A DNA stretch of 51,205 bases, from assembly GCA_021777535.1 (NCBI GenBank), contig JAJYDN010000015.1:1-51205 (forward strand), in the 5' to 3' direction. Origin of the DNA: Pseudomonadota bacterium (lineage in GTDB: Bacteria; Pseudomonadota; Gammaproteobacteria; Acidiferrobacterales; Acidiferrobacteraceae). Position numbers and translations under genes: made by a program. Below the pieces are notes generated by a model. The model was not told the origin of the DNA. It ran no database searches and worked only from the letters and a program-made list of their open reading frames with translations. Shown piece by piece: positions 1-51,205 of the stretch (its first letter is position 1; each line of letters starts with the position of its first letter).

Positions 1-60
1 CGGCCGGACGCTTACCGTTCGGGAGGCCTTTTGTGGCGTGAAACCCGAATTCCGGACGGA

Positions 61-1019
61 TTACGCCCGCGAACGTCGCAACAAGCGTCGGCGGGCGAGG
101 TACAGGTTGGCCAACGCGCAGGTGACAAAGAGCCGATGGGCGTTCTTCTCAAGCCCCCGGTAGCGGACCTTGGTGAACTGGAACACGCCTTTGATGACAC
201 CGAAGACATGCTCCACGCGACTGCGGACTTGGGACTTGATACGGTTACGGGCACGCTCGATCTCGTTCACGACGCCCTTATACCGAGTGCGGCGATTGGT
301 GAGGTCGCGGGCCTTGGGGGCGTGTTGCCGAAGAACATCGGTCTGGCCCTGATACGCTGAGTCGCCCCACACCCGGGTCTCGTCGCCATGGAGGAGATCG
401 GACAGGACCGTGGCGTCATGAACATTCGCGGCGGTGGCTACGATCGCATGGATGACCTTGGTTTTGCTATCGACGCCTATGTGAGCCTTCATGCCGAAGT
501 ACCACTGATTACCCTTCTTGGTCTGAGCATGCCGGGGTCGCGTTTCCCTGCTTTGTTCTTTGTCGATGAGGGCGCGTTTATGACAGTGGCGTCGACGATC
601 GTGCCCTGGGTGACCTTGACGCCTTGGGATTCCAGATGCCGGTGGACCTCCCGGAAGAGCTTCTTCCCGAGATGATGCCTCTCGAGGAGATGGCGGAACT
701 TCAAGATGGTGGTCTCATCCGGCACTGGCTCCCGGCCGAGGTCGATGCCGACGAAGGCACACATGGCCTGGGAATCATATAGCGCTTCTTCCGCTCCTGG
801 ATCAGAGAGATTGAACCACTGTTGGAGGAAATAAATGCGCAACATGCGCTCGAGCCCCACCGGAGGCCTACCGTTCTCGCCCTTGGGATAATAGGGTGCG
901 ATCACCGCGCACAGATCCTGCCAGGGCACCACTTTCTCCCTATCCGCCAAAAACTTCTCGCGACGGGTGGGCTTCCTATGGGTCTCGAAGGTACCGGTGG
1001 CTAAGGTGAGCTGGCGCAT
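61..1019 (-). pseudogene. IS5-group transposase, broken by one frameshift
   Basis: Two minus-strand reading frames together make one IS5-family DDE transposase. The first (start MRQLTLATGTF at 1019) carries the N-terminal region through VDATVINAPSSTKNKAGKRDPGM and then runs into a wrong frame. The second resumes as QTKKGNQWYFGMKAHIGVD and continues to the end, including the C-terminal RVEHVFGVIKG and KVRYRGLEKNAHRL motifs of the IS5 group. Compared with the family sequence DPEMHQTKKGNQW, a single base is missing at about 526-527 (CAT-CAG reads as CT-CAG). A longer in-frame start at 1055 exists but has no family match. The catalytic D-D-E residues lie on both sides of the break, so the gene is probably inactive unless ribosomes slip there. 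I could not identify terminal inverted repeats; the left end may lie outside the window. Confidence 0.85.
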
Positions 1020-1186
1020 GGAATTAATCCGTTTTAACTTGCGCCATTGTACCATAACGGCTTGTATGTACGGACTGAATCAGAGTTGCCTTAGGGCTAA
1101 TCAGCGGTCGTTGACTTCCCAATGCTCGACTGGCCGGTTAGGCCGATAAGCCGCCAACCAGATAAAGATCCGGTTCGTGGAAAGCC

Positions 1187-1489
1187 TCATGTCCCAGGCC
1201 ACCGCCGTGGGGCCTCCCCCACCTGCACCCTCCTCACTGCCTCGAAATAAATCCCTTCGAGTTTGGTATGATTCATATAGCTTGTGCGCGCCAACGAGCC
1301 GCCCACACAGTCGCCTTCGGTAAGCACTATGGCCGCGGTGTCCCCATATGGGTTACTGGTAATCTGCGCACAGACCCGATCACTGCGCCCCGCATCCGCC
1401 AGGACCAAGGCCGGCCTCTTCTTCGTACCGGACAAGTCCGAGAAAGGGAACGGAATCAGGATGACCACACCTACTTGAGGTGCGCCCAT
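1187..1489 (-). CDS. PemK/MazF-type toxin, C-terminus degenerate
   Basis: This 100-residue protein starts with VILIPFPFSDLSGTKKRPALV, the hallmark of PemK/MazF-like mRNA interferases, followed by QITSNPYGD and SLARTSYMNHTKL, also typical. The family normally continues with a strand ending VRRVG and a C-terminal helix of about 20 residues. Here VRRV is present but the sequence then becomes QVGEAPRRWPGT and stops, so the final helix is lost or frame-shifted. The start codon lies inside the last 19 bases of the upstream antitoxin gene, the usual toxin-antitoxin coupling. The family cuts mRNA to arrest growth. Whether this copy is active is doubtful; the N-terminal fold is intact by eye. Confidence 0.7.
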   Translation of the reverse strand: MGAPQVGVVILIPFPFSDLSGTKKRPALVLADAGRSDRVCAQITSNPYGDTAAIVLTEGDCVGGSLARTSYMNHTKLEGIYFEAVRRVQVGEAPRRWPGT

Positions 1490-1686
1490 GCCTCATCCTC
1501 TTCGGGACGCAGCCAATCCTGCGCCAGAGACCGCTCCGCCGCCGCAAGTGTCTGGTCCCAAGCCGCCGGCGGCTCATCGAGCACGGTCACCAAGGCACGG
1601 TGGGGGCCTGTGACATGAAGCGGTTCCATGAGATGGATGTGACCGTTCTCGTCAATGACTGCTTCCGCTATCTGTTTCACGGGCAT
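1471..1686 (-). CDS. antitoxin partner of the PemK-like toxin
   Basis: A 71-residue protein beginning MPVKQIAEAVIDENGHIHL, with the acidic C-terminal segment LAQDWLRPEEDEAW that I recognise from small antitoxins encoded directly before MazF/PemK-like toxins. The N-terminal half resembles a short beta-strand dimerisation/DNA-binding unit; the C-terminal half would wrap the toxin. The start at 1686 was chosen because homologous antitoxins begin at this point and AAGGGG precedes it, although closely; the frame stays open to 1779. The stop overlaps the toxin start, so the two are translationally coupled. The antitoxin looks intact while its toxin is shortened. Confidence 0.65.
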   Translation of the reverse strand: MPVKQIAEAVIDENGHIHLMEPLHVTGPHRALVTVLDEPPAAWDQTLAAAERSLAQDWLRPEEDEAWAHLK

Positions 1687-1689
1687 CGC

Positions 1690-2240
1690 CCCTTTGTTGC
1701 TAAGGACCCTCGTGCGATTGTAGCACGGACCAAGCGATCCCGAGGCACCGCTTCCTCTCTCCCCACAGGATTTGTCCAACCCACCTCCTTGGGGGTGTGT
1801 CTGTTGTCAGCAATAATCACCGGCACACCATAAAGCCGACCCCACACTCGCAAGGCTACTGGCACCGCAAATGGCATGCCCAACGGCCCCTCGGTATTAC
1901 TCGGTACCGCTAATTACTCAACCGCTGCGCGCGCGGGGCTCACGCGATAGCCCTTGCCCGGAAGTCGGTGTGCAAAGCCCGCGCGCCCAGGTTTGTGGGT
2001 CATGAACACCCGGCGTCGATAGAAAGCAATCGACCGCAAACGCAGGGATGCCTTGATCACGCTTCCCCCGGTGACCTTCCTCGGGGCCCTCCCGGCGCCC
2101 CCAGATATATGGAACACAAGCTCATCACATCACGACAGGCGCAGTGGCGAGGGCATGAAGTCGTTTTTACAGATCCGCGCGTGTACCGGGTGCCATGTGC
2201 CGGGGGGCAGTGTTTCTCCAGCCGCCCGTGAGGGTAGTGC
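1690..2240. other. no recognised gene between the two toxin-antitoxin pairs
   Basis: About 550 bases without a recognisable gene. Small open frames exist on both strands, for example 1677-1883 minus (MGMPFAVPVALRVWGRLYG...) and 1914-2117 minus, but neither matches a family I know. The stretch is flanked by damaged mobile or toxin genes and is most simply explained as decayed accessory DNA. Confidence 0.5.
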
Positions 2241-2648
2241 TTAAGCGCCCCGCACCTCGTTTAAGAGGTCGGGATGGCGGTCGAGTACCTTGAGAAGCTT
2301 CACCAGGGAAAGTGGTGGCCGGGTCTTACCCGTCTCATAGCGCGAAAAGGCATTGACGCCGCCGCCGAAGATCCCGGCGGCCTCGCGCTGATCGAGGGCG
2401 AGCTTCTTGCGCACCGAGACGATGAAGGCGGGATCGACGACAGCGGCATTGACCTCTTTCGCAAAGGCCTTCATCTCGCGCATGACGCGATCGGATTCCG
2501 CGGCATCCAAAATGGCCTCCCCGCACGCCGGGCAGAACTCCCCTGTCACCGCCGGGATGGTGGTGGTCTCACCCTTGTAGGTATAAGGGAGGTCGCGGGT
2601 GTCTCGAATCAGGTCCGCGCCGCCGCATACGGGACATTTCATGGTCAT
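2241..2648 (-). CDS. mqsA: MqsA antitoxin (zinc domain plus HTH)
   Basis: A 135-residue MqsA-family protein. The N-terminal zinc domain has two CxxC pairs (CPVCGG near residue 4 and CPACGE near residue 39). The C-terminal half is an XRE-type helix-turn-helix (about residues 75-125) with the family motif QREAAGIFGGGVNAFSRYE. In the family MqsA binds and neutralises MqsR and represses the mqsRA promoter through AACC-type palindromes. The ATG at 2648 overlaps the ancestral mqsR stop: TGA ends a different-frame VDDVLIVSFKEL tail. The protein appears complete; E. coli MqsA is 131 residues. Confidence 0.92.
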   Translation of the reverse strand: MTMKCPVCGGADLIRDTRDLPYTYKGETTTIPAVTGEFCPACGEAILDAAESDRVMREMKAFAKEVNAAVVDPAFIVSVRKKLALDQREAAGIFGGGVNAFSRYETGKTRPPLSLVKLLKVLDRHPDLLNEVRGA

Positions 2649-2667
2649 AGCTCCTTGAACGACACGA

Positions 2668-2940
2668 TCAGCACATCGTCGACACGGCCCGTTTCAGATA
2701 GACATCGCCCGCGTCCGTGTGGGGCCTGTAGACATCCTGCCAGATCCTATGATCGGCGTGCGTAGTCATGCTCTTATAGAAATCCGCGGAGTCCAGGGCC
2801 ATCACGACAGCCCGCATACCGGCGACATCAAAGCCCATCGCCACGGCGCCGGCACGCGCCGCCTGTGTTGTACGAAGGCCGCCGGCCTCGACCAAGGCCT
2901 TGACGGTGGCGAGCGGGCAATGCGGAGTCCGTTTCTCCAT
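2668..2940 (-). pseudogene. mqsR: MqsR toxin with late frameshift
   Basis: The 90-residue product begins MEKRTPHCPLATVKALV and contains DFYKSMTTHADHRIWQDVYRP, the conserved core of the MqsR mRNA interferase. After VYLK it leaves the family sequence (RAVSTMC, stop). The expected C-terminus VDDVLIVSFKEL followed by TGA is present in the next frame at about 2643-2680, showing that one base has been lost near 2680-2690. The original stop would have overlapped mqsA by four bases (ATGA). The shortened toxin lacks its last beta-strand and is probably inactive or weakened. I mark it as a pseudogene, with sequencing error or ribosomal slippage as alternatives. Confidence 0.8.
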
Positions 2941-2946
2941 GACGGT

Positions 2947-2975
2947 ATAATAACCTAATTGGTTATTTATGTCTA
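2947..2975 (-). promoter_or_regulatory. mqsRA promoter with embedded MqsA-type operator
   Basis: Reading the minus strand, TAGACA (2975-2970), a 17-base spacer and TATTAT (2952-2947) make a near-consensus promoter. Between and overlapping these lies the palindrome AATAACC-TAATT-GGTTATT (2949-2967), very like the AACC/GGTT palindromes bound by MqsA. The -10 ends only six bases before the mqsR start at 2940, so transcription would begin at or next to the ATG. No Shine-Dalgarno sequence precedes that ATG. Confidence 0.6.
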
Positions 2976-2979
2976 TCCG

Positions 2980-3032
2980 ACCACCACGGCCCTAATTGGT
3001 ATATATGACATACGTACTAGGGCCGTGGTGGT
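2980..3032. repeat. 15-bp perfect inverted repeat
   Basis: ACCACCACGGCCCTA (2980-2994) is repeated in inverted form as TAGGGCCGTGGTGGT (3018-3032) around a 23-base AT-rich loop. The repeat stands directly upstream of the mqsRA promoter. The decamer CCTAATTGGT occurs in the mqsRA operator (2954-2963) and again at the edge of this repeat (2991-3000), 37 bases apart. It could be an insertion scar, a cruciform, or part of a regulatory array; no T-run supports a terminator. Confidence 0.6.
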
Positions 3033-3399
3033 TCGTCCTCTTCCTGTCGCGTGGGCCTTTCAGGTCTCACACCGCCCTCCACAGCCTCTGGATCTCCGTC
3101 TTTCCCAGTCACAATCAACCGCCGCCGGGGACTGGCTCCGTCACGGGCCGGCGTACTAGGCGCCGGGGACTGGCTTGATCGGGTCGAGCCGATCGGCCAC
3201 GGCCACCACGCCGGGCAAGCCTTCCTGAGTGGCCGACGAAAAACACGCCACGTCATTCAGCGGATTACAACCATAGACGGTCAGCGCATACCCATTAAGG
3301 CGGGGGCGCGCACCAAGAACTTTTCCCTTATTGGCACGGCGTTCGATTATCTTCGGTTCTCTGCGCACCGCAGCATGGCCTACCTGCGGGACTGGGCGA

Positions 3400-3865
3400 T
3401 CAGGGTAATAGACAACGTGCAACCGGACGTTGTCCGTAGGCGCGCCTGACCGGCTTTTGCGGCGTAAGGCCCCAGCGTTTCAGGTTGTCGCCTGCCGTCC
3501 GTACCGCCAGCTTCACGCCACATTCCCGCTCGATCGGTTGCCTGACGGCAGCGCGATCCCACCGCGCACATTCCCTCTTCGGCTGTTCGGGGCGCCTGTC
3601 ACCGATCGTGCGGCGGCTGGCTTCTTCCGGTGCTGCCGTCAGCGTACGCCCCTCGCCCGATGTCCGACCCCGCAGCGCCCACTTCCACGCCGCGTAGCCG
3701 CCTTCTTCATGCACATCGATGGCCAGCCGCACCGCCGGGTAGCTCAACCCCGTCATGCCGGCAATGGCCATCACCCCATAGCCCTTCCGGTGCAAGCGCA
3801 CGACTTGCTTTCGCCTCTCGTGCCATTGCCCAAGCGTTCTGGTAACGCGCGTCTTCCTGGTCCAT
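3400..3865 (-). pseudogene. IS630-family transposase, N-terminal remnant
   Basis: The minus strand encodes WHERRKQVVRLHRKGYG, then GLSYPAVRLAIDVHEEGGYAAWK and KRWGLTPQKPVRRAYGQRP, which is the N-terminal helix-turn-helix region and linker of IS630-type transposases. After QRP the family normally continues into the DDE catalytic domain (GDE...), but here the frame stops within seven residues (VARCLLP). A probable original start (MDQEDARYQ, at 3865) lies in a different frame from the rest, with a one-base break near 3840. The catalytic domain was not found nearby, so this is a dead fragment. Confidence 0.75.
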
Positions 3866-4541
3866 GCCCACCTGCCATCAGCGTGCCAACATGGTTCAGT
3901 CTTCATGCTGCCGGATCGATAGTCCTGCTGCCCGATGGCAGCCTCCCCGGCGTTGCCAGCCTGAATGGCCGGTCAGAGCAGTGGCCTTCGGCCAGCATGG
4001 GGACTCGTGCCTATTCGACCGCATCCTGGGTGATATCGTGGGGTGGGCGGCGCTGTATCTTTTTAAAAAAACCAGGCGCCTTGGCCGCAGACGACCGCTT
4101 AGAATTTCTCTAGGTCACCGCACTCAAGGCAGAACGGGACAAACAGGATATCCCTCCTGTCACGGGCCGCCGGTCGCGCCCGCCACCGATACGCCCTCCT
4201 GGCCTGGCCTGCCAAAAAGATCCTGCCTGCTCTTCCTTTAAGAAAGCGGTCTTCCCAGCCATTTTATAAGACTTTCCTAATGAACGTGATTCGCATATCA
4301 ACACAATCTATAAACAGGGCATCAAATTCGCTCTGCGCCGTCTAGTACCTCGTAGCCGAGGCGCGTATACTGCGCGACCGATTCGCGACCAATTCGCGAG
4401 TTGGTTCCTCATCGCAGCTCGACGAGCGGACCGATTCTAGGCAGCAGACCGACCAGCCACAGCATGTTCCGGCGACGAGTTCCGGGTACAGTCTCTGATG
4501 AATGGGCGGGGCGCTTGAGTATTATCGAGAGAGGACGAAAC
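3866..4541. other. no recognised gene; leader of the exporter gene
   Basis: About 675 bases with no convincing gene. The right part (4320-4541) precedes the MFS exporter and holds short inverted motifs around TTCGCGA (near 4381-4400) and a TATACT hexamer at 4366-4371 that may be part of its promoter or of an operator, but no clear -35 element is visible. Confidence 0.4.
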
Positions 4542-6032
4542 GTGGATTCGAAGTTCCCCCACCCGTATTTCAGTTCGCATCCCAAGTGGCGTTGGTTCAT
4601 CCTGTCGACCGTACTGGTCGGCGCGACGATGTCAGCGCTCGATGTCAGCATCGTCAACGTCGCATTGCCCACCCTGCAGACGACTTTCGGCGTGAACCTC
4701 GCCGTAATCGAATGGGTCGCGATGGCATACATGCTGACGCTGACCATCTTCCTGCCGCTTTTTGGCCGCCTCGCCGACATCTTCGGGCGCAGCAAGATGT
4801 ACAACACCGGGTTTATCGTCTTTACGATCGGCTCGGCCCTTTGCGGTGTGGCACCGACCGCTGGATTCCTGATCGGCGCCCGCATCCTGCAGGCAGTCGG
4901 CGCCGGACTCCTGCAGGCCAACTCCGTGGCCCTCATCACACAGGCCTTCCCGGCAAACGAGCGGGGACGCGCCATAGGCATCCAGGGCGCGGTCCAGGCA
5001 ATCGCGATGTCCGTTGGCCCCTTCGTTGGCGGCCTGCTGATTTCCGCGATTGGCTGGCGCTCCATCTTCTACGTCAACGTGCCGATCGGCATCGTCGGCA
5101 CTTTCGCCGCCCTGTACTGTCTGCCGGCCGCCAAGAAGGCGGAACGCCAGGAAAAGATCGACTACTTCGGCATCACACTCTTCGCAACCGGCCTCGCGTT
5201 TGTCGTACTGGCCGTCAACGAAGGCGAGGCACTGGGCTGGACTTCTCCCCTCATTCTGACTTATTTCGCACTGGGCGCGGCCTTGCTGGCTGCCTTCGTG
5301 TTGGTCGAGACGCGCGTCGAGCATCCGATGATCGACCTGTCCTTGTTCAAGCGCTATGCGTTCTCGGCAGGCAATTTCACGGGGCTTCTCTCCTACTACG
5401 TCCTGTTCGCCGTACTCTTCCTGATGCCCTTCTATCTGGAAAAGATCGTCGGCTACAATCCGGCGGCCACGGGCACGATCCTGACACCGATCCCCCTGGC
5501 CATGGCCATCGTGGCGCCGTTCGCCGGCCACATTTCCGACAAGCTCGGTTCGCGCATCATGACGACGGCGGGCATGGCGGTCTGTGCGCTGTCGGCACTT
5601 CTGCTCATCTTCCTCGGACACTCGCCCAATACCACGCTCCTCATCGTCGAGCTGATTCTGCTCGGGATCGGCATGGGTCTTTTCACGCCGCCGAACAACT
5701 CCGCCATCATGGGTTCGGCGCCAAAGGAGCGGCTCGGCGTGGCGGGCGGCATCCTGAATATGATGCGCGCCTTGGGCCTCATCTTTGGTGTCGACATATC
5801 GGGTGTGATCTTTACGGCACTCGAGCGCGGCTATATCGACGCCCATGGGTATAAGGGCACGGTGTTCGCGAAACTGCCGCTTGCCATCCGTGAACAGGCC
5901 TTCATGCATGGATTCGCGCCTGTGATGGTGACGCTCCTGTTTATCACGATCGTCGCCACGGTTCTCTCCGTGGCCAAGCGTGACGTGGACATCGCACACG
6001 TGGAACACGCCGAACCCATCGACCTGATGTAG
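4542..6032 (+). CDS. DHA2-family (EmrB/QacA) 14-helix multidrug exporter
   Basis: A 496-residue inner-membrane proton antiporter of the major facilitator superfamily. Motif D1 (ALDVSIVNVALPTLQ) in helix 1, motif A (GRLADIFGRSK) after helix 2 and motif C (GPFVGGLL) in helix 5 are visible, and the number of hydrophobic segments fits the 14-helix DHA2 group. Substrates are likely toxic lipophilic compounds; they cannot be read from sequence. The GTG start at 4542 was chosen because GAGAGGAC stands just before it and the protein then begins VDSKFPHPYF; the open frame runs back to 4401 without family similarity. No EmrA-like membrane-fusion partner or regulator is adjacent, so it may work alone. 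Confidence 0.88.
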   Translation: MDSKFPHPYFSSHPKWRWFILSTVLVGATMSALDVSIVNVALPTLQTTFGVNLAVIEWVAMAYMLTLTIFLPLFGRLADIFGRSKMYNTGFIVFTIGSALCGVAPTAGFLIGARILQAVGAGLLQANSVALITQAFPANERGRAIGIQGAVQAIAMSVGPFVGGLLISAIGWRSIFYVNVPIGIVGTFAALYCLPAAKKAERQEKIDYFGITLFATGLAFVVLAVNEGEALGWTSPLILTYFALGAALLAAFVLVETRVEHPMIDLSLFKRYAFSAGNFTGLLSYYVLFAVLFLMPFYLEKIVGYNPAATGTILTPIPLAMAIVAPFAGHISDKLGSRIMTTAGMAVCALSALLLIFLGHSPNTTLLIVELILLGIGMGLFTPPNNSAIMGSAPKERLGVAGGILNMMRALGLIFGVDISGVIFTALERGYIDAHGYKGTVFAKLPLAIREQAFMHGFAPVMVTLLFITIVATVLSVAKRDVDIAHVEHAEPIDLM

Positions 6033-6038
6033 GCACCA

Positions 6039-6066
6039 GGACCCGGCCGCCCTCGCGGCCGGGTCC
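6039..6066 (+). terminator. strong hairpin after the exporter gene
   Basis: GGACCCGGCCGC, loop CCTC, GCGGCCGGGTCC form a perfect 12-bp stem seven bases after the exporter stop. It is followed by CTTCCCTTCC rather than a clean T-run, so termination may be weak or Rho-assisted. It also separates the exporter from the convergent panD end. Confidence 0.7.
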
Positions 6067-6151
6067 CTTCCCTTCCAAGCGGACCGCGCACGAATACCCG
6101 CCGGCGGTGCGCACTCACAAACGGAAACAGATTGCTGCGTGGGCTGCCCGC

Positions 6152-6535
6152 TCAGCGGACAGCTTGCATGGGGATCGCGTTGCTCGCGCGAATGATGTGG
6201 TTGGTCTCGTCGACGTAAATGAGACGCGGACGAAAATCCTTCATCTCCCGCTCATCCAGGATACCAAAGGCACAGATGATGACGATGTCCCCGATGGCCG
6301 CCTTGTGAGCCGCCGCCCCGTTGACGGAGATCATGCCTGAGCCCGGCTCCCCGCGGATGGCGTAGGTGCTGAAACGCTCTCCGTTGCGCACGTTGTAGAC
6401 GTCTATGCGCTCATATTCGCGGATACCGGCGGCTTCGAGGAGCAGGGCATCGATCGCGACCGACCCTTCATAGTCGATCTCGACCTGGGTGACACGAACC
6501 CGATGAAGCTTGGCGTAGAGAAAAGTTCTTTGCAT
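6152..6535 (-). CDS. panD: aspartate 1-decarboxylase proenzyme
   Basis: PanD makes beta-alanine from aspartate for pantothenate synthesis; it is a cytoplasmic tetramer that cleaves itself to form a pyruvoyl cofactor. The sequence [17 protein letters not shown] and the cleavage site YEGS (Gly24-Ser25) match the family exactly, and the 127-residue length from the chosen start at 6535 equals the E. coli enzyme. Tyr58-type and Arg54-type residues are in the expected YNVRNGERF segment. It is the last gene of the pcnB-folK-panBCD operon, 57 bases after panC. The frame is open further upstream to 6583 but that part has no family match. Confidence 0.95.
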
Positions 6536-6592
6536 GGGATGTATTATCCGGTTTTCTCGGTCTTCTGCCAACTTGGCCATCACGTTTAAGCC

Positions 6593-7429
6593 TTACCGGC
6601 GGAACTCGCGATTGTCGATCAGGCGCGCCGTGCCCAGACGGGCTGCGGCCAGGATCACCAGCGCCTCATCGTCGTCACCGGGCGGCGCGAGATCGTGCTG
6701 GCGGCGCACCGACACATAATCGGGCACGAACCCGTTGTCTTGAAGTTGCCGGAACACGGTCCGCTCGACGGCGGCAATCGCGTCGCCGGCCTGTATGGCG
6801 ACCGATGCGGTCCGCAGAAGCTGCGCCAGGAGCGGCGCACGCGCACGCTCCTCGGGGTCCAGATAGCGATTGCGTGTACTCAACGCGAGCCCGTCGGCCT
6901 CGCGCACCGTATCGACACCGACCACGGCTATGGGCCACGCGAGATCCCGGACCATCCGTTCGATCAGCCGCCACTGTTGGTAATCCTTTTTCCCGAAATA
7001 GGCCGCCGCCGGCTGGACCAGACCGAAGAGGCGCGCCACCACCGTGGTCACCCCGTAAAAGTGCCCCGGCCGGTACGCGCCGCAGAGATCGTCCGACAGT
7101 CCCGGCACGCGCACCTCGGTCTGCCGCGCCGGCCCCGCGGGATAGATCGCCTCCTGCGTCGGGAAGAAGGCGAGATCGACGCCGGCCGCCTCCAGCACGG
7201 CCTCATCGGTCCTGGGGGTACGCGGATAGGCCGCGAAATCTTCGTGCGGACCGAATTGCAGGGGATTTACGTAGACACTTGCGATCAGATGGCGATGACG
7301 GGAGCGCGCATGCGCCATCAGCGCCTCATGCCCCCGGTGGAGCCCGCCCATGGTGGGCACGAACCCGGTATCGGCATCGAAGGCGCGGCGCGCAGCCTGC
7401 AACTCCACCGCACTGGTGACGATCTTCAT
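6593..7429 (-). CDS. panC: pantothenate synthetase
   Basis: PanC joins pantoate and beta-alanine with ATP. The 278-residue protein shows the nucleotidyl-transferase motif PTMGGLHRGHEALM near residue 25 (HxGH), the pantoate-binding FGPHEDFAAYPRT region, and the FGKKDYQQ and STRNRYLDPEER motifs near residues 145 and 185. Length is normal for the family (about 280). It overlaps the panB stop by four bases, so translation is coupled. With panB and panD next to it, the full route from ketoisovalerate and aspartate to pantothenate, except ketopantoate reductase, is encoded here. Confidence 0.96.
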   Translation of the reverse strand: MKIVTSAVELQAARRAFDADTGFVPTMGGLHRGHEALMAHARSRHRHLIASVYVNPLQFGPHEDFAAYPRTPRTDEAVLEAAGVDLAFFPTQEAIYPAGPARQTEVRVPGLSDDLCGAYRPGHFYGVTTVVARLFGLVQPAAAYFGKKDYQQWRLIERMVRDLAWPIAVVGVDTVREADGLALSTRNRYLDPEERARAPLLAQLLRTASVAIQAGDAIAAVERTVFRQLQDNGFVPDYVSVRRQHDLAPPGDDDEALVILAAARLGTARLIDNREFRR

Positions 7430-8235
7430 GTCAGGTAACTCTCGGCCTCGGCCGGAAAGCTCCCATTGCGCACCGCCTCCGCGTAAGCGCCGAAGGCGCC
7501 TTCGATCGATCCGCCCCGCGTAAGGAAATCCCGCACGAAACGCGGCGCCTGTTCGTTCAGACCGAGGGCGTCATGCATGACGAGGACCTGCCCGTCACAA
7601 TCCTTGCCGGCGCCGATCCCGATCGTCGGCACCGGGACATGGCGGGTAATCTCCGCGGCCAAGGCCGCCGGAACCGCCTCGAGGACCAGGGCATCGACAC
7701 CGGCCTCAGCCAGCTTGTGGGCCTGCACCTTGAGCTCGCCGCCGCGCTCCCCGCGCCCCTGGACCTTGAACCCCCCGAACGCGTTGACGGACTGCGGCGT
7801 AAGGCCGATATGACCGCATACGGGGATACCGCGCGCATGCAGATAGGCCACCGTGTCGAGAACCGGGCCGGCCCCTTCGACCTTCACCATCTGCGCGCCG
7901 GCCTGCATCAACTGGCCCGCCGCCCGCAGCGCATCCTCCATCCCCCCCTGAAAACTGAGGAACGGCATGTCGGCGACAATCAGGGCGCGCCCCACGCCGC
8001 GGCTTACGCAGCCTGTATGATAGATCATGTCTGCCAGGGTCACGGGCAACGTCGTCTTGTGGCCCTGAACCACCATGCCCAGCGAATCGCCGATCAGAAC
8101 CACATCGACACCGGCCCGATCCATGATCCGCGCAAATGACACATCGTAGGCCGTCAATGCCACGATCTTTTGCCCCTGCGCCTTCATCGTGCGCAAATGG
8201 GGAACGGTCACACTGGCGTGATCTGTCTGTCTCAT
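7426..8235 (-). CDS. panB: 3-methyl-2-oxobutanoate hydroxymethyltransferase
   Basis: PanB adds a one-carbon unit from methylene-tetrahydrofolate to ketoisovalerate, giving ketopantoate. The 269-residue protein has LTAYDVSFARIMDRAGVD, the metal-site motif IGDSLGMVVQGH and VKVEGAGP, and ends with the GIGAGKDCDGQVLVMHD region, all typical. Its start overlaps the deoxynucleoside kinase stop by four bases and its stop overlaps panC. Dependence on folate fits the presence of folK two genes upstream in the same transcript. Confidence 0.96.
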   Translation of the reverse strand: MRQTDHASVTVPHLRTMKAQGQKIVALTAYDVSFARIMDRAGVDVVLIGDSLGMVVQGHKTTLPVTLADMIYHTGCVSRGVGRALIVADMPFLSFQGGMEDALRAAGQLMQAGAQMVKVEGAGPVLDTVAYLHARGIPVCGHIGLTPQSVNAFGGFKVQGRGERGGELKVQAHKLAEAGVDALVLEAVPAALAAEITRHVPVPTIGIGAGKDCDGQVLVMHDALGLNEQAPRFVRDFLTRGGSIEGAFGAYAEAVRNGSFPAEAESYLT

Positions 8236-8927
8236 CCCGCTAAACCCGATGGTAGAGGATTGAAGAAATGCCGGCCGCTGTGAACGTTATCGAGGTAGTC
8301 CACCAGAAAGCGCAGATCCTCGTCGCTCTCGACGAAATTCACTTCGGCCGCGTTGATGATGAGCAGCGGTGATTCCTGGTAGCCGTGAAAGAAATCCGTA
8401 TAGGCGGCCGCCACTTCCGCCAGATAATCGCGGTCTATGCGCTCATACTGGCGCCCCCGGCGCCGGATCCGCTCAAAGAGGATCTCGATCGGCGCCTGCA
8501 GGAAAATCACGAGCTCGGGGGCGGGAATATCCCCCTCCGCCGCTCCGGCGACTTGCTCGTACAGACGCCACTCGTCGTCGTTTAGGGTGATGCGGGCAAA
8601 GACCCGGTCCTTTGCCCACAGAAAATCACTGATCACGCTCGCATGAAACAGATCCGCCTGCCGCAGACGCTCGAGCATCTGGCGCCTCTGGAAGAGGAAA
8701 AAGAGCTGCGTCGACAGCGCGAAATGCCTGCGGTCCTCGTAAAAACGGGGCAGGAACGGGTTCTCTTCGGGAACCTCGAGCAGCGGCTCGGCGCCAAATA
8801 CGTCCGCAAGGCGCCGTGCAAGACTCGTCTTGCCAACGCCAATCGGCCCCTCGATGGCAACAAACTGCCGCCCGAGAGCCGACCCGGCCCGCACCGGAGC
8901 CGCTTTCGCCTGGGTCTTCCTTACCAT
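8232..8927 (-). CDS. deoxynucleoside kinase family protein
   Basis: A 231-residue P-loop kinase of the deoxyadenosine/deoxyguanosine kinase family. The Walker A motif IEGPIGVGKTSLARRL lies near residue 25; the ERI...DRDYLAEVAAAYTDFF segment and the DRVFARITL lid region match these kinases. They phosphorylate deoxynucleosides for salvage. The N-terminal 20 residues (MVRKTQAKAAPVRAGSALG) are basic and variable. The gene is wedged between folK and panB with short overlaps at both ends, an arrangement seen in several gammaproteobacteria. Exact nucleoside preference cannot be told from sequence. Confidence 0.85.
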   Translation of the reverse strand: MVRKTQAKAAPVRAGSALGRQFVAIEGPIGVGKTSLARRLADVFGAEPLLEVPEENPFLPRFYEDRRHFALSTQLFFLFQRRQMLERLRQADLFHASVISDFLWAKDRVFARITLNDDEWRLYEQVAGAAEGDIPAPELVIFLQAPIEILFERIRRRGRQYERIDRDYLAEVAAAYTDFFHGYQESPLLIINAAEVNFVESDEDLRFLVDYLDNVHSGRHFFNPLPSGLAG

Positions 8928-9460
8928 GCCGTCACCAGCCGTTCCACCCGCTGCCCGGCAATCCTGTCACGCAGCGCGCCCACCGTGCCCCGCCCTGGTA
9001 TGACGAGATCCGGACTGAGCTCGGCCCATGGATACAAGACAAACCCGCGCTCGTGCAGGCGCGGATGCGGAAGGTGAAGATGTTCGGCTTCCATGGTGAC
9101 CCCCTCGTAAAATAGCAGGTCGATATCGATGACGCGCGGACCATTGCGGTTCGTGGTGCGTATCCGGCCCAGGTCACGCTCCATATCGAGCAGAATACCG
9201 ACGAACACCCTGGCCTCCAGGGCCGTCCGGAGATGACACACGGCATTCAGGAAGTCCGGCTGATCCGCGAAGCCGACCGGTGCCGTCCGGTACAGTCCCG
9301 AACAGGCCACGAGCTCCGTATCCGGAACACACGCCAGGCGCCGGCGGCATGCCCCGAGGGTCGCAACAGGGTCGCCTAGATTGGCCCCGAGACCCACATA
9401 GACGTCAGCGCGCGCGCCGGGAGCGCCGCCGCCTGCGCGTGCGTTTTTCCGGTTGTTCAC
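8921..9460 (-). CDS. folK: HPPK, folate biosynthesis pyrophosphokinase
   Basis: FolK transfers pyrophosphate from ATP to 6-hydroxymethyl-dihydropterin. The sequence contains VYVGLGANLGDP at the start of the domain, the pterin-binding SGLYRTAPVGFADQPDFLNAV, and the metal/ATP signature RNGPRVIDIDLLFY followed by LPHPRLHERGFVLYP. The annotated ATG at 9460 lies inside the last 56 bases of pcnB, giving an N-terminal extension MNNRKNARAGGGAPGARAD beyond the usual domain edge; no ATG lies closer to the domain, so a GTG at about 9402 is the only obvious alternative. Confidence 0.93.
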   Translation of the reverse strand: MNNRKNARAGGGAPGARADVYVGLGANLGDPVATLGACRRRLACVPDTELVACSGLYRTAPVGFADQPDFLNAVCHLRTALEARVFVGILLDMERDLGRIRTTNRNGPRVIDIDLLFYEGVTMEAEHLHLPHPRLHERGFVLYPWAELSPDLVIPGRGTVGALRDRIAGQRVERLVTAW

Positions 9461-10667
9461 TCAGGGCCTCCACCATGGCCTGGCGCCCACTGTCGTCGAC
9501 TTCCTGAAAGCGCGTCCACCAGTCGAAAAGCGCCCGGTCGGCATCGCTCGCGTGCGCCCGCAGGCCCAGAAAATCATACGCCGCCCGAAATCTCTTGCTT
9601 TCCAGGAAACGCAATGCCTGGCGGCCACCACGGCGATCGAAGCGGCTTTGCAGTAACCAGATCTCCCGCATTGGCACACTGAATCGCTTAGGTACGGTAA
9701 TGGTCTTCAACTGTGCGTGCAAGATCTCTTCGGCCGCTCGCTGCCACGCGTCTGCCGGCGCCACACCCTGGGCCACGAACCGCGAGGCGCCCTCGTGCAC
9801 CGGATCCCACAAAAGCGCCGCAAACAGGAACGCCGGCGTCACGGGCTTGCCTTCGGCGACCCGCTGGTCGGTGCTCGCCAGGGCCCGCATGAGCACACTG
9901 TCTTGCGGGTACTTATGGCCCGCAAAGGCGGCCGAGGGCGGGAACAGCACCCCAAAAAGGTGGTGTTCGCACAACGCCTCGCAGTTGGCAACGGCGTTGC
10001 CGGCCTGAAACAGCTTCAAAACCTCTTCGAAGAGGCGGGCCGGGGAGATGTCATGGAGAAGCGGACCCAGACGCGCAAGCAGCCGATCGTCGTGCCGGGC
10101 AAGCTCGAACTGCAGGCGTACGGCAAAGCGCACCGCCCGCAGCATCCGCACGGGGTCTTCCCGGAAACGCTCCTCCGGATCGCCGATCACACGAAGCACC
10201 CGCGCTTCCAGATCGGCAAGGCCGCCGACATAGTCCCGGATCAACCCCTCGACCGGGTCGTAGTACAGGGCATTGACGGTGAAATCGCGCCGGCGCGCAT
10301 CCTCGTCGATGGAACCGAAGATGTTGTCCCCTTCACCAGGCTCGGCCGCCGGCGCTGCCCGATAAGTGGCCACCTCGATGATTTCGCGTCCAAATTGCAC
10401 ATGTGCGAGCCGGAACCGCCGCCCGATCAGACGGGCGTTCCGAAACACCAGCCGGATCTCTTCGGGATGCGCCTCGGTTACCACATCAAAATCTTTGGGG
10501 GCGTGACCGAGAATCAAGTCCCGTATGCATCCGCCCACGAGATGCGCCGTATAGCCGGCATCCTGCAGGCGCTCGACGACCTGCCTTGCATGGGCGCTTA
10601 TGCGCTCGGGCGTGATGCCGTAGTGAAGTGCCTCGACGATGCGCGGCTCTACTGGGGTGTCGCTCAA
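9405..10667 (-). CDS. pcnB: poly(A) polymerase I
   Basis: A 420-residue class II nucleotidyltransferase. VGGCIRDLILGHAPKDFDVVT gives the catalytic G-G/D-x-D motif near residues 44-64; RLIGRRFRLAHV and RRDFTVNALYYDP identify the poly(A)-polymerase rather than the CCA-adding branch, matching E. coli PcnB. The C-terminus is strongly basic (KRTRRRRRSRRAR), as in PcnB, and serves RNA binding. It adds short A-tails that promote RNA decay. It is the first gene of the folK-pan operon and its 3' end encodes the beginning of folK in another frame. Confidence 0.94.
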   Translation of the reverse strand: MSDTPVEPRIVEALHYGITPERISAHARQVVERLQDAGYTAHLVGGCIRDLILGHAPKDFDVVTEAHPEEIRLVFRNARLIGRRFRLAHVQFGREIIEVATYRAAPAAEPGEGDNIFGSIDEDARRRDFTVNALYYDPVEGLIRDYVGGLADLEARVLRVIGDPEERFREDPVRMLRAVRFAVRLQFELARHDDRLLARLGPLLHDISPARLFEEVLKLFQAGNAVANCEALCEHHLFGVLFPPSAAFAGHKYPQDSVLMRALASTDQRVAEGKPVTPAFLFAALLWDPVHEGASRFVAQGVAPADAWQRAAEEILHAQLKTITVPKRFSVPMREIWLLQSRFDRRGGRQALRFLESKRFRAAYDFLGLRAHASDADRALFDWWTRFQEVDDSGRQAMVEALSEQPEKRTRRRRRSRRAR

Positions 10668-10799
10668 AGTCTCCTCATCGAATCAATTAGCTGTCGGCCA
10701 AACATACCCACCCCGAACCCCGGATTTTGGAGCACAAGGAGGGTATTGTAGCGCATCCCGCCGCCGACGGGCGGCAGACCGCGAAAACGCGCCGCAGTT

Positions 10800-10829
10800 T
10801 GTTTCCTTTCGGCCGCCGATATGTATAAT
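10800..10829 (+). promoter_or_regulatory. tRNA-Glu promoter
   Basis: A consensus -10 hexamer TATAAT stands at 10824-10829, about 28 bases before the mature tRNA end. Upstream, TTTGTTTCC at 10798-10806 lies at roughly the right distance for a weak -35. Confidence 0.6.
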
Positions 10830-10856
10830 ACCAGCCTTCGCTGTCCACAGCCGTAT

Positions 10857-10932
10857 GCTCCCTTCGTCTAGTGGCCCAGGACGCTGGCCTCTCGCGCCGG
10901 TAACAGGGGTTCGAATCCCCTAGGGAGCGCCA
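10857..10932 (+). tRNA. tRNA-Glu (anticodon CUC)
   Basis: The 76-base gene folds as a cloverleaf: acceptor GCTCCCT/AGGGAGC, anticodon stem CTGGC/GCCGG with loop CTCTCGC (anticodon CTC reading GAG), T-arm GGGGT-TCGAATC-CCC, discriminator G and an encoded CCA at 10930-10932. The D-arm sequence CGTCTAGTGGCCCAGGAC is typical for tRNA-Glu. A single-codon CUC species normally supplements a UUC tRNA-Glu located elsewhere. Confidence 0.95.
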
Positions 10933-11006
10933 TCCGCCGCACGGGGCAAGACCCCTTGATAACCGGCCGCCACGACCTCATATGTCGCCCCAAAAAGGGG
11001 GTTATG

Positions 11007-11870
11007 ATGGCTCATTCCGCCTACTCTGCCGACGTCACTCTAGAGAGCTTCGAGACCGACGTGCTCGAGCGATCACGGAATGTGCCGGTACTTGTCGATT
11101 TCTGGGCCGCCTGGTGCGGACCCTGCAAGATGCTGATGCCCGTGCTGGCCAAACTCGCCGAGGACTATCAGGGCCGTTTCTTCCTTGCCAAGGCCAACAG
11201 CGACGAGCAACAGGAACTGGCCGCCCGTTATGGTGTCCGCAGCCTGCCCACGATAAAGCTTTTCCGCGACGGTGCGGTGGTCGGTGAATTCGTGGGGGTC
11301 CAGCCGGAGCGTAGCATCCGGGCCCTGCTTGATCGCCACATCGCGCGACCATCGGATCGCCTGCTGGCCCAGGCACTCGAAAAGGAAGGGCAGGGACACG
11401 TAAGCGAGGCGCTCGACATTCTGCGCCGCGCGCAAAAGGAGGATGCCGCCAACAACCGCGTCACCGCGCATCTTGGCAGACTTCTTCTGGAACAAGGCCA
11501 GATTGCCGAAGGCGAGCGGGTTCTGGACGGGGTTTCTTCCGCCGGCCGCGCCGACCCCGAACTGGCACCCCTCTTCGCCCGCCTCGAATTCGTGCGCATG
11601 ACGGCCACGGCGCCGCCTCTCGCCGAACTGGAAAAGAAGGTAGAGGCGCATCCGGATGACCTGCAGGCGCGCCAGTGGCTCGGCGCCCGTTACCTGCTTG
11701 CCGGACGCCACGAGGCGGCACTGGAGCAATGGCTCACCATAGTGCGCACGAACCGCCAATTCGGCAACGACGCCGGCCGCAAGACGTTGCTTACCGCATT
11801 CAATCTCCTGGGCGGCAAGGGGGATCTCGTACACAAGTACCGGAACTTGCTCGCGCTTGCCCTCAATTAG
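11007..11870 (+). CDS. thioredoxin-TPR protein, CnoX/YbbN family
   Basis: A 287-residue cytoplasmic protein. An N-terminal thioredoxin domain (residues 1-110) has VLVDFWAAWCGPCKML with both redox cysteines present, and the cis-proline segment RSLPTIKLF. The C-terminal half is TPR-like helices (EALDILRRAQKEDAANN, then QWLGARYLLAGRHEAALEQW). This layout is that of CnoX (YbbN), a chaperedoxin that protects proteins from over-oxidation and hands them to GroEL. E. coli CnoX has SxxC; this one keeps CxxC and may be redox-active. The second ATG of the ATGATG pair (11007) was chosen because AAAGGGGG lies at better distance; 11004 is possible. Its end overlaps the convergent epimerase by eight bases. 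Confidence 0.88.
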   Translation: MAHSAYSADVTLESFETDVLERSRNVPVLVDFWAAWCGPCKMLMPVLAKLAEDYQGRFFLAKANSDEQQELAARYGVRSLPTIKLFRDGAVVGEFVGVQPERSIRALLDRHIARPSDRLLAQALEKEGQGHVSEALDILRRAQKEDAANNRVTAHLGRLLLEQGQIAEGERVLDGVSSAGRADPELAPLFARLEFVRMTATAPPLAELEKKVEAHPDDLQARQWLGARYLLAGRHEAALEQWLTIVRTNRQFGNDAGRKTLLTAFNLLGGKGDLVHKYRNLLALALN

Positions 11871-12822
11871 CGACGAGGGCGTCGCGCGCGCCATCCGTCC
11901 CGGTTTCGGCAACGGCGACCCGGCGCAAACCATCCGACAGCGGTGTCCGTGGCGCAAACCCGAGACCCTGGCGGAGACGGTCTGTCCGCGCGCAGGACCG
12001 GCGGATATCACCCGACCGGGGGGACAGGAACCGGGGGACGGCCGGCGCGTCGATGCTGGCGCGCAACGTTGTCCACAGGGAGAGCAGATCCGACTCCACC
12101 CCGGTCCCCACATTCAGTACCTGGCCGGCCAGATCATCCCGCTGGACCGCTGCCACAAGGACATCCACAAGATCCTGCACATACACGAAGTCCCGCGTCT
12201 GGCGGCCATCACCGTAGACCGTGCAGGGCTCCCCTGCGCGCGCGCACTCCACGAAACGGCTGATGACGCCGGAGTACGGCGAGCTCGCGTCCTGGCGCGG
12301 CCCGTAGACATTGAAGAACCGGAAAGAGGTCGTATTGAGACCGTACTGGCGGTGGTAGTGTTCAAGATAGTATTCGCCCGCCAGTTTATCGATCGCATAA
12401 GGCGACACCGGTGCGGGCGGCGCACTCTCGTCTACCGGGGGCGCGACATGGTCTCCATAGACGGCCGCTGAACTTGCATAGACGAAACGGGACACCTGCG
12501 CCTCCCGCGCCGCCTCCAGGCAATGAAGCGTCCCGCCCAGATTGGTGCCGTGCGTCCCCAGGGGGTCCGCCATGCTGCTTTGCACGGACGCAACCGCCGC
12601 CAGGTGAACGACCGCCGACACACCCTCGACCGCGCGCCCGACAAGAACGCGATCGCGCACATCGCCCGGCACGAACTCCGCGGCCCGCGCCGGTCCAGAC
12701 AGATTGTCGATTTTGCCTGTGGAGAGATTGTCAAGTATGCGTACGCGATGGCCTCCCTGAACCAGTCTGTCGGCGAGATGTGAACCGATAAATCCCGCGC
12801 CCCCGGTAATGAGGATATGCAT
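11863..12822 (-). CDS. NAD-dependent nucleotide-sugar epimerase (GalE-like SDR)
   Basis: A 319-residue extended short-chain dehydrogenase. The NAD motif is MHILITGGAGFIGSHLADRL; the catalytic set is SSAAVYG and YAIDK (Tyr-xxx-Lys), and RFFNVYGPRQDASSPYSGV plus GDGRQTRDFVYV form the sugar-nucleotide site. The start at 12822 is where the family begins. It resembles UDP-glucose/UDP-GlcNAc 4-epimerases (GalE/WbpP/TviC); the exact substrate is not readable. It is divergent from the dehydrogenase gene at 12999 and probably supplies sugars for the exopolysaccharide locus. Confidence 0.85.
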   Translation of the reverse strand: MHILITGGAGFIGSHLADRLVQGGHRVRILDNLSTGKIDNLSGPARAAEFVPGDVRDRVLVGRAVEGVSAVVHLAAVASVQSSMADPLGTHGTNLGGTLHCLEAAREAQVSRFVYASSAAVYGDHVAPPVDESAPPAPVSPYAIDKLAGEYYLEHYHRQYGLNTTSFRFFNVYGPRQDASSPYSGVISRFVECARAGEPCTVYGDGRQTRDFVYVQDLVDVLVAAVQRDDLAGQVLNVGTGVESDLLSLWTTLRASIDAPAVPRFLSPRSGDIRRSCARTDRLRQGLGFAPRTPLSDGLRRVAVAETGTDGARDALVAN

Positions 12823-12998
12823 GGTGCCACCCCTTGCGCGTAATGCCTGGAAGAACGTTCGCGATACTGGAATCTCCATGGATGACGGACCATCCTGCTT
12901 TGGCCTTATTGAACGCACGGCGACTGAACAGTAGGTTGGCGACCTGAAGAACGTCGCTTCATGCGGGAGCGTGACATGCCAGAGAAGAAGGAAATTCT

Positions 12999-14279
12999 AT
13001 GAGTATTGTGGCAGTAGTCGGGTTGGGTTATGTGGGCTTGCCGCTAGCAGTCGCGTTCGGCAGACAACACCACACCATCGGCTTCGACGTCAACGAGGAC
13101 AAGGTCGAAAGCTACCGGCATTTCTGTGACCCAACAGGAGAGGTAAGCGCGGAAATGCTCTGCGAGGCAACCCACCTCCAGGTCACCACGGACGCCACGC
13201 GTCTGGGCCGCGCCGACTTTATCGTCGTCGCCGTGCCCACACCGATTGATGCGGCCCACCAGCCCGACTTCGGTCCGCTGGTCAGGGCAAGCCGGACGGT
13301 TGGTGAACACTTGAGACGGGGCGCCATCGTCGTTTACGAATCCACCGTCTATCCCGGCGCGACAGAAGAAATCTGCGTCCCCATCCTCGAACGGCACTCG
13401 GGCTTGCGGTGGCGCCGGGACTTTCACGTCGGCTACTCGCCGGAGCGCATTAACCCCGGCGATCACGAACACACGCTTACGCGCATCACCAAGGTGGTCT
13501 CGGGGGATGACCCGCAGACGCTCGCCGCTGTCGCCGGCCTCTACGAATCGATCGTAGAGGCCGGCGTCTACCGCGCCTCGAGCATCAAGGTCGCCGAAGC
13601 GGCCAAGGTGATCGAGAACACCCAGCGCGACCTCAATATCGCGCTCATGAATGAGCTGTCCATCCTGTTCCACAAGCTCGACCTGGACACGTCGGAAGTC
13701 CTCACGGCAGCGGGAACGAAGTGGAATTTCCTGCCCTTCAGACCGGGGCTCGTCGGCGGCCACTGTATTGGCGTCGATCCCTATTACCTCACCTACAAGG
13801 CCGACAAGGTCGGCTATCATCCGCAGATCATTCTGGCCGGCCGCCGCATCAATGACGGCATGGGCCATTACGTCGCCGAACAAACCGTAAAGCAGATGAT
13901 TCGCAACGGTAATCCGGTCAAGGGCGCCCGCATCAACGTCCTTGGCCTAACCTTCAAGGAAAATTGCCCGGATTTGCGGAATTCGCGGGTGATCGACGTC
14001 ATTCACGAGCTTCGGTCCTATGGGGCGGAGGTTTACGTACATGATCCGGTGCCGGCCCAGGACGAGGCGGCAGACGAATATGGCATCACCCTGCTGCCCT
14101 GGGAGAGGCTGCCGGTCGCCGATGCCATGGTGGTGGCGGTAGCCCACCGGGAGTTCACCAAGCTGAACCCCGGTGATCTGGCAAGCAAAATCGCCCCTCG
14201 TGGCACATTTGTTGATGTTAAGTCACAATTCGACCAACAGGCACTGGAGATGCAAGGCCTCTCCGTCTGGCGCCTGTAA
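12999..14279 (+). CDS. UDP-HexNAc 6-dehydrogenase (TviB/WbpA-like)
   Basis: A 426-residue UDP-sugar dehydrogenase that would oxidise C6 of UDP-GlcNAc or UDP-GalNAc to a uronic acid with two NAD+. Visible are the Rossmann motif VVGLGYVGLPLAVAFG, YSPERINPGD, the catalytic cysteine in GGHCIGVDPYYL (Cys256), and the C-terminal domain NVLGLTFKENCPDLRNSRV. GYSPERINPGD and the overall sequence style point to the TviB/WbpA branch rather than UDP-glucose dehydrogenase. AAGGAA is well placed before the ATG. The epimerase at 14302 follows after 22 bases and is probably co-transcribed. Confidence 0.88.
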   Translation: MSIVAVVGLGYVGLPLAVAFGRQHHTIGFDVNEDKVESYRHFCDPTGEVSAEMLCEATHLQVTTDATRLGRADFIVVAVPTPIDAAHQPDFGPLVRASRTVGEHLRRGAIVVYESTVYPGATEEICVPILERHSGLRWRRDFHVGYSPERINPGDHEHTLTRITKVVSGDDPQTLAAVAGLYESIVEAGVYRASSIKVAEAAKVIENTQRDLNIALMNELSILFHKLDLDTSEVLTAAGTKWNFLPFRPGLVGGHCIGVDPYYLTYKADKVGYHPQIILAGRRINDGMGHYVAEQTVKQMIRNGNPVKGARINVLGLTFKENCPDLRNSRVIDVIHELRSYGAEVYVHDPVPAQDEAADEYGITLLPWERLPVADAMVVAVAHREFTKLNPGDLASKIAPRGTFVDVKSQFDQQALEMQGLSVWRL

Positions 14280-14301
14280 CTGACAAGGGCAGGAATACAG
14301 C

Positions 14302-15342
14302 ATGAAGATTCTTATAACGGGCGTCGCCGGGTTCATCGGCTCTGCACTCGCTCTTCGTTTGCTCGCCCGCGGCGACCAGGTCGTCGGCGTCGACAACCTG
14401 AACGACTACTATTCCGTTGAGCTGAAGAAAGCGCGTCTGGCGCGCCTGACTCCCTTTCCGGGCTTCACGTTCGAGCAACTCGATATTGCCGATCGCCAGG
14501 CAATGAGCACGCTTTTCAGGACGCACCCGTTCGATGCCGTCATGAACCTTGCGGCGCAAGCCGGTGTGCGCCATTCACTGGTCGATCCCTACGCCTACGT
14601 CGACGCCAACCTGGTTGGCTTCGTCAACCTGCTCGAGGGCGCCCGCCACCATGGCGCAGGCCATTTCGTCTTTGCCTCATCAAGCTCCGTATATGGTGCC
14701 AATGCGCGCCAGCCGTTCAGCGAGCACGACCCGGTCAATCACCCCGTATCCCTGTATGCGGCGAGCAAACGTGCCAATGAGCTCATGGCACACAGCTACG
14801 CCCATTTATTCCGCCTGCCCTGCACCGGCCTGCGCTTCTTTACGGTCTATGGACCCTGGGGACGGCCGGACATGGCGCTGTTCCTGTTCACGCGCGGAAT
14901 CCTGAACGACGAACCCATCAAGGTGTTCAACCATGGGTGCATGGTGCGGGATTTCACCTACATCGACGACATCATCGAAGGCGTGGTGCGCGTAATCGAC
15001 AAACCTGCGGTACCCGACCCTGCGTGGTCGGCCGATGCGCCCGATCCGGCCACCAGCAACGCCCCGTTCCGCCTCTACAACATCGGCAACAACCGGCCGG
15101 TCGAACTCATGCACTACATTCACGCCCTCGAAACGTGCCTGGGCCGCAAGGCGCGCATAGACATGCTGCCGCTCCAGCCGGGGGACGTTCCCTCGACCGT
15201 CGCCAGCATCGATGACCTTGCCCGCGATCTCGGCTTCAAACCCTCGACCTCCATCGAGGAGGGCATCGGCCGCTTCGTGGACTGGTATCGGGACTACTTC
15301 CGGATCGGCGAGACAACCACCCGCACCTCGGCGTCGGGCTAA
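14302..15342 (+). CDS. UDP-glucuronate 4-epimerase-like SDR enzyme
   Basis: A 346-residue extended SDR: MKILITGVAGFIGSALALRLL, VDNLNDYYSVELKKARL, SSSSVYGANARQPF and YAASKRANELMAHSY are the diagnostic pieces of bacterial UDP-glucuronate/galacturonate 4-epimerases. It would interconvert UDP-GlcA and UDP-GalA, or the HexNAcA equivalents made by the dehydrogenase directly upstream. RRFF-type segment CTGLRFFTVYGPWGRPDMALFLF is intact. Together with its neighbour it implies an acidic polysaccharide. Confidence 0.87.
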   Translation: MKILITGVAGFIGSALALRLLARGDQVVGVDNLNDYYSVELKKARLARLTPFPGFTFEQLDIADRQAMSTLFRTHPFDAVMNLAAQAGVRHSLVDPYAYVDANLVGFVNLLEGARHHGAGHFVFASSSSVYGANARQPFSEHDPVNHPVSLYAASKRANELMAHSYAHLFRLPCTGLRFFTVYGPWGRPDMALFLFTRGILNDEPIKVFNHGCMVRDFTYIDDIIEGVVRVIDKPAVPDPAWSADAPDPATSNAPFRLYNIGNNRPVELMHYIHALETCLGRKARIDMLPLQPGDVPSTVASIDDLARDLGFKPSTSIEEGIGRFVDWYRDYFRIGETTTRTSASG

Positions 15343-15945
15343 CCACACCGGCGCGCGGGCACCAGGCGGCCCTGGACTTCTTGCACGCGGTGGGGCGGTC
15401 TCCGCGACCGGCACCTTTCCAGCCCCCCTGCAGACACGGCCGCAGGGGGCAGTCCCGGCCCTGAACGGATACCACCCGACGCACAGGTTTACGGACCCGG
15501 GTATCCACCAAGCAGGCCGGTCGCGGCGCCCCGGCGACTGACTCCACGCCCTTTCGTGCAGCCGGCAGGGGATACCGGCCTCCCTGTGGCGGCGTACGCA
15601 GGGAACCCCAGGGGCCGCGCGATGAAGGCTCGGCCACGCGCCAGGTAGTCGTGCGGTCTGCGTAAACCGGTGTCGATGCCGGTGAACCGGCAACCCCCGG
15701 CAAGGCAAGGCCACCGGTCCGCACCCGGACCTCCACCGCCGACACCGGCCCAGGCACCGGGGCCGCAACCCGCCAAAACACGAACGAGCCGCTCCAGATT
15801 GCGGCAAGCGGCCACTGTACGGCGCCCGTAGAGCTCCTGATGTTGCAATTGTTGCCCAGACCCCGCGGCCCCTCCTTTTTGGACCCCGGGCTCCCAGGTC
15901 CGAAAACGGCTAGCACGTGTGCTTTAGCAAGACCATACTGCATCC
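15343..15945. other. gene-less GC-rich stretch with hairpin
   Basis: About 600 bases with no recognised gene. Open frames on both strands exist, including a 119-codon minus frame at 15489-15848, but their composition (many Gly, Arg, Pro) is what GC-rich non-coding DNA gives. CCCCCTGC (15424-15431) and GCAGGGGG (15442-15449) form an 8-bp hairpin 80 bases after the epimerase gene, without a T-run; it may help end that transcript. Confidence 0.45.
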
Positions 15946-17394
15946 ATGATGCTCGATCCGCACACCTGTTACCGGGCGCTGTGTGCGCGCGACGCGCGCT
16001 TCGATGGACGTTTTTTCGTTGCGGTTTCCTCGACCCGGATCTATTGCCGGCCGGTGTGCACCGTAAAGCCGCCGCGACGCGAGAACTGCCGCTTCTATCC
16101 GAGCGCGGCAGCCGCAGAATCCGCCGGCTACCGGCCCTGTCTGCGCTGCCGGCCGGAGCTTGCCCCTGGTAACGCGAGCATTGACGCGACCAAACGCCTT
16201 GCGCAGGCCGCGGCGAACCTGCTCGAGGACCGGGCACTCGAGGAGGAAGGGCTTGTGCCGCTCGCTGCGCGCCTTGGCATCACCGACAGGCATCTGCGGC
16301 GTGTCTTCAAGACCGAATTCGGCGTCTCGCCGATCCAGTTCGCGCAGACCCAGCGGCTGCTGCTTGCCAAACACCTGCTCACGGACACGAAGCTGCCGAT
16401 CACCGAGATCGCATTCGCCAGTGGCTTCGCCAGCGTACGCCGTTTCAATGCCCTGTTCCGCGAACGTTACCGTCTGCAGCCGGGCCGCCTGCGGCGTCAC
16501 GCGCCAGCGTGCAGGTCATCCGACGCGCTCACGTTCGAGTTGAGCTTCCGCCCACCCTACGACTGGGAAGCGCTGTTAGCGTTTTTGAATGGCCGGGCAA
16601 TCGCGGGCGTCGAGGCAGCCGGCGCGCACGGCTACCTGCGCACGGTGCGGATCCTGCATGGCGGCAAGGAACATCGTGGCTGGATCGAGGTCGCGCCGTC
16701 GAAAAAGAAACCCGCGCTACGCGTAATGGTTGCGGCCTCGCTCGCCCGTGCACTGCCACCGCTTTTGTCCCGCGTGAAGACGCTCATGGATCTCGCCTGT
16801 AACCCGGTGGAGATCGGGCAGGCACTCGGCGCCCTTGCCAGGCGCCGCCCCGGATTACGGGTACCCGGCGCTTTTGATGGCTTTGAGGTCGCCGTACGCG
16901 CAATCCTTGGTCAGCAGATCAGCGTGGCGGCCGCGCGCACGCTCGCAGGCCGATTCGCTACGGCATTCGGTGAACCACTGAAGACGCCATATCCAACCCT
17001 CACGATGCTGTTCCCGACGGCCGAGCAGATCGCCGCGCTCGCGCCCCGGCAGATTGCCCGGATCGGCCTGCCCGCGAAACGTGCCTGCGCACTCCGGGCC
17101 ATTGCGCGCGCGCTCGCCGACGGTGACATCCATCTCGCGCCGGACGCCGACGTCGAGGTGACGCTCGAGCGGCTGCGCGCGCTTCCTGGAATCGGTGAAT
17201 GGACCGCGCAGTACCTGGCGATGCGTGCGCTCGCCTGGCCCGACGCGTTCCCGCATACCGACTACGGGGTAAAGAAGGCCATGCAACTCGACGATCACAA
17301 GCGGGTGCTTGCCGCCGCCGACGCCTGGCGGCCGTGGCGCGCCTACGCAACGATGCATCTGTGGCAATCTCTTGCCAAAGAAGGGGCGGCATGA
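15946..17394 (+). CDS. Ada/AlkA fusion: methyl sensor-regulator plus 3-methyladenine glycosylase
   Basis: A 482-residue fusion. Residues 1-80 are the Ada zinc domain with Cys34, Cys38, Cys65 and Cys68 (YCRPVC...PCLRC), where the first cysteine takes methyl groups from DNA phosphotriesters. Residues 85-170 are an AraC-type helix-turn-helix (LAARLGITDRHLRRVF). Residues 180-290 match the AlkA N-terminal domain, and the rest is a HhH-GPD glycosylase with ILGQQISVAAARTL, LPGIGEWTAQYLAMRAL and catalytic Asp439 in PHTDYG. It should sense methylation damage, activate transcription and excise alkylated bases. Ogt overlaps its stop by four bases. Confidence 0.92.
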   Translation: MMLDPHTCYRALCARDARFDGRFFVAVSSTRIYCRPVCTVKPPRRENCRFYPSAAAAESAGYRPCLRCRPELAPGNASIDATKRLAQAAANLLEDRALEEEGLVPLAARLGITDRHLRRVFKTEFGVSPIQFAQTQRLLLAKHLLTDTKLPITEIAFASGFASVRRFNALFRERYRLQPGRLRRHAPACRSSDALTFELSFRPPYDWEALLAFLNGRAIAGVEAAGAHGYLRTVRILHGGKEHRGWIEVAPSKKKPALRVMVAASLARALPPLLSRVKTLMDLACNPVEIGQALGALARRRPGLRVPGAFDGFEVAVRAILGQQISVAAARTLAGRFATAFGEPLKTPYPTLTMLFPTAEQIAALAPRQIARIGLPAKRACALRAIARALADGDIHLAPDADVEVTLERLRALPGIGEWTAQYLAMRALAWPDAFPHTDYGVKKAMQLDDHKRVLAAADAWRPWRAYATMHLWQSLAKEGAA

Positions 17395-17897
17395 AGCGCT
17401 ACGCCTACTACGACAGCCCTTGTGGACACATGCTGCTGGTGGCAGATGGAGAGGCGCTGTGCGGTGCGTATTTTGCCGGGCAAAAACATTTCAGGCATGT
17501 GGACGATCACTGGCAGTACGACCCGCACGCGGCACCGCTTGGGCAGGCAAAGCGCGAGCTTGATGAATACTTCCGTGGCACACGCAGAGTGTTCTCTGTA
17601 CCGCTCTGCGCGAGCGGTACGCCATTCCAGCAGCGCGTGTGGCGCGCGATCCAGTCCGTTCCATTCGGCGAGACGATCAGCTATGCCGAGCTTGCACGGC
17701 GCGCCGGCCATCCGGGCAGCGCGCGCGCCACGGGGGCGGCGACCGGACGCAACCCGATCGGCGTGATCGTGCCATGTCACCGCATCGTAGGGGCCGACGG
17801 CAGTCTCACCGGTTATGCTGGCGGCCTCGCCATCAAGCGCCTCCTGCTTGCGGTGGAATCTGGTTCACCGCGCATCACGATGCACGCTATCGGATAG
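17391..17897 (+). CDS. ogt: methylated-DNA-protein-cysteine methyltransferase
   Basis: A 168-residue Ogt-type protein that removes O6-methylguanine methyl groups in a suicide reaction. The acceptor motif IVPCHRIV carries Cys129; PFGETISYAELARRAGHPGSARA is the DNA-binding helix-turn-helix and GYAGGLAIKRLLL the C-terminal end. The ATG at 17391 overlaps the stop of the Ada/AlkA fusion (ATGA), and a good GAAGGGG precedes it. The fused protein lacks the Ada methyltransferase domain, and this separate gene supplies exactly that missing activity. Confidence 0.95.
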   Translation: MKRYAYYDSPCGHMLLVADGEALCGAYFAGQKHFRHVDDHWQYDPHAAPLGQAKRELDEYFRGTRRVFSVPLCASGTPFQQRVWRAIQSVPFGETISYAELARRAGHPGSARATGAATGRNPIGVIVPCHRIVGADGSLTGYAGGLAIKRLLLAVESGSPRITMHAIG

Positions 17898-18360
17898 TCG
17901 ATACGTGCAGGCACGCGAGCCATGGCAAGCGCTGCCGCGCTGCTGCACGGGACGATCCACCGCCTTGCATCACGGAATGCCGCAGCGAGGGCAAAAGGAT
18001 ACCCGCCTCGGCCGCTCGTCGTGACGCGGCCCCTTGCGCAGACCCCACTATATTCCTTACAACGCGCAGCGGGGTAAGTTCCACCGGCAATCGTGTTCTG
18101 CATTGCGCGAGCAATGGGGACATCTTCCAGCACGGAGACATCGAGGAGAGATTCCGGCGATTTATCATCGCCTGGCGTCTGCATGAATGAGTGCACGGTC
18201 TGCTTGGCGGCACTTCTGTGTCCGTTGCGCATGCTATTTTGCAACATGCATGAACAGTATTTCTCGCTTTCCACCGTTGTCTATTTTATTGTCTTATTAA
18301 AGTTTCCTTGTATGTCGATTACATTTTTATACGATTGCATGTATGTATCAGTGTCCGACT
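17898..18360. other. no protein gene; includes AT-rich stretch
   Basis: No family-like protein is visible. Bases 18220-18360 are clearly richer in A and T than the rest of the window. Several promoter-like hexamers occur there, for example TTGTCT (18289-18294) with TATGTC 16 bases later, and TTGCAT (18335-18340), pointing toward the hairpin series at 18405-18493. Confidence 0.45.
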
Positions 18361-18493
18361 AAGGTCTTATATCAGCTCGCAACCCATTGCCGAATAATAG
18401 GGGTTCCGCTCGTCCTCCTCCCTGAGCGGCGCCTTAAACCTTTAAGGCCTTTCCGACCTCCGGCTTTTCCCCCCTAGCCCGGAGGTTTTTTTT
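18361..18493 (+). ncRNA. candidate small RNA with three hairpins
   Basis: Three hairpins follow each other on the plus strand: CCGCTC/GAGCGG (18405-18410 with 18424-18429), the perfect GCCTTAAA-CC-TTTAAGGC (18431-18448) and the terminator at 18456-18493. No protein gene ends here: ogt stops almost 500 bases upstream, with an AT-rich, promoter-like region in between. This is the layout of a small RNA gene. The 5' end is a guess; I recognise no known RNA family (not 6S, 4.5S, tmRNA or RNase P). Confidence 0.4.
18456..18493 (+). terminator. Rho-independent terminator
   Basis: ACCTCCGG (18456-18463) pairs with CCGGAGGT (18479-18486) and is followed by an uninterrupted run of eight T (18486-18493). 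It is the clearest intrinsic terminator in the window. Confidence 0.85.
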
Positions 18494-18715
18494 GTCTTGC
18501 CGCGGGCTGACCCTCCTGCGCAGGTGGCCGAAGCCCCGAACAGAGGACCGACAAAAGCCCCATATTTTGTGTTCGTCTGGCCATATAGCCGCAATATCGG
18601 GCCTTTGTCCGATGACGGCCCGAGGTGCACTTCCTTAGACTCGCAGCCAGTGAATTATGACACCCAGCTTTTTAGTGGGTTGTTCAGCGTTCCACCAACA
18701 TCAAGGAGCCTATTC

Positions 18716-19054
18716 ATGCCGAATGAGCGCAAAAGTAAGCGCGGGTTCGCGGCGATGGACGCGAACAAACAGCGCGAAATCGCCAGCAAGGGCGGCAAGG
18801 CCGCACACGAGAAAGGTACTGCCCATGAATTCACTCCCGAAGAGGCGCGCGAGGCGGGCCGCAAGGGCGGGGAGGCAGTGAGCCAGAATCGCGAGCACAT
18901 GGCAGCCATCGGGCGCAAAGGAGGCGAGAGTTCCCACGGCGGCTGGGAGCGGACACGGCCTGGTCATGAACGGGAACACGCGGAATCCGAGCAACGCGAG
19001 GGGGTCGGCCGGCATGGCGAGCATACTCCCGAGCCCAAGCCCGGAAAATCCTGA
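18716..19054 (+). CDS. KGG-repeat stress protein (YciG/GsiB-like)
   Basis: A 112-residue, very hydrophilic protein with three KGG repeats (IASKGGKAAHEKG, AGRKGGEAVSQNR, IGRKGGESSHGG), the mark of the stress-induced KGG family (E. coli YciG, Bacillus GsiB). Such proteins are small, probably disordered and linked to desiccation or general stress; their mechanism is not established. The start at 18716 was chosen because AAGGAG lies eight bases before it and MPNERKSKRGFAAMD is typical. The tail (HGEHTPEPKPGKS) is low-complexity. It stands alone between the candidate small RNA and a terminator-like hairpin. Confidence 0.88.
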   Translation: MPNERKSKRGFAAMDANKQREIASKGGKAAHEKGTAHEFTPEEAREAGRKGGEAVSQNREHMAAIGRKGGESSHGGWERTRPGHEREHAESEQREGVGRHGEHTPEPKPGKS

Positions 19055-19059
19055 CTGCA

Positions 19060-19087
19060 CGCGCGGCCCTTATCACCCGGCCGCGCG
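19060..19087. terminator. hairpin after the KGG gene
   Basis: CGCGCGGCC (19060-19068) and GGCCGCGCG (19079-19087) form a 9-bp stem with a ten-base loop, six bases after the KGG gene stop. There is no T-run, so it may stabilise the mRNA end or terminate weakly. Confidence 0.5.
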
Positions 19088-19367
19088 CACCCCGCCGCCC
19101 GCTTATTCTGCGTTAGCCCTGTTTTGAGCGCATCACCCAGGCAGTACCGGCGGACCGGACGGCCGCCGGCACGGTGGCGCCTGTGCAGCATTCGGGCGCC
19201 ACACTGCGTGCAATCGGTCGCCGGATCTCCCATCGATTTACCTGCCACTCCTACCCCAATTAGCCGCGCCTTGCCTGGGCATGCGCCTGCGTTCCCCTGA
19301 TACGCCATGCCGCAATCCGCGGATGCAACGCTTGCCGCCCGTTCGTGCCCGACAGGCTTCCCGTCCT
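19088..19367. other. no recognised gene at the end of the EPS locus
   Basis: About 280 bases between the KGG gene and the last EPS gene. A minus-strand frame runs through it but is cysteine- and arginine-rich without family resemblance. No clear terminator for the minus-strand EPS transcript is visible. Confidence 0.4.
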
Positions 19368-20468
19368 TCACGAGGCCGCCTTATCGGTCTCTTCGATCCC
19401 CAGATACCGCCCATAAGACCGGCTCGCATGCTGGATGGTATAGGTGGAAAGAACCCGGCGCATGCCTGCCTCGCCCAGCTGACGGCGCCGTGCAGGATCC
19501 GCTGCAAGGTCCATGATGGCGTGCGCCAGGGCCTGCGCGTTCCCTGGTTCCACCAGCAGCCCCGTCACTCCGTCTTCCACGACTTCCGGGATCGCCGTGA
19601 TCCGCGTGGCCACGACCGGCAGTGCCGTTGCCATCGCCTCCATGATGGCGATGGGGAGGCCCTCATGACGCGAACTGAGCACGTAGACATCCAGTTCCCG
19701 CAAAAACGCCGAAACGTTGTCACAACGTCCCTTGAAATGAACGACGTCCGACAGTCCGAGCGTGCGCGCCTGCATCCGCAGCGTCGAACCGAGCGGACCG
19801 TCCCCGGCTATTTCGGCAAAAAACCGCACTCGTCCCTTCAATAAGGCGAACGCCTGGAGAAGCGTTGGATAATCCTTCTCTTCCACAAGACGCCCGACCG
19901 CACCTATGTGAAGGACTGGCGACATCTCCGGACGGGCGGTGTTTGGCCGATAGCGCCGGACATCTACACCGTTATAGATGGTGATGATTCTTCTGGGTAC
20001 ACCCCACCCGCGGAAGACCACGGCCAGATATTGCGACACACACGTAAAACGCCTCACAAGCAGGCTGATGACCGGCAGCGCCACGCGCATCCATGGCGTC
20101 TTGCCGATTCCGTAGGACGAATGTTCCGTGTACACGACCCGAAAGCAACCTGCCATATAGGCTGGCACCAGTACATTCACGAGCAGGTTCAGGTGGTGAA
20201 CATGAAGCGCGCGCGGCCTGACCACCCGGAAATAACGCCACATGTGGACCCAGCGGCGCCACATCGGCAGCCTTTCGACATCTGGCAGATCACAAGGAAT
20301 ACCCGCCGCCTCCAGGGCCGGCAGCAGCGCCCCTTCGCGCCGATAGAGGCAACATATGCGCACTTTTATTCCCCGTTCCTGCCAGGCACGGCAAAGATTG
20401 AAGGCGAGCATCTCCGAACCGCCCACCACAGGCGCATAAATGACTTCGATAATTACCTTCCGCGCCAT
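19368..20468 (-). CDS. family 4 glycosyltransferase
   Basis: A 366-residue retaining glycosyltransferase of the GT-B fold. The N-terminal domain starts VIIEVIYAPVVGGSEMLAFNL; the C-terminal nucleotide-sugar domain has VGRLVEEKDYPTLLQAF and the E-x7-E motif in SSRHEGLPIAIMEAMA, with TGLLVEPGN after it. The start at 20468 (MARKVIIEV) fits homologues better than 20480. It would add one sugar to the lipid-linked repeat at the cytoplasmic face. It is the last gene of the minus-strand EPS locus, 99 bases after the preceding glycosyltransferase. Donor and acceptor cannot be inferred. Confidence 0.9.
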   Translation of the reverse strand: MARKVIIEVIYAPVVGGSEMLAFNLCRAWQERGIKVRICCLYRREGALLPALEAAGIPCDLPDVERLPMWRRWVHMWRYFRVVRPRALHVHHLNLLVNVLVPAYMAGCFRVVYTEHSSYGIGKTPWMRVALPVISLLVRRFTCVSQYLAVVFRGWGVPRRIITIYNGVDVRRYRPNTARPEMSPVLHIGAVGRLVEEKDYPTLLQAFALLKGRVRFFAEIAGDGPLGSTLRMQARTLGLSDVVHFKGRCDNVSAFLRELDVYVLSSRHEGLPIAIMEAMATALPVVATRITAIPEVVEDGVTGLLVEPGNAQALAHAIMDLAADPARRRQLGEAGMRRVLSTYTIQHASRSYGRYLGIEETDKAAS

Positions 20469-20567
20469 CACGCCTCGCATAAGTCATCAAGTGTTACACC
20501 GCCCCTGGCCCACCCCCATGAATCCGCCTGGTCTCATGCGCTCCACAAAACAGCGTGGCCCGCACAC

Positions 20568-21764
20568 CTACGGCACACCACTCGTCCAGCCGGCCTGCGC
20601 CACATGCCTTTCCATGTGCTCGGCGGCAAGCCGGTCACAGAGTGCGCGCACGCGCTCGGCGCGTTCACGCCAGTCATTTGCCGCCGCATACGCCTGGCGC
20701 CGCTTCCGCGTCCGTTCATCCTCTATACCGCGCGTAAGGACGCGTCCGATGGCATCCAGATATCCCGCATGATCACTGGCGACTTCGACGAGATCGCGAT
20801 GTTGCGCCATCTCAGGGAAATCGACTGATACAACAGCCTGTCCGAGCGCCAGATACTCAAGAAGTTTGAGCGGATTTACGCTTGCCACATGGGCATCCTG
20901 GCGGTACGCAACCAGCCCCACATCAAAGGCCTGTACCCATTGAGGCAGGTTTTCGTACGGAACCGCGCCCATCGGATGGAAGTTTGGATACCGCCGCAAG
21001 TGCCTGATGTCGACCTCCTCTTTTCCCACGGTAACGAGCGATGCGGATGGAAATCTCTGCAGGATCTTTTCCAGAAGACCTAGATCGACGCGTGGCCCGA
21101 CGATGCCCTGAAAACCGATTATCGGCCGCGGAATGCCCGCCAATGCCGGTGGGGCATTCCCGACATGCTGAAAATGATTGAAGTCGACTCCTTGCGGAAC
21201 ATAGGCTACCGGAGTTCCGGGACGACTCTTACGGGCGGCCAGCTCCAGTGAAGTAACGATCGTCGCGTCTGCCCGCGCAATCATGAGCGCCTCACATACC
21301 TCGACCATCCTCCGATCCGTGTCGTGCATCGCAGCGTAATCATCCATGCAGAAATAAATGCTCACGGACGGCCGCAAACGGCTTATGAGGGGCACAGCGG
21401 CTGGATTGCTCGCGATGAACACCACCTCGCAATCGGGAAACCTCCGGACGAAAGGCCGTATCTGCCGCGATATGAGCCAGCCATTGAGCGCGCGCACCGT
21501 ACTGAACTGGTGATACGGAACCGCACGCGGGTGAACCACGATGGGCCATTGGGCGCGCTCCTCGACCGCGGCCGTCAATGCGGCCACCGCTTTCTTCCAC
21601 GCCCGCGCGAGATCGCTGGCTGATAACCGGGGGGCCCGTTGCGCCATACTGTTGATCCACACTACCGGCTCGCGCTCGGCGATGATCCGCAGGATGTGAA
21701 ATAGCGTGTTCGGGTGTCCGCCCCAATCCGGCCCTGCCACCACATACAGCCGCCGTCTTGTCAT
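20568..21764 (-). CDS. GT-B glycosyltransferase
   Basis: A 398-residue glycosyltransferase of the group that begins VVAGPDWGGHPNTLFHILR and has YFCMDDY, VPQGVDFNHF, IIGFQGIVGPRVD and NPLKLLEYLALGQAVVSVD, as in TuaH-like and exopolysaccharide transferases. It lacks the plain E-x7-E of the GT4 neighbours. The ATG at 21764 overlaps the stop of the upstream GT2 gene by four bases (ATGA), which decides the start. Confidence 0.82.
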   Translation of the reverse strand: MTRRRLYVVAGPDWGGHPNTLFHILRIIAEREPVVWINSMAQRAPRLSASDLARAWKKAVAALTAAVEERAQWPIVVHPRAVPYHQFSTVRALNGWLISRQIRPFVRRFPDCEVVFIASNPAAVPLISRLRPSVSIYFCMDDYAAMHDTDRRMVEVCEALMIARADATIVTSLELAARKSRPGTPVAYVPQGVDFNHFQHVGNAPPALAGIPRPIIGFQGIVGPRVDLGLLEKILQRFPSASLVTVGKEEVDIRHLRRYPNFHPMGAVPYENLPQWVQAFDVGLVAYRQDAHVASVNPLKLLEYLALGQAVVSVDFPEMAQHRDLVEVASDHAGYLDAIGRVLTRGIEDERTRKRRQAYAAANDWRERAERVRALCDRLAAEHMERHVAQAGWTSGVP

Positions 21765-22885
21765 TTCACCTTCTCCCACCGCACGTTGAGGCGGCCCGTG
21801 AGATAGAGATACGAGCCCGCCACGGCCGCCCAGTTGAGGACGCAGAATGTGTACGGTACGCTAAGCCATGTATGCTGCGGACGGCGGACGCATCCGGCCA
21901 GGGCGATCCCGTAGAAGACGAGCTGGCCGCCCGTCACCACGACCGTCCACGGCCCCGGCAGCAACATTCCACCGGCAAAAACCCCGACCAGCGCGTAGGG
22001 AACGAGCAGGCGGAACACTTTATGTGACCAAAGCTGCCACGCGATCGGACTGCCCGGGAGCAGCAGGCGTCGGTAGCGGACAAGCGCCTGACAATTCCCC
22101 GCCAGCGTGCGGCGCTTGCGGGCGAACTCGTGCTCGCTTTTCTGCGTTGCCTTCTCGAAGGCCAATGCTTGGCGTTCATAACCGACACGATAGCCCTGGG
22201 TGATGATCTCGAGCGGTATGGCGAGATCGTCAAGAATGGTATCCGGCGGCAAGGGGCGGTACAGGGCCCGTCGCAGGGCGTATATGGGTCCTGTCGCGCC
22301 GACGACTGAACCGCAATCCCCCTCGAGCGCGCGGATCCAGCGCTCGTACCGCCAATAGGCACCGAGCGTCCGGCTGAAGGCGCTGTGCAGGGAAACCAGC
22401 GCCAGCTCGCCCGAGACGGCCCCGAGACGGGGATCGGCGAACCGCGCCACAAGCCGCGCGATCGTATGGTCGTCGAGCATCTCTCCTGCATCGGTCAGGA
22501 TGACGATCGGCTCGCGGACGAGACTCATGGCGAAATTCAACGTCGCCATCTTGCCGCGCCGCACACCACCGTCTATCACCTCCACGCGCTTGTCAGCGAC
22601 ACGCCGCGCTTCAGTCAGGGTATCGTCCGTAGACCCGTCGGACACCACGATGACGCGCAACAGGTCAGCCGGATACGCCGATTGCAGAACCTGGCGGATC
22701 TTCGCAGCGATGACCGATCCCTCATTGTAGGCAGGGATGACAACGCATACCGGTGTCGGCGCCGGTGCCGGTGCGGACGCCTTCCGGGCACCTCCTTTTG
22801 CACCCTTTGCGAAGGCAGCGAGCAGCAAAGGGTAGCCAAGGTATGTGTAGGTGACGAAAAGCAGCGAGATGACGAAAATCGTCAT
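21761..22885 (-). CDS. membrane family 2 glycosyltransferase
   Basis: A 374-residue inverting transferase. One N-terminal membrane helix ([20 protein letters not shown]) is followed by a GT-A domain with VVIPAYNEGSVIAAKI, VIVVSDGSTDDT, ILTDAGE, VGATGPIYALRR and ILDDLAIPLEI, then about three C-terminal helices (for example YALVGVFAGGMLLPG). This is the PgaC/cellulose-synthase-like layout. It may polymerise or add a sugar while anchored in the inner membrane. Start at 22885 overlaps the preceding gene by ATGA; a longer open frame upstream is only the shadow of that gene. Confidence 0.88.
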   Translation of the reverse strand: MTIFVISLLFVTYTYLGYPLLLAAFAKGAKGGARKASAPAPAPTPVCVVIPAYNEGSVIAAKIRQVLQSAYPADLLRVIVVSDGSTDDTLTEARRVADKRVEVIDGGVRRGKMATLNFAMSLVREPIVILTDAGEMLDDHTIARLVARFADPRLGAVSGELALVSLHSAFSRTLGAYWRYERWIRALEGDCGSVVGATGPIYALRRALYRPLPPDTILDDLAIPLEIITQGYRVGYERQALAFEKATQKSEHEFARKRRTLAGNCQALVRYRRLLLPGSPIAWQLWSHKVFRLLVPYALVGVFAGGMLLPGPWTVVVTGGQLVFYGIALAGCVRRPQHTWLSVPYTFCVLNWAAVAGSYLYLTGRLNVRWEKVK

Positions 22886-24060
22886 GATGTCTCCAGAATG
22901 CCGTCGTACAGCTCTTCGAAGCGCGCAAGGCGCCGCTCCGGCGAAAACCGCGGGTAAAGCGACTCGCGTGCCCGCCGGCCGAACGTGCGGGCACGGTTCA
23001 CGTCCTTCAGAAATGCCCCCATGGCCCTCGCAAGCGCAGAATGATCTCCGGCCGGAACAAGGAGTCCGGACACATGGTCGGTTATCATCTCCGGGATGGC
23101 CCCGACGCGCGTCGCGACAATGGGCAGGCCGTACTGCATCGCCTCCAGAATGACGTTTGGCATTCCTTCCCTGCGGGACGGAAGGACGAGCATATCGAGC
23201 TCCGCATAGAGATCCTCGACGCGTGCCACGTGCCCGAGGAACCGTATGCGCCCGCAGAGCCCCGCGGCCCTTGCCGTCGCTTCGAGGTGCGGCCGCTCGG
23301 GGCCATCGCCTGCAAAGACGAGCGAGAAGTCCATGCCCTGCGCGGCGAGGATCCCGGCCGCAGCGATCAACTCCCGATGCCCCTTCTCTGGACTTAGGCG
23401 GCCTATACACCCGATGACGGGCCTGACCGCATCCGCCGCGATCTGCGTACACCGGTCTCTTACCCGCCCCATGGGCAACTTATCGACGGCGTTTTCTATT
23501 ATGTGGAGACGCCCCCGCCCGGACGGCCCTATGCGCCGATCGGCCAGTTCACGGGATACCGCAACGATCGCATTGGCCCGAGCGGTGATGTGACGGTCCA
23601 GGCGATGGTAGAGGCGGACCTTCATGTTCTCCTGCGTCGTGCCATGCTGAAAGGCGATCCACCGCTTGCCGGACATGTTCCGCGCAAGCAACCCGAAAAT
23701 CGCCTCCTTGTACCCATGTGTCTGCACGACGGCCCGCGGCACGTTCAAGAGTCCACGGATATCGCGCAATGGCTGCCAATCGAAATGGAAGCGCTGGTGA
23801 AGAATGTGCAATGGTATTTTGCGGTCCCGGCAGGCGCGAATGAACGGGGACTCCGGCTCCCCGCGGTTGGCGAATGGGCACACGATCACGTCGAAGCGGC
23901 CCTGCCTTTGGAGATCCGGAACGACCTGCAGAATTCCCTTGGCAGGCCCGCCAACGATGCGCGTGGAGATGAGGATCACGATGCGCGGGAGGGATGACGC
24001 ATGCAGTTGCGCAAGCGGCTCCCCAATACGGGTCATGGCCTCGCCCTGACATTCACGCAT
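22882..24060 (-). CDS. family 4 glycosyltransferase
   Basis: A GT-B enzyme of about 392 residues. [18 protein letters not shown] opens the acceptor domain; [33 protein letters not shown] and the E-x7-E motif in [17 protein letters not shown] define the donor domain, with SGLLVPAGD following. It overlaps the preceding acetyltransferase gene by a few bases and the following GT2 by four. Start is uncertain between 24060 and 24036 ([10 protein letters not shown]). Confidence 0.88.
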
Positions 24061-24712
24061 CAGGCACACTCCGCAAAACCCGCGCCGGATTGCCGCCCAC
24101 GATCTTTCCTGGCGGAACATCGCGCGTGACCACGGCGCCCGCCGCCACGATCGCGTCCTCGCCGATGGTCACGCCCTTCATGACAATCGCCCCCGTCCCA
24201 ATCCATGCGTTGTCGCCAATGGTTATGGGCCGGCTGCTAGCGGCTGGCGCCGGCTCTCCTGCGCGCCGCGGGCCGGGCGCCGTGGGGTGACTGTCGTAGG
24301 CCAACAGGCTCACCCGATTGGCGATGAGGACGTGCGAACCGATAACGATGTCGGCCCCGGCCACTGCAGAAAACACCGACCCGCAGTGACTGTGATTGCC
24401 GATGACAAGGCGTGGGCTCGCACACACCTTGGCGCCCACCAGCGTCGCTGTTCCATGCATCACGACACCGCTCCCGATATGGATCTCGAGACCCCCCCAT
24501 ACGGATGGTATCCCGTCATAGAGGCAAAGACCCGGTCCGCATGTCCGGCACTGGCGGCGAAAGAGCGGCTCATCGTAAAATTTCCGGCGCACCCAGCCTA
24601 TAATGTGCCGCCTTGCGGCCCTTTCCTGCTCCAGTAGCGCATAAAGGCCCGGAATATCCGGCATGCTGACATGCTGCAACCCCTTGTAGGAGCGGTACAG
24701 AACATCAGCCAT
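24053..24712 (-). CDS. left-handed beta-helix acyltransferase
   Basis: A 219-residue hexapeptide-repeat protein. The repeats run through [42 protein letters not shown] and [34 protein letters not shown], ending GNPARVLR; the catalytic-type His is in AYDSHP. Such enzymes place acetyl groups on sugars. GGAAGG directly before the ATG at 24712 decides the start. It sits between the polymerase/ligase gene and glycosyltransferases and most likely O-acetylates the repeat unit. Confidence 0.85.
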
Positions 24713-25994
24713 CCGACCTTCCCGTCTGCGCACCTTGCTTAGGTATGACATCGCCGTCCCTCGTGCTCGCGTAACGATCAATACGGTCAGCCGCTATAAT
24801 GACCGCCACCAGGATGTACAGGATTGCGGTATAGGCCTTGGACAGAAACGACGCCGTTACGAAATACCCGAACATCGCGAGCACCAGAGCGAGGCCCACT
24901 GCGGCGATGTCCGGAGAAACGCGATGGCGCAGCCTGTTGGCCGCCTGCATGGCCCGCTTCAGCAGGACCAGGAACACGATGCCGCCGACGATGCCGAGCT
25001 CCGCAGTCGCTTCCAGAAGGGCGTTGTGCGCATCCATCCACCGTTCACCCACGACGTTTTCCACGAGATGGCCTTCCGCGATGGGGAAGTTCCGCATACC
25101 AACCCCGAGGGGATGGGCGGCAATGATCCTCAACCCGCGTTTCCAGATCGCGATGCGGCCCGTTCGCGCAGTAAGGTTGTAATCGTGATTGATATGGATC
25201 AGCGTATTGATCGTGCGATGGACGACGGGCGGCCCGAGCGCGTAGATCCCGACCGCAAAGACGACCAGACTGGCGATCGCGACTCCCACCCTGTTTCCAT
25301 AGCGGAAATACGCAAAGAGACCCAGGACGAGCGCCACACCGATATACGATCCCCGGGATACGCTCATGAAGATGCCATAGGTCAGCATCGCGCCCGCCGC
25401 CCATTTTGCCAGGGTTCCCATGCCGCGCGACGGCAATCCGAGCAAAAGCCCCATGGCAATCACCGACGTCATCGCGATGCCGTTCTTGCCCAGATGAATG
25501 GTCGTGATGTGGTGAATCGTGTAGTGGAGAAGCACGACATCCAGGATGATTGTGTTAGCGATAATCACCCACATGACACGCCGCAGGTCCTTTACGGTGT
25601 GGGTCGTTACAATCAGAAGGACGGCGAGGACCATGATCTTGAAATACTCGCCGAATACATAGCGCGCCGCTCCGCCGGGCCACACGCCCACAGGAATCGT
25701 CAACATTGCGACCACGAACATCGCTACGTATGCCCGCATGATCGGGTGTCCGAAAACACCCTCTTTCCAGCCGCCCCCCTCGAAAAGCAAGGCGAGAACG
25801 GCTATGCCGATGAGCACCTTTCCCAGATCCAGCCCCCCCATACCGGGAAGGTTTCCGATCTTTGCGAGGTATACGAACATCGACGCCAGGGTGAACCAGC
25901 TAGCCACGGGAGTCGTTATGATGCTTTGCCTAAGCCATGGCTTAGCGCCAACACTCGCCCGGCCGCGTTCTCGGGCCACAGGATTCATTAACAT
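24705..25994 (-). CDS. O-antigen ligase/polymerase-like membrane protein
   Basis: A 429-residue integral membrane protein with about ten helices. The Wzy/WaaL signature is visible: [26 protein letters not shown] in the large periplasmic loop, then [23 protein letters not shown]. It would polymerise flipped repeat units (Wzy role) or attach glycan to an acceptor. In exosortase-A loci a related gene is described as a probable O-glycosylation ligase; I cannot separate the two roles here. AGGAGGAGCGGGG precedes the ATG. No other polymerase candidate is in the locus. Confidence 0.83.
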
Positions 25995-26015
25995 CCCCGC
26001 TCCTCCTTGAACATA

Positions 26016-27380
26016 TCAGACACGTCCACCCACGACAGACACGGCCTGGGGTATGCTCCAAAGCCGCATGACAGCGGTCATTGCTACATAGGCCACTCCC
26101 ATCCACCATGGCGCCACGCGAAAAAGCGCGAGCGCGGCGACATAGGCGACTGCGGCCCGTCCCAGCAATCCAACCGGTAATACCGGCAGGCCCCGCGCAT
26201 GGAGATCGCCACGCTGGATGATCGCGAGGGCGCACCACCTCACAACAACAGCCCACGCCGCTCCTATGATTCCCATCCAGTGCACGAGCGGTATGACAGC
26301 AGCACCGTAGACGATCAGCGCGCCACACTGTGCGCGCAAGTTGCTGGCCGCCGAATCCTTCGCTACCGCGATGTTCGAATGGACCAATTCGAACGCTTTA
26401 ATGACAATCACGCTCGTCATGACCGCGAACACAGGGAATGCATCCACGTAGTTTCTGTGAAGAACAAACGACAGAGCCCAGGGAAGTCCTGCGGCGGCAG
26501 TTAGACCCATGAGCGGCAGGATCAAAATATTGAATCTCGCAATATCGATTGCCCTGGCATCCTGAGCCGTCCTGGCAGATTGTGAAAAATGCGCGAGCAG
26601 TACGCGCGACAGCATGTGGACCGGTTTGTTGATTACATTGAACAGCATCAACGCCATGACGTACGCGCCAAGGGCCTTCAAGCCGATCATGTGACGCACG
26701 ATGAGACGATCTGCGAGATCGCCGATGGCAAAGACAGTCGACCCCAAAAAAACGGGACGGGCCGTCCGCCAGAATGCCGATCGCCACGCGCCTGGCCTTT
26801 TCATGGACGGCAGGCGCCAGCGGGCGGCCACTATCAGGACGAGCACGGCTGTCGTGTACGCCCCCAGGACCTGCCCGCCAATGGCCGCCCATTGACTGTG
26901 CGTAAACAGCAACAGGGCAAACATCCAGGCGGAAGTGGCAAGCGAAGCCATCACGAGGAGCGTCGCCTCCGCGCTCCGCTTAAGGCGTGCCCTTGCCGCT
27001 GACAAGGTGATATTGAAGACGTGGAATGCCGGCAGCGCAAAGAGCGCCGACGCCAATATGGGAGCCCCCAGGCGAAAGGCGATTGCGGCTGCCGCGTACA
27101 GGGCGGCAGAGATCATGCAAACCCTAACCACGATGAACCGCAGAAATTCCCCGTCGTCGGCGCTGCGGCCGGCCACCCACTTGACTGTGGCCGACGGGAG
27201 ACCGGCACTGCTCGCGTAGGACCCGAAAAGGAAGTAGACCTGAAAGAGCCCATAAAGGCCGAGATCTGTCCGCGACAGGTCACGGCCGAGCAGAATCGTC
27301 ATGCCGAACGTGATGATAGACGCCACTACAGTGGCGCCATAGAGTGTGCCGGCATAACGCAGGATTTCCTTAAGCGTCAC
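26016..27380 (-). CDS. polysaccharide flippase (Wzx/MATE-like)
   Basis: A 454-residue protein with roughly 12-14 membrane helices of the polysaccharide-transporter (PST/Wzx) superfamily: LKEILRYAGTLYGATVVASI at the start, then LGRDLSRTDLGLYGLFQVYFLFG and LIVRHMIGLKALGAYVMALMLF. It would flip the lipid-linked repeat across the inner membrane. The GTG start at 27380 follows a clear GGAGGG; the frame is open to 27431 without a better signal. Confidence 0.85.
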   Translation of the reverse strand: MTLKEILRYAGTLYGATVVASIITFGMTILLGRDLSRTDLGLYGLFQVYFLFGSYASSAGLPSATVKWVAGRSADDGEFLRFIVVRVCMISAALYAAAAIAFRLGAPILASALFALPAFHVFNITLSAARARLKRSAEATLLVMASLATSAWMFALLLFTHSQWAAIGGQVLGAYTTAVLVLIVAARWRLPSMKRPGAWRSAFWRTARPVFLGSTVFAIGDLADRLIVRHMIGLKALGAYVMALMLFNVINKPVHMLSRVLLAHFSQSARTAQDARAIDIARFNILILPLMGLTAAAGLPWALSFVLHRNYVDAFPVFAVMTSVIVIKAFELVHSNIAVAKDSAASNLRAQCGALIVYGAAVIPLVHWMGIIGAAWAVVVRWCALAIIQRGDLHARGLPVLPVGLLGRAAVAYVAALALFRVAPWWMGVAYVAMTAVMRLWSIPQAVSVVGGRV

Positions 27381-27468
27381 AAGCCCTCCTGGCGGCTCCC
27401 GGCCCCATCGGCCCACCGGACCCCTTGGCACATCCCCGCCTCACTTGCCATCCCTCCGCGGATGCCCG

Positions 27469-28077
27469 TCACGCCTGGATAACCGCCGCTTCCGCCTGCC
27501 CGCCATAAAACACGCAGCGTGCCGGATTACCGACCGCCGTGGCGTCATCCGGAACGGGCTTCGTGACCACGCTGCCAGCCGCCACAATGCAGCGGGAGCC
27601 GACATCGGCCATCACAAGCGCCCCTTCGCCGATCCATGTGCCGCAACCTATCCGCACGGTTTCCAGAAGAAGATCGTTCGCCCGGATGTCACGGCCGCGG
27701 CTGCCGCCACCGTGGTGATATTTCCCGCTAAGAACAGACACCCGGCTGGCGATCATCACCCCGTCTCCCAGGTGCGCGCTGCCAATTATCGAATAGCAAC
27801 CGATTCCTACACGGCGGCCGACGCGAGCCGTTGGATGCGGGAAAAAGGATCCGAAACCCACCCCAAGGTCATAGTGGCACTCCTCCAGCGTCACCATGTA
27901 AAACGATGCCCGCAACACCTGTCCGATACGCCCTGGCAGTATGCTTATCATCTTGGCCGAAAAGTCGAATGTGCGCTCCGACTTGAACACGCGGATTCCG
28001 ATTAGCGATGGCACGGTGAACGGCCAGGTGACGAAATGGGCTATCCATACGATAATCACCTTGATCCGGTAACTCAT
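27469..28077 (-). CDS. hexapeptide-repeat acyltransferase, second copy
   Basis: A 202-residue left-handed beta-helix protein with an N-terminal hydrophobic segment (VIIVWIAHFVTWPFTVPSLIG) that may anchor it to the membrane. Repeats include RVGRRVGIGCYSIIGSAHLGDGVMIASRVSVLSG and VRIGCGTWIGEGALVMADVG, ending VGNPARCVFYGG; the expected catalytic His lies in GKYHHGG. It is only distantly similar to the first copy at 24053, so it probably modifies another position or sugar. It follows the NadE-like gene after eight bases. Confidence 0.83.
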   Translation of the reverse strand: MSYRIKVIIVWIAHFVTWPFTVPSLIGIRVFKSERTFDFSAKMISILPGRIGQVLRASFYMVTLEECHYDLGVGFGSFFPHPTARVGRRVGIGCYSIIGSAHLGDGVMIASRVSVLSGKYHHGGGSRGRDIRANDLLLETVRIGCGTWIGEGALVMADVGSRCIVAAGSVVTKPVPDDATAVGNPARCVFYGGQAEAAVIQA

Positions 28078-28085
28078 GGTTCCCC

Positions 28086-29063
28086 CTACCCATCCGCCAC
28101 CAGAAGGATGGGCGGCTCATGCAGATATCGCGTAGCGCGCCGTTTGGCTGCTATATCCGCGTAGATACGCGCCGCCGATAGCTGATCTATGCAAAGCGCC
28201 TCCGCCAGATCGCTTGCGGACCGGCCGTTTTCCACATGCCACAGGGCCACGTCGAGTTGCTGGTACGGCAAGGCAAAATAGAACGACTCCTGCTCCTGTC
28301 TCAGGCTGTAGGTGTCGCTGGTCGGTACCGAATTCACGATTTCATCCGGCAGGCGCATATAACGCGCCAGTGCGTACACCTGCGTCTTGTAGAGGTGCGC
28401 AATCGGCTTGATGTCGGCCGCCCCGTCGCCGTTCTTGACGAAAAACCCCTGGTCATACTCAAGGCGGTTCGGCGTACCAATCACGACATAATTGAGGCGG
28501 TCGGCATGGTAGTATTCCATGGTCTTCCGGGTTCTCTGTTTGAAGTTGGTTGCCGCTACGATCTGCAAATACTCCCGCAGGCCGAGACGGCGCTGCATGC
28601 ATTCCCCGTCCGGTCCCGCCGCTATGAGATAAAAATGATTGAACTGACCTGACAATCCGCCGGAAATGGCAAGCTTGCTGCGCCATCCGTCGCCATAGTC
28701 CGGTATCAATCTCCGGATGGCAGAGTCACGGGCTTCATAACAGCCGAATCCATCGAGCGCCGCGGTTATGTCATGCCTTTCCGAAGGTACGCCAAGTGTC
28801 GCGATGAGCTCACGCGCAAGCCGCTCCGAATCGGTGGATGACTCCCGTTCCGGCAGCAGGAGAGCCAATACCCGTTCCGGTCCCAATGCGTGCGCCGCCA
28901 GTGCAAGGCACACTGCGCTGTCCACCCCGCCGGACACCGCGACGACCGCGCCGCGTCTGCGGAAACGGACAATCGTCTCCTTTAGCTGATCCGATATCAA
29001 CGCAACCGAAGCCTCGCAATCTATGTCAAGAACATCCGAGGCGTCTTTCTGGGCATTGTTCAC
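28086..29063 (-). CDS. NadE-like ATP-pyrophosphatase in EPS locus
   Basis: A 325-residue N-type ATP pyrophosphatase related to ammonia-dependent NAD synthetase. The PP-loop VVAVSGGVDSAVCLAL is near residue 45, and KNGDGAADIKPIAHLYKTQVYALARYMRLP followed by PTSDTY and LPYQQLD is the NadE C-terminal pattern. No glutaminase domain is attached. It overlaps the carrier-protein gene by four bases and lies beside an AMP-ligase and AsnB, so a role in adenylating a carboxylate for amide formation on the polysaccharide is more likely than NAD synthesis. That role is inference; a true nadE cannot be excluded. Confidence 0.8.
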   Translation of the reverse strand: MNNAQKDASDVLDIDCEASVALISDQLKETIVRFRRRGAVVAVSGGVDSAVCLALAAHALGPERVLALLLPERESSTDSERLARELIATLGVPSERHDITAALDGFGCYEARDSAIRRLIPDYGDGWRSKLAISGGLSGQFNHFYLIAAGPDGECMQRRLGLREYLQIVAATNFKQRTRKTMEYYHADRLNYVVIGTPNRLEYDQGFFVKNGDGAADIKPIAHLYKTQVYALARYMRLPDEIVNSVPTSDTYSLRQEQESFYFALPYQQLDVALWHVENGRSASDLAEALCIDQLSAARIYADIAAKRRATRYLHEPPILLVADG

Positions 29064-29344
29064 ATGGCCTCCTGGATGGGAGAGGAGGCGATGATCGTCT
29101 TGCGTATTACGAATCTTTCGATCGCGCTCAGGCTATCAAGATTGTCGGGAATCATTTCCGCGTCCTCGACAGTAAATCCGTAGCTCTCCTCCAGATACGT
29201 AATAAGCTCTATCACTCCTGTCGAGTCGATTATTCCGAGATCGAGAAATGAAGTGTCATCGCTGACAACGCTGTCCTTTATCCCCATCAGGAAATTCTCG
29301 GATATATATGCCCGTACGCGGTTTTTTATGTCTGTCATGTCCAT
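29060..29344 (-). CDS. stand-alone acyl carrier protein
   Basis: A 94-residue acidic four-helix carrier protein. The phosphopantetheine attachment serine is in LGIIDSTGVIELITYLEE (Ser41, D-S motif). It follows the AMP-ligase gene by 24 bases, so it very probably receives the acyl or aminoacyl group that ligase activates. It overlaps the NadE-like gene at its stop. ATG at 29344 (MDM) and 29338 (second M) are both possible. It is not the fatty-acid acpP, whose motif is DSLDTVELVM. Confidence 0.88.
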   Translation of the reverse strand: MDMTDIKNRVRAYISENFLMGIKDSVVSDDTSFLDLGIIDSTGVIELITYLEESYGFTVEDAEMIPDNLDSLSAIERFVIRKTIIASSPIQEAM

Positions 29345-29368
29345 TTACCTCGCATTCTCTTCCGTGAG

Positions 29369-30943
29369 TTAAAGAGACGGCGCCGCCGGCCTTGATACCC
29401 GGATACCGCGGACGGCCGATACCGATAAGCCGGTCCTTTTTATCTTTCCGGTGTCCGTTTTCGGGAGCGACTCAACGATATGTACGTGTTGCGGCACCAT
29501 GTAGCTCTCGAGGCGCGCGTGACAATGCCGGATGATGTCGCGCTCTGTTGTTTCGGCGTCCCTGCCCAGTACGACAAACGCGTGCAATGCCTGTCCCAGG
29601 ACCTCGTCATCGACGCCTACCACCGCTGCTTCCCGCACGGCGTCGATCGCATAAAGGCAGTTTTCTATTTCCTTGGGACTTACCTTTTCTCCGCGTGTCT
29701 TGATGATGTCATCCGAGCGGCCAATGAAATAAAGGTAACCTTCCTCATCCATATGAAATATGTCGCCCGAATGGAGGACATATTCTCCCGGAATCGGGCC
29801 GGGCCTAAGGCATTTCCCCGTCTCCTCCGGCCGGCGCCAGTAGCCGCGCATGACGTGGCTGCCGCGCACGACGAGCTCTCCCACCGATCCCGGCAGGAGC
29901 CTGTCGCCGTCTGGACCCACCAGATACACTTCCTGATTGGGCATGCCGCGCCCGACGCTGCCCGGTTTGCGATCCACATCTTCCGGCGGCAAATAACTCA
30001 CGCGCTTGCACTCCGTCAGACCGTACATCGAATACAGAATGGCTCCCGGAAGGATGGCGCGCAGGCGCTGCACATGGTGCGGAGGGAGGGCTGCTGCCGT
30101 ATTCGTTATCATGCGAAGGGAGCGCAAGTCCTGGTCCATCACGAGCCCCTCCATTCCGAGCAGGATGGAAAACATGGTCGGCACACCCGGAAATACCGTC
30201 ACCCTTTCGCGCGCCATCATGGACAGGGCCGCCGCCGGAAAGGCGAATGAGCGCTCCAGGACCACACACGCCCCCACCCTGAATGCCATCAACACCTGGT
30301 AGAGGCCATAGTCGAAGGCGAGCGGGAGACAGCAGAATATCCGGTCCTCTGCGCATAGGCCCAGATACTCGCTCACCGAGGTGGCCGCGCTGACCATGTT
30401 GAGATGCGAGAGCATCACGCCCTTGGGTTCACCGGTCGAACCGGACGTGTAGATAAGGGCGGCGAGATCCTGGTCGATCACCTGTACGCGTGGTTTGTGT
30501 CCGCTTAAGGATACCTGCCAGAAGTCGGCGTGGCCACCTGCTGCGTCCTCAGACCGGGCGCCACGGACGATCGTGAATGGTGGACGGTATTCTGCAAGCG
30601 CCGCTTCGTAGGTGCCATGGAGATGTCCGTCCGTTATCAGCGCGAATACTTCGGCATCGCGCATGATGAACGCCAACTTGCCACTCTTGGTGAGCGGATT
30701 GACGGGCACGACGACACCGCCCGCCTTCAAGACGGCATAGATGGCGATCACGGCTTCGGCGCCGTTATCCATGTAGACTGCGACCCGGTCACCGCGCCGC
30801 AACCCCGCCGCGCATAAGGCGCCGGACAGTCCGTCGCTTCCACCATCAATGTCCGCATAACTCCAGCGTCTTGCTCCACAGACGAGCGCCTCCCGCTCTC
30901 CGTCGCCACTCGCCGTCCTAGTCAACCAGTCATGCAGCAGCAT
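29369..30943 (-). CDS. AMP-forming acyl ligase, exosortase-A-locus type
   Basis: A 524-residue ANL-superfamily adenylating enzyme. All core motifs are intact: IYTSGSTGEPKGVMLSH (phosphate loop, near residue 170), YGLTECKRVSYLP, GDIFHMDEEGYLYFIGRSDDI and the C-terminal KTDTGKIKR lysine. It would activate a carboxylic or amino acid with ATP and load the carrier protein encoded next. Similar ligases are known companions of exosortase-A exopolysaccharide loci. It starts 12 bases after the asnB stop. The substrate is unknown. Confidence 0.88.
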   Translation of the reverse strand: MLLHDWLTRTASGDGEREALVCGARRWSYADIDGGSDGLSGALCAAGLRRGDRVAVYMDNGAEAVIAIYAVLKAGGVVVPVNPLTKSGKLAFIMRDAEVFALITDGHLHGTYEAALAEYRPPFTIVRGARSEDAAGGHADFWQVSLSGHKPRVQVIDQDLAALIYTSGSTGEPKGVMLSHLNMVSAATSVSEYLGLCAEDRIFCCLPLAFDYGLYQVLMAFRVGACVVLERSFAFPAAALSMMARERVTVFPGVPTMFSILLGMEGLVMDQDLRSLRMITNTAAALPPHHVQRLRAILPGAILYSMYGLTECKRVSYLPPEDVDRKPGSVGRGMPNQEVYLVGPDGDRLLPGSVGELVVRGSHVMRGYWRRPEETGKCLRPGPIPGEYVLHSGDIFHMDEEGYLYFIGRSDDIIKTRGEKVSPKEIENCLYAIDAVREAAVVGVDDEVLGQALHAFVVLGRDAETTERDIIRHCHARLESYMVPQHVHIVESLPKTDTGKIKRTGLSVSAVRGIRVSRPAAPSL

Positions 30944-30954
30944 ACGTGCCCCCG

Positions 30955-32922
30955 TCAGACCACATGAACAGCGGCCGGCATTCGCGTCACCTGGCCCGCC
31001 CCCGTGGCCATGAAGTGTTCATGCCACAGAAGCGCCGAGTAGATGCCGACGAATGCCATGTTGTCGGCAAACCCGATCGCTTTGCCGCGCCTGCACTTTT
31101 CAAACAGCTTAACGACGGGCTCGACATCAAAATATCCGACCTCCAGTAGATTCCGCCTGTCGAACGCGGCCGCTACACGTTCATCGGCCTTGCCGCCATG
31201 AAAGAAGCTACCGCTGTCGGGGGCGCGATACGGCTGCTTCGGCCTGCTGCAAATATCCGGCGGCAGCATGCGGCGGCCCAGCTCCTTCAGGATGAATTTC
31301 TCCCTGAGACCCATGAGTTTGTAGCGGTGCGGCAGGCCGTTGGCATATTCGACCACCCTGTGGTCCAGAAATGGCACGCGTGTCTCCACACCATGCGCAA
31401 GCGCCATGCGGTCTCCCTGCGAGCTCAGCAGATAACCAGAAAGCAGCGTATGCGCCTCGACGTATTGGTCGAGATGCAAGGGGGCCCACCGCTCGTGACC
31501 GGGCGGTAGCATTGCCACTGGTACCGCCCGATAGTCGCGGGCGGCGGATGCACGCAGATCCCCGGCAAGGTAATTGAGCATGCGCCGGGTCGTTTGCCAG
31601 CGAGGCCAATGCCCAAAGCCAGGCGCACCCGATCCAGACAAATCCTGCCCGAAAAATTTCTCGGCATAGGCCCTGCTAGTGACCGGGGAATCCTTCAGGT
31701 ATGGGTAGAGGCGCGCAAGAAGGGCGGGGCGCATGCGGGAATCCGGCTGGCGCGCCCAGAAGCGGCGAACCGCGGCTTCCCGGAACAGGTCGTATCCCGC
31801 AAGGGTCTCGTCTGCGCCCTCTCCCGTCATGATGACCTTAACGCCGGCATCGCGGACTTTTGCCGCGAGCAACATCATCGGCACGGGCGCCGTACGCAGA
31901 ATCGGCGATTCCGTATGCCACACCGCTTCTGAAAAATGCCCGCCGATCTCGGCAGCACCGACCATGACCTCCGTATGATCCGTACCAAAGCGCTCGACAA
32001 CCTGTTTCTGATAGCCGCCCTCATCGAATTCGGGCCGGTCGAAGCGCAGCGAAAAGGTTCTCAGCGGTCCTTCCTGAAACCGCCTCAAGTAAGCCAGGAC
32101 CATGGCTGAATCGAGCCCACCGCTCACATAGGCCCCGACCGGCACGTCCGCCTGCGCCTGATGCTGTACTGCCCGCATCAGGATATCGTCGAGCCCTTCA
32201 ACACATTCGGACAACAACCGCCGGTCCTGGCATTCCTGCGCCGGAAACCTCCAATCCCAGTAGCAGAACTGCGATTCCCGCCCATCCTCCGAGAAAATGG
32301 CGGCATAGCCAGGCTGAAGGGACCGGATTCCCGCGAAAGGTGTCTTGTCGCCAAGCGGCGCCCAGTAAGTGAATATCTCCGTCAGCGCCAGGGGATCGAG
32401 TGCCCGGGCAATCTCCGGGCAGGCGAGCAGCCCCTTTACCTCCGACGCAAAATAGATGCGTCCACCCGTGACACAGAAAAACAGCGGCCGTATGCCAACG
32501 TGGTCGCGCGCAAGGATGAGCCGGCGCTCCTTTCCGTCCCACAGCGCAATGGCAAACTGTCCATTCAGATGTGATACGAAATCTACCCCGTATTCCTCGT
32601 ATAAATGAACGATGACTTCCGTATCGGTGTGGGTAGAAAACCGGTGTCCCGCTTTTTTCAACATCCGCGTGAGTTCCAGGTAGTTGAATATTTCTCCATT
32701 GAAGCTTACCCACACGGACAGATCCTCGTTGGCCAGGGGCTGCGCACCCCCGGCGAGATCGATGACGCTCAGCCGTGCATGCCCAAGCGCTACCCCGGGC
32801 TCCACATATACGCCTTCTCCATCTGGACCCCGATGACGCAGGCAATCCACCATTGACCTCACCTCGGCCTCCGCCGGCGGGCGCCCCATCCGCGTGCTGA
32901 CGATCCCTGCGATTCCGCACAT
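30955..32922 (-). CDS. AsnB-like glutamine amidotransferase of the EPS locus
   Basis: A 655-residue class II amidotransferase. Cys2 of MCGIAGIVS is the glutaminase nucleophile; RHRGPDGEGVY, FNGEIFNYLEL and ARDHVGIRPLFF complete that domain. The synthetase domain has YVSGGLDSAMVLAYL (PP-loop, near residue 267) and MTGEGADETLAGYD. Length and the C-terminal extension (about 60 residues beyond free AsnB) match the exosortase-A-associated amidotransferases rather than housekeeping AsnB. It probably turns a sugar carboxylate into an amide, as WbpS does in Pseudomonas O-antigen; this is inference from context. Confidence 0.88.
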   Translation of the reverse strand: MCGIAGIVSTRMGRPPAEAEVRSMVDCLRHRGPDGEGVYVEPGVALGHARLSVIDLAGGAQPLANEDLSVWVSFNGEIFNYLELTRMLKKAGHRFSTHTDTEVIVHLYEEYGVDFVSHLNGQFAIALWDGKERRLILARDHVGIRPLFFCVTGGRIYFASEVKGLLACPEIARALDPLALTEIFTYWAPLGDKTPFAGIRSLQPGYAAIFSEDGRESQFCYWDWRFPAQECQDRRLLSECVEGLDDILMRAVQHQAQADVPVGAYVSGGLDSAMVLAYLRRFQEGPLRTFSLRFDRPEFDEGGYQKQVVERFGTDHTEVMVGAAEIGGHFSEAVWHTESPILRTAPVPMMLLAAKVRDAGVKVIMTGEGADETLAGYDLFREAAVRRFWARQPDSRMRPALLARLYPYLKDSPVTSRAYAEKFFGQDLSGSGAPGFGHWPRWQTTRRMLNYLAGDLRASAARDYRAVPVAMLPPGHERWAPLHLDQYVEAHTLLSGYLLSSQGDRMALAHGVETRVPFLDHRVVEYANGLPHRYKLMGLREKFILKELGRRMLPPDICSRPKQPYRAPDSGSFFHGGKADERVAAAFDRRNLLEVGYFDVEPVVKLFEKCRRGKAIGFADNMAFVGIYSALLWHEHFMATGAGQVTRMPAAVHVV

Positions 32923-32930
32923 AACGCCCC

Positions 32931-33992
32931 CTAATCGTCTTGATGGGTTTTTTTCCGCTCCATCTCTGATGTAATCTGCTGAAAGATCTGCACCAGCTGC
33001 TGGGACCCGACGCGCAGGGATATGTGATGCCGCTTCTGCAAGACAACGGTCATGTCGCGCAGGAGGTTTTCTATGCTGTCCAGCTTGGACCCTACGACGG
33101 AAAGGCCTCGCGCGAACACATCGTCCGGATCAACATCCCACACCGGGGCACGCTGCTGCGGAGATACATGCTCTATCCCGCGCGGCCTCCACTGGAGCTC
33201 TTCGACGGCCGCGCGCGCCACGAGATCATCTACCGCCGGCTTATCGTCGGCAAACGCGCAGGTAAGGGCCGTGTCACAAAGCGTGTTGATAAGGCGCGGG
33301 ATGCCTCCGCTGTATTCATGCACGATCGGTACGGCCGCCGGCGTGAATACGGCGTCTGGATCCCCAACACCCGCCACGCGGAGCCGGTGATGAATGTACT
33401 CGCCCGTCTCCGCCTCCGTCAGCGCCGCAATATGAAAGCGCAAGCGAATTCTCTGCGTGAGCTGCTCGAGGCCTGGTGCATCCAGTGTTGCATTCAGCTC
33501 AGGCTGGCCGACCAGTATGACGTGGAGGATCTTTTGCTTTGCGGTTTCGAGTCCAGACAACATCCGGATCTCTTCGAGCACACGCCGATTGAGGTTCTGC
33601 GCTTCGTCTACGATCAAGACGATCTGCTTGCGCGCCACAAAGCTGTCGACGAGGAACGTCGAGAGCATATCCATCATCTCGACCTTCCCGGCATTAAACG
33701 GTGTGAGTCCGAATTCGACCAGGACGGCCTGCAAAAACTCGGTCTCCGTCAGCTGGGTCTGGAAGATCTTTGCGACCACGACATTGTCATCGAACTCGGA
33801 TAAAAGCTTCCGTATCAAGGTGGTTTTGCCGGCGCCCACCTCCCCCGTTATCACGACGAATCCATCGCGGTTGCGGATGCTGTAGTCCATATAGGCCTTC
33901 GCGCGCGAGTGCGCCGGACTCATGTACAGGAAATCCGAGTCGGGGGTGATATTGAACGGTGCCTCCTTAAGACCAAAATATTCCTTATACAT
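32931..33992 (-). CDS. ExeA-like AAA ATPase of the EPS locus
   Basis: A 353-residue ATPase beginning MYKEYFGLKEAPFNITPDSDFLYMS, the N-terminus shared by ExeA/GspA and exosortase-locus secretion ATPases. Walker A is GEVGAGKTTL (residues 50-59), Walker B IVLIVDEAQNL, sensor GQPELN and arginine-finger region QRIRLRFHI; IPRLINTLCDTAL follows. The C-terminal 100 residues are variable and helical. It starts two bases after the beta-barrel gene stop. It likely powers or positions the export apparatus; mechanism unknown. The upstream frame to 34088 has no family match. Confidence 0.88.
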   Translation of the reverse strand: MYKEYFGLKEAPFNITPDSDFLYMSPAHSRAKAYMDYSIRNRDGFVVITGEVGAGKTTLIRKLLSEFDDNVVVAKIFQTQLTETEFLQAVLVEFGLTPFNAGKVEMMDMLSTFLVDSFVARKQIVLIVDEAQNLNRRVLEEIRMLSGLETAKQKILHVILVGQPELNATLDAPGLEQLTQRIRLRFHIAALTEAETGEYIHHRLRVAGVGDPDAVFTPAAVPIVHEYSGGIPRLINTLCDTALTCAFADDKPAVDDLVARAAVEELQWRPRGIEHVSPQQRAPVWDVDPDDVFARGLSVVGSKLDSIENLLRDMTVVLQKRHHISLRVGSQQLVQIFQQITSEMERKKTHQDD

Positions 33993-33994
33993 GG

Positions 33995-35362
33995 CTACCA
34001 CACGACCGGGTTCGTGAAGTGGACAAACGGATTGCTGCGCATGCGGCGCGGATTTGTCAGATACGAGACGCCTACTATGGCCCGCCACTCGTTATACTCG
34101 AGTGCCGTGTCAGTGCTATTGGCCCTGTCGTACATGCCTTCGAGACTTACGCTCAGGTGCGGCGTCAGGCGATACCGGACCCGCATTCCACCGCCGAAAT
34201 CACGCGTGTCCGTGTGGTATTCGTAGTAGTTCACGCGGACGTAGTCCCCGAAGAGGGAATCCGTCCACCGGTTCGACAGGTCGTATCCCACACTGAATGC
34301 TCCACCATCCAGGCTCTGGCTTAATGGTGCCGTGAGATAATTCAGGCGCTGAACGAATACGGCGGCCTGGTCTGTCCCGTACGGGCGCAGGTAAGAGAAG
34401 TTCAGCGTTGCCGTCTTCGCATAATAAAGCCCCCCTCCGACGATCTGGCCGGGATTCGTCGCTACGGGCAGGACCAGATTCGAAGCCGGCGACTCTAACA
34501 GCGCGTAGCGCCCAGAGTCGCCATAGCTGCGGTCCCCGGCGAGCGTGATGCGTGAATGGCGGCTTGGCTCCGTCAAAAGCGTGATCCGCTCCAGGTTCCC
34601 GTTCATGGTGTTTCCGCTGCCATTCGGGGCTATGCGCGTCCGGCCCGCATCAGCGGTAAGGCTGGTGAGGCCCAGGCGTGTCGCAAACCCCACATAGGCG
34701 TCCTGCCTGCGATAGTCCGGATTCAGCGTGGTATGCCGGTACAGGACATTTGATGGGACAAAGTTCAGCGACAGATCCGTGCGCCGCGTAAAGTAATGGA
34801 CGAAACGCGCGTGCGCCAGCCAGCGGTAATTGCTCGTCGGGACCGACGCGTAGTAAAAATTCTGATATCGCAGATGGAGCTTCAGGGCGTCTATATCCGT
34901 CATGTACCACGAAAAGTTCGGACCCACCGACAACGCATTCGTATTCTGCAGATTGGTGGGCGTCATGACGAAACGTGGATCGATCGGGACCTGGGTAAAC
35001 ATGTCCCGCTCGCTCAGGCTGAAGATCTTCGGCAAAATGACGACATGCGTCAGGGAGTCCACCCCGAAGAGGACGTCATTGTTATATGTGCCGAGCGCGA
35101 ACTCCCGTCCCGTTGCCTCCACGTCGAGCAGACTGGTGACGCGCCTCGTCTGTTCGTGGTAGGAGAAAAGACCACGGAGCAGGCTTATGTACTCGTCCTG
35201 CGTGTCCGCGTATGTCCTATAAATATTGTCGCTGTAGATGCCGTTGTAACCGATTCCATACTCGATCTGCGCCGCCTGCGCTTGCCCGCTGCATCCAATC
35301 AGCACGCAGGACCCCATCCCCAGCATCGCGATGATGCTGGCCATTTTGGCTTTTGTCTGCAC
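33995..35362 (-). CDS. outer-membrane beta-barrel protein of the EPS locus
   Basis: A 455-residue exported protein. The signal peptide (MQTKAKMASIIAMLGMGSCVLIG...) ends at QAQA-AQ or at the lipobox-like LIGC. The mature part has alternating aromatic strands (YGIGYNGIYSDNIYRTY, LDVEATGREFAL, SYLRPYGTDQAAVFVQRLNYL) and ends with a terminal strand and W, typical of TIGR03016-type PEP-CTERM-locus barrels. It probably forms the outer-membrane pore or scaffold for the polymer. It lies between the kinase homologue and the ATPase, as in exosortase-A loci. Confidence 0.8.
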   Translation of the reverse strand: MQTKAKMASIIAMLGMGSCVLIGCSGQAQAAQIEYGIGYNGIYSDNIYRTYADTQDEYISLLRGLFSYHEQTRRVTSLLDVEATGREFALGTYNNDVLFGVDSLTHVVILPKIFSLSERDMFTQVPIDPRFVMTPTNLQNTNALSVGPNFSWYMTDIDALKLHLRYQNFYYASVPTSNYRWLAHARFVHYFTRRTDLSLNFVPSNVLYRHTTLNPDYRRQDAYVGFATRLGLTSLTADAGRTRIAPNGSGNTMNGNLERITLLTEPSRHSRITLAGDRSYGDSGRYALLESPASNLVLPVATNPGQIVGGGLYYAKTATLNFSYLRPYGTDQAAVFVQRLNYLTAPLSQSLDGGAFSVGYDLSNRWTDSLFGDYVRVNYYEYHTDTRDFGGGMRVRYRLTPHLSVSLEGMYDRANSTDTALEYNEWRAIVGVSYLTNPRRMRSNPFVHFTNPVVW

Positions 35363-35373
35363 GGCCTAGCGTC

Positions 35374-36210
35374 CTAGTTCCAGATTATGCGGCCAGGTTG
35401 CGGCTCGTCGTTGAACACCACGCCAAGGAACTTCTTCTCATCGATCTCCTTGGCAGCGGCCCAGATCTCCGCCTCCGTCGCCCGCCCGTACGGGACGACC
35501 AGAATCACCATATCGGCAAGGGCCGACAGGATTTTCATATCGGCTGTTTCGTGTGGCGATGCGGCATTGAGCACAATATAGCGATCCGGATACCGGGTTT
35601 TCAGGTGGTCGAGCAGATCCTTCATTCTCCTGGAATCGAGCTGCTCGGTTCCGCGCGCGGTTTTGCGCCCGGCAGGAATCAGCCGGAACCGGGGAAGACC
35701 TCCTTCGTGGATGATTTGCGCCACATCCATGTCGCCTGCCTGCAGATAGTCGGCTAGTCCGTGGCGGACCTTGTCCGTCACGAGCGCATCCAGAGACGGA
35801 CTGCGCAGGTGGCAGTCCACCAGCAACGCTGTCTTGGTTTCATCAAAGGAGAATGCCGCTGCAAGATTTTTTGCCACAAAACTCGCCCCGCCGTCCGGAA
35901 CAACCGACGTCACGAGGACGATGCAGTTCGCCCCGGCGCAGTTTTGCAGAACGTTGGTCCGGATCTGCCGGAATGCATCGACTACGCGCACGTCATCCAT
36001 ATCGGGATAGATGATCTTGGCCTCATCCATGTCGGGGCGGACGAAAGCCGCTTTCTGCGACATCCGCGCAATCTGGGCGGTGAATGCCCCTATATCCGTC
36101 TGCTGAACGACGAGAGGATTCTCTGCGGCCGACGGCGTTGCGACACTTTGTATGGGCGCCATATCATCCAGTGCTCGCGCCTTTTGGAGTGCTTTTTCGA
36201 CTTTGCTCAT
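35374..36210 (-). CDS. BY-kinase-like CpsD homologue with altered Walker A
   Basis: A 278-residue protein related to bacterial tyrosine kinases and CpsD. DAFRQIRTNVLQNC, IVLVTSVVPDGGASFVAKNLA, LLVDCHLRSPSL and the Walker-B-like YIVLNAA are in the right order. The P-loop lysine is Ala109 (GGAS instead of GEGKS/T), a second aspartate of the A' motif is His134, and there is no tyrosine-rich tail (it ends GRIIWN). It overlaps the chain-length gene by four bases. It probably retains a partner role but may not phosphorylate. Whether the whole subfamily shares the lysine loss I cannot tell. Confidence 0.82.
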   Translation of the reverse strand: MSKVEKALQKARALDDMAPIQSVATPSAAENPLVVQQTDIGAFTAQIARMSQKAAFVRPDMDEAKIIYPDMDDVRVVDAFRQIRTNVLQNCAGANCIVLVTSVVPDGGASFVAKNLAAAFSFDETKTALLVDCHLRSPSLDALVTDKVRHGLADYLQAGDMDVAQIIHEGGLPRFRLIPAGRKTARGTEQLDSRRMKDLLDHLKTRYPDRYIVLNAASPHETADMKILSALADMVILVVPYGRATEAEIWAAAKEIDEKKFLGVVFNDEPQPGRIIWN

Positions 36211-37736
36211 ATGTTTTTCCCCGACATGAGGATACTGACAACGACGAAGATGACACCAAGGACGAGAAGCCCAAGCCAGTGCACGCTGCGGCGCGCAGCA
36301 AGAGCCTCGCTCGGCGCGTAAAGGTGTGGAACCACCGCGACAAGTGGCAGACTCAATGTATCGGGTATAACGGCTTCGGCCCGGACACGCGCGTCCATTT
36401 GGCTACGGCCGTGCAGAACACCGATCGGAAGGAGGATACCCAGCAGGGCGCCGCCGATAAGGAATATCGGGAAACCGGGCCCGACGGGCGCTGCCGGCAC
36501 ATTCGCGGGCTCATAGACGCGGAATGACAGTTGGTGGCGCTGGCGGTCCAGATTCAGCGATACCTGCGCCTCCTCGCGACGCTTGAGCAGCCCGCCGAGC
36601 GCCTTCTGGTCTGCCCGGTAATCGCGCAACAGGACCGACACGGGGGAGGCTCCCTGAACGTCCTTCAGGGCCGCCGTCTGCATGGCAAGAAGCTTGTGCG
36701 ATTCGCGCGCCTGAGCCTCCAGGCTCGCCACGTGGGCCTGAGTGTCATCAAGCTGATGCTCGAGCTTTTTGTAAAATCCGCCTTGGCCCAATGTCACGAT
36801 GTAGGCTTTCTGGTGCGGGTGCAGGCGCGCCTCCCGTGCACTCAACGCGGCAAGCTGGTTGCGTAGCCGCGTCACCTCGCCTTGCAGAATCTGTACACCC
36901 GGGTATGTGCTGCGGTAAGAAACCTGCAGCCGTGCCAGCTCTCCCTCGTCGTGGATCAGCCGGGAACGGTCCAGACTTTCCTGGGCCATGAGCGAGCTGC
37001 TCCGGGAAGCCCCCGTCAACTGCTGTTCCAGCGCGTGCATTTGCGCCCGGTCTTCCTTCAGCTCGATGAGCGTCTTGTCGTAGTTCTCCCGCAGATGACT
37101 GGCGCGGCGTCTCTCGGAACGGGTAAAGGCCGGACTCGCGTCCAGCGTGCTTCCCCGCAAGGCATGGATCCGCGCCGCTTCCGCCCGCAGACGCGCCCTG
37201 TAGGCCACGACTTCTCCGTTCAGGAAATTGAATGCCTGCCGCGCCTGCGTGAGCGCAGACGACCGGTCCTGGCCCAGGAACTGCGCCACCATGGCCTTCG
37301 TCACGCGATAGGCCTGTTCCGGATCGGTGTCCTTGTAGGAGACCTGGATGAGATTCTTGCCGAGATCCATGACGGCCGTGTGCGAACGCACCTCGCGCAA
37401 AATCGCCGCCTCGCGCCGCGGTGACGGATGGCCGGAAAGAAGGCCAGCCTCGGCGATCGCAGGCTTCAGAACGGCCCGGCTTTTAATCAGATCCTCCGCG
37501 ACGCGCGCCCGCTGCCGTCCGACATCGGGCTGGTAGGCGGCGCCCTGTATGAGGGGCGTAATCAGTCGCTTGTTGTTCACCATGATCATCGCCGTCGATT
37601 TGTACGCGCGCGGCCAATAAATGCCGGCCAAGCCTGCCAGCACCGTGACAACGACAAACGTCCCTACGACAAAGCGGCGATGCAGGAAGAACTCCCTTCC
37701 CAACACGTGGGCGTTTTGCTCGAACGTGAGTCTCAT
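36207..37736 (-). CDS. polysaccharide chain-length determinant (Wzz-like)
   Basis: A 509-residue inner-membrane co-polymerase. A first helix (RFVVGTFVVVTVLAGLAGIY) is followed by a long periplasmic coiled-coil region (about residues 180-400), and a proline-rich second helix PVGPGFPIFLIGGALLGILLP. A third hydrophobic helix (WLGLLVLGVIFVVVSILMSG) ends the protein. The last part (RAEAVIPDTLSLPLVAVVP) is as in GNVR-type members of exosortase loci. The kinase domain is separate, in the next gene. GGAG before the ATG at 37736 decides the start. Confidence 0.87.
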   Translation of the reverse strand: MRLTFEQNAHVLGREFFLHRRFVVGTFVVVTVLAGLAGIYWPRAYKSTAMIMVNNKRLITPLIQGAAYQPDVGRQRARVAEDLIKSRAVLKPAIAEAGLLSGHPSPRREAAILREVRSHTAVMDLGKNLIQVSYKDTDPEQAYRVTKAMVAQFLGQDRSSALTQARQAFNFLNGEVVAYRARLRAEAARIHALRGSTLDASPAFTRSERRRASHLRENYDKTLIELKEDRAQMHALEQQLTGASRSSSLMAQESLDRSRLIHDEGELARLQVSYRSTYPGVQILQGEVTRLRNQLAALSAREARLHPHQKAYIVTLGQGGFYKKLEHQLDDTQAHVASLEAQARESHKLLAMQTAALKDVQGASPVSVLLRDYRADQKALGGLLKRREEAQVSLNLDRQRHQLSFRVYEPANVPAAPVGPGFPIFLIGGALLGILLPIGVLHGRSQMDARVRAEAVIPDTLSLPLVAVVPHLYAPSEALAARRSVHWLGLLVLGVIFVVVSILMSGKNI

Positions 37737-37761
37737 GCGATCTCCATCCATGGATGAGTGA

Positions 37762-38391
37762 TTAGAAGAGTCTCTGGGGGACTGTCACCACATCCCCCGG
37801 ACGCAACCGGTAGTCCGTCCCCAGCCGACCGTCCTTCAGGATACTGCCGAGATGAACATGAATGACGCGCTCGCGGTCTCCGACCCGCCGATGGATCTCG
37901 GTCGAATTCGGGGCGGCGAAAGAATTGATGCCACCAGCATCCAGTACCGCATCCAGTACCGTCATGCCCGGCTCGTAGGAGACGGACACCGGGTGCTCGA
38001 CTGCGCCCGTGATGCGCACGCGGTCACTATAACTGTCGTCGCTGATCTTGGTGACTATGACCGTTACCTGTGGATCGCGAACGTAATATGAGAGCCTGGT
38101 CCGGATCTCTTGCGCCACATGCGACGGCGTGAGTCCGGCAGCGCTCACGCCGCCAATGAGAGGAACAGAAACACGCCCGTCCGGACGTACCGGCACAGTT
38201 TCGGAGAGACCCTTGTTGTGCCACACAGAAATCTTGATCACATCGGCCACAGCCAGCCGATAGCGTTCAGCCTTTCTTCGCGCCACCGCAGGCTTTGCAT
38301 GCGGCACCGTGGACTCCCCCTGCATGGGCGCCATCGCGCACGCACTCAGGGCAGCCCCCGCCACAACTGCAAACACGGGTTTCCAGTTCAT
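37762..38391 (-). CDS. polysaccharide export lipoprotein (Wza family)
   Basis: A 209-residue Wza-like secretin. A signal peptide with lipobox LSAC (Cys18) predicts lipidation; then the export domain (YRLAVADVIKISVWHNKGLSETVPVRPDG and PLIGGVSAAGLTPSHVAQEI) and an SLBB-type domain (RVRITGAVEHPVSVSYEPGMTVLDAVLDAGG) follow, ending PGDVVTVPQRLF. The start at 38391 was chosen at the signal peptide; the longer frame has none. It should make the periplasm-to-outside channel with the chain-length protein. Confidence 0.9.
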   Translation of the reverse strand: MNWKPVFAVVAGAALSACAMAPMQGESTVPHAKPAVARRKAERYRLAVADVIKISVWHNKGLSETVPVRPDGRVSVPLIGGVSAAGLTPSHVAQEIRTRLSYYVRDPQVTVIVTKISDDSYSDRVRITGAVEHPVSVSYEPGMTVLDAVLDAGGINSFAAPNSTEIHRRVGDRERVIHVHLGSILKDGRLGTDYRLRPGDVVTVPQRLF

Positions 38392-38482
38392 ATTGTCGTC
38401 CTTGGGTCTGTCGTTCCTTAACGGTATGCGGCTCAACCTTAGCGCCGCGGCCTCATCGCTTATATCCGACCTTAGGTACATG

Positions 38483-39871
38483 TCAGCGCGATCCCTGCCG
38501 GAAAATGACCACCTGCACGGTCTGAAACAGGATGATGAAATCGAGAAACAGTGAATTGTTCTTTACATAGTAAAGATCGTATTTCAGCTTCTCTCTGGCG
38601 TCTTCCATGGAAGCGCCATATGGATAACGAACCTGTGCCCACCCCGTGATGCCGGGTTTGAGCGTGTGCCGGTGATCGTAGAAAGGGATGTTCTGCTTTA
38701 GATCCGCGACAAAAAATGGCCGCTCTGGCCGCGGGCCCACAAAGCTCATATCGCCGCGCAAGACGTTTATCGCCTGCGGCAGTTCGTCGATGCGCAGCTT
38801 GCGGATTATTCTTCCGATCCGCGTCACGCGGCTATCCTTGTCGCTTGCCCAGCGGGGCGTCCCATCGGGTTCTGCGTGGATACCCATGCTGCGGAATTTG
38901 AGCAGGGAAAAAACCTTCCCATCCTGGCCTACCCGGTCCTGACGATACAAAATGGGACCCCGGTCCTCTATCCAGATTGCAAGCGCCGTTAGCACCATCA
39001 CGGGAATCGCGAAAGCCAGCAGCAAGACGCTTGCGGATACATCGAATATCCGTTTTATGGTCTTCCGCCCAAGACCCTGGCGGAACCCGTCGGCAAACAC
39101 AAGCCAGCTGGTATTGAGCGATTCCAGCTCGATTCTCCCGCTTTCCCGTTCGAAAAACGTTGTTATGTCCACAACTTGCACGCCGGCCAGCTTGCACTCA
39201 AGGAGGTCTTCCATTGGCAACACCCGGCGCCTGTCTCTGCTGCCTACCACGATTTCGCTTACATGCTCCCGGCGGGCGACCTCAGCCAGGCGTTGCGGGC
39301 TGACAAGAGGCCGCGCCTCGCCGGTGTCTTCCTTGTCGCTTAGCGGAACAAAACCGACGATATGGAAGCCCGGACGCACAATGGAACCCGCCGCCAGCGC
39401 ATTCAGGGTGCGTGCGCGACGCCCCGTCCCCAGCACCAGGATCTGCCGGCGACGTGATTCCTGGTTTACGAATGCAAGATAGGCAAGACGGGTAAGTGCG
39501 GTACCCAGCAAGGCCATGACCAGGGCGTAGGCCACGGTCTGCGGCGGAAAGGTGACGTCCGGATCAAAAGAGAGCAGAAGGCGAAACATCAGGAAACCGA
39601 CAACGAGACTGACCAGGAGGCGGGGGAAGTATCCGAAGCGGCCCTCCTTCAGGTCTCGCTGGTACAGACCGAAGGCGGTCATGACAAGCAGCATGACCGC
39701 AACGAACAAGATACCCTTTGAGTGGAGGGGCGCGAAAAATCCGGCCACGCCACGATGGCCGCTGGTCTGCGCCAAAGCCCCCAGACGGATCGCGGCCCAG
39801 AAAACCAGCATCTCCGCCAGCCCAAGAATCAACAGGCCTTTGGGCAAATAATGCCGGAAGATACGGATCAT
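38483..39871 (-). CDS. initiating sugar phosphate transferase (EpsB-like)
   Basis: A 462-residue polyprenyl-phosphate sugar-1-phosphate transferase. About four N-terminal helices, a central Rossmann-like region (RQILVLGTGRRARTL) with VQVVDITTFFERESGRIELESL, and the C-terminal catalytic domain KRIFDVSASVLLLAFAIPVMVL...KFRSMGIHAEPDG...RIDELPQAINVLRGDMSFVGPRPERP are seen. The middle part and the FFERESGRIELES motif are characteristic of EpsB in exosortase-A loci. It loads the first sugar phosphate onto the lipid carrier. It is the first gene of the locus; no strong promoter was visible in the 71 bases before it. Confidence 0.9.
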   Translation of the reverse strand: MIRIFRHYLPKGLLILGLAEMLVFWAAIRLGALAQTSGHRGVAGFFAPLHSKGILFVAVMLLVMTAFGLYQRDLKEGRFGYFPRLLVSLVVGFLMFRLLLSFDPDVTFPPQTVAYALVMALLGTALTRLAYLAFVNQESRRRQILVLGTGRRARTLNALAAGSIVRPGFHIVGFVPLSDKEDTGEARPLVSPQRLAEVARREHVSEIVVGSRDRRRVLPMEDLLECKLAGVQVVDITTFFERESGRIELESLNTSWLVFADGFRQGLGRKTIKRIFDVSASVLLLAFAIPVMVLTALAIWIEDRGPILYRQDRVGQDGKVFSLLKFRSMGIHAEPDGTPRWASDKDSRVTRIGRIIRKLRIDELPQAINVLRGDMSFVGPRPERPFFVADLKQNIPFYDHRHTLKPGITGWAQVRYPYGASMEDAREKLKYDLYYVKNNSLFLDFIILFQTVQVVIFRQGSR

Positions 39872-39900
39872 GTTTGGCGTCCCTGCCACGGATCAGTCGA

Positions 39901-39914
39901 CCGCTATTTAGCGG
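39901..39914. repeat. 14-bp palindrome between rarA and the EPS locus
   Basis: CCGCTA-TT-TAGCGG stands 30 bases before the sugar transferase start. It may be an operator or weak terminator of the rarA transcript; no T-run accompanies it. Confidence 0.4.
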
Positions 39915-39942
39915 TGGAGACACCTGCTCCAGCAATCCGACT

Positions 39943-41226
39943 TCAGTCCTTGCGGCGATTGCGCGCGCGCAATCGCGCGAGACGCTCCCCAATGCGCTGC
40001 TCCAGGCCCCGATCCGTCGGCAGGTAGTACTGGCGCGGCTCCATGTCGTCAGGGAAATACTGGACGTCGGGGGCGAAGCCCTCCTCTTCGTCGTGCGGAT
40101 AGCGATAGTTGCGCCCATGCCCCTGGGACCGGGCAAAGACCGTTGGCGCATTGCGCAAATGCGCCGGCACGCTGGCGGTACCGCCTCGCCGCACCTCCGC
40201 CTGGGCTGCCTGCAGCGCCTTGTAAACCGCATTGCTCTTCGGCGCGCAAGCGAGGTACACGGCGGCCTGGGCCAGCATGAGATCGCCCTCCGGACTACCG
40301 AGACGCTCCCACGCCTCCCAGGCGTCCAGCGCCAGCGCAAGGGCGCGCGGATCGGCATTACCGACATCCTCGCTTGCGGCGCGGACGAGCCGCCTCGCCA
40401 CATAGCGCGGGTCGCAGCCGCCATCCAGAAGCCGCAGGAGCCAATACAAAGAGGCGTCCGGATCGGATCCGCGCACGGATTTGTGCAACGCGGAGATCTG
40501 GTCGTAGAAGAGGTCGCCGCCTTTGTCGAAACGCCGGTGGCGGCTGCCGGCGGCGGTCGCCACGTGCTCTGCCGTGATTTCGCCAACCCCTGCTGCGGCC
40601 GCCAGTTGCGCGGCAAGCTCAAGAAGGGCCAGCGCCTTGCGTCCATCACCATCCGCCCAGTCCGTAATGAATGCACGGGCAGTCTCCGCACAAGACATCC
40701 CGCCACCGATGCCCTCGGGATCCGTAAGGGCCCTCCCGATCAGGCGGTCGAGGTCGCTTGCTGCGAGCGGTTTCAGTACATGCAGGCGCACGCGCGAGGA
40801 TAGCGCATTGGTCAGCGCAAACGCGGGGTTCTCGGTAGTGGCGCCAATCAGGATGACGGTGCCCTCTTCCAGGGGGCGCAAGAGGGCATCCTGCTGCGTG
40901 TGCGTGTAGCGGTGTATTTCATCGATGAACGCCACGAGCCGCCCGCCCTGTGCAGCCACCGCACGCCCCTGCTCCTCGAGGCCTTTGAGCTCCCGCACAC
41001 CGCTTTGCAGGGCGCTCAACGCGATGAATTCGGCGGACGCAAGTTGTGCAAGCAGCCGGGCGAGCGTGGTTTTTCCACTGCCGGGCGGACCGAACAGCAC
41101 GGTGGAATATGGCCGGCCGCGTTCATAGGCCGTGCGCAACGGCGCCCCCGGCCCGACCAGTTCGGTCTGACCTACGAATTCTGACAGATCCTGCGGCCGC
41201 AGGCGTTCGGGCAGGGGCGCTGACAC
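39943..41226 (-). CDS. rarA: replication-associated recombination protein RarA (MgsA)
   Basis: A 427-residue AAA+ ATPase of the clamp-loader family acting at stalled replication forks. RPQDLSEFVGQTELVG, Walker A FGPPGSGKTTLARLLAQ (near residue 46), FIDEIHRY (Walker B), IGATTENPAF (sensor 1) and the tetramerisation domain starting YDQISALHKSVRGSDPDASLYWL are all intact. The GTG start shares its first base with the lolA stop (TAGTG), so translation is coupled. Confidence 0.95.
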   Translation of the reverse strand: MSAPLPERLRPQDLSEFVGQTELVGPGAPLRTAYERGRPYSTVLFGPPGSGKTTLARLLAQLASAEFIALSALQSGVRELKGLEEQGRAVAAQGGRLVAFIDEIHRYTHTQQDALLRPLEEGTVILIGATTENPAFALTNALSSRVRLHVLKPLAASDLDRLIGRALTDPEGIGGGMSCAETARAFITDWADGDGRKALALLELAAQLAAAAGVGEITAEHVATAAGSRHRRFDKGGDLFYDQISALHKSVRGSDPDASLYWLLRLLDGGCDPRYVARRLVRAASEDVGNADPRALALALDAWEAWERLGSPEGDLMLAQAAVYLACAPKSNAVYKALQAAQAEVRRGGTASVPAHLRNAPTVFARSQGHGRNYRYPHDEEEGFAPDVQYFPDDMEPRQYYLPTDRGLEQRIGERLARLRARNRRKD

Positions 41227-41831
41227 TACGGTCGGACGAGGGCCGTGTGTGGCGGTGGCCTGAAATCGAACAAAGAAGGCGCAAGCGCCCGGTTTAGATG
41301 GATACCGGTAAAGCGGATCTCAGTCGTCTGATCCATTTCATCGGCCAGATTGAGCTGGCGAATAAAGACCCCGTCATAACCTACCTCGATCCAGCGAAAT
41401 CCCTGGCCTTTGCCGCGCGGGACGAGCCGCACCCACTGAAGACCGTGCTTGCGTCCCAGCGAATGAACGACAAAAAGACGGTGGAGATTGCCGCCACCTG
41501 CAAGCAGCAGGGCAGGCGTCCGGCCGAGCGCGCGATCGAGACTATAGCGTGTCGCCTGCGCGAGGCTCGGTTCATAAAGCCAGACCGTGCTGCCGTGACC
41601 GATGATCTGCTCGTGGTAGGGGCGCACGTAGTTCCAGCGGAACCGGCCAGGACGCTGCAGCCATACACGCCCCGCGCCATGGCTTACAACCTCTCCGCGC
41701 CGATTGTGGACGACTTGCTCAAAACGCGCGCTCATCGTGTGGACCTGCGCGAAGAACCGGGCAAGGCCTGCGGCCATCGCGGAAGGAATCGCCGCGCACC
41801 ACAACATCATGACAATCATCAGGGAACGCAT
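41226..41831 (-). CDS. lolA: outer-membrane lipoprotein chaperone LolA
   Basis: A 201-residue periplasmic carrier that brings lipoproteins from LolCDE to LolB. A signal peptide (MRSLMIVMMLWCAAIPSAMA) is followed by TMSARFEQVVHNRRGEVV, PGRFRWNYVRPYHEQIIGHGSTVWLYEPSL and FTGIHLNRALAPSLFDFRPP, typical of the family. It starts three bases after ftsK. The ftsK-lolA-rarA order is common in Gammaproteobacteria. Confidence 0.94.
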   Translation of the reverse strand: MRSLMIVMMLWCAAIPSAMAAGLARFFAQVHTMSARFEQVVHNRRGEVVSHGAGRVWLQRPGRFRWNYVRPYHEQIIGHGSTVWLYEPSLAQATRYSLDRALGRTPALLLAGGGNLHRLFVVHSLGRKHGLQWVRLVPRGKGQGFRWIEVGYDGVFIRQLNLADEMDQTTEIRFTGIHLNRALAPSLFDFRPPPHTALVRP

Positions 41832-41834
41832 AGG

Positions 41835-44084
41835 TCACTCCGGGGGAGGCGGCGCGATTACTTCGCGGCTACCGTTGGGCTGCAGCGCGCCCACCACACC
41901 GGCCCGCTCCATTTGCTCGATCAGCCGCGCCGCCCGATTGTACCCGATCCGCAGCCTGCGCTGGACACCGGAAACCGACGCCCGCCGCGTTTCGGTGACA
42001 ATCTTCAGGGCTTCGTCGTACAGAGGATCATCTTCCGCATCGCCACTCATGCCATCGACGGCTGCGTCCTGACCTTCCTCTTCCACGAAAATCCGCTCCT
42101 CATAGGCGGCGGGTCCCGTCCGCTTGAGGGCTTCGACAACCTTGTGGACTTCCGCATCCGCGACGAAGGCACCGTGGACCCGCACTGGTGTACCCGTTCC
42201 TGCCTGCAAAAACAGCATGTCCCCATGGCCCAGGAGCTGTTCGGCTCCCATCTGGTCGAGAACGGTCCGCGAGTCGATCTTCGAGGAGACCTGGAACGCG
42301 ATGCGCGCCGGGATATTCGCCTTGATGAGCCCGGTAATGACATCCACGGACGGACGCTGCGTCGCCAGCACCAGATGCAGGCCCGCCGCCCGCGCCTTCT
42401 GGGCAAGCCGGGCTATGAGCTCTTCGACCTTCTTGCCGACCACCATCATCAGATCAGCGAGCTCATCGATGACGATCACGACGTAGGGGAGCCGGGTCAG
42501 CTCCTGCACCTGGCCTGGCGGCGCCGCCGGATCGTTCAGCAGTTCGCCCCGCGCCTTGGCTTCGTCGAAGCGCTTGTTGTAGCCGGCAAGATTGCGCACG
42601 CCCAGCGACGCCATCACCCGATAGCGCCGGTCCATCTCCTGGATGCACCAGCGCAAAGCCTGCGCCGCCTTTTTCATGTCCGTCACGACCGGCGCCAGCA
42701 GGTGGGGAAGACCATCGTAGACGGCAAGTTCCAGCATCTTCGGATCGACGAGAATCAAGCGCACATCGGCGGGCGTTGCCTTGAACACGAAACTCAGAAT
42801 GAGCGCGTTCAGGCAGACAGACTTACCGGACCCCGTCGTACCGGCAATCAGCAGATGCGGCATGCGCGCAAGGTCGGTCACGACCGCCTGCCCGCTGATG
42901 TCCTTCCCGAGGGCGAGCGCAAGCGGCGATTGCACGGTCTCGTAAGCCTTTGCCGAAAGGATCTCCCGCAGGCGCACGATTTCGCGGCGCTCATTGGGAA
43001 TTTCGAGGCCGATGAAGGCTTTGCCTGGGATATTTTCCACGACCCGGACCGAGACGACCGACAGGGCGCGCGCAAGATCCCGCTGCAAACTGGTAATCTG
43101 GCTCGCCTTGACCCCGGGTGCCGGGTCGATCTCGAAGCGGGTGATCACGGGACCCGGATGGACGGCAACGACCCGTGCCTCGATATGGAAATCGAGCAGT
43201 TTCTTGACGAGCAGATCCGACATGGCGGTAAGCGACTGCTCCGAAAAGCTCGCCTTCTCGCCAGCCGGCTCGTCTAGCAGCAACAGGGGAGGCAAGTCGG
43301 AGTTTTGCGGCTCAAGAAAACTTGTTTGCCGCTCCCGCGCCTCCCGGACGCTCGGCTCGGGGGCAATCGCCGGCTCGATTCGCGGAGCCGGCCGTTCCTT
43401 GACGAGCTTGCGCTCCTCGCGCACCGTTGCCAGTCGTTCCTGCCGCGCAGCCCGCCCGTGCCAGCGGTCTACCAGGCTGTCGGCATACTGTCTGCCCGCC
43501 TGTGCGCCACGGAACATGCCATCACCCAACCAATCCATTACGCCAAACCACGAGAGTCCGGTTGCCAGAGTAAATCCGGCCAAAAAGAGCGCAAGCAATA
43601 GCAAAGTTGCTCCCACCGGGTCGATGAAACGGACGAGAATCTGCGACACGAAGCCACCGAGCAGCCCGCCGGCCCGAAAAGGCAATGCGGCCGGCCCCGT
43701 AAAATCCAGATCCGCCAGACCGCAGCCGCTCGCCAGGGCAAGCGCCGCGCCCGCGGTAATCCAGCGCACCGAACGATCCTCGAGTGCGCGCGGACGCAGA
43801 ATACGCCAAGCGAGGATCAGGAGGGTGACGGGGAAGACATAGGCCAGCAGCCCGATCAGGGACAGCAGGATATCGGCCAACCACGCGCCCAGGATTCCAC
43901 CGGCGTTCAGGACCGGCCCCGTGCTGGCGTGCGACCATCCCCGGTCGGATGCATGGAACGTCCATAGTGCAAGAAAGACATAGATCGCCACGGCACCCAG
44001 CACGAATACCAGCGCCTCCTGGCGCAAACGGCGGGCGGCCGGCGCCAGCGCGGCGCGATCACGGCGGAAACGGGCCTGCGCCAT
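41835..44084 (-). CDS. ftsK: DNA translocase FtsK
   Basis: A 749-residue septal DNA pump. Four N-terminal membrane helices (the first in VFVLGAVAIYVFLALWTFH) span roughly residues 20-180; the linker is short compared with the 1329-residue E. coli protein. The motor has HLLIAGTTGSGKSVCLNALI (Walker A), YVVIVIDELADLMMV (Walker B) and LVLATQRPSVDVITG; the C-terminal gamma domain is LRIGYNRAARLIEQMERAGVV, which reads KOPS sites. The start at 44084 (MAQARFRRD) follows the ald stop by four bases. Confidence 0.95.
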   Translation of the reverse strand: MAQARFRRDRAALAPAARRLRQEALVFVLGAVAIYVFLALWTFHASDRGWSHASTGPVLNAGGILGAWLADILLSLIGLLAYVFPVTLLILAWRILRPRALEDRSVRWITAGAALALASGCGLADLDFTGPAALPFRAGGLLGGFVSQILVRFIDPVGATLLLLALFLAGFTLATGLSWFGVMDWLGDGMFRGAQAGRQYADSLVDRWHGRAARQERLATVREERKLVKERPAPRIEPAIAPEPSVREARERQTSFLEPQNSDLPPLLLLDEPAGEKASFSEQSLTAMSDLLVKKLLDFHIEARVVAVHPGPVITRFEIDPAPGVKASQITSLQRDLARALSVVSVRVVENIPGKAFIGLEIPNERREIVRLREILSAKAYETVQSPLALALGKDISGQAVVTDLARMPHLLIAGTTGSGKSVCLNALILSFVFKATPADVRLILVDPKMLELAVYDGLPHLLAPVVTDMKKAAQALRWCIQEMDRRYRVMASLGVRNLAGYNKRFDEAKARGELLNDPAAPPGQVQELTRLPYVVIVIDELADLMMVVGKKVEELIARLAQKARAAGLHLVLATQRPSVDVITGLIKANIPARIAFQVSSKIDSRTVLDQMGAEQLLGHGDMLFLQAGTGTPVRVHGAFVADAEVHKVVEALKRTGPAAYEERIFVEEEGQDAAVDGMSGDAEDDPLYDEALKIVTETRRASVSGVQRRLRIGYNRAARLIEQMERAGVVGALQPNGSREVIAPPPPE

Positions 44085-44088
44085 ACCC

Positions 44089-45174
44089 TCAGTTCCCGGG
44101 GCCGGATGCGTGAGCCAGGCTTTCGGCAACGGCCGCGTGCGTTATGCGGCCACCCGCCACGTTCAATCCCCCCTGCAAAAGCGGATCCCGCGCGCCGCCC
44201 TGCGCGAGCGCCAGGACATAGGGCAGAAGCGTCGCAGAAAGCGCCTGGGCTGCGGTACGCGGTACTGCGCCAGGCATATTCGTCACTCCGAAATGCACGA
44301 CACCCTCCTCCTCGTAAGTGGGCGCGCGGTAATCCGTGGGCCGCATGGTCTCGACACAGCCGCCTTGATCGATCGCTATGTCGATGATGACCGAACCCCG
44401 GCGCATGGCCTGCACCATCTTCCGTGTCACGACTCTTGGGGCGCGCGCACCGGGGATGAGCACGGCGCCGACGACGAGATCCGCGTCCGCGATGGCCGAA
44501 GCCATGGCGTGCGGATACGCCGGCAGCGCCGTCACATTGCCGCCGACTGCCGTCATCGCCGCCTGCCGCGCATACAGCCGGTCGAACACCGTCACCCGCG
44601 CACCGAGCGCTGCGGCAACCCGCACCGCGTTGCCACCGGCTTCGCCTGCGCCGATGACCACTACATGACCCCGCTCGGTTCCGGCGAGCCCGCCGAGAAG
44701 CAGTCCGCGCCCCCCGGCGGGCGCATGAAGAAGATTCAACCCGATATGGACCGCGAGCCGCCCGGCGATGTCGCTCATGGGCGCAAGCAGGGGCAAGGAA
44801 CCGTCCGCCGCCGTCACCGTCTCAAACGCGACGGCCTCCAGTCCGATGCGGCAGAGTGCGGCCGCGAGCTCCGGACTGGCGGCCAGATGCAAATAAGAAA
44901 AGAGAACATGGTGCGCTTTCAGCAACTCGTACTCGGGCGCGGTCGGCTCCTTTACCTTGACGATCAGGTCCGCCTGCCCGTAGAGGCTCGCCGCCGCCGG
45001 CGCGATGACCGCCCCGCGCGCCTCATACTCGGAGTCGGCGTAACCGCTTGCCAGGCCCGCCGAGGTCTCCACCGAAACCTCGTGCCCGGCGGCAATGAGC
45101 GCGGATACCGCATCCGGCACCAGCGCGATGCGGCCTTCGTGGGGTTTGATCTCCTTGGGCACGCCGATCCGCAT
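44089..45174 (-). CDS. ald: alanine dehydrogenase
   Basis: A 361-residue NAD-dependent enzyme that interconverts L-alanine and pyruvate plus ammonia. RIGVPKEIKPHEGRIALVPD, VKVKEPTAPEYELL (substrate lysine region), FSYLHLAA (catalytic His), the Rossmann motif VVVIGAGEAGGNAVRVAAALG and IDIAIDQGG are clear. AGGAGG is seven bases before the ATG. It heads the ftsK-lolA-rarA transcript, which has no obvious metabolic link. Confidence 0.94.
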   Translation of the reverse strand: MRIGVPKEIKPHEGRIALVPDAVSALIAAGHEVSVETSAGLASGYADSEYEARGAVIAPAAASLYGQADLIVKVKEPTAPEYELLKAHHVLFSYLHLAASPELAAALCRIGLEAVAFETVTAADGSLPLLAPMSDIAGRLAVHIGLNLLHAPAGGRGLLLGGLAGTERGHVVVIGAGEAGGNAVRVAAALGARVTVFDRLYARQAAMTAVGGNVTALPAYPHAMASAIADADLVVGAVLIPGARAPRVVTRKMVQAMRRGSVIIDIAIDQGGCVETMRPTDYRAPTYEEEGVVHFGVTNMPGAVPRTAAQALSATLLPYVLALAQGGARDPLLQGGLNVAGGRITHAAVAESLAHASGPGN

Positions 45175-45187
45175 AAAACCTCCTGTC

Positions 45188-46828
<1,641 letters not shown>

Positions 46829-46845
<17 letters not shown>

Positions 46846-47314
46846 GCGGCCCCAGCAGCACGACGGCGTGGGCGCTCATCCCTTCCTTGCGCCCGGTATA
46901 ACCCATCTTCTCGGTGGTCGTCGCCTTGACGTTCACGTCACCGACAGGCACTGCCAGATCGGATGCCAGATTCTCGGCCATCCTGGCGGTATGCGGCGAC
47001 AATCGTGGCGCTTCGGCGACGATCGTCGCGTCGACGTTCACTATCCGCCAGCCTTTGGCCTTCACCATCTCCACGACCGTCCGCAACAGCACGCGGCTGT
47101 CACAGTCCTTGTAGCGTGCGTCGCTGGCCGGGAAGTGACGGCCAAGATCCCCGAGCGCCGCCGCACCCAGGCAGGCACTCGTCACCGCATGGGTCAGGAC
47201 ATCGGCATCGGAATGGCCGGCCAGGCCCCGCTCATAGGGAACATGTACGCCACCGAGAATCAGGGGCCGCCCTTCCACGAGGGCATGTGCATCAAATCCG
47301 TGTCCTATCCGCAT
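46829..47314 (-). CDS. ispF: 2-C-methyl-D-erythritol 2,4-cyclodiphosphate synthase
   Basis: IspF makes the cyclic diphosphate of the MEP isoprenoid route. The 161-residue protein has [21 protein letters not shown] with the zinc-binding Asp/His, [12 protein letters not shown] and the C-terminal [24 protein letters not shown]. It overlaps the end of ispD, the preceding step but one. Confidence 0.96.
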
Positions 47315-48032
47315 GTGGCTGTCTCACTTCCTCCGCTTGCGCCCTGAGATAAAGCTCCGCCAAACGGAGATCCTCGGGCAGCGTGATCTTGATATTGTCC
47401 GGATGCCCCATAACGAGGCGCGGGCGGCCACCGAGACGTTCGATGGCCGATGCCTCATCCGTAAGCGGCGCCTGCGCGGCCACGCCGTCGGCCAGCGCCG
47501 CCCTGAGCTTACCGTAAGGAAACACCTGGGGCGTCTGCGCAAGCCATAGCCCGCGCCGGTCGGCTGTCGCCGCCACACAACCGGCTTCATCGGCACGCTT
47601 CACCGTATCGGCCACCGGGCGCGCCAGCAGGGCACCGGACGGACTGCTCCTGGCCGCCTCGATGACAGCCAGAAAGTCTGCGATCCGCAGGCAGGGGCGC
47701 GCCGCGTCGTGGACTGCCACCAGATCGTCAGGGTGCGCCTCCCGTTCCAGGGCTGCGAGACCGTTCATCACGGTGAGCGCCCGTTCGGCGCCGCCGATGA
47801 AGGACCGCAGGGGCGCATGCAAAGCGGGTACGCGGATCGCACCGAGCTCGCCCGTTGCCGTTCCCACGAGGATCGCCGCGGGCGCCGCCGCATCGAGCCG
47901 GCGCAGGGTCTGGGCGAGCACCGTCTCCCCGGCCAGCGGCAGATACTGCTTGGGATGCTCTCCCCCGAAACGGGTACCACGCCCGGCGGCCGGCACCACT
48001 ACCCACACCCGGCTCACATCACGATACTCCAC
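47292..48032 (-). CDS. ispD: MEP cytidylyltransferase
   Basis: IspD couples CTP to methylerythritol phosphate. The 246-residue protein shows [22 protein letters not shown] (CTP loop), [11 protein letters not shown] and [14 protein letters not shown]. Its start overlaps the carD stop by 14 bases and its stop overlaps ispF. The C-terminus has about ten residues more than usual ([12 protein letters not shown]). Confidence 0.95.
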
Positions 48033-48525
48033 TGCCCGCTACCATCTCCCGGATCCGCGCTGCGGCGACGTCGAGCCCGATCCCTTCAATGGCCGCCACC
48101 TCGTGCGTCAGGTAACCGGCGGCCGTCTCCAGCAGACGGGTCTCTTCGAAAGACAAGCCGTTGTCCGCCTTCAGCCGGAGCAGATCACGCACCACCCCTC
48201 CGATCTGCAAACAGCAACCCGTCTGGATGCGGCGCTCGAGATCCTTGTAGCGATCGGCCCAGTGTCCGGCAGGGCCGTCCGTCCCCTTTTCTCCCAGCAC
48301 GCGGAACAGCTCCTTCAGGCGCCGGCCCGGCAAAAGCGGCCTTAGGCCGTTGCGCTCGGCATTTTGTGTGGGGACCTTGATCGTAACCGCACTGTTGGGG
48401 ACGCGGATAACGTAATACTCCTGCCGCTCGCCGCCGAAGTAGAGAGCCTCGATGGCCTCGAGGACACCGACACCGGCGGTGGGATAGAAAACATGCTCAC
48501 CAACGGCAAAATCCTTCTTTTTCAT
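48019..48525 (-). CDS. carD: CarD/CdnL-type RNA polymerase-binding regulator
   Basis: A 168-residue CarD_CdnL_TRCF protein. The N-terminal Tudor-like RNAP-interaction domain starts FAVGEHVFYPTAGVGVLEAIE and continues with VIRVPNSAVTIKVP; the C-terminal helices (AGHWADRYKDLERRIQTGC, SFEETRLLETAAGYLTHEVA) bind promoter DNA. CarD/CdnL proteins stabilise open complexes at rRNA and other promoters. AGGAGG precedes the ATG at 48525. It is divergent from mfd, which carries a related domain. Confidence 0.93.
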   Translation of the reverse strand: MKKKDFAVGEHVFYPTAGVGVLEAIEALYFGGERQEYYVIRVPNSAVTIKVPTQNAERNGLRPLLPGRRLKELFRVLGEKGTDGPAGHWADRYKDLERRIQTGCCLQIGGVVRDLLRLKADNGLSFEETRLLETAAGYLTHEVAAIEGIGLDVAAARIREMVAGSGVS

Positions 48526-48570
48526 CCATCCTCCTCGCTCCACGCCGCCGGCGGGGCGCCCGATAGCGGC

Positions 48571-48599
48571 ATTATGCCCACCGAAGGACCCCTCGACAA
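48571..48599 (-). promoter_or_regulatory. carD promoter
   Basis: On the minus strand TTGTCG (48599-48594), a 17-base spacer and CATAAT (48576-48571) form a good sigma-70 promoter, about 45 bases before the carD start. It points toward carD-ispD-ispF. Confidence 0.6.
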
Positions 48600-48648
48600 T
48601 GCGGCCCGATGCCAAGCCGCGCGTATTCGATTAAAATGTCGCCACTTC

Positions 48649-51205
48649 ATGAGTACACAGAACATTCAAGGGGCACAACGGTATTCGCCGGCGGCGCCAC
48701 CCAATCCCAGCCGCCACGAGCACTGGCGCGATCTCCACGCGGGCGCCCGCAGCCTCGCACTGGCAGAAGCGGCCCGCCGCGGACACCTGCTGGCGGTCGT
48801 CACCCCGGACGTCAGGGGGCGCGAACGCCTGGAAGACGAACTGCGCTTCTATTTGGGCGACAAAGGGCCGCCGGTGCTTACCTTTCCCGACTGGGAGTGC
48901 CTGCCGTACGACGCCTTCTCGCCGCACCCGGATATCGTCTCGAGCCGCCTCGCGACACTGGCGGCACTTCCCCACCTGACGACGGGCGGGATCGTCCTGC
49001 TGGCGGCCCCGACACTGATGCACCGCCTGCCTCCCGCGGCCCATCTTCTCGGCCACAGCTTTCTGCTGCACCCCGGCGACCGGCTCGATATCGAGGCCTT
49101 CCGGGAACGGCTCGTGCGTGCCGCGTACCGGGCTGTCGGCCAGGTGGCGGAGCCCGGGGAATTCGCCGTGCGCGGCGGTATCGTCGACCTCTATCCGATG
49201 GGCGCGGGGGCACCCTTCCGCCTCGATCTGTTTGACGACATCATCGAATCGATCCGCGCCTTCGACCCGGATACCCAACGCTCAGATGCGCTCGTAAGCG
49301 AGATCCGCATGCTGCCGGCGCGCGAACACCCGCTCACCAATGAAGCCGTTCAAGCGTTCCGCGCAGCCTACCGCGCCGCCTTCGCCGGGGACCCCCGGGC
49401 AAGCCTCATCTACCGGGACGTGAGTGCGGGCTCAAGTCCACCCGGCATCGAGTACTACCTGCCGCTCTTTTTCGAGAAGATGGCCACCTTCTTCGATTAT
49501 CTGCCGGCAGAGGCGACGTTCGCCTTTATCGACGATGCCCCCGGCAAGATGGCGGCCTTCGTCACGGAGGCAGCCGAACGCTACGAAGCGTGCCGCGCCA
49601 ACATCGAACGGCCGGCGCTGCCCCCGGCGCAGCTTTTCCTCGACACCGGCGAGCTCGAACGCGCACTGGCGCCATTTGGACAGATCCACGTCGGCGCCGC
49701 CGGCGCCGGGATCCTCCGGTCCTTCGTGTCGGCAATGCCGCCGGTTCTCCCTCTGGATGCGCATGGTCTTGAGCACGGGCACGCGCTGATCGATTACCTG
49801 CGGCACCACACGGGCCGGGTGCTCCTGGTCGCCGAAACCCCGGGGCGGCGCGAAGCCCTGCGCAGCCTTCTCGGGGCGCACGGACTCATCCCGCACGCAT
49901 TCGACGACTGGGCCTCTTTCATCGCAGCCGACAACAAGCTCGGCCTCCTGTCGGCGCCGCTCGATCAGGGCCTCGAGATCGACGACCCCCATGTCAGCGT
50001 GGTGGCCGAATCGCAACTCTATGGGGAGCGGGCCCAGCAGCGCCGGCGCCGCCGCACCAAACTACGCGACCAGCATGCGGTCCTCAAAGGACTGAGCGAA
50101 CTCAAGGAGGGCGATGCCGTCGTCCATGAAGATCACGGTGTCGGCCGCTATCTCGGACTCGTGCGGTTGCACGCAGGCGGCCACGAAAACGAGTTTCTGG
50201 CCCTCGAATACGCAGATGGCGACAAGCTCTACCTGCCCGTAACCGACCTGCATCTGGTGACCCGCTACACCGGCACGGATCCGGACCATGCGCCTTTACA
50301 CAAGCTGGGTGGCGATGCCTGGGACAAGGCCAAAAGACGCGCACAGGAAAAGGCGCGGGACGCGGCAGCCGAGCTTCTGGAGATCTATGCGCGGCGCGCA
50401 GCCCGCCCGGGTCATGCCTTCGCGCCGCGCGATGCCGATTACGAGCGCTTTGCGGATGCGTTTCCGTTCGAGGAAACGCCTGACCAGACCCGCGTCATCA
50501 ATGAAGTCCTCTCCGACATGGAGGCGGGCCGGCCCATGGATAGACTGGTCTGCGGCGACGTCGGCTTCGGCAAGACCGAGGTGGCCATGCGCGCGGCATT
50601 CCTGGCCGTACACGATCACCGGCAGGTCGCCGTCCTCGTACCGACCACACTGCTTGCGCAACAACATTATCAGAATCTTCGCGACCGCTTTGCGGATCTG
50701 CCGGTTGAAATCGAGCTCCTGTCCCGGTTTCGCACGAAGGCCGGGATCGACGAGGCTCTGGCGCATCTGGAAGCCGGGAAAGTCGACATCATCATCGGCA
50801 CGCACCGGCTCCTGCAGGACGATGTGCGCTTCAAGGCCCTGGGACTTGTCGTCATCGACGAGGAGCACCGCTTTGGCGTCCGCCAGAAAGAACGCATGAA
50901 GGCGCTGCGGGCGCACGTCGACATCCTTACGCTGACGGCAACACCCTTGCCGCGCACACTGAACATGGCCATGGCCGGACTGCGCGACGTATCCCTGATC
51001 GGGACGCCTCCACAGGATCGCCTGTCCATCAAGACCTTCGTCACCAGCTGGCAGGACGCCCTCATTCGCGAAGCCTGCCTGCGCGAGATGCGCCGTGGTG
51101 GCCAGATCTATTTCCTGCACAACGACGTGCGGACCATGGAACGGCGCGAACACAGCCTGCGCGAACTGATCCCGGAAGCCGACATCCGCATTGCACATGG
51201 CCAGA
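48649..51205 (+). CDS. mfd: transcription-repair coupling factor Mfd, partial at window end
   Basis: Only the first 852 residues are inside the window (family about 1150). The UvrB-homology region (LLAVVTPDVRGRERLEDELRFYL, PDWECLPYDAFSPHPDIVSSRL) is N-terminal. The RNAP-interaction domain LKEGDAVVHEDHGVGRYLGL is near residue 484, then the translocase motor with CGDVGFGKTEVAMRAAF (Walker A, about 637), VVIDEEHRFGV (DEEH, about 737) and LTATPLPRTLNMAM. Mfd removes stalled RNA polymerase and recruits UvrA. The ATG at 48649 gives a normal N-terminus; the gene continues beyond 51205. Confidence 0.95.
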   Translation, partial: MSTQNIQGAQRYSPAAPPNPSRHEHWRDLHAGARSLALAEAARRGHLLAVVTPDVRGRERLEDELRFYLGDKGPPVLTFPDWECLPYDAFSPHPDIVSSRLATLAALPHLTTGGIVLLAAPTLMHRLPPAAHLLGHSFLLHPGDRLDIEAFRERLVRAAYRAVGQVAEPGEFAVRGGIVDLYPMGAGAPFRLDLFDDIIESIRAFDPDTQRSDALVSEIRMLPAREHPLTNEAVQAFRAAYRAAFAGDPRASLIYRDVSAGSSPPGIEYYLPLFFEKMATFFDYLPAEATFAFIDDAPGKMAAFVTEAAERYEACRANIERPALPPAQLFLDTGELERALAPFGQIHVGAAGAGILRSFVSAMPPVLPLDAHGLEHGHALIDYLRHHTGRVLLVAETPGRREALRSLLGAHGLIPHAFDDWASFIAADNKLGLLSAPLDQGLEIDDPHVSVVAESQLYGERAQQRRRRRTKLRDQHAVLKGLSELKEGDAVVHEDHGVGRYLGLVRLHAGGHENEFLALEYADGDKLYLPVTDLHLVTRYTGTDPDHAPLHKLGGDAWDKAKRRAQEKARDAAAELLEIYARRAARPGHAFAPRDADYERFADAFPFEETPDQTRVINEVLSDMEAGRPMDRLVCGDVGFGKTEVAMRAAFLAVHDHRQVAVLVPTTLLAQQHYQNLRDRFADLPVEIELLSRFRTKAGIDEALAHLEAGKVDIIIGTHRLLQDDVRFKALGLVVIDEEHRFGVRQKERMKALRAHVDILTLTATPLPRTLNMAMAGLRDVSLIGTPPQDRLSIKTFVTSWQDALIREACLREMRRGGQIYFLHNDVRTMERREHSLRELIPEADIRIAHGQ

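Follow-up and report, generated by a model that had tools for sequence, protein, structure and literature searches.

Anti-hemB (RF02837), the ncS04 RNA of Burkholderia cenocepacia, is the described RNA family closest to the one analysed here. In the available text of the report on that organism, ncS04 showed no significant change across the tested conditions, and the CU-rich unpaired regions of B. cenocepacia small RNAs were predicted to lie over ribosome-binding sites (PMC5688073). Our candidate lies in the window, the whole 51,205-nucleotide stretch of DNA that was analysed, which is contig C75 of a 2.3-Mb Acidiferrobacteraceae genome. It resembles anti-hemB in its three hairpins, its CUCCUCCCUGAGCGG first hairpin and its T-rich terminator, but it is located at a KGG-motif gene and not at polA, has another promoter and scores below the cut-off of the family. 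A second described system, alpha-r14/NfeR1 (RF02344), is similar in having a CCUCCUCCC anti-Shine-Dalgarno (aSD) loop, three hairpins and transcription under the control of stress (PMC10746234, as far as its available text goes). The same portion of that report describes NfeR1 as Hfq-independent and states that its aSD loops silence ntrB at the translation initiation region. In contrast to NfeR1, for which the available text places the motif in all three hairpins (PMC10746234), the window RNA has the exact CCUCCUCCC in hairpin 1 only, and its score of 31.0 bits with the alpha-r14 model is below the gathering cut-off of 58.8.

Two further small RNAs are comparable in location to the polA-side members of the anti-hemB type, which we call standard copies. 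In Pseudomonas aeruginosa ersA sits between polA and engB and is under sigma-22 control, according to the accessible part of PMC8575079. ErsA, which we liken to the standard copy by locus and promoter alone, shares with it the polA neighbour and a sigma-E-like promoter, whereas the window copy differs in both locus and promoter. Spot 42 of Escherichia coli, encoded by spf between polA and yihA, resembles the standard copy in place. The window RNA did not match Spot 42 at E values up to 10, and a descent from Spot 42 is unsupported because the anti-hemB model has no match at E. coli spf. Other Rfam families were more distant: sX13 (RF02232) matched weakly (20.8 bits, E 0.03, below its cut-off of 50), and the Betaproteobacteria toxic small RNA (RF02278) was not among the matches at E values up to 10. 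The sole Rfam match above its gathering threshold in the window is a tRNA gene at 10857-10929.

The small RNA gene and its conservation

Positions 18404-18493 of the plus strand are almost certainly a small RNA gene of about 90 nucleotides, as judged from sequence identity, the z-score of the fold and covariation with the standard copies. The gene is placed between ogt, which ends at 17897, and the KGG-motif gene (18716-19054, plus strand, 112 amino acids), and the initial annotation was right to put the latter in the KGG stress family, since it scores 68.2 bits with PF10685 (cut-off 20.4). Hairpin 1 (18406-18429) is formed by CCGCTC (18406-18411) pairing with GAGCGG (18424-18429), and its loop holds the aSD motif CCUCCUCCC (18414-18422). 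Hairpin 2 (18431-18448) is a perfect GCCTTAAA/TTTAAGGC (18431-18438 with 18441-18448; GCCUUAAA/UUUAAGGC). Hairpin 3 (18456-18493) is an intrinsic terminator with a C-rich loop, in which ACCTCCGG (18456-18463) pairs with CCGGAGGT (18479-18486), and it runs directly into a T8 tract (18486-18493). The initial annotation had described three hairpins, the second of them perfect and the last a terminator followed by eight T, with no gene ending nearby; all of this is confirmed in the sequence, where the hairpins occupy 18406-18486 and are more stable than shuffles, and where ogt ends about 500 bases upstream of the RNA. The candidate had been drawn from 18280 to 18493, of which the 3′ end and the hairpins stand and the 5′ part does not, the conserved RNA being the shorter 18404-18493. 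This shorter stretch folds at -33.7 kcal/mol with a z-score of -4.83, and none of 200 shuffles was equally stable; for the 221 bases from 18280 to 18500 the z-score was -2.30, with 2 of 200 shuffles equally stable. Transcription of the predicted RNA, with a putative start site near 18404, is deduced from these sequence features.

When 60 related genomes were searched at the DNA level, 13 contained a match. All 13 are of the family of the window, and two of the matches were partial (a remnant in G004 and a 27-base stretch in G010). We built a covariance model, R2, from the 11 intact window-type copies, and the covariance search in related genomes that the initial annotation had proposed was run with it: intact matches, all above 112 bits, were found in 11 of the 18 family genomes, these being the copies on which R2 was trained. 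Mean column identity over the 11 copies is 90%, and the stretch from TCCGCTC through GCGCCTTAA, including CCUCCUCCC, is invariant in their alignment, as is T8. The window-type RNA is absent from six of the 18 family genomes (G003, G006, G009, G010, G011 and G017, the last 77% complete). The G004 remnant represents a twelfth copy, in which the box and the first hairpin are kept and 33 bases match before a transposase-bearing stretch begins. The transposase-domain frame there (PF13701, 110 bits, cut-off 34.7) lies on the minus strand of locus L077, from 1456 down to 2. An exact search with GCTCGTCCTCCTCCCTGAGC found 11 stretches, nine of them apparently from family genomes, one from Litoreibacter and one from Lachnotalea, and these last two (L070 and L078) contained no anti-hemB match above the cut-off.

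Covariation was evaluated on 35 sequences, 11 window-type and 24 standard, in an alignment that was fitted to the model and thus leans towards the structure. In this set 17 of 21 pairs changed on both sides. Standard base pairs occupied 98.9% of pair cells, a proportion that fell to 34-59% when the partner was slid by one to three columns. Both-sided changes were seen in all seven modelled pairs of hairpin 2, counted on lettered rows with 12-15 of the 35 sequences gapped at each pair, and in six of the eight pairs of hairpin 3. The 11 family copies by themselves show variation at just two pairs, on both sides in one case, so that nearly all of the covariation is owed to the standard copies.

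Kinship with the polA-side copies

The best Rfam match of the window RNA is anti-hemB (E 2e-8), to whose model it aligns from end to end, and it shows the layout of that family, with three hairpins, a CU-rich first loop and a terminator. The window copy scores 39.9 bits, below the RF02837 gathering cut-off of 49.5, and three other window-type copies (L029, L030 and L031) are likewise below it. Five of six standard copies tested are above the cut-off, including the one in the window's own genome at 54.4 bits. The window copy lies before the KGG gene and does not share the polA-side locus, a location that was found here for the standard copies and is no part of the Rfam definition. We consider the window RNA very probably to be a lineage-specific paralogue of the anti-hemB type. 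In the available portions of the anti-hemB literature, a survey that lies outside most subscription journals, no second copy is described, and the accessible text of PMC2864571 holds no mention of anti-hemB.

R2 also gave weaker matches, of 27-49 bits, in 51 of the 57 genomes of the order; we read these matches as the standard anti-hemB RNA, and one kind or the other is present in 52 of the 57. Within the family the standard copy is present in 16 of 18 genomes, and of the 11 genomes that have a window copy, 10 carry both; in the window's genome the letters UCCUCCCUGAGCGG are common to the two. For the neighbourhood count we took 36 of the 52 weaker-match loci. polA adjoins 34 of these 36 standard loci, the two without it (L044 and L066) being short pieces at contig ends, and engB is in reach at 15. 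Anti-hemB-type small RNAs in this order thus adjoin polA, like Spot 42 and ErsA. The pattern GAACT-N16-20-GTCYW, which we take to resemble a sigma-E promoter, is found upstream of 25 of the 36 standard loci and of none of them in reversed sequence.

R2 scored 44-49 bits on standard copies of other families and 27-38 bits on those of its own family in this set. Because the standard copies of other families outscore those of the same family, the window copy may go back to an ancient duplication or may have been acquired from a relative. A class-wide search with the anti-hemB model gave a match at E<=0.001 in 124 of 274 genomes, above the cut-off in 14; three of 14 control genomes matched as well, so the weak matches are unspecific. 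At 23 of 30 loci from this search polA or engB was in reach. Four anti-hemB-type matches in a row were observed at G317:C3:217579-218301 and at G226:C33:13148-13886, all below the cut-off, and these groups are possible local amplifications.

Promoter architecture and a putative stress regulon

Upstream of the window RNA is a palindromic box, TCCGACTAAGGTCTTA (18354-18369, plus strand), with the consensus TCSGAC-N4-GTCSGA, followed by the -10-like hexamer AATAAT (18393-18398, plus strand). The same arrangement precedes all 11 intact copies at a nearly fixed distance, the -10-like hexamer standing N22-24 after the box in every one and reading AATAAT in nine. Across the 11 copies between 10 and 12 of the 12 consensus positions are matched; the lowest value, 10, belongs to the window copy, whose second half-site is weakened to GTCTTA where GTCCGA is expected. 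A relative of the KGG gene follows the RNA in 11 of 11 loci and has a box of its own, which in the window is TCGGGCCTTTGTCCGA (18597-18612, plus strand) and across the 11 RNA-bearing loci agrees at 9 to 11 of 12 positions. The accompanying -10 hexamer (TAGACT, 18636-18641, plus strand, in the window) follows the KGG box by N22-23 in all 11.

A box with a -10 hexamer also precedes the operon of a GGDEF protein and a LuxR-type response regulator, in 12 of 12 loci. Of the 11 loci extending as far as DPS, 10 have such a box before that gene and 6 have one before the PLDc_N/YtxH pair. Over 24 loci the combination had 63 hits against 4 in reversed sequences, a count made on loci picked for the motif and with an N4 form that was fitted on the same loci after the relatives had been viewed. 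Eight of the 63 hits, four per strand, fall outside the small RNA, KGG, GGDEF, PLDc_N/YtxH, DPS and after-DPS positions, which is about background. A 17-base form of the pattern found 8 sites in the window's own genome with two mismatches, against 3 backwards, and 46 sites in the 18 whole family genomes with one mismatch, against 8 backwards; it misses the box of the window RNA even at three mismatches. We considered BON as a member of the regulon and dropped it: the site after DPS is weak (9 of 12 positions) and present in just 5 of 12 loci. A BON gene was seen at no loci other than L117-L119 and L152, and the one in G015 begins some 270 bases past the weak site.

Because the KGG gene and the other stress genes share this layout with the RNA, the stress link of the RNA rests on the layout of its promoter besides its position. 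The promoter sequences make it quite probable that the RNA is co-regulated with the stress genes. The suggestion of a stand-alone, stress-linked RNA is thus supported by the computation, through the copies in 11 of 18 family genomes, the covariation and the box layout at the KGG gene in 11 of 11 loci.

The regulator itself (G000:C37:18814-19479) has Response_reg and GerE domains and was found at E<=1e-20 in 14 of the 57 order genomes, all of the window's family. At this threshold it was not found in G004, G010, G016 or G017. It is partial in G003 (96% identity), and in G007, where the RNA is intact, it is in two overlapping pieces. G007 is a single contig, on which some 2.4 kb separate the pieces L164 (G007:C1:2112963-2113427) and L166 (G007:C1:2110181-2110564). 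The joint distribution of RNA and regulator is mixed: G006, G009 and G011 keep the regulator and are missing the RNA, G004 has an interrupted RNA and no regulator found, and in G016 (89% complete) the RNA is present and the regulator was not found. Locus L117 (28-6850, in G000:C37) encodes a kinase, a hybrid kinase, GGDEF and the LuxR-type regulator, then PLDc_N, YtxH, DPS and BON, and several of these genes carry the shared palindrome. This gene set looks like a stress regulon of the family. The Acidiferrobacteraceae are a group known for acidophiles, and a literature search on the group and the regulon genes, carried out largely outside subscription journals, found no named stress regulon for it.

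Judged from these promoter sequences, the LuxR-type response regulator is a reasonably likely controller of the RNA. The most serious alternative is that the RNA is a stand-alone small RNA of the same kind that is controlled by RpoS or expressed constitutively, with the box serving another factor or being weakly read here. The degenerate second half-site of the window copy would fit such control, RpoS is encoded in the genome (456.1 bits, cut-off 378.7), and RNA-bearing G016 and G007 have, respectively, no regulator found and a regulator in pieces. We nevertheless consider this alternative unlikely, as a box at near-fixed spacing accompanies 11 of 11 copies of the RNA and recurs at the operon of the regulator in 12 of 12 loci.

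Possible mode of action and the origin of the locus

The explanation that we favour for the locus as a whole, with moderate confidence, is a regulator-driven, trans-acting small RNA of the anti-hemB type that silences mRNAs through its aSD loop. Under stress, the LuxR-type response regulator would bind the palindrome, whose centre is about 43 bases upstream of the predicted RNA start, and it would also drive the KGG, DPS and PLDc_N/YtxH genes together with its own operon. The sigma-E-like promoter seen at the standard copy would be missing from the window copy, which the regulator would switch on instead. The CCUCCUCCC motif in hairpin 1, possibly with the C-rich loop of hairpin 3, would then pair with the ribosome-binding sites of target mRNAs and lower their translation, perhaps with the help of Hfq. 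Hfq is present in the genome (104.2 bits). By analogy with described aSD RNAs, silencing by the predicted loop is likely.

Exact GGGAGGAGG-N3-9-ATG occurs 67 times across the 18 genomes, between 0 and 7 times in each, and some of these sites are the small RNA gene itself read backwards. No conserved target was found when 20 frames of at least 30 amino acids, drawn from 26 of 30 sampled loci, were compared; one gene recurred among the frames with target sites, in G007 and G005, both of which bear the RNA. The best duplex within the putative regulon is with the GGDEF leader, at -19.5 kcal/mol, where the 2% quantile of the background from 77 window start sites is -17.2; this pairing rests on G-rich letters that are missing from the G006 and G015 leaders.

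There is about an even chance that a stress regulon of the Acidiferrobacteraceae, run by the LuxR-type response regulator with its own palindrome, captured a second copy of a polA-side aSD small RNA. The two siblings, which share a seed, would then be fed by envelope stress (sigma-E) and by the two-component system respectively, with both signals converging on the same mRNAs. If so, the locus would provide a second aSD-type RNA with a rewired promoter, which 10 of 11 genomes retain alongside the standard one, and this joint retention would open the evolution of sibling small RNAs to study. It would also define a testable stress regulon of the RNA and the KGG, DPS and PLDc_N/YtxH genes.

The retention of both copies, and the UCCUCCCUGAGCGG letters that they have in common, could also be read as the mark of a decoy or sponge, with the window RNA titrating Hfq or targets away from the polA-side copy. 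This seems improbable, because a seed shared in the same sense would favour common targets over mutual pairing. Still less probable is a cis-acting leader or attenuator of the KGG gene. The RNA ends 222 bases before the start of that gene and a KGG relative is next in 11 of 11 loci, yet the T8 terminator closes the RNA and the KGG gene has its own box and -10 hexamer (18597-18641 in the window) in every one of these loci. That the hairpins are the far 3′ end of an ogt mRNA, as the initial annotation had envisaged for its own refutation, is scarcely credible even though ogt is the upstream gene in the window and on the same strand, since the ada/alkA-ogt stretch is unaligned in G001 and G002, where the RNA is still present, and 14 loci (some with only 1.5-2 kb upstream) gave no ogt match with tblastn at E<=1e-5; 13 of them, from 10 distinct genomes, carry the RNA or its remnant.

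The trans-acting reading places the promoter at 18354-18398, where the conserved upstream elements of the RNA sit. The AT-rich stretch just before it (18241-18350, 33% GC against 62% for the window) had been thought promoter-like, an idea that did not hold up: neither of two same-genus genomes aligns there, and a sigma-70 scan found no plus-strand site in 18241-18350, nor at the proposed promoter, 18354-18398. G001 aligns to the window up to 15337 and again from 18387, and G002 up to 15299 and again from 18353, with nothing between; the gap measures about 0.5 kb in G001 and about 0.7 kb in G002, against about 3 kb in the window. From these alignments ada/alkA, ogt and the AT-rich stretch look like an insertion or replacement in the window genome. 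The edge of this putative insertion touches the box of the RNA, which may explain its weak second half-site. Window positions 15343-18350 are possibly a DNA-alkylation repair insertion. An ada/alkA-type fusion gene lies at 15946-17394, and its AlkA part scores 238.2 bits (cut-off 229).
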